From positions 124,001 to 188,000 of the forward strand of contig NC_014935.1 of assembly GCF_000186245.1 (NCBI RefSeq): 64,000 bases of DNA, in the 5' to 3' direction. Positions within the stretch are counted from its first letter, which is position 1. The number at the start of each line of letters is the position of its first letter. The stretch comes from Nitratifractor salsuginis DSM 16511. GTDB lineage: Bacteria; Campylobacterota; Campylobacteria; Campylobacterales; Sulfurovaceae. The notes beneath the pieces were generated by a model. That model was not told where the DNA came from. It saw nothing but the letters and a program-made list of their open reading frames with translations, and did not search any database. The position numbers and the translations under genes were made by a program. Positions 1 to 64,000 of this stretch are shown here, piece by piece.

Positions 1-218
1 TGAAAGAGCGCCCCCAGCATAAAGGAGAGCATCACGCCCAGGGTAAAGAGATGGGTCAGGATCAGCGCGGTCGGAGCGGCGGGATCGAGGGCTTCGGCTC
101 CCCGGGTGAGGAGCCAGAACCCTGCGGCGATCCCCCAGAGCGATCCGGCCAGGAAAAAGCGTAGCACCACCGAGATGGGTGGAGCCTGATCCAGAGAAAG
201 CCCGCTGTTTTGAAACAT
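1..218 (-). CDS. Membrane protein, NnrS/heme-copper-like, 3' part off window
   Basis: Only the first 72 codons are inside the window. They read MFQNSGLSLDQAPPISVVLR followed by two hydrophobic segments (about residues 21-40 and 52-72). The LSLDQAPPISV-LRFFL opening is one I recall from uncharacterised multi-pass proteins of denitrifying proteobacteria, near NnrS, hemerythrin and DUF2249 genes. A GGAAG Shine-Dalgarno sits 8-10 nt before the ATG. It is the last visible gene of a four-gene minus-strand set, which suggests a role in nitric oxide or redox handling. That function is inferred from context, not shown. Confidence 0.6.
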   Translation of the reverse strand, partial: MFQNSGLSLDQAPPISVVLRFFLAGSLWGIAAGFWLLTRGAEALDPAAPTALILTHLFTLGVMLSFMLGALF

Positions 219-243
219 CACATCTTCCTATCCGTCGTATGGG

Positions 244-534
244 TTATGAAAGCGATTCTGCGGCCACAAGGGCCCGGTCGAGTTCGGGATCCAGCAGCTT
301 CTCCAAATCCGCCGAATTGTCCGGGGTGATGAGAATATGCCATACCCCCTCTTCGCTGCACCGGCTCAGATGGTTGAGCCGGTGCTCCTTGGCCAGGGCC
401 AGCAGGGGCACCGGCTCTTTGCGGTGGAGCATATAGAGGTATTGCCCCCGTTCCAACTCCCGCAATATGGCGATGGCTTTTTCCAGGGGCTCGGGGTGCT
501 CCATCCTGCGGGCATCGAGCAGTTCCCGTTTCAC
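244..534 (-). CDS. DUF2249 domain protein
   Basis: A small soluble protein of 96 aa. The start is taken as the GTG at 534, which overlaps the hemerythrin stop as GTGA, because the family usually begins with the pattern LDxRxLEPPEPL and here VKRELLDARRMEHPEPLEKA starts exactly there. The middle carries the family-like stretches GQYLYMLHRKEPVPLL and EEGVWHILI. DUF2249 proteins are small redox-associated proteins often found beside hemerythrins and NO-related genes; their biochemical role is unknown. The overlap implies translational coupling to the hemerythrin gene. Confidence 0.75.
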   Translation of the reverse strand: MKRELLDARRMEHPEPLEKAIAILRELERGQYLYMLHRKEPVPLLALAKEHRLNHLSRCSEEGVWHILITPDNSADLEKLLDPELDRALVAAESLS

Positions 535-971
535 AGTTCGACCTTCTCCATCGCCTCGATGATTTGCCCTTTGTCTTCGGGCGGCAGTACCCGGTCGCAC
601 ATGGCGTAGAGCATCTGCTCCTCTTTCATATTGTGCTGCTGGAGCAGGATCATCATCGACTCCGCCAGAGAGAGATAAGTGTCACGCTCCTGCTTTTCGA
701 CCGCTTCGCCCATTTTGCCCAGCAGGCCGCGTACCTGCTCGTGTTCGAATCGCATGACCTGTGTGGGGCCCTCGGTCGAACCGGTTTTGGCTTCGAAGGC
801 GGGGAAGAGTTCCTCTTCCTCTTTTTTGAAGTGGGTGAGGGTTTCGTTGGCGAACTGCAGGAGTTTTTGTTCCGCTTCGGCCCAGTCTCCGGCCGCGACG
901 GCTTTTTCCGCTTCGGCGAAGATCGTGTCACAGGCACGATGTTCATGGGTCATATAGTTGGAAATCTGCAT
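531..971 (-). CDS. Hemerythrin HHE-domain protein
   Basis: 146 aa, predicted cytosolic four-helix hemerythrin-like protein. Candidate diiron ligands are visible as THEHRACD near the N-terminus, the HFKKEEEELFPAFE helix, RFEHEQVRGLL, and HNMKEEQMLYAM near the C-terminus. Such proteins bind O2 or NO or protect iron-sulfur clusters. The gene lies 10 bp downstream of the FmdE-like gene and overlaps the DUF2249 gene by 4 bp, so all three are probably co-transcribed. Assignment to the fold is secure; the ligand it handles is inferred from context. Confidence 0.85.
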   Translation of the reverse strand: MQISNYMTHEHRACDTIFAEAEKAVAAGDWAEAEQKLLQFANETLTHFKKEEEELFPAFEAKTGSTEGPTQVMRFEHEQVRGLLGKMGEAVEKQERDTYLSLAESMMILLQQHNMKEEQMLYAMCDRVLPPEDKGQIIEAMEKVEL

Positions 972-981
972 GGCTCCTCCT

Positions 982-1599
982 TTAGCGTGTTTCGGTGATC
1001 CGGGCGATTTTGTCCCAGAGTTCCGGAGTGGTGAGCATCGCTTCGACCCTGGCTTGCCAGAGCTCTTTGAACTTTTGCTGCTCTTCGGGGAGGGCTTCGC
1101 CTTTGAGAGACTTTTGCATCAGGGGCATCATCTCGGGGGAGCCTCCGACAACCGAAGTATCCAGCTGCAGGGTGACCGAGGCACCCGTATCCAGGCGGGT
1201 CAGGCGCAGGTCCCCCGCCACATCTCCCACACCGTAGTGCAGAAGGCCCTGCCGATTGAAGCGGCCGCCGATCCCGGTGAAGCCCCCTTCATCCCCGGCG
1301 CCGCAGATAAAGGCGGCTACGTTGCCGATGACCCCGGTCACCCCCTCACTCTTGGCTTCACGGAGCTCGATGCGGATTTCGCTCCGTGTCGGGAGTGCTT
1401 CGGTCCCGTAAAGGGCTTCGATCCCACGGTAGGTCATCAGAAAAGCCCCGGCGACCGTCGGGCAGGAGTGGCCGGCCAGCTTGACGCAGTCGAGATAGAG
1501 GATCTCCACGATCCCCTCCTCAAACGCTCCGAGAAAATCCCCGAGGGGATCGTAGAGGCGGAAAGCGGGTGCACGGTCAAAAAAAGCGGGATAGTTCAT
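982..1599 (-). CDS. FmdE-like conserved protein, NO/redox cluster
   Basis: 205 aa, first gene of the minus-strand set. The segment YLDCVKLAGHSCPTVAGAFL resembles the metal-binding HxCP motif of the formylmethanofuran dehydrogenase subunit E family, and GNVAAFICGAGDEGGFTGIG follows. I recall similar proteins beside NnrS, hemerythrin and DUF2249 genes in denitrifiers. No membrane segment or signal peptide is visible, so it should be cytosolic. Its biochemical role is unknown; a link to nitrosative or metal stress is inferred from neighbours and from the palindrome just upstream. Confidence 0.6.
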   Translation of the reverse strand: MNYPAFFDRAPAFRLYDPLGDFLGAFEEGIVEILYLDCVKLAGHSCPTVAGAFLMTYRGIEALYGTEALPTRSEIRIELREAKSEGVTGVIGNVAAFICGAGDEGGFTGIGGRFNRQGLLHYGVGDVAGDLRLTRLDTGASVTLQLDTSVVGGSPEMMPLMQKSLKGEALPEEQQKFKELWQARVEAMLTTPELWDKIARITETR

Positions 1600-1628
1600 T
1601 CTTTCATCCTTTTAATCATTGATACTAT

Positions 1629-1646
1629 TGTAACATCGGTGTTACA
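1629..1646. promoter_or_regulatory. CRP/FNR-type palindrome TGTAACA-N4-TGTTACA
   Basis: Perfect 7-bp inverted arms TGTAACA and TGTTACA separated by TCGG, lying 30-47 bp before the FmdE-like start and between divergent genes. Arm length and N4 spacer match CRP/FNR-superfamily operators; Campylobacter NssR uses a related TTAAC-N4-GTTAA site. On the minus strand TACAAT overlaps the site and could be a -10. Regulation of the hemerythrin/DUF2249 set by an NO- or O2-responsive factor is inference. Confidence 0.55.
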
Positions 1647-1709
1647 TCCGAGGAGATGATGCGGATCAATGTCTCAGTATTTTATGATAAAATTCCTTTG
1701 AAACCAGAG

Positions 1710-1715
1710 TAAAAT
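1710..1715 (+). promoter_or_regulatory. Probable -10 element (TAAAAT) of ferredoxin gene
   Basis: TAAAAT lies about 23 bp before the start codon of the ferredoxin gene and sits inside a 13-bp palindrome (GAGTA-AAA-TACTC, 1707-1719). No convincing -35 is visible, which is usual in Campylobacterota. Confidence 0.45.
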
Positions 1716-1737
1716 ACTCAGATTTAAAGGAGTCCAA

Positions 1738-2118
1738 ATGACCACACCCGGTATGCCTCAACCCGCCTACTACATCTTCAAGTGCCAGCAGAGTGCCCCT
1801 CCGGGGATGCCCAAGCCCAGCTGCGTGCGCCAGGATGACCCCGAGAGCCAGCAGCTCTTCCAATACCTTGCCCAGCAGCTGATGATGAAAGGGATCATCG
1901 GGACGGTCCAGCCGGTGCAGACCGGATGCCTCGGCCGATGCCAGCAGGGCCCGGTGATGCTGGTCGAACCCGGCCATACGATGTATGTCAACCTCAACAA
2001 AGAGAAGATCGACCGGATCATCGAAGAGCATATCCTCGGCGGCAAAGTGGTCGAAGAGTATGTGATCCCCGAAGAGTTCTGGGGAGAGCCGGTCGCTCCG
2101 GCCGAGATGGTGCGCTAA
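1738..2118 (+). CDS. Thioredoxin-like [2Fe-2S] ferredoxin
   Basis: 126 aa, cytosolic. Cysteines at 16, 29, 64 and 68 form the C-x12-C and C-x3-C ligand pattern of thioredoxin-fold [2Fe-2S] ferredoxins (Aquifex Fd4 type). The same fold occurs in NuoE, but here it stands alone as an electron carrier. A strong AAAGGAG lies just before the ATG. The partner enzyme is unknown. The gene is followed by a GC hairpin with a T run and is probably monocistronic. Confidence 0.85.
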   Translation: MTTPGMPQPAYYIFKCQQSAPPGMPKPSCVRQDDPESQQLFQYLAQQLMMKGIIGTVQPVQTGCLGRCQQGPVMLVEPGHTMYVNLNKEKIDRIIEEHILGGKVVEEYVIPEEFWGEPVAPAEMVR

Positions 2119-2147
2119 GCAGTCTTGGGACGGGAAAGCGTCGTCGC

Positions 2148-2173
2148 GGGAGGGAGCACACGCCTCCCCTTTT
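2148..2173 (+). terminator. Rho-independent terminator after ferredoxin gene
   Basis: GGGAGG (2148-2153) pairs with CCTCCC (2163-2168) across a 9-nt loop and is followed by CTTTT. It lies 30 bp after the ferredoxin stop. Confidence 0.55.
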
Positions 2174-2175
2174 GT

Positions 2176-2228
2176 TATAATAGAAAGTAAAAGAGAGGTT
2201 TGTCCTGACAGATTTCTCTTTTACTTTC
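2176..2228 (+). promoter_or_regulatory. panD promoter with 14-bp leader inverted repeat
   Basis: TATAAT (2176-2181) is a consensus -10. Immediately downstream, GAAAGTAAAAGAGA (2183-2196) and its exact reverse complement (2215-2228) form a 14-bp stem with an 18-nt loop. The hairpin would occupy the start of the panD transcript, ending 11 nt before the Shine-Dalgarno AAAGGGG. It may be an mRNA stabiliser, an operator or a translational control element. Confidence 0.5.
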
Positions 2229-2247
2229 CAAATGAAAAAGGGGCATA

Positions 2248-2616
2248 ATGCAGATTACGATGCTGCACAGCAAGATCCATCGTGCGACCGTCACCGACGC
2301 TAACCTCAACTATGTGGGGTCCATCACCATCGACCGCAAGCTTCTGGAGGCTGCCGGGATGCGGGTGGGACAGAAGGTGGACATCGTCAATGTCAACAAC
2401 GGTGAGCGCTTCTCTACCTACATCATCCCGGGAGAAGCGGGCAAGCGGGAGATCTGCCTCAACGGTGCTGCTGCCCGGAAGGTCCATCAGGGTGACAAGA
2501 TCATCATCATCGCCTATGCCCAGATGAATGAGGAGGAGGCCGATCGCTTCCAACCCAAAATCGTGATTCTCAACGACGACAATACGATCGCCCAGGCTTT
2601 CGAGGGTCTGGAGTAG
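2248..2616 (+). CDS. panD: Aspartate 1-decarboxylase
   Basis: 122 aa, the usual PanD length. It makes beta-alanine from L-aspartate for pantothenate and CoA. The proenzyme self-cleaves between Gly24 and Ser25, seen here in NYVGSITID; Ser25 becomes the pyruvoyl cofactor. The active-site Lys9 ([10 protein letters not shown]) and the RFSTYIIPG and NGAAARKV segments are present. AAAGGGG precedes the ATG. ybaB follows after 12 bp, so the two are probably co-transcribed. Confidence 0.97.
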
Positions 2617-2628
2617 AAAGGAAGAGGG

Positions 2629-2946
2629 ATGTTTGAAGGTTTGGATCTGAGCAATATGGGCAAAATGATGGAGCAGCTCCAGGAGAAGGCCAAAGAGCTG
2701 CAGGAGAAATCCAAAGAGACCATCCTCACCGCCAAAGGGGGCGGCGGAATGGTGCAGGTCAGCGCCAATGGAGCGGGAGAGATCGTGGATATCACCATCG
2801 ATGATTCCCTGCTCGAGGACAAAGAGTCCCTGCAGATCCTCCTGATCAGCACCATCAACGATGTGCTCAAGATGGTTGAGGACAATAAAAAATCCCAGGC
2901 GATGGGGATGTTCGGCGGGCTCAACCCCTTCGGCGGCGGCGCATGA
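2629..2946 (+). CDS. ybaB: YbaB/EbfC nucleoid-associated protein
   Basis: 105 aa DNA-binding protein. A long N-terminal amphipathic helix ([17 protein letters not shown]) is followed by the conserved [19 protein letters not shown] strand region and a Gly/Met-rich tail ([13 protein letters not shown]). In many bacteria it follows dnaX or recR; here it lies between panD and an ankyrin gene, and its stop overlaps the next ATG by 4 bp. Confidence 0.93.
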
Positions 2947-3491
2947 GCCCCTCGGGAAAGACCCGGCAGCTTCTCGAGGCGATCGAACGGGATAATCTGG
3001 TCGAGATCCGCAAGCTCCTGGCAAGCGGTGAGATCGATCTGAACGGCGAAGTGACGATCGGAGAAGAGTACGGTCTGGATGATCCCGATGAGATCCCTCT
3101 GCTTTTTTATGTCATTATGCGCGGGATCAGCCCCGAGGCGCTGGATTTGCTCCTCGATGCCGGATTGGATCTTAACTTCACCAACCGGGAGGGGCTGGGG
3201 GCCATCGACATCGCCATCAAATACCGGCGTCACGATATCGTGCGGCGCTGCAAAGAGGCGGGTATCAGTCTCAGTGAGAGCCGGAGAAAAAGCGGGATGA
3301 CCCCTTTGATGCTGGCGGCGGCTTTTAATGATGTGGAGATGGTCCGATACCTGATGGAAGAGGGGGCGGAGATCAACGCGGTGGACAAATACGGTATGAC
3401 CGCCCTCGACTATGCGAGAAAGATGGGTCAGGGGAAGGTCAAAGAGTTTTTGGAGAGTGTCGGAGCGGTTCATCAGCTTTATGACGATTGA
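2943..3491 (+). CDS. Ankyrin-repeat protein
   Basis: 182 aa, no signal peptide. Ankyrin-type repeats are visible as [24 protein letters not shown] (about residues 66-90) and [20 protein letters not shown] followed by [17 protein letters not shown] (about 118-165). It should be a cytosolic protein-binding scaffold. ATGA overlap with ybaB implies coupling. The partner is unknown. Tandem-repeat DNA begins 8 bp after its stop codon. Confidence 0.88.
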
Positions 3492-3498
3492 GGGAGAT

Positions 3499-3543
3499 AG
3501 TCGCAAGTCGCAAGCACGGGGCTTCGCCCCTCACGTCGCAAGA
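3499..3543. repeat. Dispersed AGTCGCAAG/hairpin repeat, copy 1
   Basis: Two direct AGTCGCA units, then a GGGGC-TTC-GCCCC hairpin (3518-3530), then another GTCGCAAG. The same structure recurs at 10942-10985 and, inverted, at 57689-57725. Non-coding, between the ankyrin gene and rnhB. Confidence 0.85.
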
Positions 3544-3560
3544 TAGAGAGTGCCGAGAGA

Positions 3561-3598
3561 TTCGGTTACTCGGTTGCTCATTACTCGGTTACTCATTA
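3561..3598. repeat. Tandem array, ACTCGGTT family
   Basis: About five degenerate copies of the 8-bp unit CGGTTACT, with ATT/GCTCATT variants. The same family occurs at 6221, 6466, 11081, 20985 and 40997. The rest of 3492-3789 is purine-rich and non-coding, with hairpins CCGCC-tttt-GGCGG (3608-3621) and GAAGATCGA-N6-TCGATCTTC (3710-3733) upstream of rnhB. Confidence 0.85.
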
Positions 3599-3789
3599 AA
3601 AAATACCCCGCCTTTTGGCGGAGAGGCTCTTTACTTTGCTATAAAAAAGGGAAACGAAAGAGAGGAAAACAAGGAAAATCTCTTTCAGCTAGAAAAACAA
3701 GGAGTTTCCGAAGATCGACCCGCATCGATCTTCCTACACTGTAAGTATAGGATAGGCTTCTAAACCGTCAACCAACGGGGGGTAAATCG

Positions 3790-4407
3790 GTGGTTAATCA
3801 TTCAAAAAAAGTGCGAAATCTTTTCACGGACGGGGAGGAAGAGGCCTTTACCCTTTGCGGGATCGACGAAGCGGGCAGGGGCCCTCTGGCGGGTCCTCTG
3901 GTAGTAGCGGGGGTGATCCTGCTGCGCCGGATCAACGGATTGCAAGATTCCAAAAGGCTCAGTGCCCAGGAGCGGGAAAAGCTCTACGGGCGGATCGTGG
4001 AGCGCAGCCGTTATCACCTGGTCATCATCGAAGCATCGCGGATCGATGACTGGGGAATCTCCCGGTGTCTGCGAAAGGCGTTGGAGGAGATCGTGGAAGT
4101 CCTGGGAGGAGAGGGGGTGCATTTCCTCTTCGATGGAAACAGCCGCTACGGGGTGCCGGGGATCGCGACGATGGTCAAAGCCGACGGCAAGGTCAAAGAG
4201 GTCAGCGCCGCCAGCATCCTGGCCAAGGTGACCCGGGATCGGATCATGGAGGCGCTGGCCCGTGAATATCCCGAGTACGGCTTCGAAGAGCATAAAGGCT
4301 ACGGCACCGCCCGGCATCTCGAAGCGATCGAGCGTTTCGGGTGTTGCCCGATCCATCGCCGGAGCTTTCAGGTCAAAAAATTCTCCAAAACTCCGACACT
4401 CTTCTAA
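3790..4407 (+). CDS. rnhB: Ribonuclease HII
   Basis: 205 aa; cleaves the RNA strand of RNA-DNA hybrids and single ribonucleotides in DNA. The catalytic block CGIDEAGRGPLAGPLVVAGV is at residues 23-42, KVTRDRIM and EHKGYGTARH follow, and HRRSF is near the C-terminus. The GTG at 3790 is preceded by a GGGGGG stretch, and no better start is seen. It converges on modC with a 4-bp overlap of stops. Confidence 0.96.
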   Translation: MVNHSKKVRNLFTDGEEEAFTLCGIDEAGRGPLAGPLVVAGVILLRRINGLQDSKRLSAQEREKLYGRIVERSRYHLVIIEASRIDDWGISRCLRKALEEIVEVLGGEGVHFLFDGNSRYGVPGIATMVKADGKVKEVSAASILAKVTRDRIMEALAREYPEYGFEEHKGYGTARHLEAIERFGCCPIHRRSFQVKKFSKTPTLF

Positions 4408-5441
4408 GGATAGAGAAGCAGTTTTTCGGGAGGGAGGCGGAGATGCAGCTCTCTCTTCTCCCCCGGGGTCCGCATACGGCTCTCGCGCACTTCCAGGATT
4501 TCTCCATTGCCCAATCGGGCTCTCCAGAGGGTTCCTCCCGGTTCGGAAAAGGCTTCCGCCGGGAGGGTGAAGATATCGCTTCCCTCTTCATTCTCCGTAA
4601 TCTCGATCGATTCGGGTCGGATGGCGCAGAGGCTGGGTTCTTGAGTTGGCGGTGTTTCGTGGAAATATAGAGGGTGGGAGAGGCCGGCTACCCGGACAAT
4701 TCGATCTTCCGGCTCCCAGGATTCGATCTTCAAGAAATTCCGCACCCCGAGATAGCGGGCGGTCTGGGCATCGTGGGGATGTTCCCAAAGCTGGGTGGGT
4801 GTCCCCTCCTGGCGAATGGTCCCGTCGATGATGAGGTGGAGCCGATCGGCCAGGGCGAAAGCCTCCTGCATATCGTGGGTGATGATGAGCATGGCGGTCC
4901 CGTCGATCTCCTGGAGGGATCGAGTCAGGTGCCAAAGCTCCCGACGCAGAGCGGGGTCGAGGGCGCTGAAGGGTTCATCCAGAAGCAGCAGCTCTGGTTT
5001 GGGGGCCAGGGCCCGCACCAGGGCGACCCGCTGACGCTCTCCGCCGCTGAGGGTTTCGGGGCGGCGATCGAGCAGCGGAGCGATGCCGGTGGCATCGATG
5101 AGGTGTTTCAGGTGCGTTTCATATCCGGCCCCGGAGCGTTTGCGGGCTTTGAGCCCGTAGCGCAAGTTCTCTTCGACACTCAAGTGGGGGAAGAGGGCCA
5201 GATGCTGGGGCAGGTAGCCAAAGCCCCGCTCCTCGACGGCACGGTGGGAAATCTCCTCTCCCTTGAAGAGAATGCGCCCTTTTTGGGGTGTCTCCAATCC
5301 GAGGATCATCCGAAGCAGGGTGCTCTTCCCCGCTCCGGAGGGGCCCAGCAGGGCGTGGGCCGCTCCCGCGGGAAGGCTCAGATCAATGGGCCCCAGATGG
5401 AAGGATCCGGCTTGGCCCTCCACGCCCTCCAGGCGGATCAC
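4404..5441 (-). CDS. modC: Molybdate-type ABC transporter ATPase
   Basis: 345 aa ATP-hydrolysing subunit. Walker A GPSGAGKST (33-41), a Q-loop LPQH, signature LSGGERQRVAL, Walker B ELLLLDEPFSALD and H-loop ITHD are all present. A C-terminal region of about 100 residues may bind regulatory oxyanion (TOBE-like). It overlaps modB by 4 bp, so the two are translationally coupled. Molybdate or tungstate specificity is assigned from the modA-like partner and gene order. Confidence 0.85.
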   Translation of the reverse strand: MIRLEGVEGQAGSFHLGPIDLSLPAGAAHALLGPSGAGKSTLLRMILGLETPQKGRILFKGEEISHRAVEERGFGYLPQHLALFPHLSVEENLRYGLKARKRSGAGYETHLKHLIDATGIAPLLDRRPETLSGGERQRVALVRALAPKPELLLLDEPFSALDPALRRELWHLTRSLQEIDGTAMLIITHDMQEAFALADRLHLIIDGTIRQEGTPTQLWEHPHDAQTARYLGVRNFLKIESWEPEDRIVRVAGLSHPLYFHETPPTQEPSLCAIRPESIEITENEEGSDIFTLPAEAFSEPGGTLWRARLGNGEILEVRESRMRTPGEKRELHLRLPPEKLLLYP

Positions 5442-6211
5442 AATCCGCTCCTGCTCAGCAGCCGCCGGGTTAGGAAGAGGGCGCTCAGCCCGATAGCGAC
5501 CAGGATCAGGATCAGTACTGCGGTTCCCCGGATATCGGCGTTCTCGAGACGCAAATAGATGGCGATGGGGAGGGTCTCGGTGCGCATGGCCATCGTGCCG
5601 GCTACGGTGATGGTGGCGCCAAACTCCCCCAGGGCCTTGGCCCAGCTCAGGATCGTGGCGGCCACCAGCCCCCGTCTTGCCAGCGGGAGGGTGACGCTGC
5701 GCAGCACATAGCCCGGCGCGGCCCCCAATGTGCGTGCGGTGGACTCCAGCTCCTCCGGCACTTCGTCAAAGGCGCTCTTGACCAGGCGGACGCTGACGCC
5801 CAAAATGGTGACGAACTGTGCCAAGACGATTCCGGCGAAGGCGAAGACGAAGGTGATGAGGTGCTCCTGGATCCATTCGCCGGCGGGGTTGTTGAAGAAG
5901 ATCAGCAGCATCGCTCCCAGGGCGGCGGGAGAGACGATCATCGGAAACTCCAGTAGTGTATCGATAAGCTCCCGCCCCCGGAAACGATAGCGGGAGAGGG
6001 CATAGCCGGCGGGGATCGCCAGGCTCATCGCCAGCAGCGTCGCCAGCGTCGCCGCCTCCAGGCTGATACGGATCGAAAAGAGGGTACGCTCGGAGCGCAA
6101 AGTTTCGAGCAGGCTCTTTGGCGAGAGGAAATACCCCAGACTGAGGATCAAGCCTCCATAGAGCAGGAGGACGAAGAGGGCGGCGACGATCGTCTTTTTT
6201 CGGAAATCCAT
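5438..6211 (-). CDS. modB: Molybdate-type ABC transporter permease
   Basis: 257 aa inner-membrane permease with about six hydrophobic segments. The EAA-type coupling loop is visible as ELESTARTLGAAPGYVLRSV, followed by LPLARRGLVAA. No Shine-Dalgarno is visible before the ATG; 10 bp upstream the sequence becomes a tandem-repeat array that separates it from modA, so the original modABC operon seems to have been interrupted. Confidence 0.85.
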   Translation of the reverse strand: MDFRKKTIVAALFVLLLYGGLILSLGYFLSPKSLLETLRSERTLFSIRISLEAATLATLLAMSLAIPAGYALSRYRFRGRELIDTLLEFPMIVSPAALGAMLLIFFNNPAGEWIQEHLITFVFAFAGIVLAQFVTILGVSVRLVKSAFDEVPEELESTARTLGAAPGYVLRSVTLPLARRGLVAATILSWAKALGEFGATITVAGTMAMRTETLPIAIYLRLENADIRGTAVLILILVAIGLSALFLTRRLLSRSGL

Positions 6212-6220
6212 AGGGAATAA

Positions 6221-6330
6221 TTAGTAACCGAGTAACCGAGTAACCGAGTAACCGAGTAACCGAGCAACCGAGTAATGAGTAATCGAATAACCGGATAGTG
6301 AGGAGTGGGGAGTGAGGAGTGAGGAACCGA
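6221..6330. repeat. Tandem array: AGTAACCG, then AGTGAGG units
   Basis: About nine copies of the 8-bp unit AGTAACCG (five exact in a row) grade into a 7-bp AGTGAGG family. The array starts 10 bp before the modB start on the minus strand. It faces an inverted array at 6466-6506, and the 135 bp between them carries no convincing gene. Confidence 0.9.
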
Positions 6331-6465
6331 ATGATGAAAGTAAAATAGGTTTAGCAGGAATTGTGGTCATAATTTTCCCTCTTCTCTTTTTGAAACATAT
6401 TGTAGCACTCTGTTTGGGCCAGCAACGAGAGTTTTTCTTTCCCTTTGACTTTAAATCTCCAACGA

Positions 6466-6506
6466 TTCGGTTACTCGGTTACTCATTACTCGGTTAACCG
6501 GTTATT
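6466..6506. repeat. Tandem array, inverted partner of 6221 array
   Basis: Units CGGTTACT run in the opposite orientation to those at 6221-6330. The modA stop codon (6502-6504) lies inside the array edge, so the repeat begins exactly at the end of modA. Confidence 0.88.
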
Positions 6507-7347
6507 TGGCTATCCACCCTTTGGGCACCTTATACTCTCCCCCGACGGGTTTCTTCGCTCCGATCCATCGGAAGGCCTCTTCGGGTGAGGCGAAATAGTG
6601 GTATTTGGCGAAGATCTTCTGCCCCTGGGGAGAGAGGAGGAAATCGATGAATTTTTTGGCCAATTCGGGGTGTTTGCTGAAGCGGGAGATGGCGATGGGG
6701 ATGTAGCCGATGCGCACGAGCTGATCGCTTTTGAGGGGGATCGTTTCGATCCGGTCGGGGTTCCAGTGGCCGAAGACCCGCCAGCCGATCACCGCGTCGG
6801 CCTGGTGGAGGCTGATGGCGTTGGCGGTTTTGGAGCAGGAGGCGGTGTAGTTGACCAGGTTTTTGCGGAAGGCCTTTTTCTGTTCGGGGGTGAAGTTCTT
6901 TTCCAGAATCTCCACGGCATAGGCACCCACACAGACACCGTCGGGATTGGCGATAGCGACCCGAAGCCCGGGACGGGTCAGATCCTTCAGAGAATGGATA
7001 TTTTTTGGGTTCCCCTTTTGCACGTTGATGGCGGGGACGAGATAGACCACGATCTTTTCGGTGGAGGGGTCGACGAGCTTCTGGCGTTTGGCGATCTCCA
7101 TATAGTCCGAAGATCCGGGGAAGTAGAGATCCCCTTGGCGGCTCAGCTTCATTTGGCTGAGCACATAGCCCGAGCCGCCGAAGACCAGGTCCACCGGGAT
7201 GCCGGTTTTGGCGGTGAAGGCTTTGGCGGCCTCCTGGGTCGGGGGCTTGGAAGCGCTGCCGGCGAAGACTAGGAGACGGGGGGAGGCTCCCCAGATAGGG
7301 GAAAGAAGGAGCAACGAAAACAGGATAAATTTGACAAGATGTTTCAT
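6502..7347 (-). CDS. modA: Molybdate-type periplasmic binding protein
   Basis: 281 aa. A signal peptide (MKHLVKFILFSLLLLSPIWG, cleavage likely near residue 21) exports it to the periplasm. The mature part has the ModA-like opening LLVFAGSASKPP, FGGSGYVLSQM and GDLYFPGSSDYM. It would bind molybdate or tungstate and deliver it to the modB/modC products. A related oxyanion or metal cannot be excluded. It is separated from modB by a 290-bp repeat-filled region. Confidence 0.8.
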   Translation of the reverse strand: MKHLVKFILFSLLLLSPIWGASPRLLVFAGSASKPPTQEAAKAFTAKTGIPVDLVFGGSGYVLSQMKLSRQGDLYFPGSSDYMEIAKRQKLVDPSTEKIVVYLVPAINVQKGNPKNIHSLKDLTRPGLRVAIANPDGVCVGAYAVEILEKNFTPEQKKAFRKNLVNYTASCSKTANAISLHQADAVIGWRVFGHWNPDRIETIPLKSDQLVRIGYIPIAISRFSKHPELAKKFIDFLLSPQGQKIFAKYHYFASPEEAFRWIGAKKPVGGEYKVPKGWIAK

Positions 7348-7366
7348 CCGGATCCTTTTGTTGAAC

Positions 7367-7381
7367 TTATGATAATTATAA
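7367..7381 (-). promoter_or_regulatory. modA promoter with Fur/PerR-like 7-1-7 box
   Basis: The minus-strand -10 TATAAT (7380-7375) lies about 30 bp before the modA start. It is embedded in TTATGATAATTATAA, which differs at one position from the Bacillus PerR box. AT-rich -10 regions can mimic such boxes, so this is tentative. Confidence 0.35.
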
Positions 7382-7391
7382 TACGGGAACC

Positions 7392-8204
7392 TTACTCTTT
7401 TTCCTCTTTGTCCAGAATATAGCAGAAGCGCAGGCCGTAGAGAAAGATGGCCCAGGAGATGTAGATCCAGAGAAAGAAGAAGAGCAGGGTGCTGAGTCCT
7501 CCGTAGATACTAGTGTAGGTCTTGTTGTAGAGGATGTAGAAAAGAAAGCCGCTCTTGGCGAGATACCAGATGAGCGAAGAGATAAAAGAGCTCGCCAGTG
7601 CCGCCCTGGGGGAGATGTGGATCCGGGGCGAAAATTGATAGGCGACGTAGAAAAGCAGCCAGATGATGAGGTAGGGAAAGATGTAATAGACGTGGAGGGT
7701 CCCTGCCCATCCGACCGCTTCCAGGTAGCCTTTGATGGTCCGGGAGAGCCAGAAGGAGCTGCCCAACATGATCGGCAGAAAAAGGAGCAGGAAAAAGTAG
7801 GTCCGAAAGGCTTTGAGGGCGCTGCGCTGAGGGGTTTCGAAAATGTCGTTGACGATGAAGTCGTAATCTTTGAAAAAGAGGATCGCCGCGATGATCACAT
7901 AGCCGATGCCGATATAGCCCAGTCGGTCGGCATTGGCGACGAACTGGTCGATGTAGCGCATAATGGTTTTGGAGTCGGAGGAGACCAGATTCTCGGCGAT
8001 CAGCTCGTGGAGCCGGCCATAGGCGGTGTCGAAGATGGGCATATGGGTAAAGAGCACCAGGAGGATCACCATAAAGGGGATGATGAAAAAGAGGGTGCTC
8101 CAGCTCATACTGGCCGCATAGAAGCCCAGACGCTCGTCGAAGAGCTCTTTAAAGAAGCCTTTGATGAAGAGATAGTACTCTTCTATAATGGATGTTTTTT
8201 TCAT
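7392..8204 (-). CDS. YihY/BrkB family membrane protein
   Basis: 270 aa with about six transmembrane helices. The family is seen in FYAASMSWSTLFFIIPFMVI near the N-terminus, FSPRIHISPRAALASSFISSLIWYLAK in the centre and YKNKTYTSIYGGLS-like YNKTYTSIYGGLSTLLFFFLWIY toward the end. The start is the ATG at 8204 (MKKTSIIEEYY), with GGGAG upstream. A longer in-frame start at 8276 would only add translated repeat sequence. Function is unsettled; the family was once misnamed RNase BN. Confidence 0.88.
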   Translation of the reverse strand: MKKTSIIEEYYLFIKGFFKELFDERLGFYAASMSWSTLFFIIPFMVILLVLFTHMPIFDTAYGRLHELIAENLVSSDSKTIMRYIDQFVANADRLGYIGIGYVIIAAILFFKDYDFIVNDIFETPQRSALKAFRTYFFLLLFLPIMLGSSFWLSRTIKGYLEAVGWAGTLHVYYIFPYLIIWLLFYVAYQFSPRIHISPRAALASSFISSLIWYLAKSGFLFYILYNKTYTSIYGGLSTLLFFFLWIYISWAIFLYGLRFCYILDKEEKE

Positions 8205-8218
8205 AGGGATAAGCTCCC

Positions 8219-8255
8219 TGAGGAATGAGGAATGAGGAATGAGGAATGAGGAATG
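8219..8255. repeat. Tandem array (GAGGAAT)5
   Basis: Five near-perfect copies of the 7-bp unit GAGGAAT immediately upstream of the YihY start. It is the inverted partner of the array at 8663-8698; the two enclose the four-helix-bundle gene. Confidence 0.92.
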
Positions 8256-8262
8256 TCGGTGA

Positions 8263-8279
8263 GCATTGCTTCGCAATGC
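8263..8279. repeat. GCATTGC-ttc-GCAATGC hairpin
   Basis: Perfect 7-bp stem with 3-nt loop, 8 bp from the GAGGAAT array. Hairpins of the same stem sequence or a one-base variant lie beside arrays at 16369-16385 and 19468-19484. Confidence 0.8.
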
Positions 8280-8307
8280 ATTTTATTTAAATAGAAAAGT
8301 TTCAATC

Positions 8308-8682
8308 TCATTTTTGAGAGCCTTTGACCGTTTTGGTGCTGGATATCAGGAGGCGAAGGATTTCATCGAGATCTTTGTAAATGCTTTGGTACATCGTATC
8401 ATCAATATATTGCGATGCGTGCAGAATGCGAATCCAGTATTCGGTTTCGCTTGCTTCTTTTAAAGCGATAGTGAGTTTGTTGAGAAAATCCGCTTTTGAT
8501 TGGGCATATTTGCCTTCGGCAATCAAAGCACCAATTGCAGTTCCGCTTCTTAAAATCTGCTTTGAGAGGACATAATCCCGATGTTTATCCTGTAAGAAAC
8601 GGTTGAGTTTGATAATACGAAGAGAGAAGAGGAAGCTCTTTTCAGAAAGAGGATCGTTCTTTTTCGGTTCCTCATTCCTCAT
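8308..8682 (-). CDS. Four-helix-bundle protein (TIGR02436/S23, Avd-like)
   Basis: 124 aa, no membrane segment. The family pattern is clear: KSFLFSLRIIKL (15-26), SKQILRSGTAIGALIAEG (40-57), SKADFLNKLTIALKEASETE (62-81) and YWIRILHAS. Relatives include proteins in 23S rRNA intervening sequences and Avd, the pentameric partner of reverse transcriptase in diversity-generating retroelements. No reverse transcriptase is in this window. The first residues MRNEEP are encoded by the flanking repeat itself, so the start is uncertain. Confidence 0.85.
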   Translation of the reverse strand: MRNEEPKKNDPLSEKSFLFSLRIIKLNRFLQDKHRDYVLSKQILRSGTAIGALIAEGKYAQSKADFLNKLTIALKEASETEYWIRILHASQYIDDTMYQSIYKDLDEILRLLISSTKTVKGSQK

Positions 8683-8698
8683 TGCTCATTCCTCATTA
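8663..8698. repeat. Tandem array (CTCATTC), inverted partner
   Basis: About four copies of CTCATTC in inverted orientation to 8219-8255. The topA stop codon (8696-8698) is its outer edge, and the inner edge supplies the ATG of the four-helix-bundle gene. Confidence 0.9.
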
Positions 8699-10897
8699 AG
8701 TTTCGGCTTCCGCCGAAACTTTGTGTTTGCACTTGAAGCAGACATAGACATCGCCGCTTTTGAGGTGTTTGACCCCCATCAGGTAGCCGCATTCGGGGCA
8801 TTTTTTGTCCACCGGTTCGAAATTGGCGATGAATTTGCATTTGGGGTAGTTGGCGCAGCCGTAGAAGGTGCCGCGGCGGCCCTGGCGTTCGATGAGTTTG
8901 CCGCCGCACTCGGGGCAGGGGACGGCGAGCTCTTTGGGCGGGGTGAGGGGTTTGGCGTTTTTGCACTTGGGGTAGGCGCTGCAGGCGAGGAATTTGCCCC
9001 GGCGGGAGTTTTTGATCACCATCGGTGCGCCGCATTTGTCGCAGATCTCGTCGGTCTCCTCCGGCTTTTCGGGTTCGGTGCCGTCGATGTTGCGGCTGTA
9101 GCGGCATTTGGGGAAGTTGGAGCAGGCGATGAACTCCCCGTAGCGCCCCTTGCGTTTGAGCAGTTCTGCACCGCACTCGGGGCATTTTTCGCCGATGGGT
9201 TCGGCCATTTTTTGGGAGGGGATGTTCTTTTTGCCTTCGGCAATCTTCTCGATGAAGGGTTGATAAAATTCCCAGAGTACCTTTTGCCAATCCTCTTTGC
9301 CTTCGGCGATCTTGTCGAGGGTCTCTTCCATCCGGGCGGTGAAGTTGCTGTCGACGATCTCGGGGAAGTGCTTTTCTAGCATTTCGATGACGGTGAAGGC
9401 GATCTCGGTGGGGTGGATCCGCTTCTTTTCGATCTCGATGTATTTGCGGTTCTGCAGGATCGTGATGGTGGGGGCATAGGTGCTGGGGCGCCCGATACCC
9501 AGAGATTCGAGCTTTTTGATGAGGCTCGCTTCGTTGTAGCGGGCGGGGGGCTCGGTGAAGTGTTGTTCGGCTTTGATCTCGGTGAGTTCGACCGGCTGCT
9601 CCTCTTTGAGCTCAGGCAGGAGCCGATCTTTTTCATTGTAGCCGGTGATGCGGTAAAAGCCGTCGAAGATCAGTTTGCGGCCGGTGGCTTTGAAGACCGA
9701 TTTCTCTCCGGCAAAGAGGATGGTCTGGGTTTCAAACTCCGCTTCGGTCATTTGGCACGCCAGGAAGCGGTTGTAGATGAGGCGGTAGAGTTTGAGCTCG
9801 TCGGGAGCCAGGTACTTGGCGGCCAGCTTGGGGGTGAATTCGGTCATCGTGGGGCGGATCGCCTCGTGGGCTTCCTGGGCTCCCTTGGCTTTGGAGGCGT
9901 AGAATTTGGGTTTGGCGGGGAGATACTTCTCTCCGAAGTTCTTCTCGATGAATTCCCGTGCTTCAGCCACTGCCTCTTTGGCAAGGTTGAGGCTGTCGGT
10001 CCGCATATAGGTGATGACCCCCATCGTCCCTTTGTGGGTCTTGACCCCTTCGTAGAGTTTCTGGGCGACCATCATCGTCTTTTTGGGGGAGAAACCCAGC
10101 TGGGTCGAAGCGGCCTGCTGGAGGGTCGAAGTCATAAAGGGGGGCGGGGTTTTGCTCTTGCGCCGGGCGGTTTCGATGGAGGCGACCTTGAAGGATTCTT
10201 CCTTGGCCGATTCGACGATCTTGTTCGCCTCTTCGCCGTTTTTGAGGGTCATTTTCTCGATCTTTTTGCCCTCGAAGCTGTAGATATCGGCATCGACCGT
10301 CTTGTCGAAGATTCCCTTGATACTCCAATACTCTTCGGGTTTGAAGGCTTTGATCTCCCGCTCCCGGTCGACGACGATCTTGAGCGCCGCGCTCTGGACC
10401 CGGCCGGCGGAGAGGCCCTTTTGGATCTTGTTCGCCAGCAGGGGGGAGAGCTTGTAGCCTACGATCCGGTCGAGCAGGCGCCGGGTCTGCTGGGCATCGA
10501 CGCTCTGCATATCGATCCGTCTGGGATTCTCCAGGGCGTGTTGGATGGCGCTCTTGGTGATCTCGTGGAAGACAATCCTCGGCAGCTCTTCGGGGTCCTT
10601 GCCGATGGCCTTGGCGATGTGGTAGCCGATCGCTTCTCCCTCGCGGTCCTCATCGGTCGCGATGTAGACGGTCTCTGCCTCTTTGGCCAGCTTTTTGAGC
10701 TCTTTGACCGTGGGGGAAGCCTCTCTGGGGACGGTGTATTTGGGGATGAATTTCCCCTCCTCGACGGTAATGCCGAAGCTGCTTTTGGGCAGATCCCGGA
10801 TGTGTCCTTTGGAGGCGACGACTTTGTAATCCTTGCCCAGGAAGTTGCTGATGGTCCGTGCCTTGGCCGGTGATTCGACGATAATGAGATTTTTCAT
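8696..10897 (-). CDS. topA: DNA topoisomerase I
   Basis: 733 aa type IA topoisomerase relaxing negative supercoils. The TOPRIM domain starts at MKNLIIVESPAKARTI with the acidic TDEDREGEAI motif (81-90), and the catalytic tyrosine is Tyr297 in GVITYMRTDS. Four C-terminal zinc ribbons follow (CPEC/CDKC/CPEC/CPEC with paired CxxxxPKC or CFKC). A minus-strand extended -10 (TGCTACAAT, 10930-10938) precedes the start. Its stop codon is the first base of a tandem-repeat array. Confidence 0.98.
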   Translation of the reverse strand: MKNLIIVESPAKARTISNFLGKDYKVVASKGHIRDLPKSSFGITVEEGKFIPKYTVPREASPTVKELKKLAKEAETVYIATDEDREGEAIGYHIAKAIGKDPEELPRIVFHEITKSAIQHALENPRRIDMQSVDAQQTRRLLDRIVGYKLSPLLANKIQKGLSAGRVQSAALKIVVDREREIKAFKPEEYWSIKGIFDKTVDADIYSFEGKKIEKMTLKNGEEANKIVESAKEESFKVASIETARRKSKTPPPFMTSTLQQAASTQLGFSPKKTMMVAQKLYEGVKTHKGTMGVITYMRTDSLNLAKEAVAEAREFIEKNFGEKYLPAKPKFYASKAKGAQEAHEAIRPTMTEFTPKLAAKYLAPDELKLYRLIYNRFLACQMTEAEFETQTILFAGEKSVFKATGRKLIFDGFYRITGYNEKDRLLPELKEEQPVELTEIKAEQHFTEPPARYNEASLIKKLESLGIGRPSTYAPTITILQNRKYIEIEKKRIHPTEIAFTVIEMLEKHFPEIVDSNFTARMEETLDKIAEGKEDWQKVLWEFYQPFIEKIAEGKKNIPSQKMAEPIGEKCPECGAELLKRKGRYGEFIACSNFPKCRYSRNIDGTEPEKPEETDEICDKCGAPMVIKNSRRGKFLACSAYPKCKNAKPLTPPKELAVPCPECGGKLIERQGRRGTFYGCANYPKCKFIANFEPVDKKCPECGYLMGVKHLKSGDVYVCFKCKHKVSAEAET

Positions 10898-10929
10898 ATA
10901 TAAGGTAGCCTAGATGAAATTTTTCCGCC

Positions 10930-10935
10930 ATTGTA
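10930..10935 (-). promoter_or_regulatory. topA -10 element (TACAAT)
   Basis: TACAAT preceded by TGC forms an extended -10 about 33 bp before the topA start on the minus strand. Confidence 0.5.
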
Positions 10936-10941
10936 GCATAT

Positions 10942-10985
10942 AGTCGCAAGTCGCAGGCACGGGCCTTCGGCCCTCAAGTCGCAAG
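10942..10985. repeat. Dispersed AGTCGCAAG/hairpin repeat, copy 2
   Basis: Two AGTCGCA-type direct units, hairpin GGGCC-TTC-GGCCC (10961-10973), then AAGTCGCAAG. Compared with copy 1 at 3499 the stem has compensating changes (GGGGC/GCCCC versus GGGCC/GGCCC), so the hairpin itself seems to be conserved. Confidence 0.85.
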
Positions 10986-11002
10986 ATTGAATGGTGTTAT
11001 GT

Positions 11003-11039
11003 GTTAAGCGTTGAGAGCTGAGCGTTGAGCGTTGAGAGG
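11003..11039. repeat. Tandem array, GCGTTGA family
   Basis: About five degenerate copies of the 7-bp unit GCGTTGA. The same family occurs at 19431-19460. Confidence 0.85.
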
Positions 11040-11071
11040 ATTTCAAGCTCAGTCGTTCAGCATTCCTTACA

Positions 11072-11123
11072 ATTCTCAATTATTCGGTTACTCATTACTC
11101 CGTTACTCGGTTGCTCGGTTATT
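11072..11123. repeat. Tandem array, ATTCTCA then ACTCGGTT units
   Basis: Begins with ATTCTCAATT and passes into about five CGGTTACT-type units. Its outer edge lies 1 bp from the argJ stop codon. Together the three arrays fill nearly all of the topA-argJ gap (10898-11124). Confidence 0.85.
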
Positions 11124-11124
11124 T

Positions 11125-12318
11125 TTACGTTCTATACTCCGCATTGATCTTCACATACTCGTAGCTCAGGTCGCAGCCGTAGGAGGTGAAGCTGCCCGTG
11201 CCCATTCCCAAATCGCAGCGGATGCGGAAGGAGTCTTTTTTCATAATTTTGTAAGCCTTCTCCTCCCGCTCGGGGTCGAGTTCTCTGTTGTCCTTGTTGT
11301 AGATGAGCAGGTCGTCATAGTAAATGCTCAGTTTCTCTTCGTCACAGGCGATGCCGCTGGCGCCGATGGTGGAGGCGATGCGGCCCCAGTTTGGGTCTTC
11401 GCCGAAGAGGGCGGTTTTGACCAGCAGGGAGTTGCTCAGATTGGTGGCGGCGATGGCGGCTTCCTCGTCGTTGGCGGCCCCGGTGACTTCGAAAGCGACT
11501 ACTTTGTTGGCTCCTTCTCCGTCTTTGAGGATCAGCATCGCCAGTTCGAAGGTGATCTTGCGCAGAGCTTCGGCGAAGGCTTCCCGGTCGTAGGCTCCGC
11601 TGGCTCCGTTGGCCATCAAGTAGACAGTGTCGTTGGTGGAAGTGTCGCCGTCGACGCTGATCCGGTTAAACGAGAGGCTCACCGCCTCTTCGAGGAGCTC
11701 CTCCATCTCATCGGCCGGCACGGCGGCATCGGTGGCGATGAAGCAGAGCATCGTGGCCATCGCCGGGTTGATCATCCCTGCGCCTTTGGCGATAGCGGCG
11801 ATGCGAAAGCTCTGGTCGTTCTCCAGTTCCACTTCGAAGCAGAGCTCCTTTTTGAAACTGTCGGTGGTCATAATGGCCCGGGCCGTGGCATCGGAGTTTT
11901 TGGCGTGCCAATCGAGCTTGTCGAGTCCCTTGACAATTTTGTCAACCGGGAGGCGGTAGCCGATGACCCCCGTGGAGCTCATCACCGGGTTTTGGGCTTC
12001 GGCCTCCGCCGGCAGGGCAGCGAGGATCGTTTCGATGTCGGCAATGCCCGCTTCGCCGGTCATTGCGTTGGCGTTCTTGGCATTGGCGAGGATGAAATTG
12101 CCCTGGAAACGCTTGCCGTAGTGTCTCAGGGCGTGGCGGATGGGGGCCGCCTGGAAGCGGTTGGTGGTGTAGGTGGCGGCAATGTCGCAGAGCCGGTCGC
12201 TGCGGATAAAAGCCAAATCTCCCTGAGAGGGATCGGGCCGCAGGCCGCAGTTGATCCCGTCGCAGTAGAATCCCTGGACATTGGCGAGGCCGTTTTTGAG
12301 TGAGTAGAGGGTAAACAT
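11125..12318 (-). CDS. argJ: Bifunctional ornithine acetyltransferase / N-acetylglutamate synthase
   Basis: 397 aa arginine-biosynthesis enzyme that transfers acetyl from N-acetylornithine to glutamate. The proenzyme cleaves itself before the catalytic threonine, Thr189, in KGAGMINPAMATML. TGEAGIADIE, SSTGVIGYRLP and FGEDPNWGRI are conserved. AGGAG lies 8 nt before the ATG. Whether it also uses acetyl-CoA (fully bifunctional) cannot be told from sequence alone. Confidence 0.96.
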   Translation of the reverse strand: MFTLYSLKNGLANVQGFYCDGINCGLRPDPSQGDLAFIRSDRLCDIAATYTTNRFQAAPIRHALRHYGKRFQGNFILANAKNANAMTGEAGIADIETILAALPAEAEAQNPVMSSTGVIGYRLPVDKIVKGLDKLDWHAKNSDATARAIMTTDSFKKELCFEVELENDQSFRIAAIAKGAGMINPAMATMLCFIATDAAVPADEMEELLEEAVSLSFNRISVDGDTSTNDTVYLMANGASGAYDREAFAEALRKITFELAMLILKDGEGANKVVAFEVTGAANDEEAAIAATNLSNSLLVKTALFGEDPNWGRIASTIGASGIACDEEKLSIYYDDLLIYNKDNRELDPEREEKAYKIMKKDSFRIRCDLGMGTGSFTSYGCDLSYEYVKINAEYRT

Positions 12319-12346
12319 ACGTCTAGTCTCCTGGATCGATTGATCA

Positions 12347-12392
12347 AATGTGTTCTTCGGAGATCTCTGTCGAAGAATGATAAGGAATTATA
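12347..12392 (-). promoter_or_regulatory. argJ promoter and leader hairpin
   Basis: Minus-strand TATAAT (12392-12387) is followed in the leader by a 7-bp stem (TTCTTCG paired with CGAAGAA, about 12353-12377). The -10 is strong; a control role for the hairpin is speculative. Confidence 0.45.
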
Positions 12393-12453
12393 ACAGGGAA
12401 AAAGAGGGGAGTGTAGAAAGGCTCTTCGGATCGGAAGAGCGGGGTGGAATCGC

Positions 12454-12666
12454 TTAGGCGATGTCCGCTTGAGCCTGAGCGGCTTTTTTGCGCATAGTGC
12501 GCAGGGTGGAAGCGGCGACCTTGATCTTCTTGCGGGTACCGTCTTCGAGAGTGATGCGCACGGTGCGCAGGTTGGGAAGCTGACGCTTCTTGGTTTTGTT
12601 ATGGGCGTGGGATACGTTGTATCCGACCAGGGGGCCTTTACCGGTAATCTGACATCTTCTTGCCAT
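12454..12666 (-). CDS. rpmB: 50S ribosomal protein L28
   Basis: 70 aa basic ribosomal protein. It opens with [20 protein letters not shown], typical of L28, followed by [16 protein letters not shown] and [13 protein letters not shown]. The CxxC zinc motif of some L28 forms is absent. The 272-bp gap to the next gene (12667-12938) holds no gene I can support; it contains short hairpins such as CACTTT-g-AAAGTG and no repeat array. Confidence 0.95.
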
Positions 12667-12938
12667 CGTTGAGCCTTTTTTCGATATTTTGTTTTCAGGG
12701 AAATGCAGGGGGCAGTGCTCCCACCCTAGAAAAAGTCTTGCGATTCTACAGAATCAACACTTAAGGGGAGCTAAAAAGGCTTCAACCGGAAGAGAAAAAG
12801 CTGTTTCACTTTGAAAGTGCCCTTTGAAGAGAGAGGATTCTTCGCTTGCTTTGCTGCAAAGTGTTCAAAAATATCGATGCCCCCTTCTCTCAGCTTTGGC
12901 TCCGGAGTGGGAACATCACTTACGTGTTGCCAAATCCC

Positions 12939-13739
12939 TTAAGGAAGGATTAGGGCACTCATATAGCCTACGACGCGGCTGGTGTCCCCGCTGGCGTCGG
13001 CGCTAGTGCGGTAGTCGAGGAGCTGGGTTTTCCAGCCGTGCTTTTTGGCGACCTCCACGATCGCTTTGATGCCGATGATGCCGCAGGCTTCGCACCCTTT
13101 CTCCAGGATCTCCACACTCTCTTCGGCCACGCCCGCCAGGCAGATGTTGTCGAGCTGCTTAGCCTCTTCGAGGGTGTAGAAGTGGCTGAGGTCGGAGCTG
13201 ATGACTACGACGTTCTCCGGATCGCTGAGGATCGTATCGATCAGCGGGACCAGCTGCCGGTAGTCGATCTTGCCGTAGATCAGCTCCACCACCTTCGCCT
13301 GGGGTTCATAGTGTTGGATAAAGGGCATCTGGGTTTCGGTGCTGTGCTCCTTGTGATGGGCCTCCGGCACGAACTCCAGGGGATACTCCTTGGTCAGCTC
13401 TTCGATGTAAGCCTTGTCGATTGGGAGGTTGCCGCAGGGGGTCTGGTAACTCTCCTGCATACTCGCGCTCACCCCTTCGAAATAGACGTGGTGGCTGGGG
13501 CCGATCACCACGACCCGTTTTGGCCGGCTGTTGGCCAGGATCCGGTGGGCGATGTTGGCGGTGAAACCGCTGTAGATATAGCCCGCGTGGGGGACAATGA
13601 TCGCCCGCGGCTTTTCGTCCAAAACGCTCTTATCAGTCAACGCCTCATCGAGGATCCCGTTCCAGTGTTCGATCATCTTTTCGATCTCGCTGCAATTGGC
13701 GGGGTAGAAAGCCCCCATATTTCCTGCAAGTCTTATCAT
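12939..13739 (-). CDS. amrB: MEMO-family protein, AmmeMemoRadiSam system B
   Basis: 266 aa, dioxygenase-like MEMO fold: PHAGYIYSGFTANIAH, VVVIGPSHHVYFEGV, EHSTETQMPFIQHY and ISSDLSHFYTL carry the conserved histidines. It belongs to the conserved trio with a radical SAM enzyme and AMMECR1, both encoded next to it here. The start at 13739 follows a strong AAAGGAG. However, the frame stays open upstream to 13847, where a Tat-like signal MRRRTFIKSLLLLFSSLSLFG begins, so an exported form is possible. Function of the trio is not settled. Confidence 0.9.
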   Translation of the reverse strand: MIRLAGNMGAFYPANCSEIEKMIEHWNGILDEALTDKSVLDEKPRAIIVPHAGYIYSGFTANIAHRILANSRPKRVVVIGPSHHVYFEGVSASMQESYQTPCGNLPIDKAYIEELTKEYPLEFVPEAHHKEHSTETQMPFIQHYEPQAKVVELIYGKIDYRQLVPLIDTILSDPENVVVISSDLSHFYTLEEAKQLDNICLAGVAEESVEILEKGCEACGIIGIKAIVEVAKKHGWKTQLLDYRTSADASGDTSRVVGYMSALILP

Positions 13740-13842
13740 TTCTTTCTCCTTTTTTTCAGTCGTTTTTTTTTCAGTCGTTTCCTTTCCGAATAGAGACAAA
13801 GAAGAGAATAAAAGCAATAGGGATTTTATAAAAGTCCTTCTT

Positions 13843-13882
13843 CTCATTCTCCATTCTCCATTTTCAATTCTCAATTCCTGAG
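13843..13882. repeat. Tandem array, ATTCTCC/ATTCTCA units
   Basis: About five 7-bp units (CATTCTC, CCATTTT, CAATTCT). The minus-strand copy reads GGAGAATG, so each unit offers a Shine-Dalgarno and a start codon. It touches the CTGAGAAC-cttt-GTTCTCAG hairpin (13878-13897) that covers the stop codon of the radical SAM gene. Confidence 0.85.
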
Positions 13883-13893
13883 AACCTTTGTTC

Positions 13894-14928
13894 TCAGGCC
13901 CATACCCCCTCGATCGCCCGATGGCATGCCGGGCAGTGGCCGTTCTCCAGGATGTTTTTCGTCACGTGGTATCCCCGCCGGACGATCAACTCCAGGCCGC
14001 AGCCGGGGCAATAGGTGATGCCGTCTTCGGGGACATTGCCCATATAGATATAGGCTAGCCCCGCCTCCTTGCCGATGCGTTCGGCCCGTTTGAGGGTCTC
14101 CAGCGGGGTCGGCAGCTTGTCGTTCACCTTATAGTCCGGGTGAAAGGCGCTGATATGCCACGGCGTATAGGGGTCGAGCTCCTTGGCGATGAAGTTGGCG
14201 ATCTTGCCCAGCTCTTCGTCGCTGTCGTTGTCCCCCGGGACGATAAGGGTGGTGCACTCGACCCAGAATCCCCCCTCTTTGAGGCGCTTGAGGGTATCGA
14301 GCACCCCTTCGAGCGATCCCTTGAGGGTCTTTTTATAATACTCGGGGTTGAAGCCTTTGATATCGATGTTGAAGCCGTCGATGATCCCCTTCATATCCTC
14401 GATCACCTCTGGCGTCTCCAGTCCGTTGCTGACGAAGACATTCTTAATGCCGTGCTCTTTGGCCAGCAGGGCGACGTCCCGGGCGAAGGGGTAGAAGATC
14501 GTCGGTTCGTTGTAAGTGTAGGCGATGCTCTTGCACCCCTTCTCCAGGGCCAGGGCGACGATCTGCTCCGGCGTGACGTCGTAGCTGCCGCTGAGGTCTT
14601 TGGTCTGGGAGATTTGCCAATTCTGGCAGAAGGGGCACTGGAAGTTGCACCCTACCGTTCCCAGGGAGAGGGCGAAACTCGCCGGCAGGAAATGGTAGAG
14701 AGGCTTCTTCTCGATGGGATCGATATTGAGTGCCGAGACTTTGCCGTAGACCAGGGTTTTGAGCCGTCCTCCTTCGTTTTTGTTGACGCCGCAGATGCCG
14801 ACCTGGCCCTCTTTGAGTTTGCAGTAGTGGCGGCAGAGTTCACAGACGATCCGGTCCCCCTCTTTGTGGTAGAACCCGGAATAACCTCTCTCTTCAGGCG
14901 GCGTAACCTTCTTTTCCATCGGTAACAT
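13894..14928 (-). CDS. amrS: Radical SAM enzyme, AmmeMemoRadiSam system
   Basis: 344 aa. The radical SAM cluster ligands are Cys94, Cys98 and Cys101 in CNFQCPFCQNW. An N-terminal cysteine set (CELCRHYCK, GICG) and a C-terminal zinc-ribbon-like pair (CPGCG, CPACH) flank the barrel. This is the PflA-related AmrS family. The start at 14928 is 7 nt after AGGAGG, which lies inside the end of the AMMECR1 gene. Substrate unknown. Confidence 0.93.
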   Translation of the reverse strand: MLPMEKKVTPPEERGYSGFYHKEGDRIVCELCRHYCKLKEGQVGICGVNKNEGGRLKTLVYGKVSALNIDPIEKKPLYHFLPASFALSLGTVGCNFQCPFCQNWQISQTKDLSGSYDVTPEQIVALALEKGCKSIAYTYNEPTIFYPFARDVALLAKEHGIKNVFVSNGLETPEVIEDMKGIIDGFNIDIKGFNPEYYKKTLKGSLEGVLDTLKRLKEGGFWVECTTLIVPGDNDSDEELGKIANFIAKELDPYTPWHISAFHPDYKVNDKLPTPLETLKRAERIGKEAGLAYIYMGNVPEDGITYCPGCGLELIVRRGYHVTKNILENGHCPACHRAIEGVWA

Positions 14929-14929
14929 C

Positions 14930-15502
14930 TCAATCCTCCTTGATTTTTTCGGCCTGGTAAGTGTAGATCACCGGGTGGGCTTCCAGGCAGTTGGGGGCCA
15001 GCCCCGCCTTTTGGCAGAGGGTGGCGAAAAACATATCGAAATCGGGCAGTTGCTCCCAGACGCTGGGCAGATAGGTCGCCTGATAGTTGCCCAGGCGCAG
15101 GATCACGCCGTCGATGCCGGGGCGGATCTTTTGCTTGAGGTCCGCGATGTCGGTATAGCTCAGCTCCCGGGGCGGGCTGAGGAGCGAGATCTCGATGTCG
15201 AGCTTGTCGAACTCCTCGGGCCGCACAGGGCTGAAGCGCGGATCGCTGAAGGCGGCTGCTTTGGCGTTGTGGATCAGGTCGTCGATCAGGGGTTGATGGG
15301 CGACGATGGAGCCGATGCAGCCTCTGAGCTGATGATTCTCATTGAGGGTCACAAAGGCGGCTCCCGGCTCCAGGAGCCAGGGGTGTTCCCGCACCAGCGC
15401 TTCCCGGTCCAGGAGCTTTTTACCGGTGAGTTCCTCGGCGATCGCTTTGCGGGCGATGTCGATCAATAGTTTCTTGTCTTCTTTTGAGAGTTTATAGTTC
15501 AT
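14930..15502 (-). CDS. amrA: AMMECR1 domain protein, AmmeMemoRadiSam system A
   Basis: 190 aa, first gene of the trio. LRGCIGSIVAHQPLIDDL is the signature of the AMMECR1 family (consensus LRGCIG), with FSDPRFSPVRPEEFDKLDIEIS and ILRLGNYQATYLPSVWEQLP downstream. Cytosolic; role unknown. A GGAGG-type site precedes the ATG, and the three genes run 15502 to 12939 with short gaps, consistent with one transcript. Confidence 0.93.
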   Translation of the reverse strand: MNYKLSKEDKKLLIDIARKAIAEELTGKKLLDREALVREHPWLLEPGAAFVTLNENHQLRGCIGSIVAHQPLIDDLIHNAKAAAFSDPRFSPVRPEEFDKLDIEISLLSPPRELSYTDIADLKQKIRPGIDGVILRLGNYQATYLPSVWEQLPDFDMFFATLCQKAGLAPNCLEAHPVIYTYQAEKIKED

Positions 15503-15633
15503 TGATTCCTCCTTTTTCTTAACTGAAACTAAAATATCATAGATAGTAAATATCTATTGCTACCTGAGTCGCATTATAAAAACCAGGTCGGGATCAGGAG
15601 GGAAGCGGAGGAGAAAACTCACCCTTTTCACGC

Positions 15634-15639
15634 TATAAT
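15634..15639 (+). promoter_or_regulatory. rpe -10 element (TATAAT)
   Basis: Consensus TATAAT 28 bp before the rpe ATG. It supports choosing 15668 as the start over an upstream in-frame ATG at 15557. Confidence 0.65.
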
Positions 15640-15667
15640 TGACCCAATTTTCCATAGAAAGGTCACG

Positions 15668-16309
15668 ATGCTTGTCGCACCCAGTATTCTCTCCGCCGAT
15701 TTCGCCTATCTGGGCGAAGAGGTCCGTTCCGTCTGTGATGCGGGAGCGGACCTGATCCACGTCGATGTGATGGACGGCCACTTCGTCCCCAATATGACCA
15801 TCGGCCCCGTAGTGGTCGAGGGGGTGGCTCGCAGCAGCACCAAGCCGCTGGATGTGCACCTGATGGTGGAGGACAACAACTTCTTCGTCGATCTCTTCGC
15901 CCCGCTCAAGCCGGAGTTCATCTCCTTTCACTTCGAATCGGAGCGCCATCCTAACCGCCTGGCGACCAAGATCCGGGATCTGGGGATCCGCCCCTCTCTG
16001 GTGCTCAACCCCCACACTCTGCCCGAAGTGACCGAGTATCTGCTCCCCTATCTGGATATGGTGCTGCTGATGAGCGTCAACCCGGGCTTTGGCGGTCAGA
16101 AATTCATCCCCGACGTCGTCGAACGGGCCAAACGCCTCAAAGATTTGATCGAAAAGCGCAACCCCGATTGCCTCATTGAAGTCGACGGCGGGGTGAGCGA
16201 CCAGAACATCGGAGCTCTCAAAGAAGCAGGGGTCGATGTGGTGGTGGCGGGAAGCTATGTCTTCAAGAACCCGAAGGGGTACAAAGAGGCGATTGCCTCT
16301 TTGAAATGA
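15668..16309 (+). CDS. rpe: Ribulose-phosphate 3-epimerase
   Basis: 213 aa TIM-barrel enzyme interconverting ribulose-5-phosphate and xylulose-5-phosphate. It starts at MLVAPSILSADFA, the standard family opening. HVDVMDGHFVPNMTIGP, DVHLMVED, MSVNPGFGGQKFIP and EVDGGV carry the metal and phosphate ligands. The stop codon TGA is the first element of a repeat array. Confidence 0.97.
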   Translation: MLVAPSILSADFAYLGEEVRSVCDAGADLIHVDVMDGHFVPNMTIGPVVVEGVARSSTKPLDVHLMVEDNNFFVDLFAPLKPEFISFHFESERHPNRLATKIRDLGIRPSLVLNPHTLPEVTEYLLPYLDMVLLMSVNPGFGGQKFIPDVVERAKRLKDLIEKRNPDCLIEVDGGVSDQNIGALKEAGVDVVVAGSYVFKNPKGYKEAIASLK

Positions 16310-16337
16310 GAAGATAGAAATGAGAAATGAGAAATTA
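16304..16337. repeat. Tandem array, GAGAAAT/GATAGAAA units
   Basis: About four 7-bp units overlapping the rpe stop codon. Inverted partner at 16391-16424. Between them lie hairpins GTCGCC-gtt-GGCGAC (16342-16356) and GCATTGC-aaa-GCAATGC (16369-16385). Confidence 0.88.
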
Positions 16338-16368
16338 TGGGGTCGCCGTTGGCGACGATTAAAAAATA

Positions 16369-16385
16369 GCATTGCAAAGCAATGC
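16369..16385. repeat. GCATTGC-aaa-GCAATGC hairpin
   Basis: Same 7-bp stem as the hairpin at 8263-8279, with a different loop. It lies at the centre of the rpe-trpF element. Confidence 0.8.
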
Positions 16386-16390
16386 CCACA

Positions 16391-16424
16391 TCAATTTCTA
16401 TTTTCTATTTTCTATTTTCTAATT
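16391..16424. repeat. Tandem array (TTTCTAT), inverted partner
   Basis: Four near-perfect copies of TTTCTAT or TTTTCTA, inverted relative to 16304-16337. Confidence 0.9.
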
Positions 16425-16451
16425 CTTTCACGAAAAGGCTTTTCGTGAAAG
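16425..16451. promoter_or_regulatory. 12-bp palindrome covering the trpF start
   Basis: CTTTCACGAAAA and its exact reverse complement are separated by GGC. The AAAAGG Shine-Dalgarno straddles the left arm and loop, and the GTG start (16445-16447) is in the right arm. As mRNA it would hide the initiation site. Confidence 0.6.
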
Positions 16452-17035
16452 TTAAGATCTGCGGCATCACCAATTACAACGACGCGATGCGCTCCATCGA
16501 AGCGGGGGCGGACGCGCTCGGCTTTGTCTTTTATCCCAAATCCCCCCGCTACATCACTCCCGAAGCGGCTAGGGAGATCATCGACCGGCTGCCCCCTTTC
16601 GTCGAAAAGGTCGGGCTCTTTGTGGAGAACACTCCTGAAGAGATTGAACGGATGGCGAAAATGGGAGGGATTACGCTGGCGCAGATCCATTTCGATGTGG
16701 ATGAAGCCTTCCTCGATGCCGTCGATTTTCCCGTTTTGCCGGTGGTCCGGGCAAGGAGACTGGAGGATTTGGAGTGCTTCGCCGATCGCTACCGCCTGGT
16801 GGATGCTTACTGTGAAGCCTACGGCGGCAGCGGCAAGCGGCTCAATCTGGAGTGGTTCGAGGGGCGGGACAATTCGCGCATCATCATCGCCGGAGGGTTG
16901 ACGCCGGATAATGTGGAAGAGCTGAGGGGCTACGGCTTCTATGGCTGCGACGTCAGCAGCGGGACCGAAGCCGCCAAAGGGCGCAAAGACCCCGAAAAAG
17001 TGATGAGGTTCATCGAGCGTGCAAAAAGTCTTTGA
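16445..17035 (+). CDS. trpF: Phosphoribosylanthranilate isomerase
   Basis: 196 aa TIM barrel, third step of the chorismate-to-tryptophan branch. KVKICGITNYNDA at the N-terminus contains the catalytic Cys; GADALGFVFYPKSPRY, FVENTPEEI and IIIAGGLTPDNV are conserved. The GTG at 16445 gives the usual family length; the upstream in-frame ATG at 16382 would only translate repeat DNA. It is not in a trp operon here. Confidence 0.93.
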   Translation: MKVKICGITNYNDAMRSIEAGADALGFVFYPKSPRYITPEAAREIIDRLPPFVEKVGLFVENTPEEIERMAKMGGITLAQIHFDVDEAFLDAVDFPVLPVVRARRLEDLECFADRYRLVDAYCEAYGGSGKRLNLEWFEGRDNSRIIIAGGLTPDNVEELRGYGFYGCDVSSGTEAAKGRKDPEKVMRFIERAKSL

Positions 17036-17837
17036 AGAGTTGACCCAGGCTTTCCGACGTGCGGGGGGAGAGATCTCCTATGAAGCCTTCGACCGTATTG
17101 TCCGCAAGCACGCGACCCTTTTTGAGGATAGTGAAACCATCTACTACCTGCTCCAGGCTTCGGGATACCCCATCGAGGAGTCTCTGCGGGGCTTTCGCCT
17201 GAAGACGATGTTCACCCCCTGGCAGATGCAGGAGTACTGCATCATCGATATCGAGACCAACGGCTCCAAACCGGGCCGGAGCCAGGTGATCGAGATCGGG
17301 GCGGTGATGCTCAAAGAGGGCAAGATCATCGATCGGCTGGAGACTTTCGTCGCCTGCGCCTACCTGCCTGAGCATATCATCAAACTCACCGGGATCGAGC
17401 CGACGGATCTGGCGGAAGCCCCCAGTCGCAAAGAGGCGCTGACTCAGCTGCGCAACTTTATGGGGGACGCCGTCTTCACCGCCCATAACGCCGGATTCGA
17501 TCACGGTTTTCTCAACGCCTCTTTCCAGCGCTTCGGCCTGGGCCCCATCGGTAATCCGGTGCTCTGCACCATCGACCTGGCCCGCCGCACCTTCGAGAGC
17601 GAGCGTTACGGCCTGGCCTATCTCAACGAATCCCTCGATCTGGGAATGCAGGCCCATCACCGCGCCTACAACGACGCTCTGGCCGCTTCCAAAGTGTTGA
17701 TGAAATCTTTTGAAAATATCCCCGAGTCTGTGAAGACCACCGACGAGCTGATCCGTTTTTCGAAGTCCTCGAAAAAGGAGCGGAGCGAGACGGAAAAAAG
17801 GAAGAAAAAGAGGCGTGAGAAAAAGGTGAATTCGTAA
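17019..17837 (+). CDS. DnaQ-like 3'-5' exonuclease
   Basis: 272 aa, DEDDh exonuclease. The N-terminal 70 residues are family-specific; then CIIDIETNGSKPGRSQVIEIGA supplies the first acidic pair, AHNAGFDHGFLN the second, and HRAYNDA is the H-x-A-x3-D ExoIII motif. The tail (about 250-272) is strongly basic. The GTG start lies 17 bp inside trpF, so it is probably coupled. It could proofread for Pol III or act in repair. Confidence 0.88.
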   Translation: MQKVFEELTQAFRRAGGEISYEAFDRIVRKHATLFEDSETIYYLLQASGYPIEESLRGFRLKTMFTPWQMQEYCIIDIETNGSKPGRSQVIEIGAVMLKEGKIIDRLETFVACAYLPEHIIKLTGIEPTDLAEAPSRKEALTQLRNFMGDAVFTAHNAGFDHGFLNASFQRFGLGPIGNPVLCTIDLARRTFESERYGLAYLNESLDLGMQAHHRAYNDALAASKVLMKSFENIPESVKTTDELIRFSKSSKKERSETEKRKKKRREKKVNS

Positions 17838-17862
17838 TTCTCTCGGCTCTCCGGTCGCTGGC

Positions 17863-18774
17863 CTACTCGAAGAGTTCCGTCGAGAGGTAGCGTTCCGCCG
17901 TATCGGGTAGGACGGTGACGATGGTTTTGCCCCGGTTCTCTTCGCGTTGGGCCAGGCGATAGGCGGCGGCGAGGTTGGCGCCGGAGGAGATGCCGACCAG
18001 CAACCCCGCCTTGCGTGCCGCCTCTCTGGCAAAGGCGATCGCCTCTTCGTCCGTGACGGTCAACACCTCATCGACCAGGTCAAGATCCAGGTTGTCGGGG
18101 ACGAACCCCGCGCCGATTCCCTGGATCTTATGCGGCCCCGCTTCGCCCCGGCTGATGGCGGGGGAAGCCGCCGGCTCCACAGCGACGAGCCGGAGCTTCG
18201 GGTTGGCTGCTTTGAGCGCCCGCCCGTTGCCGCTTAGGGTCCCTCCGGTCCCGACGGCGGCGACAAATATATTGACAGCCCCGCCGGTCGCCTCCAGGAT
18301 TTCCTGAGCCGTGCCCCGTTCGTGGGCAGCCGGGTTGTCGGGGTTGGCGAACTGGTCGGGAATGAAGCTCTTTTCGAAGCTCGCCGCCAGGCGCCTGGCC
18401 TCTTCGATGGCGCCCTGCATCCCCTCGGCGGCTGGGGTGAGGACCAGTTCCGCGCCCAGGTGCCGCAGCAGTTTCCGGCGCTCGAGGCTCATCGACTCGG
18501 GCATGGTCAAAATCAGCCGCAATCCCCGCACGGCGCAGACCAGGGCCAGTCCGATCCCGGTGTTGCCGCTGGTCGGTTCGATCACCACCGTCTCCGCATC
18601 GAGCTCCCCCCGTTCCATCGCGCCGTCGATCATACTTTTGGCGACCCGGTCCTTGATGGAGGAGCCCGGGTTGAAATACTCGGCTTTGGCGAGGATCGTC
18701 GCGTTATTGGAAAGATAGGCGAGCCGGATCAGCGGGGTTTGTCCGATCGTCTGTTGAATGTCGTCAAAAATCAT
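17863..18774 (-). CDS. cysK: Cysteine synthase
   Basis: 303 aa PLP enzyme making cysteine from O-acetylserine and sulfide. The PLP lysine is Lys41 in NPGSSIKDR; EPTSGNTGIGLA binds the substrate carboxylate and GTGGTLSG the cofactor phosphate. CysK and CysM cannot be cleanly separated here; the length and HKIQGIGAGFVP motif favour CysK. The start overlaps the end of the carbonic anhydrase gene by 4 bp. Confidence 0.95.
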   Translation of the reverse strand: MIFDDIQQTIGQTPLIRLAYLSNNATILAKAEYFNPGSSIKDRVAKSMIDGAMERGELDAETVVIEPTSGNTGIGLALVCAVRGLRLILTMPESMSLERRKLLRHLGAELVLTPAAEGMQGAIEEARRLAASFEKSFIPDQFANPDNPAAHERGTAQEILEATGGAVNIFVAAVGTGGTLSGNGRALKAANPKLRLVAVEPAASPAISRGEAGPHKIQGIGAGFVPDNLDLDLVDEVLTVTDEEAIAFAREAARKAGLLVGISSGANLAAAYRLAQREENRGKTIVTVLPDTAERYLSTELFE

Positions 18775-19412
18775 GAGTCCCCCAGAGGTTTGAATTCGAG
18801 ATCGGTCTCGTCGAAATAGTGGATCTTTCCCGTGGAGAGGTCATAGTGCCAACCGTGCAGGAAGAGTTTTCCTTCGTCCACCCGCTTTTTGACGAGGGGG
18901 TAGCTGAGAAGATTTTCCAGCTGAAAGACCACCGAAGCCTTTTCGGCGAAATCCCTCTGGGCCTCCAGAGTGTCGTCTCCGAGGGCCTTGAGGGCCAGAT
19001 CGCGTGCGGGTTCTCCGAGTTGTAGCCATTTGATCGTGTGAATGTTCTCTTTTGTGGGGTGGTGAGACTCGAAACAGGCTTTGATGGCGCCGCAGTCGCT
19101 GTGGCCGCAGACGATGATGTCGCTGACCTCCAGGTGGCTGACGGCATATTCGATGGCCGCAGCCGTAGCGTGGTAGTCGTTGTCGGGGGAGAAGGGAGGA
19201 ACGAAGTTGCCGACGTTTCGGACGATAAAGAGGTCTCCCGGCCCGCTGCCGGTGATCATGGCCGGCATCACCCGGCTGTCACTGCAGCCGATAAAAAGGG
19301 CTTTGGGGTTCTGCCCCTCCTCCACCAGCTTCTTGAAGCGCTCTTCGTTCTTTTTGAACTTCACTGTGCGAAAGTATTGATGCCCCTTTTCGAATTCGCT
19401 GATCTTTTCCAT
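18771..19412 (-). CDS. Beta-class carbonic anhydrase
   Basis: 213 aa. Zinc ligands Cys43, His104 and Cys107 are in FIGCSDSRVM and CGHSDCGAIKA, with the Asp45/Arg47 dyad. The hydrophobic segment before residue 43 is short, so it is probably cytosolic, supplying bicarbonate. The ATG at 19412 has AGGAG 8 nt upstream and is preferred to the TTG at 19418, which is too close. Coupled to cysK by a 4-bp overlap, an unusual pairing. Confidence 0.94.
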   Translation of the reverse strand: MEKISEFEKGHQYFRTVKFKKNEERFKKLVEEGQNPKALFIGCSDSRVMPAMITGSGPGDLFIVRNVGNFVPPFSPDNDYHATAAAIEYAVSHLEVSDIIVCGHSDCGAIKACFESHHPTKENIHTIKWLQLGEPARDLALKALGDDTLEAQRDFAEKASVVFQLENLLSYPLVKKRVDEGKLFLHGWHYDLSTGKIHYFDETDLEFKPLGDS

Positions 19413-19430
19413 AGACAAGGCTCCTTTTTC

Positions 19431-19460
19431 TTAGCGTTGAGCGTTGAGAGCTAAGGATTG
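19431..19460. repeat. Tandem array, GCGTTGA family
   Basis: About four 7-bp units, the same family as 11003-11039. Adjacent hairpin GCGTTGC-ctt-GCAACGC at 19468-19484. Confidence 0.85.
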
Positions 19461-19467
19461 AAAAATG

Positions 19468-19484
19468 GCGTTGCCTTGCAACGC
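19468..19484. repeat. GCGTTGC-ctt-GCAACGC hairpin
   Basis: 7-bp stem that differs from the GCATTGC hairpins at 8263 and 16369 by one compensated base pair (A-T to G-C), implying selection for the stem. Confidence 0.8.
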
Positions 19485-19489
19485 TTACC

Positions 19490-19537
19490 TAAATTTCTAA
19501 TTTCTAATTTCTAAAATTTCTAATTCCTCATTCCTCA
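19490..19537. repeat. Tandem array, TTTCTAA then ATTCCTC units
   Basis: Four TTTCTAA units run into ATTCCTC units. The last units encode the end of PyrC (SEE-stop), so the array has entered the coding frame. Confidence 0.88.
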
Positions 19538-20544
19538 CTCACCTCCGCGATGCTCCATCCGATCTCTTCGCCGGCGAACATAGGAACCACTTCGCCGTAT
19601 CTTTCCGGGACTTTCATCGGAGTGTCGGTGAGGCGGACCTTCTTCTTCGGGGGGGTGATATCGTAGATTCTTTGAGCATTGTTACTGACGAAATGCTGGA
19701 GATTCTCCAGTTTGTCGTGCTGGGCGAAGAGCTCCGCCAGGACCGGCAGGGCGATCGGGGCGGTGAAGACCCCTGCGGCGCAGCCGGGAGCCTCTTTGGT
19801 GTGACGCGGGTGGGGGGCGCTGTCGGAGCCGAACATCACCTTGGGATGGGCTTCGAGGGCGGCTCGGAGCAGGGCTTCGCGATCCTCGGGCCGCTTGGCG
19901 ATGGGTTTGCAGAAAAGGTGGGGTTGGAGCATCCCCCCGGCGACATCGTCGAGGGTGATGAGCAGGTGGTGGAGGGTGATGGTGGCGAAGAGGTTGGGAT
20001 GCCGCTCCAGCGCCTCCAGGCTTTCGGCGGTAGTGATGTGCTCCATCACGATCGCAAGATCGGGAAAGGCATCGGCCAACGCTTCATAAACGGGGACAAA
20101 CTCCTTCTCCCGGTCCATGACGAATCCACTGCTCTCTCCATGAATGCAGAGGGGGATCCCCAGTTTGCTCATCGCTTCCAGGGCCGGGCTGAGGGTTTCG
20201 AGGTCGAAGCCGCTGACGCCCCCTTCGCTGTTGGTGGTGATCCCGGCGGGGTAGAGTTTGATCGCCGTGACCTCTTCGGCCAGGGGAGCGAGAAAGTCCA
20301 GATCATACTCCGCTTTGAAAAAGAGGGTCATATAGGGTTCGAAGATCTCATCGCCGATCGCTTCGAGGATCCGCTGCCGGTAGGCGCGCAGGCTTTCGGC
20401 GTCGGTGATGGGAGGGATGAGGTTGGGCATGATCAAAGCGCCGCTGAAACTGTGCGCACTCAGCGGAGCGACGGTACGCAACATCTCTCCGTCGCGCAGG
20501 TGGAGATGCATATCGAGCGGTTCATGCAACAGAAGTTCGGTCAT
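19528..20544 (-). CDS. pyrC: Dihydroorotase
   Basis: 338 aa zinc amidohydrolase closing the dihydroorotate ring in pyrimidine synthesis. Metal ligands: [11 protein letters not shown] (HxH), the carboxylated lysine in [23 protein letters not shown] and GSDSAPH. The start overlaps yidD by 23 bp. The last three residues and stop come from tandem-repeat DNA. Confidence 0.96.
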
Positions 20545-20920
20545 GAAAAGCCTTTAGGATGAGGTGGGTTTTTCCCTGGAGGGGAAGGATCCAATATTGT
20601 ATGGAGATTTGCCTATCAGACGGATTAGGGCGGGGAAGCGGGGCAAGCGGCCGGCCCGGAGGGAAGAGGGGGTTGGCCAACTGTGTCGCCGGGGGAGGCG
20701 CCCAGGGGACTTTGGGGTAGTCGATCCCCCCGGGAAAGAGCTGGTTGCATCGCATGATCCGAAGGGTGCTTGCCAGCAAGGCCCGGTCGGGGCGGTTGAA
20801 CTCGAACTGCCACCGGGCATATTCGCTGCAGGTCGGATAGTAGCGGCAGGAAGCGGGCAGCATCCTCGAGACGAATTGATAACCCCGGATCGGTGCCTGG
20901 AAGAATTTTTTGATTTCCAT
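20522..20920 (-). CDS. yidD: YidD, membrane protein insertion efficiency factor
   Basis: 132 aa. The family core is residues 10-70: [30 protein letters not shown] contains the CRYxPTCSxYA motif, followed by [15 protein letters not shown]. The C-terminal 60 residues are Pro-rich and less conserved. It assists YidC-dependent membrane insertion. In many bacteria it sits between rnpA and yidC; here it precedes pyrC. A minus-strand TAGAAT (20956-20951) may be its -10. Confidence 0.92.
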
Positions 20921-20984
20921 AAAAAAGAGTCTAGTCAGTTTCCCTTAATCATTCTATATTTGGTGTATTGCACAGCGGAGAAAA

Positions 20985-21054
20985 ATTACTAGTTACTAGT
21001 TTCTCAGTTACTCGGTTACTCATTACTCGGTTACTCGGTTCCTCATTATTCATT
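20985..21054. repeat. Tandem array: ACTAGTT, CGGTTACT, ATTCCTC units
   Basis: Two ACTAGTT units, then about five CGGTTACT units, then CTCATTATT. Three families are joined head to tail in one array. It lies in the 265-bp gap between yidD and the nuo promoter. Confidence 0.88.
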
Positions 21055-21134
21055 TGTCCTGTTTCCCATCGTTACACCCTGAATGCCTTTTGAAAGGGGA
21101 GGAGGAGCCTATGAAGGCCCTTTAAATAACTTTC

Positions 21135-21143
21135 TGTTAAGAT
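21135..21143 (+). promoter_or_regulatory. Probable nuo operon promoter, extended -10
   Basis: TGTTAAGAT forms an extended -10 (TGn-TAAGAT) 43 bp before nuoA. It is the only candidate between the repeat array and the operon. No obvious operator is visible. Confidence 0.45.
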
Positions 21144-21185
21144 GAGGCACCTTGTGCACAGCATATTCAAATAAAGGGTAAGACC

Positions 21186-21575
21186 ATGACACATTTGGTG
21201 ACCGATCATCCCTATTTCGGTGTCTTCGTTCTCTTCGTCATCACTTTGGTGGCGTTTCCGCTGACGCTCTTTCTGGCGCGCTACGTCAGCCGGAAGCTGG
21301 CGCGGCTCGATACGGAGAAACTCAAGCTTGCCATCTACGAGTGCGGCCCGGAGCCGGATAAGCAGCCCAACCGGATCTCGGTGCAGTTCTATCTGATCGC
21401 ACTGCTCTTCATCCTCTTCGATGTGGAGATCATCTTTATGTTTCCCTGGGCGATCGATTTCAAACTGCTGGGATGGTTCGGCTTTACCGAAATGATCCTC
21501 TTTATCGTTCTGCTTGCAATCGGATTTATCTACGCTTGGAAGAAAGGAGCCCTTGAATGGCACAGCATCAAGTAA
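21186..21575 (+). CDS. nuoA: NADH-quinone oxidoreductase subunit A
   Basis: 129 aa membrane subunit at the hinge of complex I with three transmembrane helices. [20 protein letters not shown] and [13 protein letters not shown] are the family signatures. AAAGGG precedes the ATG. First gene of a continuous 17.4-kb operon. Confidence 0.96.
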
Positions 21576-22069
21576 ACTACGCCTCCTCCGGAGGCTTGCC
21601 CGTCGCACTGACCACTGTGGACAAACTCCTCAACTGGGGACGCTCCAACTCCCTCTGGCCCCTGACTTACGGACTGGCCTGTTGCGCCATCGAGATGATG
21701 GCTTCGGGAGCCAGCCGTTTCGACTTCGACCGGATGGGGGTGATCTTCCGCGCTTCTCCCCGCCAGGCGGATGTGATGATCCTGGCCGGAACGCTTTCGA
21801 AAAAGCATGCCGAGTTCGCCCGGCGCCTCTATGACCAGATGGCGGAGCCCAAGTGGGTCATCTCCATGGGCTCCTGCGCCAACACTGGCGGGATGTTCAA
21901 CACCTACGCCACCGTCCAGGGGGTCGACCGGATCATTCCCGTGGATATCTACCTGCCCGGCTGTGCTCCCCGTCCCGAGACGCTGCAGTATGCGATGATG
22001 ATGCTGCAGAAGAAGATCCGCCGTGAACCGGCCGATATGAAAAAACGCAAATTGCAGAGGTTTGTCTGA
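21557..22069 (+). CDS. nuoB: NADH-quinone oxidoreductase subunit B
   Basis: 170 aa peripheral subunit carrying cluster N2, which reduces quinone. Ligands are the paired cysteines of [19 protein letters not shown] and PGCAPRPE. Overlaps nuoA by 19 bp and shares one base with nuoC. Confidence 0.97.
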
Positions 22070-22863
22070 TGAGAAAATATACCCCCAAAGACAATGTGCA
22101 GAAAAAGGCGAAATACACCGACCGCTTCTGGGTCGCTCCCCGGGTTCCCCGCCAAGCGGTAGAAGAGGGAAGCCATTACGCAACGGTGCTTGAGAAACTC
22201 AAGTCCTCAGTTGAGGTTCTGGATGCCTACATCGAGATCGGCCAACTGATCGTCCATATCCGTCCGGAAGAGAACGTCGCCACCCTCAAGACGCTCAAAG
22301 AGGAGTGCGGTTACGGAATGTGCTCCGAACTGAGTGCCGTGGATTATCTGGCCCAGGACGGGGAGTTTGAAATCTTCTATCAGCTCCTCAACCTCGATGA
22401 AGCCAAGCGGATCTGTGTCCTGACCTGGATCAAAGAGGATCAGGCGATCGAGAGCATCGTGCCACTCTACGCTATGGCCAAATTCGCCGAGCGGGAAATG
22501 TACGATATGTTCGGCATCGTGGTCAACAACCACCCCTACCTCAAGCGGATCATCATGCCCGACGACTGGGAGGGTCATCCTCTGCGCAAAACCTACCCTC
22601 TGCAGGGAGACGAATTTGCCAGCTGGTACGAAGTGGACAAGATCTTCGGCAAAGAGTACCGCGAGATCGTCGGGCCCGAATTGCGCGATCCGGCGCGGAT
22701 CGACCGCTACGACACCCAGCGTTTCTCTCGTCTCGGTCACGAAGTGCCTTTCGGTGCCGATCCCGAGAGTGTGGAAAGCACCGAAACCCCCGTCGAGTAC
22801 AGCAGCGACTTTTTGGTGGATTACAACAAAGGTCCCCACAAAGTCCTGGATAAAAGAAAGTAG
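22069..22863 (+). CDS. nuoC: NADH-quinone oxidoreductase subunit C
   Basis: 264 aa. The 30-kDa subunit core includes [35 protein letters not shown]. The N-terminal 60 residues and the tail ([20 protein letters not shown]) go beyond the minimal family length. Separate from NuoD, unlike the E. coli NuoCD fusion. Confidence 0.95.
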
Positions 22864-22871
22864 GAGCCGTC

Positions 22872-24101
22872 ATGCAGCAGCAGCCCAACAAACTCAGACC
22901 CTTCTTCGAAAACCTCAATTTCGAGCGTGACGACAATACGATGGTGATCAACTTCGGTCCTCAGCACCCCTCCGCCCACGGTCAGCTTAGATTGATCCTG
23001 GAACTCCAGGGAGAGCAGGTGGTCAAAGCCCATCCCGATATCGGCTATCTCCACCGGGGGATCGAAAAGATGGCGGAGAATATGATCTACAACGAGTTTC
23101 TCCCCACCACCGACCGGATGGATTACATCGCTTCGACCTCCAACAACTATGCTTTTGCCCTGGCGGTAGAGCGGCTGATCGGCCTGGAAGTTCCCCGGCG
23201 GGCCCAGGTGATCCGGACGATGCTTCTGGAACTCAACCGGATCATCTCCCACCTCTTCTTCCTGGCGACCCACGCTCTGGACGTAGGAGCGATGTCGATC
23301 TTCCTCTATGCTTTCCGGGAGCGGGAGTACGCGATGGATCTGATGGAGGATTACTGCGGTGCCCGCCTGACCCATTCGGCGGTGCGTATCGGCGGTGTGC
23401 CCCTGGATCTTCCCGAAGGGTGGCTGACCAAGTTGACCGACTTTATCGATCGCCTGCCCGAGCAGATCAAACTCTACGAAGACCTGCTGACAGAGAACCG
23501 GATTTGGAAAATGCGCCTGGAGGATGTGGGGATCGTCACCCCTGAGCAGGCGCTGGAGTGGGGATGCACCGGAGTTATGCTCCGGGGATCGGGTATCAAG
23601 TATGACGTGCGCAAAGAGGAGCCCTATGAACTCTACGGGGAACTCGACTTCGATATTCCCGTGAGCGACCGTTGCGACAGTTACGGCCGCTACCGGCTCT
23701 ATATGGAAGAGATGAAACAGTCGGTACGGATCCTGCGTCAACTCATCGGAATGTACGCCGGTACCGAGTCTCAGCTCATGGCCCATGCGCCCCAGTACAT
23801 CTCCGCGCCCAAAGAGGAGATCATGACCCAGAACTACGCTCTGATGCAGCATTTCGTTCTGGTGACTCAGGGGATGCGGCCTCCCAAGGGAACGGTCTAT
23901 GCCCCCACCGAATCCCCCAAAGGGGAGCTGGGCTTCTGGATCCGCAGCGAAGGTGAACCCTATGCCTACCGCCTGAAAGCACGGGCACCCAGCTTCTTCC
24001 ATACCGGCATCCTGCAGGACATCCTGCCTGGCACCTATATTCCCGATGTGGTTACCATCATCGGAAGCACCAACATCGTTTTCGGTGAAGTAGACCGATA
24101 G
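22872..24101 (+). CDS. nuoD: NADH-quinone oxidoreductase subunit D
   Basis: 409 aa, 49-kDa subunit lining the quinone pocket. [54 protein letters not shown] and ISAPKEEIM are typical. It lies 8 bp after nuoC. Confidence 0.97.
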
Positions 24102-24138
24102 ATCAGACGGTACGAAGCGAACAGAAAAAGGAACGAGT

Positions 24139-24372
24139 ATGAAACGATACGACCTGCGACACCTTCACGACAACTTCTACGACCGGATGATCGAATTGAT
24201 CGAGACCGACCTCAAGCCCAAAGAAGTGGGGATCTTTCTTTTCGAGGTCGGAGACTTTTCTCCCATTCAAAAGAGTGCGGATCTCGTCAAAGAGCATGGC
24301 CACGAACTGATGAACTCACTGAAGTTCAATGAAGTGGATTGGACCATCGTGGTCAAGCGAAAGGGCGACTGA
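24139..24372 (+). CDS. nuoE: Small NuoE-like subunit of campylobacterotal complex I
   Basis: 77 aa. It sits exactly where nuoE belongs but lacks the four cysteines and thioredoxin fold of true NuoE. Size and position match the small protein (Cj1575c/HP1264 type) that replaces NuoE in Campylobacter and Helicobacter. MKRYDLRHLHDNFYDRM and VGIFLFEVGDFSPIQKSADL are the recognisable parts. No membrane segment. Its TGA shares one base with the next ATG. Confidence 0.8.
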   Translation: MKRYDLRHLHDNFYDRMIELIETDLKPKEVGIFLFEVGDFSPIQKSADLVKEHGHELMNSLKFNEVDWTIVVKRKGD

Positions 24373-26384
24373 TGGCGAAGGTCGTTTTCTCCACCTGGCG
24401 GGGTGAATCCATCGACAATCGAGGGAAATCCCGGGAAGAGTGGGAAGAGTCGGCATTCAAGCTCCCGGAAAACTACGATGAGGGGAAACCCTCCAAAGCC
24501 TTTATCGGTTGGGACGGCGTGGCGATCTTCGATGAGGAGATCGACGCCGTCCGTCTGGCGACGGAGTATGCCGCGACCTATCAGAAGTATTCGGAAGCCT
24601 GTGGCCGCTGTGCTCCGGGCCGTTGGGGCGGGCGCATCCTCTATGATCTCCTGGATAAGATCGCTCGGGGGGAAGGCTCCTTCGCCGATGTGGAACACCT
24701 CCGTGAAGTCTCCCAGACCATGATGCTCACCTCCAAGTGTGAAATCGGCCGCACGGTTCCCAAGCCGATCCTGGATTTGATGGAGCACTACAAAGAGCAG
24801 TTCGATACCTGCATCGCCGAACAGCGTAAATCACCCCATTACGATCTGGATGACCTCAATTACATTGCGAAAGTGACGGCCCCCTGTACGGACATGTGCC
24901 CCTCCCATGTTGATATTCCCGCCTACATCGAGGGGGTGCGGGATATGGTCTTCACCGAATCTCTGGAGGCGACCCGCCAAACTATGCCTCTGGCCCATAC
25001 CTGCGGCCGGGTCTGTCCTCATCCCTGTGAAGATGCCTGCCGGCGGGCCAATCTGGACGAGCCCATCTCCATTATGGAGCTCAAGCGACTGGGCGCCGAT
25101 TACGAGACGGACCATCACCTGGGCTTTCTCCATCCTCAGGAGCCCAAGCCTCTGCGTAACGACGGCAAGAAGGTCGCCATTGTCGGTGCAGGCCCTGCCG
25201 GGTTGACTGCGGCCTATTATCTCGGCCTGGAAGGGATCAAGGTCGATATCTTCGAAGAGCTTCCCGTCCTGGGAGGCGAAGTGGCGGTCGGGGTTCCCGA
25301 ATACCGGATGCCCATTGATAAGTACAATAAAGACATTGAACTAGTCACCTCCCTCGAAGCGGTCGATGTCCACACCAATCATCGGGTTGATGCCGAGCGG
25401 CTGAAAGAGCTGGATGCCGAATATGACGCGGTCTTGCTTGCCTTCGGAACCCGTCTCTCCAAAAAGGTACGTGCCGAGAACGAACGTGAGGATATGGAAG
25501 GGTACTGGCCGGCCATTCAAATGCTCGATCAGGTCAACCTCTGGAACAAATACGGCATCGGGGAACCTGCTTCCAAGAAGCTCAAGGATTCGACGGTCGT
25601 CTGTGTCGGAGGGGGCTTTACCTCCATGGACGTCGTGCGTTGTTCTATCCGTGAGGGGGCCAAAAAGGTCATTATGCTCTACCGAAGGGATGAGAAGACC
25701 ATCATCCGCAACACCACCTACGAAGAGTATCACGAAGCGGTCGAAGAGGGAGTGGAATTTATCTTCCATGCCGCCATCGAGCGGATCGTGGATGAGAACA
25801 ACAAGCTCAAGAAGGTGATCTGCAACCGTTACGAATTGGTGCCCAACCCCGATGGCGGACGTCCCAAACTGGAAAAGATCGAAGGGGCCGATTTCGAGAT
25901 CGAATGTGACTGGCTCATCCCGGCGGTTTCCCAAGCGGCCGATCTGAGCATCCTGCCAGAAGAGTGGGACCTCAAGCTCACCAGCTGGAATACCCTGCTC
26001 ACCAACGGCCGGGATTATATGACCAGTCGTCCGGGACTCTTCGCCGCGGGAGACTGCGAATACGGTCCGATGACCATCGTCAATGCCGTGGGCCAGGCCA
26101 AACGGGCCGCCTCGGTGATCAGCCGCTATATCTATGACGGCAAAGTGAGTCTGACGGATCAGGAGATTATGGAGGATCACCTCAACAAACTCAAAGTCTA
26201 CGACAAAAACGAGAAGGTCACCGGCTGGATGCCCGGTATCCCGCGCCAGGAGAGTGAAAAGCTGAGCGTCGAAGAGCGCCGGGACAACAACCGGGAAGTC
26301 AACCTGGGCTTCACGGGTGAACAGGCGATCGCCGAAGCGGAGCGCTGTATGCGCTGTTACTACATTTCGATGGTGGCGGTGTGA
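24372..26384 (+). CDS. NuoF-position flavoprotein: NuoF FeS remnant fused to GltD-like oxidoreductase
   Basis: 670 aa. Residues about 60-145 resemble the NuoF 4Fe-4S region: SEACGRCAPGRWGG (Cys77, Cys80) and TSKCEIGRTVPKP (Cys123), but the third ligand position is Gly83. Residues about 165-670 match the glutamate synthase small subunit/DsrL-like family: Cys172, 176, 211, 215, 219, 223 for FeS clusters, FAD-binding VAIVGAGPAGLTAAYY (about 268-283), a second Rossmann motif VCVGGGFTSMD and FAAGDCEYGPMTIVNAVGQAKRAA. The canonical NuoF FMN/NADH domain is absent. It probably feeds electrons from NAD(P)H or a carrier into complex I. Confidence 0.85.
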   Translation: MAKVVFSTWRGESIDNRGKSREEWEESAFKLPENYDEGKPSKAFIGWDGVAIFDEEIDAVRLATEYAATYQKYSEACGRCAPGRWGGRILYDLLDKIARGEGSFADVEHLREVSQTMMLTSKCEIGRTVPKPILDLMEHYKEQFDTCIAEQRKSPHYDLDDLNYIAKVTAPCTDMCPSHVDIPAYIEGVRDMVFTESLEATRQTMPLAHTCGRVCPHPCEDACRRANLDEPISIMELKRLGADYETDHHLGFLHPQEPKPLRNDGKKVAIVGAGPAGLTAAYYLGLEGIKVDIFEELPVLGGEVAVGVPEYRMPIDKYNKDIELVTSLEAVDVHTNHRVDAERLKELDAEYDAVLLAFGTRLSKKVRAENEREDMEGYWPAIQMLDQVNLWNKYGIGEPASKKLKDSTVVCVGGGFTSMDVVRCSIREGAKKVIMLYRRDEKTIIRNTTYEEYHEAVEEGVEFIFHAAIERIVDENNKLKKVICNRYELVPNPDGGRPKLEKIEGADFEIECDWLIPAVSQAADLSILPEEWDLKLTSWNTLLTNGRDYMTSRPGLFAAGDCEYGPMTIVNAVGQAKRAASVISRYIYDGKVSLTDQEIMEDHLNKLKVYDKNEKVTGWMPGIPRQESEKLSVEERRDNNREVNLGFTGEQAIAEAERCMRCYYISMVAV

Positions 26385-26385
26385 A

Positions 26386-28671
26386 ATGAGTGAGCGTAAA
26401 AAGATGCCCGAAACGGTTACCCTGACCATCGACGGCAAAGAGATTACGGCCAAGTGGGGGACGACGATCCTCCAGGCAGCACGGAACAACGGGATCTACA
26501 TCCCGACCATGTGCTACCTGAGCAAGGTCGAGCCCATCGGCTCCTGCCGGATGTGCGTGGTGGAGGTCGAAGGGGTCGAGGGAATGATCCTCTCCTGTAT
26601 GGAAAAAGCGGTCGATGGAGCCGTGGTCCGTACCGGGGGAGAGAAACTCTTCCGGGAGCGCCAAAAGATTATGGAGCTCTACGATGTCAACCACCCCCTC
26701 GAGTGCGGGGTCTGCGACAAGAGCGGTGAGTGCGACCTGCAGAACAAGACCCTCGAATTCGGGGTGAAAGAGCAGGAATTCGCCGCCAAGGATCAGTATC
26801 GCCCGGTGCAGAACTGGGGCTTCATCAGTTACGATCCTTCCCTCTGCATTATGTGCGAAAAGTGTGTGCGCACCTGTACCGAGATCATCGGGGACGACGC
26901 GCTGGCCATCGAGACCGGGGGATACAAATCGACCATCGTCGCGACCCGGGATCTGGATGATTGCGCCCAGTGCGGCGAATGTATGGCGGTCTGTCCCGTC
27001 GGGGCCCTGGTGAGCACCGATTTCAAATATACCTCCAACGCCTGGGAGCTGGAGAAGATCCCCGCCAGCTGCGCCCACTGCTCCGCGGGATGTCAAATGA
27101 CCTACGAAGTGAAGCAGACTTCCATCGACAATCCCGAGCCGAAGATTTACCGGGTGACCAACGACTTCGAGTTCAGCACCCTCTGCGGGGCCGGGCGTTT
27201 CGGCTATGATTTCGAAAACCGCCAGGCGAGCCGAGATCCCCAAAAGCTCGAGCAAGCCGTCGAAGCGTTCAAAAAGGCGGAAACGATTCGCTTCGCTTCG
27301 GTCATCAGCAACGAAGAGGCCCTGTTACTGCGGCGCATCGCCGAAAAGACCGGGGCGAAACTGGTCTGCGACGAAGCAAGGGGCTTCCAGCGCTTCCTGC
27401 GGGCCTATCGGGAAGCCTCCGGCCGCTCCCTCCCTTCGGCGAATCTCGAAACGGTTCGCAAGAGCCGGGCGATCATTACCCTGGGAACCCGCCTCTACGA
27501 CGATGCTCCGATGGTCAAGTTCGCCGTGGCGACTGCCGGGCGCCGGGAAAAGGCCCAGGTGATCTACTGCCATCCGATGGAAGATCCGCGCCTGCAGAAC
27601 CAGGTGACCCAATACCTCAAATATGAACCCGGCAGCGAAGAGGGCGTTGCCGCGCTGCTGGCTACGCTGCTGGTCGACCGGGACCGGGCGCCCGAGGATT
27701 TGACGGCCTATCTGGATGATCTGGATATCGGGTACCTGAGCGCGGAGAGCAATGTCTCGGAAGAGGAGCTCGATCAGCTCAAGATGGCGCTTTGGAAACG
27801 GCGGGGCTTCACCCTCATCGTGGGGGAAGATCTCTACAACCATCCGCGGGTCGAAAACATCGCCCGGCTCTTGGTAGCTATCGAACGCTACAGCGATTTC
27901 CGCCTGCTGGTCATTCCCCCGGCTTCCAATACTTTGGGGGTCGCACTGATCGACGATTTGGCCGACGAGGCGCAAGGGTACACGGTGGGCATCAATACCC
28001 CCGGGGACTTCGTCCTCTCGGCGCTGGGCGACGGGGACCTGGATTTGCCGGCGATGAACCAGCAGGAGGGGACCCTGACCAATCTGGAGGGCCGCGTCGT
28101 GCCCACCCATCCGACCCTGCCCTATGCGGGGTGGGAGTTGGCGGATATCGCCCGAAGGTTGGGATGTTCGTTCGAGCACGTCATAGACTTGACCCCCGAG
28201 CTCCCTGCCGAGGAGGGGTATCAGCCCATCGCTTTCGACGATCTTCCTGACTACTTCGATGCCGTGGGCAGGGAGTTCCGCGGTTATCTGCTGGAGCGTC
28301 AGGAAGAGGAGGTCCCTTTCCCTGTGCCCGAAGAGCCCGAAGAGCTGGAGAGTTACGACGGGACGATCCTCTATCGCTGCAATCCCGACCGGCACTTTTC
28401 CCCCTTCACCGCCAAGACCCATCAGTTGCGGGAGGAGGCGATTCTCAGAGGCTCGGCACAGTTCGCGATGGCCGCCAAGCTCTCCGACGGTGACCGGGTG
28501 CGCTTCGTCCAGGATGGGATCACATATGAGCGGGTGTTTCGGATTGATACGTCTATGAAGGGGACGATCGCGATCAACCCGACATTCGACACGGGGCTAA
28601 GGAGCTTTGCGATATCCTCTTATAGATTCAGTCCCGTAAAAATAGAGAAGACAGGGAAGGCCGATGAGTAA
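26386..28671 (+). CDS. nuoG: NADH-quinone oxidoreductase subunit G, first copy
   Basis: 761 aa. N-terminal [2Fe-2S] cluster (MCYLSKVEPIGSCRMCVVEVEG), HPLECGVCDKSGECDLQ for the His-Cys cluster, then CIMCEKCVRTC and CAQCGECMAVCPVGAL, and CAHCSAGCQMTYEV leading into the molybdopterin-oxidoreductase-like domain. It starts 2 bp after the flavoprotein stop, although the frame is open further upstream. A second nuoG follows directly. Confidence 0.94.
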   Translation: MSERKKMPETVTLTIDGKEITAKWGTTILQAARNNGIYIPTMCYLSKVEPIGSCRMCVVEVEGVEGMILSCMEKAVDGAVVRTGGEKLFRERQKIMELYDVNHPLECGVCDKSGECDLQNKTLEFGVKEQEFAAKDQYRPVQNWGFISYDPSLCIMCEKCVRTCTEIIGDDALAIETGGYKSTIVATRDLDDCAQCGECMAVCPVGALVSTDFKYTSNAWELEKIPASCAHCSAGCQMTYEVKQTSIDNPEPKIYRVTNDFEFSTLCGAGRFGYDFENRQASRDPQKLEQAVEAFKKAETIRFASVISNEEALLLRRIAEKTGAKLVCDEARGFQRFLRAYREASGRSLPSANLETVRKSRAIITLGTRLYDDAPMVKFAVATAGRREKAQVIYCHPMEDPRLQNQVTQYLKYEPGSEEGVAALLATLLVDRDRAPEDLTAYLDDLDIGYLSAESNVSEEELDQLKMALWKRRGFTLIVGEDLYNHPRVENIARLLVAIERYSDFRLLVIPPASNTLGVALIDDLADEAQGYTVGINTPGDFVLSALGDGDLDLPAMNQQEGTLTNLEGRVVPTHPTLPYAGWELADIARRLGCSFEHVIDLTPELPAEEGYQPIAFDDLPDYFDAVGREFRGYLLERQEEEVPFPVPEEPEELESYDGTILYRCNPDRHFSPFTAKTHQLREEAILRGSAQFAMAAKLSDGDRVRFVQDGITYERVFRIDTSMKGTIAINPTFDTGLRSFAISSYRFSPVKIEKTGKADE

Positions 28672-31129
28672 AAACGAGATTACGATCAAGATCGACGGGG
28701 TGGAATGCCGGACGACGGAGGGGGAATACGTCCTCAATGCCGCGCGCGCCAACGGTATCTTCATCCCTGCCATCTGCTATTTGACACGCTGTTCTCCCAC
28801 CCTGGCTTGCCGGCTCTGCCTGGTGGAAGCCGACGGGAAGCGTGTCTACGCCTGTAACGCCAAGGCCAAAGAGGGGATGGAGGTGGTCACCACCACTGAA
28901 GAGATCCTCGAAGAGCGCCGGGCGATTATGGAGGTCTACGACGTCAACCACCCCCTCCAGTGTGGGGTCTGCGACCAGCACGGAGAGTGTGAGCTGCAGA
29001 ACTATACCCTGGAGATGGGGGTTGATTCCCAGCACTACGCCATCGCCGATACCAAACGTGAAGTGAAAAATTGGTCGACGGTGCTCCACTATGATGCGGC
29101 GCTCTGTATCGTCTGTGAGCGTTGTGTGACGGTCTGTAAGGATATGATCGGCGATAGCGCCCTCAAGACCGGTCCCCGTGGCGGTGACAAAGTGGACAAA
29201 GAGTACAAGGAGATGATGCCCAAAGATGCCTACGCGATGTGGAACAAGCTCCAAAAGTCGATCATCGTTCCCAGCAACGGCACCGAGCATACCAACTGCT
29301 CCGACTGTGGAGAGTGTACGGCGGTCTGTCCTGTCGGGGCTCTGACCGAGCGGGACTTCGTCTACAAGGCCAACCCCTGGGAGCTCAAGAGTATCCCGGC
29401 GACCTGCGCCCACTGCTCCAGCGGCTGCCATCTCTATTACGAGACCCGCTTCACCTCCATCGACAATCCTGAAGAGATGATCTTCCGGGTCAAGAACGAG
29501 TGGAACTTCCAATCCCTCTGCGGGGCCGGGCGCTTCGGATACGATTACGAGAACCGTGATGTGAGCAAAGATCCCGAAGCCTTCGACCGGGCGGTCAAGG
29601 CACTCGAAAAAGCCGAAACGATCCGCTTCCCCTCGATGATCAGCAACGAAGAGGCCCTGATGCTTCAGCGCCTCAAGGAGGAGAAAGGGGTTCGCCTCTA
29701 CAACCCCGAAGTACGGCCTTTCCAGCGTTTCCTCCAAGCCTATGCCAAAGCAAGCGGCCAAAGTCTCTACGGTGCCGACTATAAAGAGATTATGAAGGAG
29801 AGCGACTTCGTCATGAGCGTCGGCGCCGCGCTGCGCAACGACAACCCCAATGCCCGCTACGCCTTCAACAACGTTCAGAAGATGAACAAAGGGGCGGGCC
29901 TCTATTTCCATCCGGTGGGGGATACCCTGGTGCCTACCTTCGGCAAAAGCGTCGAGTGCATCACCCACAAACCGGGTCAGGAAGAGGCGGCGCTTTACCT
30001 GGTCCTGGACCTCTTCGCCAAGCGGGAGGAGCTTCCCGACTCGATCCGTGACTATCTCGACTCCTTCCACGAGACCCGCAAACGCACCGTCAAAGAGAAG
30101 GTGATGAAGACGGTGAAGGAGAAGGTCAAGGACGAAGAGACCGGAGAAGAGAAAGAGGTCAGTAAGAAGGTCCCCGAGATGGTGGAAAAGGAGGTCGAAT
30201 ACGACCACAACCTTTTGGCCGAGAGCCTGGGGCTTGACCCTGTCGCCTTCGCCGAATCTTTCGAAAAGATGATGAAGAAGAAAGAGTCCTTCGCTCTGAT
30301 CGTGGGGGAGGACCTCTACGGCCATCCCCGCTGGGAGAATCTGGCGAAGCTGACGGCCCTGGCGGAGAAGTATTGCGGCATGAAGCTGGCGATGATCCCG
30401 CCCAAGTCCAACGCTCTGGGCGTCGCTCTCATCTGCGACCTGGATGATGAAGCTTCCGGTTATACCGTCGGATACAACCAGCCCGGCGATTTCCGGCTCA
30501 GTGCCCTGGGAGACGGCGATCTGGATATGCCGGCGATGAACCAGCAGGAGGGGACGATGACCACGATGAACAAGCGTGTGGTCCCCACCAACGCCGCGCT
30601 GGAGTATGGCGGATACGAGCTCAACGACCTGATGAACGCGCTGGGGCTCGGCAAACGCCTGACCGTCGATTGGACGATGGAACTGCCCGTAGAAAAAGGC
30701 TTCCAGGCGGTCGCGTTTGATGATCTGCGCGACGGTTTCCTCAACGATGGGACGGAGATCAGGGGATATGCCCTGACCGCTCTGAAAAGTGCGCCTGCCG
30801 AGGCTGAGGCGGAGCCGGCTTCCGAAGAGGCCGTCCTCGAAGGGGAGGTCGCCTACCGGTGCAATCCCCAGCGGCAGTTCAACGACTTTACCGACAAGGC
30901 CCATCAGATCTTCGAAGCCTTCGCGCTCTATGCATCGCCGGAGCGGGCCGAAGAGCTGGGAGAGCGGGTCGAGGCGGTCTTCGAGAAGGGCGCTCTGACC
31001 CTGGATGTGGTCGCAGATGAGCGGATGAGCGGACCGATCGTCGCGGTCCCCGATTTCAAAGCGGCGGCGGATGTCTATACGCTCTTCGGCGATCACCGCT
31101 ATGCCAACGTAACTCTGAAAAAGGTGTAA
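28664..31129 (+). CDS. nuoG: NADH-quinone oxidoreductase subunit G, second copy
   Basis: 821 aa paralogue of the preceding gene, overlapping it by 8 bp. All FeS motifs are kept (ICYLTRCSPTLACRLC, HPLQCGVCDQHGECELQ, CIVCERCVTVC, CSDCGECTAVCPVGAL, CAHCSSGC). It has extra segments: a charged Lys/Glu stretch (about residues 470-510, TVKEKVMKTVKEKVKDEE) and an Ala/Glu linker near 705. Both copies look intact, so both may be built into the complex or form alternative assemblies. Confidence 0.93.
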   Translation: MSKNEITIKIDGVECRTTEGEYVLNAARANGIFIPAICYLTRCSPTLACRLCLVEADGKRVYACNAKAKEGMEVVTTTEEILEERRAIMEVYDVNHPLQCGVCDQHGECELQNYTLEMGVDSQHYAIADTKREVKNWSTVLHYDAALCIVCERCVTVCKDMIGDSALKTGPRGGDKVDKEYKEMMPKDAYAMWNKLQKSIIVPSNGTEHTNCSDCGECTAVCPVGALTERDFVYKANPWELKSIPATCAHCSSGCHLYYETRFTSIDNPEEMIFRVKNEWNFQSLCGAGRFGYDYENRDVSKDPEAFDRAVKALEKAETIRFPSMISNEEALMLQRLKEEKGVRLYNPEVRPFQRFLQAYAKASGQSLYGADYKEIMKESDFVMSVGAALRNDNPNARYAFNNVQKMNKGAGLYFHPVGDTLVPTFGKSVECITHKPGQEEAALYLVLDLFAKREELPDSIRDYLDSFHETRKRTVKEKVMKTVKEKVKDEETGEEKEVSKKVPEMVEKEVEYDHNLLAESLGLDPVAFAESFEKMMKKKESFALIVGEDLYGHPRWENLAKLTALAEKYCGMKLAMIPPKSNALGVALICDLDDEASGYTVGYNQPGDFRLSALGDGDLDMPAMNQQEGTMTTMNKRVVPTNAALEYGGYELNDLMNALGLGKRLTVDWTMELPVEKGFQAVAFDDLRDGFLNDGTEIRGYALTALKSAPAEAEAEPASEEAVLEGEVAYRCNPQRQFNDFTDKAHQIFEAFALYASPERAEELGERVEAVFEKGALTLDVVADERMSGPIVAVPDFKAAADVYTLFGDHRYANVTLKKV

Positions 31130-31132
31130 GTC

Positions 31133-32122
31133 ATGGATGGATACATTATCGGAACCATTATCAAGGCCGCCCTGGTCCTGGCGATCATCTCCGCTCTGGC
31201 CGGATTCGGTACCTATATCGAGCGGAAGGTCCTGGCCTTTATGCAGCGGCGGCTCGGGCCCACACACGTAGGACCCTATGGCCTCTTGCAGATCCTTGCG
31301 GACGGAATCAAGCTCTTCACCAAAGAGGACTTTATTCCCAGCGGGTCCAATCGCCTCATCTTCATGATTGCGCCGATCATCACAGCAGCCACCGCCTTTA
31401 TCGCGCTGGCCGCCGTTCCGATGCTTCCGGAGTTTACGATTTTCGGTGTCACCGTCCGCCCCATCATTGCCGACATCAATATCGGACTGCTTTTCGTCCT
31501 GGGAATGATGGCGGCAGGACTCTACGGACCCCTCCTGGCCGGTATGGCCCAGGACAACAAATGGGGTCTGCTGGGTGCGGCGCGGACCGCGGTTCAGTTT
31601 TTGAGCTATGAAGTGGTCACCGGCCTTTCGATTCTGGCTCCCGTAATGATCGTCGGCTCCCTCTCGCTGATCGATTTCAACAATTATCAGAGCGGGGGAA
31701 TGGGGGATTGGCTCATCTGGAAACAGCCCCTGGCCTTTGTCCTCTTCCTGATCGCCGGCTTTGCCGAGACCAACCGGACCCCCTTCGACCTTCTGGAGCA
31801 CGAGGCGGAAGTGGTCTCCGGTTATGCGACGGAGTACAGCGGAATGCGCTGGGGAATGTTCTTTATCGGTGAGTATGCCAACATGATCACCATCGGCTTC
31901 CTTGCTTCCCTCATTTTCCTGGGCGGATTCAACAGCTGGGGATTCCTCCCCGGAGGTTTGGCGATCATCCTGAAGGTGAGCTTTTTCTTCTTCCTGATGC
32001 TGTGGGTCCGTGCCTCCTGGCCCCATGTCCGGCCCGATCAGCTCATGTGGCTCTGCTGGAAAGTCCTGATGCCCTTGGCGGTAATCAATGTGACCCTGAC
32101 CGGTCTCGTAATGATGTTTTAA
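31133..32122 (+). CDS. nuoH: NADH-quinone oxidoreductase subunit H
   Basis: 329 aa, eight or so transmembrane helices, contacts the quinone channel. YIERKVLAFMQRRLGPTHVGPYGLLQ, AETNRTPFDLLEHEAEVVSGY and VRASWPHVRPDQLMWLCWK are hallmark segments. Confidence 0.97.
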   Translation: MDGYIIGTIIKAALVLAIISALAGFGTYIERKVLAFMQRRLGPTHVGPYGLLQILADGIKLFTKEDFIPSGSNRLIFMIAPIITAATAFIALAAVPMLPEFTIFGVTVRPIIADINIGLLFVLGMMAAGLYGPLLAGMAQDNKWGLLGAARTAVQFLSYEVVTGLSILAPVMIVGSLSLIDFNNYQSGGMGDWLIWKQPLAFVLFLIAGFAETNRTPFDLLEHEAEVVSGYATEYSGMRWGMFFIGEYANMITIGFLASLIFLGGFNSWGFLPGGLAIILKVSFFFFLMLWVRASWPHVRPDQLMWLCWKVLMPLAVINVTLTGLVMMF

Positions 32123-32131
32123 GGAGTGGCC

Positions 32132-32755
32132 ATGAGTCTTGAAGAATTCAAAAACCGCAATGTCGGAACACAAAATTATCGAATGCTCGACCTGGAGCCC
32201 ACTCCCGAGAGCGGATGGGGACGCTTCAAACGGGTCGTGCGCCGCAGCGTCCAACTGGAGCTCTTTACCGGGCTCAAAGTTACCTTCCGGGAGATGATCA
32301 AAGCGCTCTTTATGGGGGAGATGCATACGATCAAATATCCTTTCGAAAAGCTGCCCATCGCACCGAGATATCGTGCGATCCACGAGATGAAGCGGCTGCT
32401 GGAGAGCGGACACTACCGCTGCATCGGATGCGGGCTCTGCGAAAAGATCTGTATCGCCAACTGCATTCGTATAGATACCCGCTATGATGAGAATCAGCGT
32501 AAAGAGGTAAGCGAATATACGCTCAACTTCGGGCGCTGCATCTTCTGCGGATACTGTGCGGAGGTTTGCCCCGAGTTGGCGATCGTTCACGGGGGCCGCT
32601 ACGAAGTCGCCAGTGAGCAGCGGGCGGAATATGCCCTCTTCGAAGATATGCTCACTCCGCTGGATCAACTCGCCAATCAAAAAGAGTATCCCGGATTCGG
32701 CGCCGTCTCTCCCGATGCGGATGAGAAGATCAAAAAAACACCGCTGGCCTATTAA
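32132..32755 (+). CDS. nuoI: NADH-quinone oxidoreductase subunit I
   Basis: 207 aa. Two 4Fe-4S ferredoxin motifs: CIGCGLCEKICIANC and CIFCGYCAEVCPELA. The ATG at 32132 has AAGGAG 5 nt upstream; the GTG at 32126 overlaps that site and is rejected. Confidence 0.96.
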   Translation: MSLEEFKNRNVGTQNYRMLDLEPTPESGWGRFKRVVRRSVQLELFTGLKVTFREMIKALFMGEMHTIKYPFEKLPIAPRYRAIHEMKRLLESGHYRCIGCGLCEKICIANCIRIDTRYDENQRKEVSEYTLNFGRCIFCGYCAEVCPELAIVHGGRYEVASEQRAEYALFEDMLTPLDQLANQKEYPGFGAVSPDADEKIKKTPLAY

Positions 32756-32761
32756 GGAGTC

Positions 32762-33325
32762 ATGATGGAAACTTTTGCCTTTTACTTTTTCGCCGTTTTG
32801 ATCACGGCACTCTTCCTGGTCACGGTCCTGAGCCAGAACATACTCTATGCGATGACCTCCCTCGCGGCCGGGATGGTGTTGATCTCCGGGCTCTTTTTCA
32901 TCCTGGGTGCGGACTTCCTCGGCGTGGTCCAGCTCATCGTCTATGTCGGAGCGGTGATGGCCCTGTACGCCTTTGCCATGATGTTCTTCGATGCGACCGG
33001 CAGGATCAAAGAACGCCATTCCCATCCCGCCCTGGTCTTTTTGCTCGGGGGACTGACGGCTGTGATGCTGGTCGTCATCTTCGCCGCGCCGCAGATCGGA
33101 CACAATATTCAGGCACTCTTCCCCACGGCGGACGGTATGGACAACCCCCACGCGGTCGGATTGGTGCTCTTTACCAAATACCTCGTGCCCTTTGAAGTGG
33201 CCGCGGTGATGCTCCTTGTGGCGATGATCGCCGGGATTATCCTCGCCGGCAAAAAGATGGAGCGGAGTCTTTCGAAAATCGACGACAGCAAATTGGAAAC
33301 CAGTGATGAAAAGGATGAACGATGA
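32762..33325 (+). CDS. nuoJ: NADH-quinone oxidoreductase subunit J
   Basis: 187 aa, five hydrophobic helices. VVQLIVYVGAVMALYAFAMM is the conserved pi-bulge helix region. AAGGAG precedes the ATG ATG start; the last 25 residues are charged and cytosolic. Confidence 0.95.
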   Translation: MMETFAFYFFAVLITALFLVTVLSQNILYAMTSLAAGMVLISGLFFILGADFLGVVQLIVYVGAVMALYAFAMMFFDATGRIKERHSHPALVFLLGGLTAVMLVVIFAAPQIGHNIQALFPTADGMDNPHAVGLVLFTKYLVPFEVAAVMLLVAMIAGIILAGKKMERSLSKIDDSKLETSDEKDER

Positions 33326-33624
33326 TTGGATTGAGCGACTATCTCATCCTCTCGGCGATACTGTTTAGTATCGGCGTGATCGGGGTGATACGGAGAAGAA
33401 ATCTTCTGATGCTCTTTTTTGCCACCGAGATCATGCTCAATGCCGCCAATGTGGCCTTTGCAGCGCTCTCAAGTTTTATGAACGACCTGAGCGGCCAAAT
33501 GTTCGCCTTTTTCATCATTGCCGTCGCGGCGAGTGAAGTGGCGGTAGGCCTCGGTCTGCTGATCCTGCTTTATAAAAAGTACGGATCGCTCGATCTTGAT
33601 GATTACACCATGTTGAAGGGGTAG
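33322..33624 (+). CDS. nuoK: NADH-quinone oxidoreductase subunit K
   Basis: 100 aa, three helices with buried glutamates (FFATEIMLNAANVAF and IAVAASEVAVGLGLLIL). Overlaps nuoJ by 4 bp. Confidence 0.96.
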   Translation: MIGLSDYLILSAILFSIGVIGVIRRRNLLMLFFATEIMLNAANVAFAALSSFMNDLSGQMFAFFIIAVAASEVAVGLGLLILLYKKYGSLDLDDYTMLKG

Positions 33625-33627
33625 GGG

Positions 33628-35520
33628 ATGGAAACACTGGTCTATATTGCACTTTTTGCACCGCTGGTCGGCTCGCTCTTCGCGGCGCTTTTCGGAATGC
33701 GCCCCAAGACCCTGCTGACGGGAGTTGTGACGTCCCTGCTGCTGTTTGTCTCTTTTGTCGCCTCGGTCCTGCTTTTGAAGCATGTCCACTCTTTCGGTGC
33801 CGTTCACGTCCGACTGATGGATTGGATCGTAGCGGGCGATATGTCGATTCCCTTCAGCTTCACCGTCGATCAGGTGACGGCGGTGATGATGGTGGTGGTG
33901 ACCCTGGTCTCTACGGTCGTTCATATCTATTCCAACGGCTATATGGAGCATGACAAGGGTTTCAACCGCTTCTTCAGCTATCTTTCCGCCTTTGTCTTCT
34001 CGATGCTGGTCCTGGTGATGAGCGACAACTACCTGGGACTCTTCATCGGATGGGAAGGGGTCGGTGTCTGTTCCTGGCTCCTGATCGGCTTTTGGTATCA
34101 CAAGCCCGATGTCACCCGGGATGTCAACCCCTCCATCTCCCCCTCCTGGGCGGCCAACGAAGCCTTTATTATGAACCGGATCGCGGACCTGGGGATGCTG
34201 TTGGGGATCTTCTTGATCTACTGGAACGTCGGATCGCTCCAGTATAAGGATGTCTTCGCGGCCGTACCTCATATGAGTCATTCGCTGCTGGTCCTGATCG
34301 GGGCCCTGCTCTTCGTCGGGGCGATGGGTAAATCGGCACAGTTCCCTCTGCACACCTGGCTGGCGGATGCGATGGAGGGCCCCACACCGGTTTCCGCATT
34401 GATCCACGCGGCGACGATGGTTACCGCCGGCGTCTATCTGGTGATCCGCTCCTTCCCCCTTTACAGCCAGATTCCCGAGGTGAGCTATTTCATCGCCGTT
34501 TTGGGTACCTTTGTGGCGATCTTTGCCGCTTCGATGGCGCTGGTCAACCGGGATCTGAAGCGGATCATCGCCTATTCGACCCTTTCCCAGTTGGGTTATA
34601 TGTTCGCCGCTGCGGGCTTGGGCGCCTACTGGGTGGCCCTCTTCCACCTTGCGGCCCATGCCTTCTTCAAAGCGCTCCTCTTCCTGGGAGCCGGAAACGT
34701 CATGCACGCGATGAACGATGAGCTGGACATCTTCAAGATGGGCGGGCTGAAGAAAGTGATGCGTTGGACCTACCTCTATATGGGAGTTGCCTCGCTGGCC
34801 CTCGCCGGGATTTGGCCTTTCGCCGGCTTCTTCTCCAAGGATACGATCCTGGAGGCCGCTTTCAACGAGCACACCTACGGAATCTGGTTCGTTCTCTGGT
34901 TTACCGCCGGTTTGACCGCTTTCTACAGTTTCCGGCTTGTCTTCCTGACCTTCTGGAGCGATGAGCGTTACAAGAAATACGGTTTCCATCCCCATGAAGT
35001 CCAGAACTATGTCCTCTGGGCCATGTTCCCCCTGGGATTGCTCGCGGTGATCTTCGGATGGTGGAAAGAGCAATTTATGGAGTTCGTCACCCATCTGCTC
35101 CCCGCTTACGAGATGAGTGAGCATACCGAGGAGATGGTTTGGATTTTGACCGTCGTCACTCTGAGTATCGCCATCGGCGGGATCATTCTGGCCTTTGTCA
35201 TGTACTCCAAGCGTCTGCGCCGCAACGAGAAGATCGAAAAGAGCCTGCCCTATCGGGTTTTGATCAACCAGTATTACATTCCGATCCTCTATGAAAAAGT
35301 CTTTACCAAGCCCTACGCGGAACTCTCCGATATCGCTTGGAAAGAGATCGATATGCAGGTTGTCGACGCGACGGTTGACGGAATTGCCCGTGTGGTCGAA
35401 GAGTCAGGAGACGGGGCTCGGAAGATCCAGACCGGAAATCTTTCCGATTATCTCAAATGGATGGCGGCCGGTGCACTGCTGCTGGCGATCCTGGCGATCT
35501 TCGTCGCTATGAATCAGTAA
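33628..35520 (+). CDS. nuoL: NADH-quinone oxidoreductase subunit L
   Basis: 630 aa antiporter-like proton-pumping subunit. GWEGVGVCSWLLIGFWY, LHTWLADAMEGPTPVSALIHAATMVTAGVYL and DLKRIIAYSTLSQLGYM are diagnostic; a long lateral helix lies in the C-terminal part. Confidence 0.97.
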   Translation: METLVYIALFAPLVGSLFAALFGMRPKTLLTGVVTSLLLFVSFVASVLLLKHVHSFGAVHVRLMDWIVAGDMSIPFSFTVDQVTAVMMVVVTLVSTVVHIYSNGYMEHDKGFNRFFSYLSAFVFSMLVLVMSDNYLGLFIGWEGVGVCSWLLIGFWYHKPDVTRDVNPSISPSWAANEAFIMNRIADLGMLLGIFLIYWNVGSLQYKDVFAAVPHMSHSLLVLIGALLFVGAMGKSAQFPLHTWLADAMEGPTPVSALIHAATMVTAGVYLVIRSFPLYSQIPEVSYFIAVLGTFVAIFAASMALVNRDLKRIIAYSTLSQLGYMFAAAGLGAYWVALFHLAAHAFFKALLFLGAGNVMHAMNDELDIFKMGGLKKVMRWTYLYMGVASLALAGIWPFAGFFSKDTILEAAFNEHTYGIWFVLWFTAGLTAFYSFRLVFLTFWSDERYKKYGFHPHEVQNYVLWAMFPLGLLAVIFGWWKEQFMEFVTHLLPAYEMSEHTEEMVWILTVVTLSIAIGGIILAFVMYSKRLRRNEKIEKSLPYRVLINQYYIPILYEKVFTKPYAELSDIAWKEIDMQVVDATVDGIARVVEESGDGARKIQTGNLSDYLKWMAAGALLLAILAIFVAMNQ

Positions 35521-35532
35521 GGAGCGAAGGAA

Positions 35533-37059
35533 ATGGAAAATATTTTAAGTGTATTGATCTTCTTCCCGCTGGTAGCGGCGATGCTTGGCTTTGTCGTCAA
35601 GAAAGATTCGATCCGTGTCTATGGGATCACCGTTGCGGCCATCGAATTTCTGCTGACGCTCTGGCTCTGGTTCGCTTTTGACAGCAACAATCCGGGCTTC
35701 CAGTTCATCGAATTCATTCCGCTGGTTCCCGATTTCGGGATCAACTACTACGTAGGGGTCGATGGAATCAGCCTCTTCATCGTCATTATGGCGGCGATGA
35801 TCACCCTGCTGGGGATCATCGCGCTCGGGGAGATCAAGGATCTCAAGAACATGATCATCACCCTGCTGTTCCTGGAAGTGGCGATGGTCGGCGTCTTCCT
35901 CTCCCTCGATGCGATTGTCTTCTACCTCTTCTGGGAATTCTCTCTGGTACCGATGCTCTATATCATCGGTGCCTGGGGTGGGGAAAAACGCCTCTATGCG
36001 GCGATCAAGTTCTTCCTCTATACCTTCGCCGGCTCCCTGATCATGCTGGTGGGGATGCTTTACATCGCCTACATCTATCACTCGGTAGCGGGTGTATGGA
36101 GCTTCTCGCTGACCGACTGGTACGCGCTGGTCCTGCCTATTTCGGTGCAGAAGTGGCTCTTCTGGGCCTTCTTCCTCGGTTTCGCGATCAAGGTTCCAAT
36201 GTTCCCCTTCCACACCTGGCTGCCCTATGCTCACGGACAGGCCCCCACCGTCGGTTCGGTCATCCTGGCCGCGGTGCTGCTGAAAATGGGAACCTACGGT
36301 TTTGTCCGTTTCTCCTTGCCGCTCTTCCCTGACGCATCGGTACTCTATCTCACACCGATCGCTGTGATCGCGGTGATCATGATCATCTATACGGCGATGG
36401 TTGCCTATGCCCAGAAGGATATGAAGCAGGTGATCGCCTACTCCTCCATTTCCCATATGGGAGTGATTATTCTGGGGATTTTCGCTATGAACCCTGAGGG
36501 AATCACCGGTTCGGTCTTTTTGATGCTCTCTCACGGGATCGTCTCCGGAGCCCTCTTCCTTCTGGTTGGCGTGATCTATGACCGGCGCCATACCAAGCTG
36601 ATGAGCGAGTTCGGCGGTCTGGCCTCCGTGATGCCCAAATATGCGGTGATCTATGGTATCACACTGATGGCCTCCGTCGGCCTTCCCCTGACCATCGGAT
36701 TTGTCGGGGAGTACCTCTCCCTGGCCGGTTTCTTCAGAGTCTCTCCGATCCTGGCGTTTCTGGGAGGGTTCTCCATCATTCTCGGGGCAGTCTATATGCT
36801 CTCTCTTTACAAGAAGAGCTTTTTCGGTCCGGTGACCAAAGAAGAGAATAAAAAACTCAAAGACCTCAATACCCGCGAATTGACCGCACTGATTCCGCTG
36901 GTCGCGATCATCATTTGGTTGGGGGTCTATCCCAAACCGGTTCTGGGCCCCATCGACAACAGCGTCAAAGCATTGGTCGCTTTTATGGAGCAGAAGGCTC
37001 AGACTCCGGAAGCCAAACAGATCATTCACGTTAGCCGAAGCACCAAGGAGGCGAAATAA
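35533..37059 (+). CDS. nuoM: NADH-quinone oxidoreductase subunit M
   Basis: 508 aa antiporter-like subunit. FYLFWEFSLVPMLYIIGAWGG contains the key Glu, and FPFHTWLPYAHGQAPTVGSVILA and DMKQVIAYSSISHMGVI follow. Its stop overlaps nuoN by one base. Confidence 0.97.
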   Translation: MENILSVLIFFPLVAAMLGFVVKKDSIRVYGITVAAIEFLLTLWLWFAFDSNNPGFQFIEFIPLVPDFGINYYVGVDGISLFIVIMAAMITLLGIIALGEIKDLKNMIITLLFLEVAMVGVFLSLDAIVFYLFWEFSLVPMLYIIGAWGGEKRLYAAIKFFLYTFAGSLIMLVGMLYIAYIYHSVAGVWSFSLTDWYALVLPISVQKWLFWAFFLGFAIKVPMFPFHTWLPYAHGQAPTVGSVILAAVLLKMGTYGFVRFSLPLFPDASVLYLTPIAVIAVIMIIYTAMVAYAQKDMKQVIAYSSISHMGVIILGIFAMNPEGITGSVFLMLSHGIVSGALFLLVGVIYDRRHTKLMSEFGGLASVMPKYAVIYGITLMASVGLPLTIGFVGEYLSLAGFFRVSPILAFLGGFSIILGAVYMLSLYKKSFFGPVTKEENKKLKDLNTRELTALIPLVAIIIWLGVYPKPVLGPIDNSVKALVAFMEQKAQTPEAKQIIHVSRSTKEAK

Positions 37060-38549
37060 TGGTACAGCCGATTCAAATCAACCTGGCGTCCCTGAATCTC
37101 ATCACACTCTCACCGATGCTTGTCACCGTCGTGGGGGCACTGCTGATCCTGATCATCGACCTGATCAAGAAAGATCTGCATAAGTCACTCTACGTGATGC
37201 TGGCGATCCTGGTGCTCTTTGTGGATTTCGGTGCGACATTGAGCCTGAGCATCAACGAGCGGGGCTTTTTCAATGTGATGTTGCAGGACGGTATCTCTGT
37301 GGTATCGCAGCTGCTTATCCTCATCGCTTCGATGCTCTTCCTGCCTCTGGCCCTGACTTCGAAGCGCTTCCATGAATTCTCCTATCCGGAGTTTTTCGCC
37401 CTTTTCCTCTTTATGGTGGCCGGTTTCCAGTTTATGGTGGCCAGTGACAACCTGATTCTGATCTTCATCGGCCTGGAAACTGCCTCCCTGGCTCTCTATA
37501 CGTTGATCGCTATGCACAATACTCCCGGCTCGCATGAAGCGGCGATCAAATACTTCACCATGGGGGCGATGGCGGCAGGGTTCTTTGTGATGGGAGCCGC
37601 CGTCCTTTACGGTTTGACCGGTTCGGTCGAGCTTTACAGCATCGCCAAAGTCTTTACCGCCCGAATGGATGAGCCCGGGATCCTCCTGCCGCTCATCGGT
37701 GGGGCAGTCCTCCTGATGGTGGCGATCGGCTTCAAAGTCTCTCTGATGCCTTTCCACCTCTGGACCCCCGATGTCTATGAGGGATCCAGTGCCCCGATGG
37801 CGGGATATATGTCCATCGTGCCCAAGGTGGCGATGATGGTCGTCGCAATGCGGGTCTTCGGTTTCTACGTCGATATGGGTGTCGAAGCGATTCGTTGGAC
37901 GATCATCATCCTGGCGATCGTGACGATGACCCTTTCCAATATGATGGCCCTGGTCCAGGAAGATGTTAAACGGATGCTGGCTTACAGCTCCATCTCCCAC
38001 GCCGGTTTCGTTATGGCGGCCCTGGCCCTGGATACGACGAAGGCCTATTCGAGTATCTTCCTCTACTACGGCCTTTTCCTCTTCACCAACCTCGGGGCCT
38101 TTACCATGCTCTGGATCAGCCGCCGGAAACACCCCTCCCACCACGAGCGCTTCCATCACCCCTATATCAAGTTTTCCGGTCTGGTCCATACCGCGCCGAT
38201 GGGGGCGGTGATCATGGCGGTCTTTATGCTTTCTCTGGCCGGCGTTCCTCCCTTCAGCCTCTTCTGGGGTAAACTCTATGTCATCAGCGCCACGGTCGAT
38301 GCCGGCTACATCTGGCTGGCAGTCATTATGGCGCTCAACAGCGCCATTGCCGCCTACTACTATCTGAAACTGATCGTCTATATGTTCCTCAAACCCACCG
38401 TCCCGGGCAATGAGCTCGTCGGAGCCAACAAATCGAAGCCTCTGGTCCTTATCGTGGGGATCGCGGCTCTGGTGACCACACTCTCGATCTTCATCATCCA
38501 GCCGTTGCTGAACTACGTCACCTATATGGTGAGTGTCAGCGGCTACTGA
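37059..38549 (+). CDS. nuoN: NADH-quinone oxidoreductase subunit N
   Basis: 496 aa antiporter-like subunit, last gene of the operon. FIGLETASLALYTLIAM, MPFHLWTPDVYEGSSAPMAGYM and DVKRMLAYSSISHAGFVM are conserved. A short ACCCC-tcc-GGGGT hairpin (38553-38565) after the stop may end the transcript. Confidence 0.96.
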   Translation: MVQPIQINLASLNLITLSPMLVTVVGALLILIIDLIKKDLHKSLYVMLAILVLFVDFGATLSLSINERGFFNVMLQDGISVVSQLLILIASMLFLPLALTSKRFHEFSYPEFFALFLFMVAGFQFMVASDNLILIFIGLETASLALYTLIAMHNTPGSHEAAIKYFTMGAMAAGFFVMGAAVLYGLTGSVELYSIAKVFTARMDEPGILLPLIGGAVLLMVAIGFKVSLMPFHLWTPDVYEGSSAPMAGYMSIVPKVAMMVVAMRVFGFYVDMGVEAIRWTIIILAIVTMTLSNMMALVQEDVKRMLAYSSISHAGFVMAALALDTTKAYSSIFLYYGLFLFTNLGAFTMLWISRRKHPSHHERFHHPYIKFSGLVHTAPMGAVIMAVFMLSLAGVPPFSLFWGKLYVISATVDAGYIWLAVIMALNSAIAAYYYLKLIVYMFLKPTVPGNELVGANKSKPLVLIVGIAALVTTLSIFIIQPLLNYVTYMVSVSGY

Positions 38550-38552
38550 TTC

Positions 38553-38565
38553 ACCCCTCCGGGGT
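38553..38565 (+). terminator. Weak hairpin after nuoN
   Basis: 5-bp stem ACCCC/GGGGT with 3-nt loop in the 30-bp gap between convergent nuoN and miaA, followed by ACTCTTC rather than a clean T run. Confidence 0.35.
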
Positions 38566-38579
38566 ACTCTTCATTCAAC

Positions 38580-39497
38580 TCAACTCTCTTTCCCGAAATA
38601 GTCTGAAATCTCCCGGTAAAGCGCTTCGGGTACATCCCGTCTCACGTAGACAAACTGGCTCCGATTGAAGGTGCTTTGTCGTTTGGCGAGTCGCGCAGTA
38701 TTGGTCGTGATCTTTTCTGCGAGCTCGCAGCGGTTCAGCCGCCCGTCGAAGTAATCCAGCACCTCCGCGATTCCGATAGCCTTCATTGATTGAGGCGCTC
38801 TGCCGTAGTGAGATTCCAGCCGGGCGACTTCGTCGATCAGTCCCTTTTCGAGCATCTGTGTAGTGCGCAGAGCGATACGTTCCCTGAGTTCACTCCGCTC
38901 CCTGGAGACTTCATAGAGGGGGAGAGGGAGACTGACAGGAGATACGGGCGGGTTTCGTTTGAAATACTCCAGAGGTTCTTCATCTGTCTCTAGGAGGATC
39001 AGGAGAGATTTCTCGATACGGTACCGATCCTGCGGGGAGATGCGTGCGGCGGTGTGCGGGGCTCTCTCCTGAAGTAGACGGTAGGCGTCGGAGAGATTTT
39101 GAAGTAATCGATCTACGGTTTGAGAAGTCTCTTCCGAGATTTCCGGCAAAGGACTGACCCCGTCGATGAGCGCTTTGAGGTAAAAGCTGCTTCCTCCGAC
39201 CAGGATCAGAGGTTTCGACTCCAGGGCCGCCTGTCGGGCCGCCTGCTTGTATAGAGCGATAAAGCGTGTCACGTCGAAGGGTTCGTCGGGGCGAAGCAAA
39301 TCGATGCCGAAATGGGGAACCCGCGCCAACTCTTCCCGTGTCGGTTTGGCCGAAGCGATATCGATCTCTTTGTAGATAGCAAGGGAGTCGATGGAGAGGA
39401 TGTAGCCGTGAAACCGTTCCGCCAGTTCGAGGGCGAGCGCGCTTTTCCCGCTCGCGGTGGGGCCGATCAGCGCGATTTGTTTCAAAGGATCTTTCAT
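38580..39497 (-). CDS. miaA: tRNA dimethylallyltransferase
   Basis: 305 aa; adds the isopentenyl group to A37 of tRNAs reading UNN codons, the substrate of MiaB encoded at 55.3 kb. P-loop IGPTASGKSALA (about residues 10-21), SIDSLAIYKEIDIASAKP and LVGGSSFYLKALIDG. The ATG at 39497 is chosen for family length; no Shine-Dalgarno is visible, and an upstream in-frame ATG at 39653 would overlap the divergent gene. Confidence 0.93.
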   Translation of the reverse strand: MKDPLKQIALIGPTASGKSALALELAERFHGYILSIDSLAIYKEIDIASAKPTREELARVPHFGIDLLRPDEPFDVTRFIALYKQAARQAALESKPLILVGGSSFYLKALIDGVSPLPEISEETSQTVDRLLQNLSDAYRLLQERAPHTAARISPQDRYRIEKSLLILLETDEEPLEYFKRNPPVSPVSLPLPLYEVSRERSELRERIALRTTQMLEKGLIDEVARLESHYGRAPQSMKAIGIAEVLDYFDGRLNRCELAEKITTNTARLAKRQSTFNRSQFVYVRRDVPEALYREISDYFGKES

Positions 39498-39545
39498 GAA
39501 GGAATCATAACATAGTGACAGAAAATCAGAATCTAACCAATATGT

Positions 39546-39551
39546 TATAAT
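39546..39551 (+). promoter_or_regulatory. -10 element (TATAAT) of the 39584 gene
   Basis: Consensus TATAAT 33 bp before the start; a purine-rich AGAGGGGAG Shine-Dalgarno follows. Confidence 0.6.
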
Positions 39552-39583
39552 CGATAGCTTATATCCACAGAGAGGGGAGAAAA

Positions 39584-40063
39584 ATGCCAAGAAAATACGA
39601 CAATACCCAGGTCCGTCTCTATGATGAAGAGATTCTGAAATTAGGGATCTCACTCTATGAAAAGGGGAAGACGCCTCTCGAACTCTTTTATTATCTCCTC
39701 TCAGCCCGAAGGCTCAACAGTTTTTCGATCATTGTCCTTGAAGCGGAAATGGAGAATTTGGGACAATTCCTCAAAAAGCATAAGCGCAAAACGGATCTGC
39801 TTTACGAGTTGGATGACCGGAGGGAAATCTGTGTGCTCTTCTGCCAGGAGACGCAGGTGGATGGGGGAATCTATTTCCTGAAAAGATTGGCCAAAGCGAT
39901 GCACTCCGAGACCCCGACGATCGATATCCGGTCGTGTGTCCTGGGAGTCGAGGGCACGAATTATCCCGTTCGCAACCTTCTTTTCATCGTTTTGGACTGT
40001 TTTGTCAAAGTTCACAGTGCCGAAAACGAAGAAGATAAAATATTATGGAAAACAGTAAAATAA
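39584..40063 (+). CDS. Uncharacterised soluble protein, possibly degenerate GGDEF fold
   Basis: 159 aa, not confidently recognised. The pattern of strands and helices (FSIIVLEAEMENLGQFLKKH, REICVLFCQETQ, GGIYFLKRLAKAM, IDIRSCVLGVEG, LFIVLDCF) resembles a nucleotidyl-cyclase-like domain without the GG(D/E)EF residues. It has its own promoter and a strong ribosome-binding site. No neighbour gives a functional clue. Confidence 0.6.
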   Translation: MPRKYDNTQVRLYDEEILKLGISLYEKGKTPLELFYYLLSARRLNSFSIIVLEAEMENLGQFLKKHKRKTDLLYELDDRREICVLFCQETQVDGGIYFLKRLAKAMHSETPTIDIRSCVLGVEGTNYPVRNLLFIVLDCFVKVHSAENEEDKILWKTVK

Positions 40064-40127
40064 CTGTAAGATACCGTTTGTCTATTTTCTCATAAAGATA
40101 ACTCCAACGAAGGAAATTTCCGTCCAA

Positions 40128-41000
40128 ATGACAACGGCAAAGAATGGCTTGAAGGGCAAGCTGCGTGATCTCTCCGAACTGGTGATGTTCCAGCATTCGG
40201 TCTTTTCCCTCCCTTTTATTTTCGTGGCGATGGTGGTGGCGGCTCACGGATGGTTCGGGTGGCGCCTCTTTTTCCTGGGCATTCTGGCGGCGGTGACGGC
40301 AAGAAATTTTGCCATGGGGGTCAACCGCTATCTCGACCGGGACATCGACGCCCTCAACCCGCGGACGAAAGGCCGTCCCTCCGTCGACGGACGGATCAGC
40401 ACCGGGGAGATGCTGGGATTTATTCTCCTCAATGCCCTCGCTTTCATCGCAGTGGCCTGGGCCATCAACGATCTGGCGTTCAGACTTTCGGTCCCGATTC
40501 TGATTATTCTGGGGGCTTATACCCTCTTCAAACGCTTCAGTGCCCTGGCCCATCTGGTCCTGGGACTTTCGCTGGGCCTGGCTCCCATCGCGGGGGCGAT
40601 CGCGGTGAGCGATGCCATTCCCGTCTGGTCCCTCTGGCTGGCGGCGGGGGTGACCTTCTGGGTCGCCGGATTTGATCTGCTCTACAGTCTGCAGGATATG
40701 GAGTTCGACCGGGAGCATGGTCTTCATTCGATCCCGGCACGCCTGGGAGCTCGGGGGACTCTTCTCCTGGCGGCACTCTTTCACCTTGTCGCCGTTTTAT
40801 GCTGGGAAGCCTTTGTCCTGAGTGCCGGACTGGGAATCTGGGCCCAGGCGGCGGTACTCTTTTCGGCACTGATGTTGGGATATGAGCACTACCTCGTCCA
40901 TAAGGATTTCAGCCAGATCGATCGGGCCTTTTTCACGGTCAACGGATATCTCGGTTTTGTTTTCTTCGCATTAGTCGTGCTCGATGTGGCAGTTGGATGA
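40128..41000 (+). CDS. mqnP: UbiA-family prenyltransferase, probable MqnP
   Basis: 290 aa, eight to nine transmembrane helices. The two Asp-rich prenyl-diphosphate sites are NRYLDRDIDALNPRTKGRP (about 66-84) and DLLYSLQDMEFDREHGLHSIPARLG (about 186-210). Because mqnD (futalosine pathway) is also in the window, it most likely prenylates the 1,4-dihydroxy-6-naphthoate ring for menaquinone rather than 4-hydroxybenzoate. Its TGA stop begins a repeat array. Confidence 0.85.
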   Translation: MTTAKNGLKGKLRDLSELVMFQHSVFSLPFIFVAMVVAAHGWFGWRLFFLGILAAVTARNFAMGVNRYLDRDIDALNPRTKGRPSVDGRISTGEMLGFILLNALAFIAVAWAINDLAFRLSVPILIILGAYTLFKRFSALAHLVLGLSLGLAPIAGAIAVSDAIPVWSLWLAAGVTFWVAGFDLLYSLQDMEFDREHGLHSIPARLGARGTLLLAALFHLVAVLCWEAFVLSAGLGIWAQAAVLFSALMLGYEHYLVHKDFSQIDRAFFTVNGYLGFVFFALVVLDVAVG

Positions 41001-41042
41001 GTAACTAGAAACTAGTAACTAGTAACCGAGTAATGAGCAACA
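40997..41042. repeat. Tandem array: ACTAGTA and AGTAACCG units
   Basis: About three ACTAGTA-type units followed by AGTAACCG/AGTAATG. It is the inverse composition of the array at 20985-21054, with the same two families joined in reverse order and orientation. It starts at the prenyltransferase stop codon. Confidence 0.88.
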
Positions 41043-41100
41043 GAAAATCAGGCGGTAGAGTGGCAAATGATCGCTTAATAGAGGGCTTTTAGTACATAAC

Positions 41101-41148
41101 ACAATGACCAATAACAAATACACAAATAGACCAATACACCAATTACAA
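41101..41148. repeat. Degenerate tandem array, ACCAATA/ACAAATA units
   Basis: About six degenerate 7-9 bp units related to the ACCAATG family at 57733. It contains the ATG and first 14 codons of the UDG-like gene. Confidence 0.75.
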
Positions 41149-41871
41149 GAGTTATTGCGCCTCAACGGGGTGGATGAGGAGTGGGAGCCGATCCTCTTGC
41201 CTGCTTTGATGACACTGGAGGATTCCTATTTGGAGTGGATGGCGGCGGGGGAGGGATATATTCCGCCCCGCGATCGGCTTTTGGCGGCGTTCTCCACGCT
41301 TAGGCCCAATGAGGTGCGTTATATCCTCTTTGGGCAAGACCCATACCCCCGCCCCGAGAGCGCGATCGGTTACGCCTTTATCGACGGCAGGGTCCGGGAG
41401 ATCTTCTCTCCCCGCGGGTTGAGCAGGGAGGTCAACCGGGCGACCAGTCTGAGAAACTTTATCAAGATGGCCCTGGTGGCACGGGGTTCCCTCGATCCTC
41501 GGGATACTTCCCAGGAGGCGATCGCCGCATTGGATAAGACTTTGCTGGTCTCCCAGATGAGGGAGCTGCGGGAGAACTTCGAACGCTCCGGCGTTTTGCT
41601 GCTCAATATGGCCTTGCTCTTTACTAGCAAAGAGGAATCGCGCAGGCATATCCGTGCATGGAGAGCGTTTATCGAGAAACTTTTGGAAGGGTTTGAAGCC
41701 TATGGCCCCACGCTGATCCTCTTTGGGGCCCACGCCCGGGAAGTCCAAAAGCTAAAGAGCGCCCGGGGATTGCCCCAGGTCGCTTTGGAACACCCTTACA
41801 ACCATACGTTCATCGTCAATGAGAAAGCCTGGGAGCTTTTCGGACCAATGGACCTGCTGCTCAAAAGATGA
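41104..41871 (+). CDS. Divergent uracil-DNA glycosylase-like protein
   Basis: 255 aa. VRYILFGQDPYPRPESAIGYAF matches the family-1 UDG water-activating loop GQDPYH, but His is replaced by Pro; GVLLLNMALLF corresponds to the uracil-binding LLLN. The usual HPSP loop is replaced by EHPYNHTFIVNEKAWELF. It is thus a diverged member, perhaps with altered substrate. The first 14 residues (MTNNKYTNRPIHQL) come from repeat DNA; no Shine-Dalgarno is seen, so the true start could be the TTG near 41152. Confidence 0.75.
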   Translation: MTNNKYTNRPIHQLQELLRLNGVDEEWEPILLPALMTLEDSYLEWMAAGEGYIPPRDRLLAAFSTLRPNEVRYILFGQDPYPRPESAIGYAFIDGRVREIFSPRGLSREVNRATSLRNFIKMALVARGSLDPRDTSQEAIAALDKTLLVSQMRELRENFERSGVLLLNMALLFTSKEESRRHIRAWRAFIEKLLEGFEAYGPTLILFGAHAREVQKLKSARGLPQVALEHPYNHTFIVNEKAWELFGPMDLLLKR

Positions 41872-41931
41872 TTTTTCTCCGGATTTAGTTTCTATTAAGT
41901 TAAATCCCGCTATTATTCTGCTCTCAAATAT

Positions 41932-42008
41932 GCGCCCGTGGCTCAGCTGGATAGAGCACCTGATTGCGGTTCAGGAGGTCTCAGGTTCGAATCCTGACGG
42001 GCGTACCA
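41932..42008 (+). tRNA. tRNA-Arg (anticodon GCG)
   Basis: Full cloverleaf: acceptor GCGCCCG pairs with CGGGCGT (terminal G-U), D-arm GCTC-AGCTGGATA-GAGC, anticodon stem CCTGA/TCAGG with loop TTGCGGT, T-arm with GGTTCGAATCC, and encoded CCA. The anticodon GCG reads CGC and possibly CGT. Confidence 0.95.
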
Positions 42009-42072
42009 CCCCTTTTTTATCTTCCCCAAACTTTTCAAAATATTGAAAGCACTCCCTTTAGACCCGGCACGT

Positions 42073-42078
42073 TATAAT
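42073..42078 (+). promoter_or_regulatory. -10 element (TATAAT) before the 42113 gene
   Basis: TATAAT 35 bp upstream of the start; GAAGGAG follows as Shine-Dalgarno. It likely drives the 42113 gene and gmk. Confidence 0.6.
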
Positions 42079-42112
42079 ATGTTTTTATTATTTCGAATCG
42101 AGAAGGAGCTCT

Positions 42113-42721
42113 ATGCGGGTATTGCTATTGAGTCGTAACCGTGTCGTGCAGGAATTGGTGAAGCTCGGGCTCAGAGGGCTGGATGCCGTGGAGCTGGAGA
42201 TCCCCGAACCGAGGAGCCTGCCCCGTTACGACCGCTACGATCTTGTGTTTGAAGAGGATCACTATGCCGAGGAGCTTCGGGCCCTTGGGCTCGAGCATCT
42301 CCTGGCTTCCCGCCGGATCCTCCTGGGAGAGATGGTGGAGCCCGCCGAAAAAGAGTTCTATGACCGGATCATCCCCAAACCTTTCCTTCCCGAGGATATC
42401 CGTGAGGCGGTGTTGCATACGGAGGAGGAAGCTGAAGCGTTCGACGAAGAGGTGCCTTTGAACAGTTTTGCCGGGATCGAAGAGGAAACGGAGACGGAAG
42501 TTCTCGACAGAGAGGAGATCCTCCGGATCCGACGTCTGCTGGAAGGGGAGATGGAGAGCGAGGCCTCTTCGGAGCCGGAAGAGACGGTGGGCCGGAGAGA
42601 TTCCTACGATTTCGAAGAGTTTTTGGACCTGTTGGAGCGCTGCAAAGTCAAAAAACTGCGACAGCTTCTTCAGGGCAGCCGTATCCATTTGACGATCGAA
42701 TTTCCTGAGGAGGAGCGATGA
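42113..42721 (+). CDS. Acidic uncharacterised protein with receiver-like N-terminus
   Basis: 202 aa. Residues 1-105 (MRVLLLSRNRVVQELVKLGL ... RYDLVFEEDHY ... IIPKPFLPEDIREAVL) follow the strand/helix pattern of a response-regulator receiver domain, ending with a KPF motif like the conserved Lys-Pro, but no phospho-acceptor Asp pocket is clear. The C-terminal half is very acidic (EEEAEAFDEE, EEETETEVLDREE). It overlaps gmk by 4 bp. No function assigned. Confidence 0.75.
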   Translation: MRVLLLSRNRVVQELVKLGLRGLDAVELEIPEPRSLPRYDRYDLVFEEDHYAEELRALGLEHLLASRRILLGEMVEPAEKEFYDRIIPKPFLPEDIREAVLHTEEEAEAFDEEVPLNSFAGIEEETETEVLDREEILRIRRLLEGEMESEASSEPEETVGRRDSYDFEEFLDLLERCKVKKLRQLLQGSRIHLTIEFPEEER

Positions 42722-43341
42722 GCGGAGCGATCTTGATCCTTTCGGGTCCCAGCGGAGCAGGCAAAAGCACGATCATTCAGCGGGCGGAGCCCCTGATCGG
42801 TGATTTTTATTTCTCCATCTCCACCACCACCCGACCCCCGAGAGAGGGGGAGGTGCACGGTGTGGACTACTATTTCACCGACAAAGAGAGCTTTGAGCGT
42901 GATATCGCGGCAGGGGAGTTTCTGGAGTATGCCCAGGTCCACGGCAACTACTACGGTACTTCCCTCAAACCGGTCCGGGAAGCCCTCGAAGAGGGGAAAC
43001 TGGTGATCTTCGATATCGATGTGCAGGGGCATCGCCTGGCGCGGGCGAAGATGGGGGATCTGATCACCTCCGCCTTTATCACGCCGCCGACGATCGCCGA
43101 GCTGGAGCGGCGCCTGCTGAGCCGCAGTACCGACGATCCGGAGACGGTGCGCCGCCGCCTGGAGAACGCCAAAGAGGAGATCCGGGCTTTGGAGGAGTAT
43201 GACTTCCTCATCATCAACGACGATCTGGATCGGGCGACGGAAGAGTTCGTCACCGTGGCCAAGGCGGCCAGACTCCGGCCGGGGCACGAGGCCCTGAGAC
43301 GTTTCCGTGAATCGTGGCTCGCCTCGGGGAGCCGTAGCTAA
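42718..43341 (+). CDS. gmk: Guanylate kinase
   Basis: 207 aa; phosphorylates GMP to GDP. P-loop LSGPSGAGKSTII at residues 7-19, STTTRPPREGEVHGVDYYF and YAQVHGNYYGTS for GMP binding, FDIDVQGHR. The usual position of gmk before tatA and argS is common in Campylobacterota. Confidence 0.97.
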   Translation: MSGAILILSGPSGAGKSTIIQRAEPLIGDFYFSISTTTRPPREGEVHGVDYYFTDKESFERDIAAGEFLEYAQVHGNYYGTSLKPVREALEEGKLVIFDIDVQGHRLARAKMGDLITSAFITPPTIAELERRLLSRSTDDPETVRRRLENAKEEIRALEEYDFLIINDDLDRATEEFVTVAKAARLRPGHEALRRFRESWLASGSRS

Positions 43342-43363
43342 CGGCCGGTTAAAAAAGTTCCAG

Positions 43364-43369
43364 TATAAT
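43364..43369 (+). promoter_or_regulatory. tatA -10 element (TATAAT)
   Basis: TATAAT 50 bp upstream of tatA, in the gap after gmk; GAAAGGAAG precedes the ATG. Confidence 0.55.
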
Positions 43370-43418
43370 TACTCCACATTAGACCAAGGCGCTTCGGTGC
43401 GTATGAAAGGAAGAAAAC

Positions 43419-43658
43419 ATGGGTATGCCTAGCGGATGGGAACTTCTCCTGGTCGTCGGAGTCATCGTACTCCTCTTCGGCGGCAAGAAAATCCCCGAAC
43501 TGGCCAAAGGGCTGGGAAAAGGGATCAAAGATTTCAAACAGGCGGTCAAAGAGGACGAAGAGGCGTCAGCCCCGGCCAAAGAGATCGAGAACAAAGAGGC
43601 GAGCGCTTCAGGCACACAGAGTGAAGCCTCCGAAGTCAAAGAGAGCCAAAAAGCTTAA
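43419..43658 (+). CDS. tatA: Sec-independent translocase protein TatA
   Basis: 79 aa. One N-terminal membrane helix ([14 protein letters not shown]), the [21 protein letters not shown] amphipathic helix typical of TatA, and an acidic Ala/Glu/Ser tail. TatA forms the pore for folded twin-arginine substrates in the inner membrane. Confidence 0.95.
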
Positions 43659-43730
43659 GAACCGGGGCGTCGACCCCTTCCTCCGGCCTGCGGGCCACAC
43701 GATTCAAATATCCCCGACAACGGATTCACA

Positions 43731-45428
43731 ATGCAGATCAAAGCACAACTCAACCAATTGATTCACGACGCCTGCGCCAAGGCAGAGATCCCCGTCGAAA
43801 CGGTGCAGGTCAACGAAGCGGGCAAGCCCGAATTCGGCGACTATCAGTTCAACGGCGCCATGCCCCTGGCCAAGAAGCTGGGCAAAAACCCCCGCCAGAT
43901 CGCCCAGGAGATCGTGGAAGCGCTCCCCGAGAACCCGATCCTGAGCAAAGCAGAGATCGCCGGGCCGGGCTTCATCAACCTGACGCTTAGCCCCAAATGG
44001 CTTGCCGCGCGCCTGGAAGAGGCGGCGCGGGACGAGCGTCTGGGGGTCGGGCGGCAGAGTGAGCCCAAACGGGTGGTGGTGGACTACTCCAGCCCCAATA
44101 TGGCCAAGCAGATGCACGTGGGGCACCTGCGCTCGACCATTATCGGCGACTCCCTGGCCAATCTTTTCGCCTTTCTGGGCGATGAGGTGATCCGCCAGAA
44201 CCATATCGGCGACTGGGGGACCCAGTTCGGGATGCTCATCGCCTACCTCGAAGAGCTGGGAGAGGGGGCCGAGGGGAGCCTCCACGATCTGGAGGAGTTT
44301 TACAAAGCGGCCAAGAAGCGCTTCGATGAGGATGCGGCCTTCGCTGACAAGTCCCGGGAGTATGTGGTCAAGCTCCAGGGAGGGGATGTCAAGTGCCTCC
44401 ATCTCTGGGAGAACTTCATCGACAAATCCCTGGGCCACTGCGAAGAGGTCTACTCCAAGCTCCACGTCCGCCTGACCCGGGAAGATGTCAAAGCCGAGAG
44501 CAGTTACAACGACGATCTCCAAAAGATCGTGGAGGACCTCCAGGCCAAAGGGCTGCTCAAAGAGAGCCGGGGGGCTAAGGTGGTCTTTACCGACGATGAG
44601 GAGAACCCGCTGATTATCCAAAAAAGCGACGGCGGTTTCCTCTATGCCACGACCGACCTGGCGGCGATCCGTTTCCGGGTCAAAGAACTGGGGGCCAAGC
44701 GGATCAGCTATGTCGTCGATGCCCGCCAGGCGGGGCACTTCAAACAGGTATTTGCCGTGGCACGGATGGCGGGCTACGCCCCCGAAGATGTGCGGCTCGA
44801 GCACGTCTCCTTCGGGATGATGCTGGATAAAAGCGGACGGCCTTTCAAGACCCGCGACGGGGGGACCGTCAAGCTCATCGACCTTCTCGACGAAGCGGTG
44901 GAGCGGGCCAAAGGGGCCATTACCCAGCGGGAAGCCTACGACGAGGAGGAGCTGGAGAAGATCGCCGAGATCGTAGGAATCGGGGCGGTCAAATACTCCG
45001 ACCTCTCCATCAATCGGGAATCCAACTACATCTTCGACTGGGACCGGATGCTCTCCCTGGAAGGCAACACTTCTCTCTATCAGCAATATGCCTATGCGCG
45101 GATCCGCTCCATCTTCCGCAAATACGACGGCACGATCGAAGGGAAAGTGCAGCTGGGTGACGAGCTGGAAAGGCGTCTGGCGCTCAAATTGCTCCAGTTG
45201 GAGGATGTGCTCCGCGCCGCCGCCCGAGAGGCGATGCCCCATTACATCACGGGCTACCTCTACGACCTGGCGACCCTCTTTATGAAATTCTACGAGAACA
45301 ACCCGATCCTGCGCAGCGATGTACCCGAAGAGCTGCGCCAAAGCCGCCTGCAGTTGGCCAAAAGTACGGCCGATACCCTCAAGCTGGCCCTGGAGATCCT
45401 GGGGATCAAGGTGCTGGAGCGCCTCTGA
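43731..45428 (+). CDS. argS: Arginyl-tRNA synthetase
   Basis: 565 aa class I synthetase. N-terminal Arg-S additional domain, then DYSSPNMAKQMHVGHLRSTIIGD with the HVGH form of HIGH, GDWGTQFGMLIAYL, and the DALR anticodon-binding domain at the C-terminus (SLYQQYAYARIRSIFRK). KMSK is degenerate (LDKSGRPFKTRDG), as often in ArgS. tatA precedes it by 72 bp containing a GGGG-CGTCGA-CCCC hairpin. Confidence 0.97.
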   Translation: MQIKAQLNQLIHDACAKAEIPVETVQVNEAGKPEFGDYQFNGAMPLAKKLGKNPRQIAQEIVEALPENPILSKAEIAGPGFINLTLSPKWLAARLEEAARDERLGVGRQSEPKRVVVDYSSPNMAKQMHVGHLRSTIIGDSLANLFAFLGDEVIRQNHIGDWGTQFGMLIAYLEELGEGAEGSLHDLEEFYKAAKKRFDEDAAFADKSREYVVKLQGGDVKCLHLWENFIDKSLGHCEEVYSKLHVRLTREDVKAESSYNDDLQKIVEDLQAKGLLKESRGAKVVFTDDEENPLIIQKSDGGFLYATTDLAAIRFRVKELGAKRISYVVDARQAGHFKQVFAVARMAGYAPEDVRLEHVSFGMMLDKSGRPFKTRDGGTVKLIDLLDEAVERAKGAITQREAYDEEELEKIAEIVGIGAVKYSDLSINRESNYIFDWDRMLSLEGNTSLYQQYAYARIRSIFRKYDGTIEGKVQLGDELERRLALKLLQLEDVLRAAAREAMPHYITGYLYDLATLFMKFYENNPILRSDVPEELRQSRLQLAKSTADTLKLALEILGIKVLERL

Positions 45429-45748
45429 TGGGCCGGCTCTATCTCCTGATCCTCTTGACCCTCGGCGCCGTCGCTCTGGAATACTACTTCCGCAGGGATT
45501 GGCGCAAAAGCCTCATCGCCCTGGGGAGCTTCCTGCTCCTCATCGGCTGGGCGATTCTGGGGATGACGATGCGCACGGTGATCCCCCTCTACCTCACCCA
45601 CCTCACTTTGATCGCCATAGGATGGTTCGCTCTGATCTTCTATCTGCTCAAGGGACGCTATCTCTGGTGGGCCTATTGGCTGCCGGCGCTTACCCTGCTG
45701 GTCTTTGTGGGGCTCAATTTCTTTGAAGGGTCACGCTACGAATCCTGA
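45428..45748 (+). CDS. Small membrane protein, unknown
   Basis: 106 aa with three or four hydrophobic helices (residues 3-18, 29-45, 54-74, 80-98). Not recognised. The ATG overlaps the argS stop by one base, so it is co-expressed with argS. The C-terminus is FFEGSRYES. Confidence 0.7.
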   Translation: MGRLYLLILLTLGAVALEYYFRRDWRKSLIALGSFLLLIGWAILGMTMRTVIPLYLTHLTLIAIGWFALIFYLLKGRYLWWAYWLPALTLLVFVGLNFFEGSRYES

Positions 45749-45850
45749 GGCTCTCCGCCTCACTACCTCTTTAATTCTTTCTTCACTTTTCATCCGGATA
45801 TCAGATTTCCGACAGATCCCCTCTTATCAGAACTATAAGAAAATTTTTAT

Positions 45851-45865
45851 GGAAAATAATTTTCC
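45851..45865. promoter_or_regulatory. 7-1-7 palindrome, putative PerR/Fur-type operator 1
   Basis: GGAAAATAATTTTCC is an exact 7-1-7 inverted repeat. It lies where a -35 element would be, 17 bp before the -10 at 45883. Confidence 0.5.
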
Positions 45866-45882
45866 TTTAAGAGTATTTAGCA

Positions 45883-45888
45883 TATAAT
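45883..45888 (+). promoter_or_regulatory. -10 element (TATAAT) of peroxide-defence genes
   Basis: Consensus TATAAT 44 bp upstream of the thioferritin-like gene, placed between two 7-1-7 palindromes. Confidence 0.65.
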
Positions 45889-45895
45889 TCTTTAT

Positions 45896-45910
45896 GGATA
45901 AAATTTATCC
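45896..45910. promoter_or_regulatory. 7-1-7 palindrome, putative PerR/Fur-type operator 2
   Basis: GGATAAAATTTATCC is an exact 7-1-7 inverted repeat just downstream of the expected transcription start, centred 45 bp from operator 1. Positions over the -35 and +1 regions are typical of repressor sites. Confidence 0.5.
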
Positions 45911-45931
45911 AATAAAGAAAAAGGAGAAAAA

Positions 45932-46447
45932 ATGGCACGCAGAGGAAATTCCATTATCAAGGGGATCGAAGTCAATACGGTGATCGAGCTGCTCAACAGA
46001 GCCTATGCCGATGAGTGGTTGGCCTATTATCAGTATTACATCGAAGAGAAGGTGGTCAAAGGGATTATGAAGGATGCGGCGGTGGCCGAATTGCAGCAAC
46101 ACGCTGCCGATGAGCTCCGCCACGCCGATATGGTGGCGCAGAGAATACTGCAATTAGGCGGGACACCGCTGCTCAATCCCAAAGAGTGGTTCACTCATAC
46201 CAACTGCGGCTACGAAGAGCCGAGTAATTTCGATGTGGTGGCGATCCTGGAGGATGCCATCAAGGGAGAGCAGTGCGCCATCAGCACCTACTCCGAGCTG
46301 GCGGAATTGACACGTGGGAAAGATATCGTCACCTACGACATCGTCAGCCGGATTCTGGCCGATGAGGTCGAGCATGAAGAGGATCTCCAGGCGCTCCATG
46401 ACGATATCACCGAATTCGTCCGAGAGATCCGGGGAACATTGGCCTGA
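45932..46447 (+). CDS. Ferritin-like diiron protein, thioferritin/DPSL type
   Basis: 171 aa four-helix ferritin-like protein. Carboxylate/His ligands appear in ADEWLAYYQYY (Glu28), AADELRHADM (Glu61, His64), KGEQCAISTY (Glu114) and ADEVEHEEDL (Glu145, His148). Cys92 and Cys115 lie beside the diiron site as in DPSL thioferritins, which use peroxide to oxidise and store iron. AAAGGAG precedes the ATG. Followed by desulforubrerythrin, so it belongs to a peroxide-defence group. Confidence 0.85.
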   Translation: MARRGNSIIKGIEVNTVIELLNRAYADEWLAYYQYYIEEKVVKGIMKDAAVAELQQHAADELRHADMVAQRILQLGGTPLLNPKEWFTHTNCGYEEPSNFDVVAILEDAIKGEQCAISTYSELAELTRGKDIVTYDIVSRILADEVEHEEDLQALHDDITEFVREIRGTLA

Positions 46448-46497
46448 GGTGGGGACGGCCCCACTTTATACAAAAAACAGAAAAGGAACCAAACAAA

Positions 46498-47157
46498 ATG
46501 AGACAGTATGAGAGTTACAAATGTGAGGTATGCGGCAATGAGGTCGAGGTACAGCAGGTAGGCGGCGGTACACTGGTCTGCTGCGGGCAGGAGATGGAGT
46601 GTACCACCAAGAATCTGACGGCGGTCAATCTGATGAAAGCTTTCGCCGGAGAGTCCCAGGCGCGGAACAAATATGAGTTTTTCGCCGAAGTGGCGATGCA
46701 GGAGGGGCTCCACCGGATCGCCCGTTTCTTCCAGGAGGCGGCGGACAATGAGAAGTACCATGCTATGGCGGAGTTCAAAGCCTACAACCGTCTGGTGAAC
46801 GATGTGGAGCTGGATACGACCCGGAAGAATCTCCAGTATGCCGCAGACGGGGAGCGCTACGAGCACGAAGAGATGTATCCCAACTTCGCCGCCATCGCCA
46901 AAGAGGAGGGGCTGGAAGCCATCGCAAGGCTTTTCCGGGCCATCGGCAAGGTAGAAGTGGAGCACGAAAAGGAGTACCTGGAGCTCAAGGCGGCCCTGGA
47001 AGCGGAAGGTTTCTTCGACAGTGAGAAGAACGAAGAGTGGATCTGCGAAGTCTGCGGCCACGTGCATCGGGGCAAGCGCCCGCCCGCACAATGCCCCCTC
47101 TGCAAGGCGGACAAAGAGTATTTCAAGAAGCGTTGCCCCGACATCACCGCGGGCTGA
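46498..47157 (+). CDS. Desulforubrerythrin, peroxide reductase
   Basis: 219 aa with three domains: an N-terminal desulforedoxin-like FeS4 site (Cys9, Cys12, Cys28, Cys29), a rubrerythrin diiron domain (ESQARNKYEFF, EKYHAMAE, EHEEMYP, EVEHEKEY), and a C-terminal rubredoxin site (Cys183, 186, 199, 202). This three-domain build is that of the Campylobacter jejuni desulforubrerythrin (Rrc/DRbr), which reduces H2O2. It lies 50 bp after the thioferritin-like gene, probably on the same transcript. Confidence 0.94.
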   Translation: MRQYESYKCEVCGNEVEVQQVGGGTLVCCGQEMECTTKNLTAVNLMKAFAGESQARNKYEFFAEVAMQEGLHRIARFFQEAADNEKYHAMAEFKAYNRLVNDVELDTTRKNLQYAADGERYEHEEMYPNFAAIAKEEGLEAIARLFRAIGKVEVEHEKEYLELKAALEAEGFFDSEKNEEWICEVCGHVHRGKRPPAQCPLCKADKEYFKKRCPDITAG

Positions 47158-47312
47158 GCGATCGGGTGCGATCCCGGCAGGATGGTCTGAAAATGAGTGG
47201 ATCGGTGATGAAGTGATTATCCCGCCTGCCACCGATATCTAGGAGGCAGAACGTCGCAAGAAGGGTGGAGAGTTCGAGTGCTTCGATTAGTGGTTCTGCC
47301 ACAAGAAGCGCT

Positions 47313-49573
<2,261 letters not shown>

Positions 49574-49585
49574 GCCAAGGTTTGA

Positions 49586-49927
49586 TTATTTGCCCCCCAG
49601 TTTCCCGCTCTTGAGCTCGTCGAGGAACTCTTCGAGGCTGTAGCGCTGGCGGTAGTTGGGGGTCATGATATGGACGATGATCTCCCCCAGGTCGGCGACG
49701 ATCCATTCGTCACTCTCGTCGGAGCCGTAAAAGGTCTCTCCCTGGGGCTTGAGCTCTTCTTTCATATTGTCGAAGAGGGCCTGGGTGTGCTTGCCCCCCA
49801 GGGAGTTGGCAAGGATCACCTGCTTGGCGATATAATCCACATTTCCCAGATCGAAAACTTCGATCTCTTCCGCTTTTTTACTGTCAAGTAGATTGACGAT
49901 ACGATCGACACGTTCCTGTAGGGTCAC
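49586..49927 (-). CDS. rsfS: Ribosomal silencing factor RsfS
   Basis: 113 aa. It binds L14 and blocks subunit joining when nutrients are scarce. The core DSKKAEEIEVFDLGNVDYIAKQVILA and SDEWIVADLGEIIVHIMTPNYRQRYSLEEF is typical. The GTG at 49927 overlaps the nadD stop (GTGA) and has AAGGAAAG upstream; the frame is open much further upstream but overlaps nadD there. Confidence 0.94.
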   Translation of the reverse strand: MTLQERVDRIVNLLDSKKAEEIEVFDLGNVDYIAKQVILANSLGGKHTQALFDNMKEELKPQGETFYGSDESDEWIVADLGEIIVHIMTPNYRQRYSLEEFLDELKSGKLGGK

Positions 49928-50490
49928 ATTCTTTCCTTTTTGAGTTGATAGGTTTGGATCACTTCTTCCCGGATCCTGGGGTCTACATACTCCAGCCCCT
50001 CTCCCCGGCGGATCCGGGTCGAGCTGACCGGGACTTCGACCGGCAGGAGGATCGCCCGGCGGAGGAAGGAGAGATCGGGGGTGTTCCCCGCGCGGGTGGC
50101 GACGATCCAGACCGCCTCTTTGTCGAGGGTTTCGAAATCTTTCCACTCCCGGAGTGTCGGCAGATTGTCGCTGCCGATCACCAGATACTTCAGAGGGTAG
50201 GATCGTTTCAGAGCGGTCCAGGTCTCGACGGTGTAGACGGGGCGTCCCTGTCGGATCTCGAAATCGCTGACGACGACCCCCGGCAGATCGAAGACCTGTC
50301 GGCACCACTCCAGGCGCTGCTCAGGGCTGGCGTGGGAATGTTCCTTGAAGGGATTGAGCCAGGCGGGGACGACGATGACCTGAGGGATTTTCAACTCATA
50401 GATCAGGTCTTCGATGATCTTGCGATGCCCGAGATGAGGGGGATCGAAGCTCCCCCCGAAGAGGGCCGCCTCTTGGGGTCCGTTAATCAA
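49924..50490 (-). CDS. nadD: Nicotinate-nucleotide adenylyltransferase
   Basis: 188 aa from the TTG at 50490, chosen because AGAGG lies 7 nt upstream and because the only ATG (50532, giving 14 more residues) would be at or next to the transcription start set by the minus-strand TATAAT (50546-50541). ALFGGSFDPPHLGHRKI contains the nucleotide-binding (T/H)xGH motif, and VPVSSTRIRRGEG is the ISSTxIR motif. It makes deamido-NAD; the pairing with rsfS is conserved in bacteria. Confidence 0.92.
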   Translation of the reverse strand: MINGPQEAALFGGSFDPPHLGHRKIIEDLIYELKIPQVIVVPAWLNPFKEHSHASPEQRLEWCRQVFDLPGVVVSDFEIRQGRPVYTVETWTALKRSYPLKYLVIGSDNLPTLREWKDFETLDKEAVWIVATRAGNTPDLSFLRRAILLPVEVPVSSTRIRRGEGLEYVDPRIREEVIQTYQLKKERM

Positions 50491-50559
50491 GAGATAACCT
50501 CTGATAGAGTAAAATAATCCGAAGTTTACCATAATTGAACATTATAGGAGGGAGGGGCG

Positions 50560-51768
50560 ATGCTCAAGACCATCAAGGACCTGGAGATCGACGGATCCAC
50601 CGTTTTTATTCGTTGTGATTTCAATGTACCCATCGACGAGTTCGGCAACATTACCGACGACCGGAGGATCCGCGCGGCGCTCCCGACGATCCGCTACTGT
50701 CTGGACCGGGATTGCAAGGTGGTCCTGGGGTCCCACTTCGAACGTCCGGAACCCGGAAAATTCGAAGAGCGCTTTTCCCTCTTCCCTGTCTACAAGCGCC
50801 TCGACGCTCTTTTGAAGATCAAAAACCATCTCTATTTCGACGACTCCAAAGCCGGAGCGGTCATCACGCCCCGGGCCAAAGAGCTTTTTGGGCAAATGGA
50901 AGGGGGCGATGTGCTGCTGCTGGAGAACCTCCGCTTCGATCCCGGTGAAACGAAGGATGACATCGAGTTCGCCAAAAAGCTCTCGGAGTTTGGGGAGTTC
51001 TATGTCAACGACGCCTTTGGAGCCTGTCACCGCAAACACGCGTCGATCCACGCCATCGCCTCTCTCTACGACAAAGAGCACAAGGCGGCCGGCTTCCTCC
51101 TGGCCAAGGAGGTCAACTTCTTCGCCAAGGTCCTGGAGAACCCCTCCCGCCCCTTCGTCGCCGTGGTCGGGGGAAGCAAGGTCTCCGGAAAGCTCGAAGC
51201 CCTCAACCGCCTCATCAGCAAAGTCGACAAACTTGTCGTCGGCGGAGGGATGGCTTTTACTTTCCTCAAGGCTCAGGGGTATGAAGTGGGTAAATCCCTG
51301 GTAGAGGAGGATCTGATAGACGAAGCGCGGACCATTATGTACAAGGCCAAGAAGAACGGTGTGAAGTTCTACCTCCCCGTCGATGTGGTCGTGGCGCCGG
51401 AGATGAGTGAAACCGCTACGGTCAAATACCTTCCGACTCAGGAGATCCCGGCGGAGTGGATGGGATTGGATATCGGGCCGGCAAGCACCCGGCTCTTCCG
51501 GGAAGCGCTCAACGATGCCCACACCATTATGTGGAACGGGCCGATGGGGGTCTATGAGATGGAGCGCTTCGCCAAAGGGTCCATCAAAATGTCCCACTAC
51601 ATCGCCGAGAGCCACGCCACGACCATCGTCGGCGGAGGGGATACCGCCGATGTGGCGGCGCGTGCCGGAGATGTGGACGAGATGACCTTCGTGAGCACCG
51701 GAGGAGGAGCGAGTCTGAAGCTCATCGAAGGGGAGGAGCTCCCCGGTATCGTCGCTCTGCAATCCTAA
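50560..51768 (+). CDS. pgk: Phosphoglycerate kinase
   Basis: 402 aa two-domain glycolytic and gluconeogenic kinase. [58 protein letters not shown] and the C-terminal [14 protein letters not shown] and STGGGASL are conserved. A strong AGGAGGGAGG precedes the ATG. tpiA follows after 10 bp. Confidence 0.97.
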
Positions 51769-51778
51769 AGGAGAAAAA

Positions 51779-52486
51779 ATGATTTTCGCAGCCAATTTCA
51801 AAATGCACCATACCCGTCAAAGTACCACAGAGTATCTGGATCGTCTGGAGGCTCTATTGGAGCGGGCGGAGTACCCCTTCAAAGTGATGGTTTTCCCTCC
51901 GGCGACGGCCCTGCAGCCTTCCCGGGAGTGGATCACCGTGGGCGCGCAGAACGCCTATCCCGCCGAAGAGGGGGCCTACACCGGAGAGATCGGGCTGAGT
52001 CAGCTGCATGAGTTTGAGATTGATACGGTGCTGATCGGCCACAGCGAGCGGCGGCAGATCCTGGGGGAGGACCAGGAGTTCATCGCCAAAAAGTTCGCCT
52101 TTTACCGGGAGCACGGTTTTCAGATCATCTACTGCGTGGGCGAGCCCCTAGAGGTTCGGGAACAGGGCTTCGAGGCGGTGGCCGAATATCTCTGGGAACA
52201 GTTCGACGATATCGACATCGACTATGAGCGGCTTATCGTCGCCTATGAACCGGTCTGGGCTATCGGGACGGGCCAGGCGGCCGAGCCGGAAGCGATCGCC
52301 GCGACCCACGCCGAGCTGCGCCGCCGGATCAAACGCCCCATCCTCTACGGCGGCAGTGTCAATCCCACCAATATCGCCCGGATCGCCGAGATCCCTGATG
52401 TAGACGGTGTCCTGGTCGGGAGCGCTTCCCTTGATCCCGAGAAGTTTCACGCCCTGATGATCCCCGTGGCTCCGCCCCAGGTATGA
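51779..52486 (+). CDS. tpiA: Triosephosphate isomerase
   Basis: 235 aa TIM barrel, short like other campylobacterotal TpiA. Catalytic Lys8 in AANFKMH, His in LIGHSERR and Glu in YEPVWAIGTG are present, with LYGGSVNP for phosphate binding. AAAGGAG precedes the ATG and it overlaps the next gene by 4 bp. Confidence 0.97.
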   Translation: MIFAANFKMHHTRQSTTEYLDRLEALLERAEYPFKVMVFPPATALQPSREWITVGAQNAYPAEEGAYTGEIGLSQLHEFEIDTVLIGHSERRQILGEDQEFIAKKFAFYREHGFQIIYCVGEPLEVREQGFEAVAEYLWEQFDDIDIDYERLIVAYEPVWAIGTGQAAEPEAIAATHAELRRRIKRPILYGGSVNPTNIARIAEIPDVDGVLVGSASLDPEKFHALMIPVAPPQV

Positions 52487-53451
52487 GCCGCAAGTTTCTC
52501 CTTCTTTTTTTCAAAAAACTCCTCTACCTTGCGGGGATGCTCTGGCTGATCTCTCTGATCACCTTCGGGGCGATCCATATGGCGCCCAACAGCTTCTTCG
52601 CCGCCGGAGGACTCAACCCCAATATGACCCCTGAAGCGATCGCCCATCTCAAGGCGGTCTACGGCCTGGACAAACCTCTGCTGACCCAGTATCTCGATTG
52701 GATGAGGTCGATGCTCCATCTCGACTTCGGGGTCTCCTTCGCCAGCGGCAACCGGGTCATCGACGAGATCAAAGCAAGGGTCTGGATCACGCTGGGGATC
52801 AACCTGGCGGCGATGCTCTTCATTTTCGCCCTGGCCTTTCGCTACGGAATTCGTGCCGCGCTCAAAGGGGGCAATTATGAAAAGGGGATGAAGCAGTTGG
52901 CGTTGCTCAGCTATGCGACCCCTTCCTTTTATCTGGCCCTGCTGCTGATCCTGATTTTCGGGCTCAAGCTGGGATGGTTTCCTATGGCGGGGCTGGAAGG
53001 GTTGGAGCCGAAAAAAGGTCTGGAGCGTTGGCTCGATATCGCCTGGCACTTGGTCTTACCCGTGGGGGTGATCGTCTTTACGGGATTCGGTTCGTTGATG
53101 CTCTATATCCGCTCTCTGACCCGGGAGATCCTCAAGAGCGACTATATCTTTTTCGCCCGGGCGAGGGGCCTGGAGGATCGGATCATCGTCCGCCGCTACA
53201 TTTACCCCAATCTGATGCCCTTCATCGTGACGATCCTGGGGCTTTCGCTGCCGGGGCTGTTGGGAGGGAGTGTCATCCTGGAGCAGATCTTCTCCATCGA
53301 CGGAATGGGGATGCTCTTTTATCAGAGCGCTCTGGCGAGGGATTATCCGGTGATTATGGGGATTTTGGTCGTGGGGGCTTTTTTGACCCTGCTGGGGAAT
53401 ATGATCGCTGATCTGGTCCTGCTGGCTATCGACCCCCACCGTCGTCGCTGA
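52483..53451 (+). CDS. ABC permease, DppB/OppB-type, without partners here
   Basis: 322 aa with six transmembrane helices. The N-terminal helix and SLITFGAIHMAPNSFF, GLDKPLLTQYLDWM, LDFGVSF and the C-terminal EAA loop (SDYIFFARARGLEDRIIVRRYIYPNLM) belong to peptide/nickel-type permeases. ATGA overlap with tpiA. No ATPase or binding protein is adjacent, so partners must be elsewhere. Confidence 0.88.
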   Translation: MSRKFLLLFFKKLLYLAGMLWLISLITFGAIHMAPNSFFAAGGLNPNMTPEAIAHLKAVYGLDKPLLTQYLDWMRSMLHLDFGVSFASGNRVIDEIKARVWITLGINLAAMLFIFALAFRYGIRAALKGGNYEKGMKQLALLSYATPSFYLALLLILIFGLKLGWFPMAGLEGLEPKKGLERWLDIAWHLVLPVGVIVFTGFGSLMLYIRSLTREILKSDYIFFARARGLEDRIIVRRYIYPNLMPFIVTILGLSLPGLLGGSVILEQIFSIDGMGMLFYQSALARDYPVIMGILVVGAFLTLLGNMIADLVLLAIDPHRRR

Positions 53452-53458
53452 AAGCGGC

Positions 53459-53689
53459 TCAATCCAGCTCCACTCCGTCCCAGAATTCATCGTATCCCAG
53501 GGTGCTCTCCTGGGCTTCCTCCTCCATCTCTTTGCGCAGCTGCGCTTCGGTGTAGGCCTGGAGCCAGGCATCCAGGGCTTCCTGGCAGAGGGAATCGAAG
53601 TTCCGATTCTGCTCCTCGGCGATTGCCGCGAGGGCTTCGAAGGTATCCCGGCGGAGGCGGAGGGTTTTGAGGAGGGTCGCTTCGTTCAT
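53459..53689 (-). CDS. Small ribbon-helix-helix-like protein
   Basis: 76 aa. LLKTLRLRRDTFEALAAIAEEQNRNFDSLCQEAL fits a strand-helix-helix (CopG/MetJ-type) DNA-binding fold; the C-terminal 30 residues are acidic. It could be an orphan antitoxin or regulator, but no toxin gene is beside it: on one side is the permease, on the other nusA. ATG at 53689 taken over the TTG at 53695; neither has a clear Shine-Dalgarno. Confidence 0.65.
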   Translation of the reverse strand: MNEATLLKTLRLRRDTFEALAAIAEEQNRNFDSLCQEALDAWLQAYTEAQLRKEMEEEAQESTLGYDEFWDGVELD

Positions 53690-53711
53690 CGGCAAGGGTG
53701 GGCCTGGGGGC

Positions 53712-54839
53712 CTATTTGAAGAGGTTTTCCAGGGCCGAGAGGTCCTTGGTCTTCTCTTCGGTGCCGGAGGGGGCCCGCTCGACGATCCCTTCGACCTCGT
53801 TGAGCTCGATCTGGTACTTGGTCAGCATAGACGCGAGGCGGATATTGATCCCGCTTTTGCCGATCGCCTTGGCCTTCTGATCGCTGGTGATGTCGACGAT
53901 CGCCTTCTGCTCGGCGGTGTTGTTGTTCTCGATGCGCACGTTTTGGACGATGGCGGGGGAGAGGGCGCGGGTGACATAAATCTCGGGGATGGGAGAGTAC
54001 TCGATGCAGTCGATGTTTTCCCCGCAGAGCTCTTCGCTCACGGCGTTGATCCGAACCCCCCGTTGGCCTACGGCTGCTCCGATGGGGTCGATGTCGGGGC
54101 GGTCGCTTTTGAGCGCTACCTTGGCCCGCTCACCGGGGATCCGTGCGGAGGAGATGATCTCTACAGCCCCGTCCTGGATCTCGGGGACTTCCCGCTTCAT
54201 CAGCTCTTCGAGGAATTTGGGAGCGGTGCGGGTGAGCTCCAGGTGCATCCCGTATTTGGGGTCGATGGAGACGAAGCGCAGGAGGGCTTTGAGGGTATCT
54301 CCGGTCTTGAAGCTCTCTCCCTTGATCCGGTTGCGCTGGGAGAGGATCCCCTTGAGTTCGCCGATCTCGACGTAGGTGTTGCCGGCATCGTCGACCCGGC
54401 TGACGGTCCCGATGATGATGGAGCCTACCTTCGCTTTGTATTTATCGAAGAGGTCCTGTTCGATCCGGCGCTGGATATGGTACTCCAGCTCCTGGAAGAG
54501 GTTGGCCGCCGCGGTCCGGCCGTACTCCTCCAGGTGGATTTCGCTGCGGATCTTGTCCCCGGGTTCGATCTCTTCGTCGTAGCTTTTGGCCTCGTCGACG
54601 GTGATATATTTTTCGGGCTCTTCCTGGGCGCGGGGATCGTCGTTGTTGACGACGGTGAGGACTTTGTAAATATGGTAGCTCTGGGTATCGTGGTCGATCT
54701 CGACCTCATATTCACCCTCTTCACCTTCGAGGCGTTTGGCGGTGTTGATCAGGGCCTCTTTGAAGGCTTCGAGGGCGCTTTCGACCGAGAGGTTCTTCTC
54801 GTGGGCCATCGATTCGATAATGGAGAGAATCTTTTGCAT
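53712..54839 (-). CDS. nusA: Transcription termination/antitermination factor NusA
   Basis: 375 aa: N-terminal RNA-polymerase-binding domain (1-130), S1 domain (IIIGTVSRVDDAGNTYVEIGELKGIL), KH1 (DPIGAAVGQRGVRINAV) and KH2 (AKAIGKSGINIRLASML). It lacks the C-terminal acidic repeats of E. coli NusA, as usual outside gammaproteobacteria. A minus-strand TATAAT at 54959-54954 is its likely -10. Confidence 0.97.
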   Translation of the reverse strand: MQKILSIIESMAHEKNLSVESALEAFKEALINTAKRLEGEEGEYEVEIDHDTQSYHIYKVLTVVNNDDPRAQEEPEKYITVDEAKSYDEEIEPGDKIRSEIHLEEYGRTAAANLFQELEYHIQRRIEQDLFDKYKAKVGSIIIGTVSRVDDAGNTYVEIGELKGILSQRNRIKGESFKTGDTLKALLRFVSIDPKYGMHLELTRTAPKFLEELMKREVPEIQDGAVEIISSARIPGERAKVALKSDRPDIDPIGAAVGQRGVRINAVSEELCGENIDCIEYSPIPEIYVTRALSPAIVQNVRIENNNTAEQKAIVDITSDQKAKAIGKSGINIRLASMLTKYQIELNEVEGIVERAPSGTEEKTKDLSALENLFK

Positions 54840-54953
54840 GGTTTTTTTCCTTTGTTACTGTCATTCTTCTGCTTCCGGCACTGACGAGACTATCGGTAAA
54901 TTGACGGCTGAGAGTTGCGGATCGTGCAGGTTTTTCATTCTTTGAAGATTGTT

Positions 54954-54959
54954 ATTATA
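54954..54959 (-). promoter_or_regulatory. nusA -10 element (TATAAT)
   Basis: Minus-strand TATAAT about 115 bp upstream of nusA, giving a long leader. The 231-bp gap (54840-55070) otherwise holds only the divergent -10 for the next gene. Confidence 0.45.
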
Positions 54960-55016
54960 TCCAACTTTTTTGAAGAATGCCATCCTGTCTTAACCGTTGC
55001 TTTACGCAAAATTAAG

Positions 55017-55022
55017 TATAAT
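55017..55022 (+). promoter_or_regulatory. -10 element (TATAAT) of HP0268-like gene
   Basis: TATAAT 49 bp upstream of the ATG, followed by a CCGCATGCGG palindrome (55046-55055) and AAAGGGAT as Shine-Dalgarno. Confidence 0.55.
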
Positions 55023-55070
55023 CAAAATAAATACTTAAAACTCCCCGCATGCGGCGGGAAAGGGATCGCA

Positions 55071-55313
55071 ATGAAACTGAAACTGGCACGAACGACACTC
55101 AAAGCCAAGCCGAAAAGTGTTGAATTGAGCAAAATCGAAGAGATGCTGCCGCAAAAATCGATTTTCTATTTCGACCGGGACAATTCCCACAAAGATCTCA
55201 AAGCGCTGATCGAGCATTTCGAGGAGGAGGGATACAACGTCTATATGCGGGAGGTCAAATACGGCCTCAACGAGGACGAGTATATCTACGAGGTCCACAT
55301 CGTTCAGCAGTGA
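55071..55313 (+). CDS. HP0268-family protein (Smr-like nuclease)
   Basis: 80 aa, the exact family length. The start is [20 protein letters not shown], and [34 protein letters not shown] is conserved. The Helicobacter pylori homologue HP0268 has been reported as a nicking DNase and RNase and also lies before miaB. Restricted to Campylobacterota, so it supports the phylum assignment. The frame is open 52 codons upstream, but the -10 at 55017 excludes those. Confidence 0.92.
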
Positions 55314-55324
55314 ACGTTCCCCCA

Positions 55325-56629
55325 ATGAGCAAAAAACTCTATATCGAAACCCTGGGCTGTGCGATGAACGTCCGGGATACCGAGCATATGATCGCGGAGC
55401 TCTCCCGGAAAGAGGATTATGATCTGACCGAGAATCTGGAAGAGGCGGATCTGATCATCATCAACACCTGTTCGGTGCGCGAAAAGCCCGTCGCCAAGCT
55501 CTTTTCGGAGATCGGCCGTTTTCGAAAGCAGCGCAAAGAGGGAGCCAAGATCGGAGTTGCCGGTTGCACGGCGAGCCACCTGGGTGAAGAGATCATCCGC
55601 CGGGCTCCTTATGTGGATTTCGTCCTCGGGGCCCGCAACGTCTCCAAAATCACCAAGGTCCTGAACGAGAAGCACGCCGTAGAGGTCTCCACCGACTACG
55701 ACGAGAGCACCTACCCCTTCGGGGAGTACCGCAGCAACCCCTTCAAAGCGATGGTCAACATCTCCATCGGCTGCGACAAGAAGTGCACCTTCTGCATCGT
55801 CCCCGCTACCCGTGGGGACGAGATTTCCATCCCCAGTTCCCTGATCCTTCAGGAAGTAAAGAAGGCGGTGCAGGCCGGGGCCAAAGAGGTGATCCTCCTG
55901 GGCCAGAATGTTAACAACTACGGCCGGCGTTTCAGCGCGGGAGAGGATGAGGTACGGAATTTCACCGAGCTGTTGAAGCGGGTGAGTGCCGTCGAGGGGC
56001 TGGAGCGGATCCGTTTCCAATCCCCCCATCCGCTCCATATGGACGACGCTTTCCTCGAAGAGTTCGCCTCCAACCCCAAGATCTGCCCCCAGATCCACGT
56101 CCCCCTGCAGAGCGGTTCGACCCGCCTGCTCAAGCGGATGAAGCGGGGCTATTCCAAGGAGTGGTTCCTCGACCGCTGTGAGCGGATCCGGGCGATGGTG
56201 CCGGGGGTGGCGATCTCCACCGACATCATCGTGGGCTTTCCCGGAGAGAGCGAAGAGGATTTCGCCGAGACGATGGAGGTGGTGGAGAAGGTTCGTTTCG
56301 ATCAAATGTTCAGCTTCCGCTACTCTCCCCGTCCTATGACCGCCGCCGCCGAATATGAGGACCAGATCCCCGAAACGGTGGCCGCCGAACGGCTCAAGCG
56401 GCTCCAGTCTCGGCAGGATGAGATCACCGACGAGATCATGGCGGCCCAGGAGGGGCGTATTCACGAAGTCTATTTCGAAGAGCTGAGGCCGGGCAACCGG
56501 GTCGCCGGGCGTAGCGCCGACGGGCGGCTGGTGAGCGTGGAGGGGAGCGAAGAGCTTTTGGGGAAGATTCTGCCGGTGCGGATCACCCGGGCTATGCGCC
56601 GTTCCCTCGAGGGAGAACTTTGTAAATGA
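55325..56629 (+). CDS. miaB: tRNA-2-methylthio-N6-dimethylallyladenosine synthase
   Basis: 434 aa radical SAM methylthiotransferase acting on the i6A37 made by MiaA. N-terminal cluster cysteines are in [18 protein letters not shown] and [10 protein letters not shown]; the radical SAM CxxxCxxC is [15 protein letters not shown]; a TRAM domain ends the protein. ATG at 55325 gives the family start [11 protein letters not shown]; a GTG at 55310 overlaps the upstream stop. Confidence 0.96.
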
Positions 56630-56660
56630 TTTTGGATTTTGGATGATGGATTTTGGATGG
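56624..56660. repeat. Tandem array, GATTTTG family
   Basis: About four 7-bp units (GATTTTG, GATGATG) beginning at the miaB stop codon. An AGCC-ttc-GGCT hairpin followed by TTT (56665-56678) lies after it and may be the miaB terminator. Confidence 0.85.
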
Positions 56661-56664
56661 AGGG

Positions 56665-56678
56665 AGCCTTCGGCTTTT
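56665..56678 (+). terminator. Hairpin with T run after miaB
   Basis: AGCC/GGCT stem, 3-nt loop, then TTT. Short but correctly placed between miaB and the Xer gene. Confidence 0.4.
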
Positions 56679-56766
56679 ACTTTCTAAAAGACGATCTTTT
56701 AAGTAACGTTAACTTCTGCCGCACTTTTTTGTCTTTTCACTTAATAGATGATTCCTGGAGCGTCTT

Positions 56767-57621
56767 ATGGAAGAGTATGTCGACGACTTTCTTGATTACC
56801 TCTTTCGTATCCGGGGTTACAGCGAGAGGACGGTAGCTACCTACGAACTCCCCCTGCGTCAAATGCTTCAGTACCACCGTTTGAAGCGGGAAGGGAAGCA
56901 GCTCATCCTGGATATTATGCCCCTGCGCCGTCGTATCGCTTCCAACACTCCAAGAACCGTCGCCAAAAAACTCAGTGCCGTCCGATCTTTTGTGCGTTAT
57001 CTTCAGGATCAGCGCAATCTATCGATCCTACTGGAGGGCGATGAATCGGTCAAAGTCCCCCGGACCCTTCCCAAACCGATCGAAGAGCGCTATATCCGTG
57101 AAGTGCTGGAGGCTGCCGATCCGACAGAACGGCTCATTTTGGGGCTGCTCTACGGGATGGGGCTGCGGATCTCGGAATTGGCGGGGCTTCGCAGGGAACA
57201 GATCGACCGGGAGTGGATCCGGATCCACGGCAAAGGGGGCAAGACCCGTCAATTGCCCCTCCCGCAAGCGGTCCTTCAAATGCTGGATCACTATCTAGCA
57301 CTTCATCCGGCGGGGGTCTATCTCTTTGAGAAGGGGAAAGCCCCCCTCTCTGCGGCGCAGATACGTTACCGGGTCCAGAAACTCTTCCGCTCCCGAGGGA
57401 TCAAAGCCACCCCCCACCAGCTGCGCCATTCCTTTGCCACTCATCTGCTCGATCACGGAGCACGGATCAGCGATGTGAGCGAACTGCTGGGGCATGCCAG
57501 TATGGCGACGACCCAGATCTACACCCAGCTGGGGAGCAGCCGGAAGCTTCGGGAGTATATGAAGGCACACCCACTAGGGAATGAGGAATTAGGAATGAGG
57601 AGTGAGGAACCGAGTGATTGA
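56767..57621 (+). CDS. Xer-type tyrosine recombinase
   Basis: 284 aa with an N-terminal SAM-like core-binding domain and C-terminal catalytic domain. Catalytic set: Arg134 (GLRISEL), Lys156/159 (HGKGGKTR), His217 and Arg220 (HQLRHSFATHL), His243 (GHASMATTQ) and Tyr252 (IYTQL). It is shorter than the XerH of Helicobacter (about 360 aa) and closer to XerC/XerD in size. The last 14 residues (GNEELGMRSEEPSD) are encoded by tandem-repeat DNA. GGAG precedes the ATG. It could be the chromosome-dimer recombinase or an accessory one. Confidence 0.9.
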   Translation: MEEYVDDFLDYLFRIRGYSERTVATYELPLRQMLQYHRLKREGKQLILDIMPLRRRIASNTPRTVAKKLSAVRSFVRYLQDQRNLSILLEGDESVKVPRTLPKPIEERYIREVLEAADPTERLILGLLYGMGLRISELAGLRREQIDREWIRIHGKGGKTRQLPLPQAVLQMLDHYLALHPAGVYLFEKGKAPLSAAQIRYRVQKLFRSRGIKATPHQLRHSFATHLLDHGARISDVSELLGHASMATTQIYTQLGSSRKLREYMKAHPLGNEELGMRSEEPSD

Positions 57622-57651
57622 GAATGGTGAATGGAGAATTTTTGAATGAGG
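57577..57651. repeat. Tandem array: GAATGAGG, GAGAATGG units
   Basis: About eight units; GAATGAGG/AATTAGG units change to GAGAATGGTGAATGG units. It overlaps the last 14 codons of the Xer gene and runs 30 bp past its stop. Confidence 0.88.
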
Positions 57652-57688
57652 AAAAGGCTAATTTGGCAATAGCACAGAACACGAAATT

Positions 57689-57725
57689 CTTGGGACTTGA
57701 GGGCCGGAGGTCCGTGCTTGCGACT
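57689..57725. repeat. Dispersed AGTCGCAAG/hairpin repeat, copy 3 (inverted)
   Basis: Reverse complement of the repeats at 3499 and 10942: GTCGCAAGCACGG, an imperfect GGAC/GGCC-type hairpin, then CCCTCAAGTC. Confidence 0.8.
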
Positions 57726-57732
57726 GAATCCT

Positions 57733-57771
57733 CCCAATGACCAATGACTATTGACCAATGACCGAAATGTC
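57733..57771. repeat. Tandem array, ACCAATG family
   Basis: Five units (CCAATGA, CTATTGA variants). It encodes the end of MurB (VIGQ-stop) on the minus strand. Strikingly like the ATTGGTC repeats common between cyanobacterial genes. Confidence 0.9.
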
Positions 57772-58545
57772 AAGAATTTTTATCTCCTCTTCCAACTCGA
57801 TGCCGAAGCGCTCCCGTACCCGCTCCTTGGCCAGATTTATAAGCTCCGTCGCTTCGTCGAAAGTCCCTCCACCGAGATTGACCAGAAAGTTGGCGTGTAT
57901 TTCGCTCCAAGCCATATCTCCCTGTCGATAACCCTTTAAACCCACCGCTTCGATAAGCCGTCCGGCGTAGTCTCCCGGGGGGTTTTTGAAGGCGCTGCCG
58001 GCGCTGGGCTCTTTGGGCTGATTCTCCCGAAGCCGGAGCAGGGAGCGGCGTAGAGTTTCGTCGTAACCCTGCCGCAGAGGGAAACGGGCGGCGGTGGCGA
58101 TGCCGGGGAGTTTGGCGTAGCGGTAGCCGTGCTCGATCTTCCCGGCGGGGATCCAGCGCCCTTCGATCTCCACGGAATCGAGAAGAGGGAAGATCTCATA
58201 CTCTTTCACCCCCGCATTCATCGCCAACATCCCTCCCAGGGTCCCGGGGAGCTTGGCGACGAATTCGAAACCGGCAAGGTCGTGCTTTTTGGCGAAGCTG
58301 AGGATCTTTCCGGTGGGGGTGGCGGCTCCGATCTCCAGAAAATCCTCCTCGATGCGGCAGTAGTCGAAATCTTTCGAGAGCATCATCAGGGGCGGCGGGG
58401 TAGGGGAGATGAGCAGGTTATTAGCGCCCCCGACGAGGAAGCGCCCCGCGGGAACGGCCTCTCCCTTTTCGAGCATCAATACCTCTGCTGCCGGGCCGAT
58501 CTTGATGCTGGAGTAGCGGGAGAAGTCGATGGATTTAACGAACAT
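57748..58545 (-). CDS. murB: UDP-N-acetylenolpyruvoylglucosamine reductase
   Basis: 265 aa, the short campylobacterotal MurB type; FAD/NADPH enzyme making UDP-MurNAc for peptidoglycan. LVGGANNLLI binds FAD, KLPGTLGGMLAMNAGVKEYE and GSAFKNPPGDYAGRLIEAVGLKG are catalytic-region motifs, and SEIHANFLVNLGGG is near the end. The last four residues and stop come from the ACCAATG array. Confidence 0.96.
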   Translation of the reverse strand: MFVKSIDFSRYSSIKIGPAAEVLMLEKGEAVPAGRFLVGGANNLLISPTPPPLMMLSKDFDYCRIEEDFLEIGAATPTGKILSFAKKHDLAGFEFVAKLPGTLGGMLAMNAGVKEYEIFPLLDSVEIEGRWIPAGKIEHGYRYAKLPGIATAARFPLRQGYDETLRRSLLRLRENQPKEPSAGSAFKNPPGDYAGRLIEAVGLKGYRQGDMAWSEIHANFLVNLGGGTFDEATELINLAKERVRERFGIELEEEIKILDISVIGQ

Positions 58546-58557
58546 TGCCGGTGCTTC

Positions 58558-59418
58558 TCAAAGATTTCGGTCCTCTGTGTACTCTCTGGGGATGAGGTAC
58601 TCCTCGGCCTTGATGGGGCAGTCGTAGAGGCCGTGCTCGTGGCCGATTTCGAAGAGGCGGTCGAGGGCACGAAGCTGCAGGGGCGAGAGTTCGGCGCTCT
58701 CTTCGGAGGCGTACATATTGAGGTAGCGCTCCAGCAGCTCGTCGGAGATGCGCACCAGGTTCTTCTCTTCGAGGAGGCGGCAGAGCTCCTCTTTGCGCCG
58801 GTTGGCCACCAACACCCCCTCGGTGAGAATCTTTTCGATCTCGATGGCCCGGTTGAGAGGGAGGCTGCGGCGCAGGGCCATTCCCCCCAGGGGCAGGGGC
58901 AGCTCTTCACCTGCGAGCTCCTGCCAAATATCCCAAACCTCTTTGGCCACCTCCAGGCGGGGGTCGAAATCGAGGATCGATTCGTGGATCAGTACCCCGG
59001 CGTCGACTTTGCCCTCCAGGACCGCCTCTTCGATTTCGAGGAAGTTCATATAGACCGGCCGCGCTTCGGGATAGAAGATCCGCACCAGCATGGCGTTGGT
59101 GGTGTAGCGTCCGGAGAGGGCTACTTTAAAGTTTCTCCTCAGCCGCTTGCCCTTGAGCTTGATGAGCTTGGGGCCGTAGCCTTCACCGAAACTGACTGCC
59201 GTGCGCAAAAGGGCATAGTCCGCGCGGATCAGAGGATAGAGCCCGAAGCTGATGGCGCTGACGTCGTAGGTCCCTTTGAGGGCCTCTTCGTTGAGGGTTT
59301 CGATATCGAGGCCGACATTCTCGAATCGGTAATCGAGGGTATCGACCCAGCCGAAACGGATGGCGTAATACATAAAGATATCGTCGGCATCGGGAGAGTG
59401 GGCGAGTTGGACGGTCAT
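58558..59418 (-). CDS. mqnD: 1,4-dihydroxy-6-naphthoate synthase
   Basis: 286 aa, futalosine-route menaquinone enzyme acting on cyclic dehypoxanthinyl futalosine. It opens with [16 protein letters not shown], a family signature, and [40 protein letters not shown] and [15 protein letters not shown] follow. Fold is a periplasmic-binding-protein type but there is no signal peptide. 12 bp before murB. Confidence 0.95.
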
Positions 59419-59440
59419 GGAGGCTCCGTGTCTTGAGTTG

Positions 59441-59475
59441 GGATATTTTATCCAAAAATGTCATTGTGACATTTT
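59441..59475. promoter_or_regulatory. Divergent mqnD/recA control region with palindrome
   Basis: AAAATGTCA and TGACATTTT are exact inverted arms (59455-59475, spacer ttg). Beside it GGATA-ttt-TATCC (59441-59453) contains the minus-strand TAAAAT that may be the mqnD -10. The palindrome would cover the mqnD -35. Confidence 0.5.
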
Positions 59476-59500
59476 CATTCCATCCGCAGGGAGATGGTGG

Positions 59501-59506
59501 TAGAAT
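59501..59506 (+). promoter_or_regulatory. recA -10 element (TAGAAT)
   Basis: TAGAAT 43 bp before recA; AAAAGGA is the Shine-Dalgarno. No LexA-like box is seen, as expected for Campylobacterota. Confidence 0.5.
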
Positions 59507-59549
59507 CACGATAATTCAAAGAGAGATTTTTAGAGAAAAGGACAAGAGT

Positions 59550-62026
<2,477 letters not shown>

Positions 62027-62031
62027 GCCCG

Positions 62032-62292
62032 ATGGCTTCCGTAAACGCCCCGAAGAAGGAGCGGGCCGAATGGTTCGGCTTTTCGATCCGCAGCCTGGTG
62101 CTGATTATTGTGGGGATCTTTCTCTTCGGCTTCTATGTGGGGGTGTTGCTCTTCGGTGAGAATTCCCTGGATGTCCTCAACGGGCTCTACCGGGAGAAGG
62201 CGGAGCTTTTGCAGCAGAAGCATCGGCTTCAGAGTGAGAACCAAAAGCTTCAGAAACAGTATTTCGAACTGCTCCAGATCACGGGGGAGTGA
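62032..62292 (+). CDS. FtsB/DivIC-like septum protein
   Basis: 86 aa: a short basic cytoplasmic N-terminus, one membrane helix (LVLIIVGIFLFGFYVGVLLF, about 22-41) and a coiled coil with heptads (LNGLYREKAELLQQKHRLQSENQKLQKQY). This is the topology of FtsB/DivIC, which links FtsQ and FtsL at the division site. It lies 6 bp after eno. Confidence 0.8.
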   Translation: MASVNAPKKERAEWFGFSIRSLVLIIVGIFLFGFYVGVLLFGENSLDVLNGLYREKAELLQQKHRLQSENQKLQKQYFELLQITGE

Positions 62293-63478
62293 CGCCTCCG
62301 CTCCGTTCTCTTTTCCACGCTTCCTGTTTTTTCTTTTCGCGATATTTGCTGAGTATTTTGACGGCGGACATAGCGATGATCACTTCAAAGAGGCTGGCCA
62401 GGATCAGCTGATCGTAAGTGATCCGGTCGATGCTGCCGCTGTTGAATCCGATGGTGGCGACCGCGATGAGCAGGGTCAGGGGCATGGAAAGGGCAAAGGC
62501 GACCCCCAAAGCGTTGAGGGGGCCGTAAAGCCGGCGCAGATGATAGGCCGCCAGGATGCGCAATAGGATCATCAGGCCGGTAATGAGCAGGGCGCCGCTC
62601 AAGACCCCCGGCAGGAGAATGGAGGCCAGGTCGAAGGAGACGCCCACGTGGATGAAAAAGATCGGCACCAGAAAGCCGAAGCCGAGGCTGGACATCTTCT
62701 CCTCCAGGCTCTTTTCGTGATGGAAAAAGGCGCTGATGGCGACCCCGGCGATGAAGGAGCCCAAGGCCAGCTCCAGATGAAGGATCATCATCACCGAGAT
62801 CATCAGGAAAAAGAGGGCCATCGAGAGGCGGATATCCTGATCGGAAGTATCCTCTTTGGGCATAAGCTTCTTTTTGAGTTCGGGGAACCACCAGAAAAGC
62901 AGCTGCAGAAACCGATAGGCCAGATAGATCGCGGCGATGAAAAAGAGCAGATAGGAGAGTTTGAGCAGAAGTTCCCAGCCGAATCCCACGGTGCTGGCGG
63001 CATCCAGGACGGTCAGTGTGGCGATGCTGGCGATCTCTCCCAGGACGCCGACGATGATGGCGAGGTTGAGCCAGGGTTGGCTGCGTCCGTAGATTTTGCT
63101 CAGTGAAGCGAGCAGCCCGATAGAGATCAGGGGCAGGGAGGCGGTGACGATGGGAGCGAAGTTCAGGAGGAGCCCCGTAGCGACCGCCAAAACCCCCAGA
63201 GTCACGACGAAGAGGATCGCCTGCCTGATGACGATGGGCGGGCTGCCGGTGATCTCTTTGAGATTGACCTCCATCCCGGCGAGGAACATCAGATAGAGAA
63301 AGCCCACTTCGGCGATAAGGTGGAAATAGGTGTTTTCATAGAGCAGTCCCGCCGAAGCCAGGAGGGTCCCGAGGATGATCTCCACGGGAGGGGTGGGCAT
63401 CCGAAGGGCTTTGGCGATGAAGGGGGAGATCCAGATCAGGACCGAAAGGGCCAGCAGGAGGAGAATATCAGGAGCCAT
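62279..63478 (-). CDS. Cation/proton antiporter (KefB/CPA2 type)
   Basis: 399 aa, about 12 transmembrane helices, no C-terminal TrkA-N domain. PPVEIILGTLLASAGL, LMFLAGMEVNLKEI and GVAISAFFHHEKSLEEKMSSLGFGFLVPIFFIHVGVSFDL are CPA2 signatures. Na+ or K+ exchange for protons is the family role. Its 3' end overlaps the FtsB-like gene by 14 bp and its start overlaps bioB by 11 bp. Confidence 0.88.
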   Translation of the reverse strand: MAPDILLLLALSVLIWISPFIAKALRMPTPPVEIILGTLLASAGLLYENTYFHLIAEVGFLYLMFLAGMEVNLKEITGSPPIVIRQAILFVVTLGVLAVATGLLLNFAPIVTASLPLISIGLLASLSKIYGRSQPWLNLAIIVGVLGEIASIATLTVLDAASTVGFGWELLLKLSYLLFFIAAIYLAYRFLQLLFWWFPELKKKLMPKEDTSDQDIRLSMALFFLMISVMMILHLELALGSFIAGVAISAFFHHEKSLEEKMSSLGFGFLVPIFFIHVGVSFDLASILLPGVLSGALLITGLMILLRILAAYHLRRLYGPLNALGVAFALSMPLTLLIAVATIGFNSGSIDRITYDQLILASLFEVIIAMSAVKILSKYREKKKQEAWKRERSGGVTPP

Positions 63479-64000
63479 GACACTCCGTAGCCACCCGATA
63501 GCCCAGAGATCGGATCATTTGCCGGTCCCGGTCGGGGGCTTCGCCCGGGGTGGTAAGGTAGTTGCCGATGACGATGGCGTTGGCTCCGGCGTCGAACATT
63601 GCCCCCTCCGCTCCGCCGAAGAGCCCTTCCCGTCCTCCGGCGACCATCAGCAGAGGCAGCTCGGGCATAAGCTGCCGGGCACGGCGGATCACCCGCAGCC
63701 CGCCCTTCCGGTCGATGGTCCGCTCGGGGATCGGTAGCGCCGGATTGGGGATGTAGAAATTCAGGGGGACCGAGTCGGGATCGAGGCTTCGGATGCTTTG
63801 CAAGAGACTCTCCCGGTCCTCTTGGCTCTCACCCATCCCGAAGATCCCGCCGCTGCACAGAGAGAGCCCCGCACTTTTGACCGCTTCACAGGTGGCGTAG
63901 CGCTCCTGCCAACCGTGGGTGGTGCATATCTCGGGGTAGTAGGCTTCGCTCGTTTCGAGATTGTGGTTGTAGCTCGAGATGCCGTGGGCCTTGAGGTGCC
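63468..64000 (-). CDS. bioB: Biotin synthase, C-terminal part, 5' end off window
   Basis: The last 176 codons are present. HLKAHGISSYNHNLETSEAYY is the SYNHNL motif; CSGGIFGMGES and PLNFYIPNPALPI follow, all typical of BioB, which inserts sulfur into dethiobiotin with radical SAM chemistry. The N-terminal CxxxCxxC lies beyond the window edge. Confidence 0.95.
   Translation of the reverse strand, partial: HLKAHGISSYNHNLETSEAYYPEICTTHGWQERYATCEAVKSAGLSLCSGGIFGMGESQEDRESLLQSIRSLDPDSVPLNFYIPNPALPIPERTIDRKGGLRVIRRARQLMPELPLLMVAGGREGLFGGAEGAMFDAGANAIVIGNYLTTPGEAPDRDRQMIRSLGYRVATECHGS

Follow-up and report, generated by a model that had tools for sequence, protein, structure and literature searches.

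A solitary S23 gene between inverted heptamer arrays in Nitratifractor salsuginis: a probable member of a widespread group of mobile elements akin to 23S rRNA intervening sequences

Introduction

What is a gene for a four-helix-bundle protein doing between two inverted arrays of a seven-nucleotide repeat, in the junction between topA and yihY? To our knowledge, solitary S23 (four-helix-bundle) genes occur in very many bacterial genomes without an assigned role, and we know of no source given for heptamer arrays, which have been described piecemeal for decades. A preliminary description of this locus proposed that the S23 gene encodes the factor that makes or moves the repeats, possibly with a reverse transcriptase or a recombinase encoded elsewhere. 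A link between gene and arrays offers a testable explanation for both: a mobile element resembling the intervening sequences (IVSs) of 23S rRNA and living between operon genes.

Results

Architecture of the element

The window is the 64,000-nucleotide stretch of N. salsuginis DSM 16511 that was analysed (NC_014935.1, positions 124,001 to 188,000; G000:C1:124001-188000), and it belongs to a closed genome of 2,101,285 bp, here called G000. The element and its neighbours are laid out as follows.

7392..8207, minus strand: yihY/brkB-type gene, downstream of the insertion, on the same strand as the S23 gene
8219..8697, minus strand: whole element, array to array; in the predicted RNA fold both arrays form a 29-bp terminal stem
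8219..8255, minus strand: 3' (downstream) heptamer array, (TGAGGAA)5.3 on the plus strand, which is (TTCCTCA)n in gene sense; 100% matches
8263..8279, no strand: GC hairpin GCATTGC-TTC-GCAATGC inside the 3' end of the element, seen in the letters and present in the predicted RNA fold
8308..8682, minus strand: S23/four-helix-bundle gene (PF05635, TIGR02436), 124 aa, identified by profile matches and the PDB relative 2RLD
8668..8697, minus strand: 5' (upstream) heptamer array, (TTCCTCA)4.3 on the plus strand, which is (TGAGGAA)n in gene sense; 91% matches
8696..10897, minus strand: topA, upstream of the insertion, on the same strand as the S23 gene

The S23 protein scores 98.7 bits against PF05635 (cut-off 33.8) and 106.3 bits against TIGR02436 (cut-off 24), and its nearest solved structure is 2RLD, which has five chains (E 1.7e-33). 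S23 is the sole gene within the element, and the GAGGAAT-type arrays on its left and right are inverted copies of each other; both this arrangement and the GC hairpin inside one end had been recognized in the preliminary description. The latter had also stated that the first six codons are read from the array. The gene does begin in the array, with five codons (ATG AGG AAT GAG GAA) rather than six, and the 5' array provides the start codon together with a GAGG Shine-Dalgarno-like motif. On the other side, the yihY/brkB-type reading frame stays open further upstream, across the array, up to 8276. The RNA that spans the element (8205-8705) has a predicted minimum free energy of -143.5 kcal/mol, with a z-score of -6.9. 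Purifying selection acts on the S23 protein (dN/dS 0.04-0.26), which therefore does something.

Eleven heptamer arrays were observed in the window against 0-1 in shuffled window sequence, and periods other than 7 showed no enrichment, which rules out chance or composition as the source of the arrays. At 6223-6504 two inverted GAGTAACC-type arrays on the outside enclose about 200 bp that contain a GAGTGAG array and no long ORF, and this stretch looks like an S23-less element. More intergenic heptamer or octamer clusters lie at 57578-57763, 20986-21052, 13845-13877, 16316-16421 and 41003-41026; such clusters often consist of several different units in series, with GC hairpins between them.

S23 loci of the N. 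salsuginis genome

A search of G000 for the S23 family gave five loci, one of them broken. All five are flanked by inverted arrays, each with a different unit: GAGGAAT, GGATTTT, GAGTAACC (8 nt), GTTGTGC/GTTGAGT and CGCAAGT. For every one of them, the inverted similarity of the flanks exceeds the 99th percentile of control ORFs. Under a strict test, matched inverted arrays on both sides were found for 3/5 S23 genes and for 2/386 other ORFs in the 464 kb sampled; arrays on both sides occurred at 7/386 of these ORFs. The two matched-inverted cases fall outside the window, in which S23 is thus the only gene enclosed by such a pair, as had been claimed. Among small-ORF controls, inverted matched arrays flanked 1/92. 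The sampled 464 kb of G000 contain 82 arrays with some 29 types of unit, almost all of period 7, and the majority enclose no S23. As read from these loci, the element has S23 as its one gene, enclosed by two inverted arrays whose unit of 7 nt (rarely 8 nt) varies between elements.

One S23 gene (L005/L006, G000:C1:1142720-1143032) is frame-broken and retains both arrays; it adjoins what we take, by eye from the flank, to be a fabI-like gene. Very long perfect arrays were seen at L048:13307-13412 (AACGACC, 106 bp) and L050:4201-4393 (AACTCTC, 193 bp), with no S23 near in the sample.

Survey across phyla

The S23 loci of relatives are likewise flanked by arrays, with new units. A peptide-pattern search that was blind to arrays returned 80 S23 loci from Gammaproteobacteria, Bacteroidota, Verrucomicrobiota, Planctomycetota, Desulfobacterota, Clostridia, Lentisphaerota and others. 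In this set, the density of period-7 arrays is 0.735 per kb up to 300 bp from S23 and 0.074 per kb beyond; only period 7 is enriched, periods 6, 8 and 9 being flat or tiny, and the similarity between the two flanks is inverted rather than direct. The final deduplicated survey comprised 126 loci, of which 116 were measurable (28 from Campylobacterota and 88 others). Inverted-similar flanks were found at 66% of the 116 loci versus 1.7% of control windows (p 4e-61), and a period-7 signal on both sides at 50% versus 0.2% (p 1e-50). PIN-domain genes, taken from the same relatives as a control family of similar size that is also accessory, gave 0/24 versus 20/28 for S23. The expectation that arrays would be enriched around homologues was thus borne out in many phyla. 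When both arrays exceeded a strict threshold (29 loci), the units were inverted-matched in 17 and direct-matched in 5. About a quarter of S23 loci gave no period-7 signal by the measures of the final survey; they may have decayed, may be of a different type or may lie under the detection limit.

The 5' array is G-rich in gene sense for 58/67 distinct units (58 versus 9), so that arrays are oriented relative to the S23 gene, in all phyla. Median array length is 4.3-4.6 units. The sets compared contain 62-76 distinct units, and what is conserved is the period and the inverted order alone. No Rfam match was obtained at 12 S23 loci, including all five of G000, and a 23S motif was absent near the S23 loci tested.

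Some loci add to this picture. On two cyanobacterial plasmids (L178, L185) S23 is antisense to both neighbours, which are ribonucleotide reductase genes in one case and a toxin-secretion ABC transporter in the other; the element is therefore not always in operon sense. Identical junctions are reused as insertion sites in several genera (L007, L009, L011, L012, L013; L008, L014), one presumably between sugar-nucleotide genes and another apparently between two succinyl-CoA synthetase genes, as named by eye, and this recurrence suggests preferred targets. S23 is rare in phage records (2/50,697), so that phage spread is not an obvious route.

Junctions compared within the genus

At the topA-yihY junction, three species carry S23, with the units GAGGAAT, GAGAAAT and GAGGAGT; in each of them the two arms share the unit. 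In four species this junction has other arrays and no S23, and in two it is short and array-free; the junction is clean in G001 and G011, both of which bear S23 elsewhere. Two outcomes had been named in the preliminary description as counting against its proposal, a lack of array enrichment around homologues and a conserved topA-gene-yihY order without arrays in relatives, and neither was seen. Two more junctions lie between genes that we take to be trpB and pepA, and rimO and tilS, from their flanking proteins. At trpB-pepA, the S23 units are CGCAAGT (G000, G001), AACTAGT (G007, G009, G010) and ACGTGCT (G005), a bare inverted-array hairpin is present in G002 and G006, and the junction is clean in the S23-less G003, G004 and G012. 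At rimO-tilS, the units are GAGTAACC, AACTAGT or GAGGAAT.

Thus, at three junctions of the genus the S23 lineage differs between species, and each lineage has its own unit in both arms. In the S23 tree, the rimO copies with GAGGAAT group with the topA copies carrying GAGGAAT or GAGGAGT (support 97/98) and not with the rimO copies carrying AACTAGT, which indicates that, over such spans of divergence, a unit stays with its S23 lineage and junctions are re-occupied. Pairs of S23 from different sites with at least 70% identity have a unit in common in 29% of cases versus 3% under the null (p 0.002). This agreement between lineage and unit is gone below about 70% identity, so that unit turnover must be fast.

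Presence and absence in cyanobacterial plasmids

Nine related Nostoc plasmids were compared at three adjacent junctions. S23 and both arrays are jointly present or jointly absent at sites that are otherwise 92-96% identical. The junction between the 441- and 288-gene measures 3 nt in five plasmids and holds array, S23 and inverted array in three (pNsp_a, pC052_D, pNPM1). At the junction next to it, an insertion is found only in pNsp_c, with another S23 and the unit GGGAAAA. Several plasmids have S23-less inverted-array pairs with hairpin-rich spacers at the first junction, and in pNPM1 the S23 gene is itself interrupted by an S23-less array pair. Empty sites are array-free, with 3-nt or overlapping junctions. 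A similar comparison is offered by Picosynechococcus, in which strain PCC 7003 has an array-flanked S23 between cas10 and cmr3 and strain PCC 7002 has 12 nt there. We conclude from both genera that gene and arrays arrive jointly, and that arrays alone are also able to arrive. Empty sites, which the preliminary description had suggested looking for in close relatives, are thus seen in Nostoc, in Picosynechococcus and at the junctions of the genus. A possible target duplication measures 5 bp (TTCTA) at one Nostoc site and 0-2 bp at the pNPM1 insertion; no target-site duplication of constant size was found at the insertions compared, whose ends are not sharply fixed. S23 genes also lie within CRISPR operons on cyanobacterial plasmids (L180, L182, L183), between cas6 and cas4 or between cas10 and cmr3.

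Judged from these alignments, junctions between operon genes gain or lose the S23 gene and its two arrays as a whole. By the same comparison, derivatives made of array, hairpin-rich spacer and inverted array exist without S23, and they insert as well.

Array load of genomes

Among 16 related and partly sampled genomes, those without S23 hold 4 arrays in 719 kb and those with S23 hold 128 in 995 kb, and array density follows S23 copy number with a Spearman coefficient of 0.81; since the genomes are related and sampled, this correlation is support and not proof. In the genus, one array was found in 219 kb over three S23-less species, versus 13-30 per 100 kb in G000, G001, G005 and G009. Across the genomes sampled, array load therefore rises with S23 copy number.

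Discussion

A probable mobile element with heptamer-array ends

We read the window locus as a copy of a mobile element that is widespread and akin to IVSs, with heptamer arrays as its ends and the mechanism proposed below, and we give this reading a probability of about 0.7. In a transcript, the two arrays would pair into a double-stranded stem of about 30 bp, which RNase III would cut as in the 23S rRNA IVS; such a cut, extended here to mRNA, would make an insertion between cistrons little harmful. The S23 protein is probably a ring of five four-helix bundles. With less certainty, this pentamer would bind the array, perhaps with one subunit per heptamer, in hairpin RNA or in single-stranded DNA, and once bound would promote insertion of the element and of its S23-less derivatives. 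Copying would be done by host polymerases and not by a transposase or reverse transcriptase encoded in the element, which is again a less certain step. A role of the S23 protein in making or moving the repeats is a hypothesis, and the case for it draws on the correlation between copy number and arrays, on the joint travel of gene and arrays and on purifying selection.

A wider claim is tentative, and we would put it somewhat below even odds: that there is a class of mobile elements whose ends are recognized not by sequence but by a period of 7 nt and by inverted order, that the S23 ring recognizes or writes the arrays, that intergenic heptamer arrays (STRR, TAACTGA and others) are footprints of such elements, and that rRNA IVSs and S23 genes in cas operons are special cases.

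Alternative explanations

The main rival to insertion promoted by S23 holds that the inverted-array hairpin is itself the moving unit, through host replication or recombination, and that S23 is carried along or serves RNA processing only. This rather unlikely but serious alternative gains from the S23-less array pairs that insert alone, in the pNPM1 S23 gene, at the first Nostoc junction and at the trpB junction of G002 and G006, from S23 having no known recombinase fold and from the report that the S23p of the Coxiella IVS is probably not expressed (PMC4990558). It sits poorly with the purifying selection on the protein, with the near absence of arrays from S23-less genomes and with an array strand orientation to the gene that is fixed across phyla. 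A host- or IS-encoded enzyme, either a Y1/RAYT-type transposase or a reverse transcriptase, could instead move the element in trans. RAYTs move REP hairpins, and the reverse transcriptase of diversity-generating retroelements (DGRs) works with Avd, of which S23 is a distant relative; GC hairpins occur in array neighbourhoods, and G000 has seven identical IS200/IS605-type TnpA genes (L275-L281) and two RAYT-like genes. However, the closed G000 genome has no match to RVT_1 (PF00078), and the reverse transcriptase partner that had been suggested is accordingly not supported. Y1_Tnp has no match in G005, G002, G006, G007 or G010, all with S23 elements, G005 being array-rich all the same, and the S23-less G003 has a RAYT, yet no arrays in 160 kb. 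A Y1/RAYT-type transposase thus fails to track the elements across genomes and is unlikely as a general partner; we regard movement in trans by either enzyme as improbable.

It may also be asked whether slippage-prone intergenic satellites were there before and S23 merely lands in array-rich regions, as the common S23-free arrays of G000 (82 in 464 kb) might indicate. Landing within an array should leave direct flanks, whereas the observed flanks are inverted; moreover, empty sites are array-free, both at the 3-nt or overlapping Nostoc junctions and at the clean junctions of S23-less species, and so few small-ORF controls of G000 (1/92) have inverted matched arrays. The inverted flank order and the array-free empty sites contradict this explanation, which is highly improbable. 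Old, fixed S23 insertions whose two arrays are rewritten jointly, by gene conversion or hairpin-templated repair, are unlikely as the whole account, less so than movement in trans. At the topA site, the S23 genes of G000 and G010 are sisters in the 28-row tree, and the difference between their units, GAGGAAT and GAGGAGT, runs through every copy in both arrays; at the trpB site, S23 proteins that are 72-79% identical have CGCAAGT or AACTAGT, matched in both arms. Against it, identity between S23 lineages at the same site is often lower (54-68%) than between S23 from different sites that share a unit (70-76%), which favours replacement by another element. Array rewriting and element replacement may both act.

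If S23 genes and heptamer arrays are tied together as an IVS-like mobile element, the 23S rRNA IVS becomes one among the landing sites of a wider class, and S23 genes in CRISPR operons are suggested to be insertions. A clear question for biochemistry follows: whether heptamer arrays are bound, and moved, by the S23 pentamer.

Comparison with known systems

Avd, the accessory protein family of DGRs (NF033474), is a distant sequence relative of S23 and shares its fold class, a four-helix bundle forming a pentamer. The window S23 differs in scoring only 19.6 on NF033474 (cut-off 80) and in sitting in a genome without a reverse transcriptase; no match to the Avd model exceeded the cut-off in 20 genomes. 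The arrays resemble the STRR of cyanobacteria and the TAACTGA arrays, which are also intergenic tandem 7-nt units. TAACTGA heptamer arrays are described from Beggiatoaceae, cyanobacteria and Bacteroidetes, with a mobile repeat-binding protein suggested as one possibility (PMC4679880); that paper mentions neither S23 nor a four-helix protein, and its arrays are direct, not inverted around a gene. Unlike STRR and TAACTGA repeats as described, the arrays here are the ends of the S23 element or of its derivatives. As with MITEs and REPINs, short inverted-repeat elements that lack a gene occur alongside a relative that has one, and they insert between genes; unlike them, the S23 element has ends without a conserved sequence and encodes no transposase. 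Genes annotated 23S_rRNA_IVP are on record in cas loci (PMC3936711), and the S23 family is likewise found between cas4, cas6 and cmr genes. The S23 between cas10 and cmr3 in Picosynechococcus is flanked by arrays and absent from PCC 7002, which suggests an insertion rather than a CRISPR function.

In the searched literature, which leaves most subscription journals outside, we found no paper that ties solitary S23 genes to inverted heptamer arrays, and within it heptamers in an IVS are noted in one species (Coxiella) and not linked to other S23 genes; the novelty of the link is accordingly provisional.

The closest known system is the 23S rRNA IVS of Coxiella burnetii, which has an S23p ORF, a 28-bp terminal stem, a dG of -143.26 kcal/mol and excision by RNase III (PMC4990558). 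Its 5' part carries tandem heptamers (GACAGAT) before the ORF, whose count varies among strains, and the IVS is sporadic in distribution and called selfish (PMC4990558). The window element likewise has one S23/PF05635 ORF, tandem heptamers ahead of it, terminal inverted repeats giving an RNA stem of 28-29 bp, and a similar size and folding energy. In contrast to the IVS, it sits between topA and yihY and outside any 23S rRNA gene, and solitary S23 elements occur in many phyla with tens of units, have both arms made of one heptamer array, and show S23-less derivatives and visible presence and absence. A location inside rRNA is the one defining feature of an IVS that these elements lack, so that they are not strict IVSs and yet work like them, and by this analogy we take solitary S23 elements to belong to the IVS class.

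Follow-up and report, generated by a model that had tools for sequence, protein, structure and literature searches.

Two palindromes that bracket the promoter of a dps, desulforubrerythrin and katG gene group in Nitratifractor salsuginis as a predicted PerR operator pair

The closest described relatives of the element reported here are operators of the Fur family (the papers given by accession are drawn on in excerpt). The PerR box of Bacillus subtilis, quoted in PMC545781 as TTATAATNATTATAA, is a 7-1-7 palindrome found over promoters of peroxide genes. The boxes predicted for PerR differ between lineages, and the operators predicted for delta-proteobacteria (Rodionov et al. 2004, PMC545781) are lineage-specific palindromes that stand before perR, rubrerythrin, katG and ahpC and are unlike the B. 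subtilis box. In Campylobacter jejuni, katA, ahpC and the desulforubrerythrin gene rrc are raised in perR mutants (PMC4491227), and Fur too acts on rrc (PMC4491227, PMC4518328). As judged from partial listings of the open-access literature, no PerR site or motif described for vent-dwelling Campylobacterota was found.

The locus compared with these systems lies in a stretch of 64,000 nucleotides from Nitratifractor salsuginis DSM 16511 (contig NC_014935.1), which is called the window, all coordinates being counted within it. The original prediction placed two perfect 7-1-7 palindromes around the promoter of peroxide-defence genes, and both are present, flanking TATAAT over the -35 region and the predicted +1 region; of the promoter itself it had noted TATAAT and had missed the TTTAAG-N11-TATAAT core. 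The features are, in order:

45851–45865, no strand assigned: box 1, GGAAAATAATTTTCC, a perfect 7-1-7 palindrome that covers the -35 region and is predicted to bind a PerR dimer
45866–45871, forward strand: the hexamer TTTAAG, directly next to box 1; -35-like or HP1043(HsrA)/CosR-type element
45883–45888, forward strand: TATAAT, the -10 element, 11 nt past TTTAAG
45896–45910, no strand assigned: box 2, GGATAAAATTTATCC, a perfect 7-1-7 palindrome that covers the predicted +1 region and is predicted to bind a PerR dimer
45922–45926, forward strand: AGGAG, likely ribosome-binding site, read from the sequence
45932–46447, forward strand: dps-like ferritin (thioferritin/DPSL-like) that heads the predicted operon; Pfam Ferritin, 1.4e-27
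46498–47157, forward strand: desulforubrerythrin, made up of a desulfoferrodoxin N-domain, a rubrerythrin and a rubredoxin domain (Desulfoferrod_N, Rubrerythrin, RUBY_RBDX)
47375–49573, forward strand: KatG catalase-peroxidase; NCBIfam PRK15061, above cut-off

Box 1 and box 2 are 45 bp apart, with TATAAT in between and 7 bases separating it from box 2, and both fall inside the 183-bp gap that divides a small membrane-protein-like reading frame from the dps-like gene, whose ATG stands at 45932. Each is an inverted 7-1-7 repeat with an A/T-rich core near a promoter, in keeping with the Fur-family geometry ascribed to them, and the peroxide-defence genes named downstream are backed by domain matches (against the NCBIfam archaeal Dps model the dps-like protein scores 3.4e-23, under that model's cut-off). 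The gene after katG lies on the opposite strand, and katG is probably the last gene of the operon. In the gap before it (47158–47374), one frame, which contains stop codons, resembles by eye the broken C-terminus of the 1-Cys-type peroxiredoxin found in the same neighbourhood in a relative (L044).

The two palindromes are best read as paired PerR operators, the promoter that they bracket driving dps, desulforubrerythrin and katG and being released by peroxide, a reading to which we assign a probability of roughly 0.7. A strong TTTAAG-N11-TATAAT promoter would drive the three genes, and reduced, iron-loaded PerR, the peroxide-sensing repressor of the Fur family, would place one dimer on each box, so that the dimers over the -35 region and the start site would block RNA polymerase. 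Hydrogen peroxide would oxidise PerR and make it let go of the boxes, and the operon would then be switched on, with iron being sequestered and peroxide destroyed.

Such an element would be of a known kind, a Fur-family operator pair, most likely that of PerR, with a new sequence and layout. What it shares with the B. subtilis PerR box is the Fur-family 7-1-7 palindrome over peroxide-gene promoters; neither box matches TTATAATNATTATAA, as the ends here are GG/CC, CG/CG or AG/CT and the second base is mostly G where the B. subtilis box has T, and the bracketing of a promoter by two boxes is unlike the arrangement in that species. Lineage-specific palindromes before peroxide genes are also what the predicted delta-proteobacterial operators offer, but none of the PerR sites shown in the excerpted parts of PMC545781, Table 7 included, has the box sequence or the paired layout found here. 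Fur boxes, be it those of Escherichia coli or the delta-proteobacterial WTGAAAATNATTTTCAW, have the same geometry and A/T core, whereas the outer pair and the gene set differ here.

Conservation across species is a stronger argument against chance than palindrome statistics. The set of relatives comprised 80 dps-like loci, the nearest of them labelled Nitratifractor, Campylobacteraceae and Sulfurovum, and a box was called at no more than one mismatch within 200 bp upstream. By this measure a box precedes dps in 47 of the 80 loci and two boxes do so in 22, with a spacing of 45 bp in 16 cases, 44 in four, 46 in one and 50 in one. At the same stringency there are 69 matches in 15,773 bp of dps-upstream sequence against nine in the 530,713 bp that make up the rest of these loci, and six of these nine precede rubrerythrin or peroxiredoxin genes. 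No box was found within 200 bp upstream, at up to one mismatch, at the other 33 dps loci, in some of which another gene leads the operon. The boxes travel with the operon's first gene: in four rubrerythrin-led operons (L021, L023, L032, L038) they stand before rubrerythrin, and in L044, where a PerR-type gene is followed by a peroxiredoxin gene and then dps, both boxes lie before the peroxiredoxin gene, 45 bp apart. Across the relatives, boxes precede dps, rubrerythrin, katG and peroxiredoxin genes, the several peroxide-defence promoters expected of a PerR operator.

The symmetry of the boxes is conserved as well. A core-anchored alignment retained 68 of 91 promoters (23 were dropped for having no anchor or another spacer or for being cut short), and in these 68 the boxes hold fixed positions around the TTTAAG/-10 core. 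With the relatedness of the rows ignored, the outer pair of box 2 is complementary in 41 of 68 rows against 26.7 in shuffles, none of 1000 shuffles reaching as high, and the next pair in 50 of 68 against 32.6. The outer forms GG..CC, CG..CG and AG..CT vary symmetrically, and such symmetric changes mark a dyad. In box 1 the second pair is complementary in 43 of 68 rows against 33.5 when shuffled, relatedness again being ignored, and the outermost pair shows no covariation (20 of 68 against 20.9). Some box 2 copies carry CG..CG instead of GG..CC ends (L030, L038, L043, L051, L053, L054, L058), and most of these precede rubrerythrin.

A broader search ran the right half of box 1, TTTAAG and the -10 element as a query against 150 genomes of the family, one mismatch being allowed, and returned 70 places in 58 genomes against three control matches. 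The 51 places examined comprise all 21 exact matches and 30 with one mismatch, the remaining 19 being one-mismatch places. Thirteen of the exact matches precede dps (that of Nitratifractor included), three rubrerythrin, two a di-haem cytochrome c peroxidase (L318 by Pfam, and L326, which is 79% identical to it), one katG, one a rhodanese-like gene and one no clear gene. Since the query was derived from dps and rubrerythrin promoters, the dps matches were to be expected, and those before katG and cytochrome c peroxidase are independent. Among the 30 one-mismatch sites, 12 lie before peroxide genes (three dps, two rubrerythrin, six cytochrome c peroxidase, one katG), one before a truncated rubrerythrin gene and 17 elsewhere, among other places before nusA and rho.

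TTTAAG and the right half of box 1 recur in the cytochrome c peroxidase promoters, and in L318, L322, L324, L326, L339, L340, L341 and L347 the common part is ATTWTCCTTTAA(G/T). Their left part is different and conserved, near AATAATATTAATT, and makes a poor 7-1-7 palindrome. As a perfect one was found at the place of box 1 in none of seven such promoters tested, most of them lacking any with at least five matched pairs, these promoters were rejected as full boxes. In L331 (genome G111), katG lies behind two boxes and has an in-frame stop near its start, either an assembly error or a broken gene.

The Nitratifractor genome encodes two proteins of the Fur family, one Fur-like and one PerR-like. 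The former, encoded at G000 C1:1649240, is nearest to chains 6d57 and 4ets, which we take to be C. jejuni Fur. The PerR-like gene, at G000 C1:1039842, lies downstream of ahpC, and its product is nearest to 6dk4, presumably C. jejuni PerR (the chain label reads only Ferric uptake regulation protein), and then to B. subtilis PerR; NCBIfam PerR is its best family, yet the match stays under the curated cut-off. Asp at position 104 of B. subtilis PerR marks PerR proteins. This Asp is present in 34 of 34 PerR-type rows of the relatives against Glu in 30 of 30 Fur-type rows, and the genome does encode a PerR-type protein, with Asp at this position together with the metal and Cys ligands. The position equivalent to B. 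subtilis Asn 61 holds Lys in the PerR rows and Arg in the Fur rows.

A PerR-type gene adjoins dps in nine of the 80 loci, and in eight of them, mostly labelled Hydrogenimonas, the two genes diverge across the promoter region considered here, no second PerR gene being found in these genomes. Six of these eight have a box with at most one mismatch, and L068 and L074 have only weaker ones; the box at ahpC-perR is related to these, but it is single and its ends differ. Six of the eight genomes (their completeness is not given) hold a single Fur and a single PerR. A seventh has a further match below the threshold, and in the last only PerR was found. In the tree, the dps-linked PerR proteins form a clade of their own on the PerR side, the exact place of which is unsure because of long branches.

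The boxes might instead be Fur sites, at which the iron regulator would repress an iron-sequestering operon or would act in both its apo and holo forms. C. jejuni rrc supplies a precedent, since holo-Fur activates this gene and apo-Fur binds it (PMC4491227, PMC4518328), and apart from its outer bases box 1 agrees with the delta-proteobacterial Fur-box core (PMC545781, as excerpted). These outer bases, however, are where the dps promoters part from the iron promoters of the family. Half-sites were counted at the best site of a region where this had no more than one inner mismatch (24 of 29 feoB, 60 of 79 dps, 28 of 30 ahpC and 18 of 19 peroxiredoxin regions; one of 30 feoB and two of 81 dps regions were too short, and four of 23 peroxiredoxin loci were left out). 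The outer base is G in 62 and T in 13 of 120 dps half-sites, against G in one and T in 37 of 48 at feoB, counts in which the Nitratifractor feoB locus (L145) was taken on the wrong strand; read separately, its promoter carries TGATAGTGAATATCA. T..A ends are kept at 15 of the 24 feoB sites counted, and the family's feoB promoters have mostly ordinary Fur boxes; the dps boxes show neither the T..A ends of an TGATAATNATTATCA-like Fur box nor its association with iron-uptake genes. Moreover, where a regulator gene is divergent from dps, as in eight loci, it is of the PerR and not of the Fur type. The claim that the ends depart from the Fur boxes of the family therefore stands, and we regard a Fur operator as unlikely.

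The original prediction had also suggested that the boxes may be a lineage-specific peroxide operator; GG/CC as the general peroxide operator of the lineage is not supported. The outer base at ahpC is T in 35 and G in seven of 56 half-sites, and the second peroxiredoxin has mixed ends (T in 17 and G in nine of 36), its Nitratifractor site being GGATAATAATTATTATC. The ahpC-perR promoter (L013, 700–780) carries one imperfect box near TGATAAAAAATATTA, located 3' of the -10 element, and in many other genera a single box close to TAATAAAAATTATYA is found before ahpC-perR. Thus, GG/CC ends belong to the dps/rubrerythrin promoter class and are not a general mark of PerR.

A second alternative starts from the promoter core. 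TTTAAG-N10-12-TATA(A/C)T occurs exactly in 33 of the 80 dps upstream regions of the relatives against 0.08 in shuffles, a count made independently of any anchoring; in the core-anchored alignment, the conservation of the hexamers is partly built in, since the rows were chosen for TTTAAG and the -10 element. In the Nitratifractor genome, TTTAAG-N10-12-TATAAT is found at ten sites (G000 C1, L247–L256, including window 45866–45888) against one in the control. Judged by eye, the reading frames that follow include rpsB, rplM, rpsL and rho; behind three other sites (L247, L250 and L256), ARAGORN finds tRNA genes. This core likely represents a housekeeping promoter class of the HP1043/HsrA-CosR type, and the Nitratifractor sites fit the HP1043-type promoters described for Helicobacter in the excerpted parts of PMC5253667 and PMC8345958. 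It thus seems that the dps operon is served by a strong promoter of the housekeeping type, which flanking operators would keep down.

It could accordingly be argued that the conserved sequence is mainly a site for an OmpR-type regulator, CosR or HP1043 (HsrA), whose half-site would be TTTAAG, the palindromes being incidental. The site bound by HP1043, TTTAAG-5bp-TTTAAG, stands where a -35 box would be (PMC5253667, PMC8345958), TTTAAG is strongly conserved in the dps promoter, and the CosR footprints at C. jejuni ahpC (-37 to -17 and +1 to +21; PMC3139631) lie much like the two boxes. While the HP1043/HsrA and CosR promoters have TTTAAG before the -10 element in common with the dps promoter, there is only a single TTTAAG here, no conserved second copy at the right spacing (TTTAAG-N5-TTTAAG) being found in the core-anchored promoters. 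The same core also stands before ribosomal-protein and tRNA genes with no palindromes around it, and HP1043 sites are mainly direct repeats, one of those in the excerpted parts of PMC8345958 being also readable as inverted, in contrast to the dyad seen here. We hold this explanation to be quite improbable; CosR/HP1043 may nevertheless act alongside PerR at the dps promoter.

Counts within Nitratifractor itself are less telling. The window contains six perfect 7-1-7 palindromes against a simulated mean of 5.2, so that a single one means little; box 1 and box 2 are the only pair within 60 bp of each other, and such a pair arose in three of 200 simulated windows. When 177 bp of the intergenic region were simulated 20,000 times with their base composition kept, two non-overlapping perfect 7-1-7 palindromes appeared 18 times, and base composition alone thus rarely yields such a pair. 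In the whole genome (2,101,285 bases scanned), the exact motif GGAWAAWNWTTWTCC occurs twice, both times at the dps promoter and nowhere else. Allowing one mismatch gives 11 sites against ten for a reversed control pattern, so the strict motif is not enriched genome-wide, and the nine one-mismatch sites, all of which were read, include none with a recognised peroxide gene (the ninth, at window 60677, lies between recA and eno). As a regulon finder the strict scan was rejected, only the two known sites being exact.

Looser patterns brought somewhat more. The core ATAAWNWTTAT has 22 sites against 17 in the control, and the 12 read of 15 fetched include one useful site, about 100 bp upstream of the second peroxiredoxin gene. 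A Fur-box pattern with at most two mismatches has 16 sites against three; among the 15 fetched, one is that of feoB and two overlapping ones are that of the second peroxiredoxin, while the 12 that were read showed no other recognisable iron or peroxide gene. The expectation of further occurrences near oxidative-stress genes is therefore not borne out for the strict motif in this genome, where only a looser relative precedes the second peroxiredoxin, and is borne out among the relatives. That an A+T-rich promoter produced the palindromes by chance, as the commonness of single ones and the absence of genome-wide enrichment could suggest, is very improbable indeed in view of the fixed spacing, the symmetry and the gene association in the relatives.

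Several of these observations count against the PerR reading, and it is important to set them side by side: the strict motif has no further copy in the genome, and ahpC-perR, where autoregulation would be expected, has one imperfect box with other ends; box-less dps loci, the weaker boxes at L068 and L074 and the lack of outermost covariation in box 1 point the same way; and PerR and Fur boxes overlap in sequence, the PerR-like protein itself being under the NCBIfam cut-off.

A more speculative idea concerns how the two regulators might be kept apart. In B. subtilis PerR, an Asn-to-Arg change switches specificity. As the PerR proteins considered here have Lys where B. subtilis has Asn 61 and Fur has Arg, they may read the inner G of Fur sites. 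Campylobacterota PerR could then recognise the same inner G as Fur, with the outermost pair serving as an insulator: G..C (or C..G) for PerR-only sites at dps and rubrerythrin, T..A for Fur, and mixed ends for both. We put this forward tentatively, and consider it rather doubtful as it stands. If the outermost pair does insulate, it would explain why the PerR and Fur boxes of Campylobacter are hard to tell apart; and if the outer pair sets specificity, the rule would be a simple one that can be checked by a binding assay and then used for regulon annotation.

The ends of the boxes thus suggest a way to part PerR from Fur sites where both overlap (PMC4518328, as excerpted), and the box pair before dps provides a concrete, testable candidate operator for the control of peroxide defence in vent-dwelling Campylobacterota.
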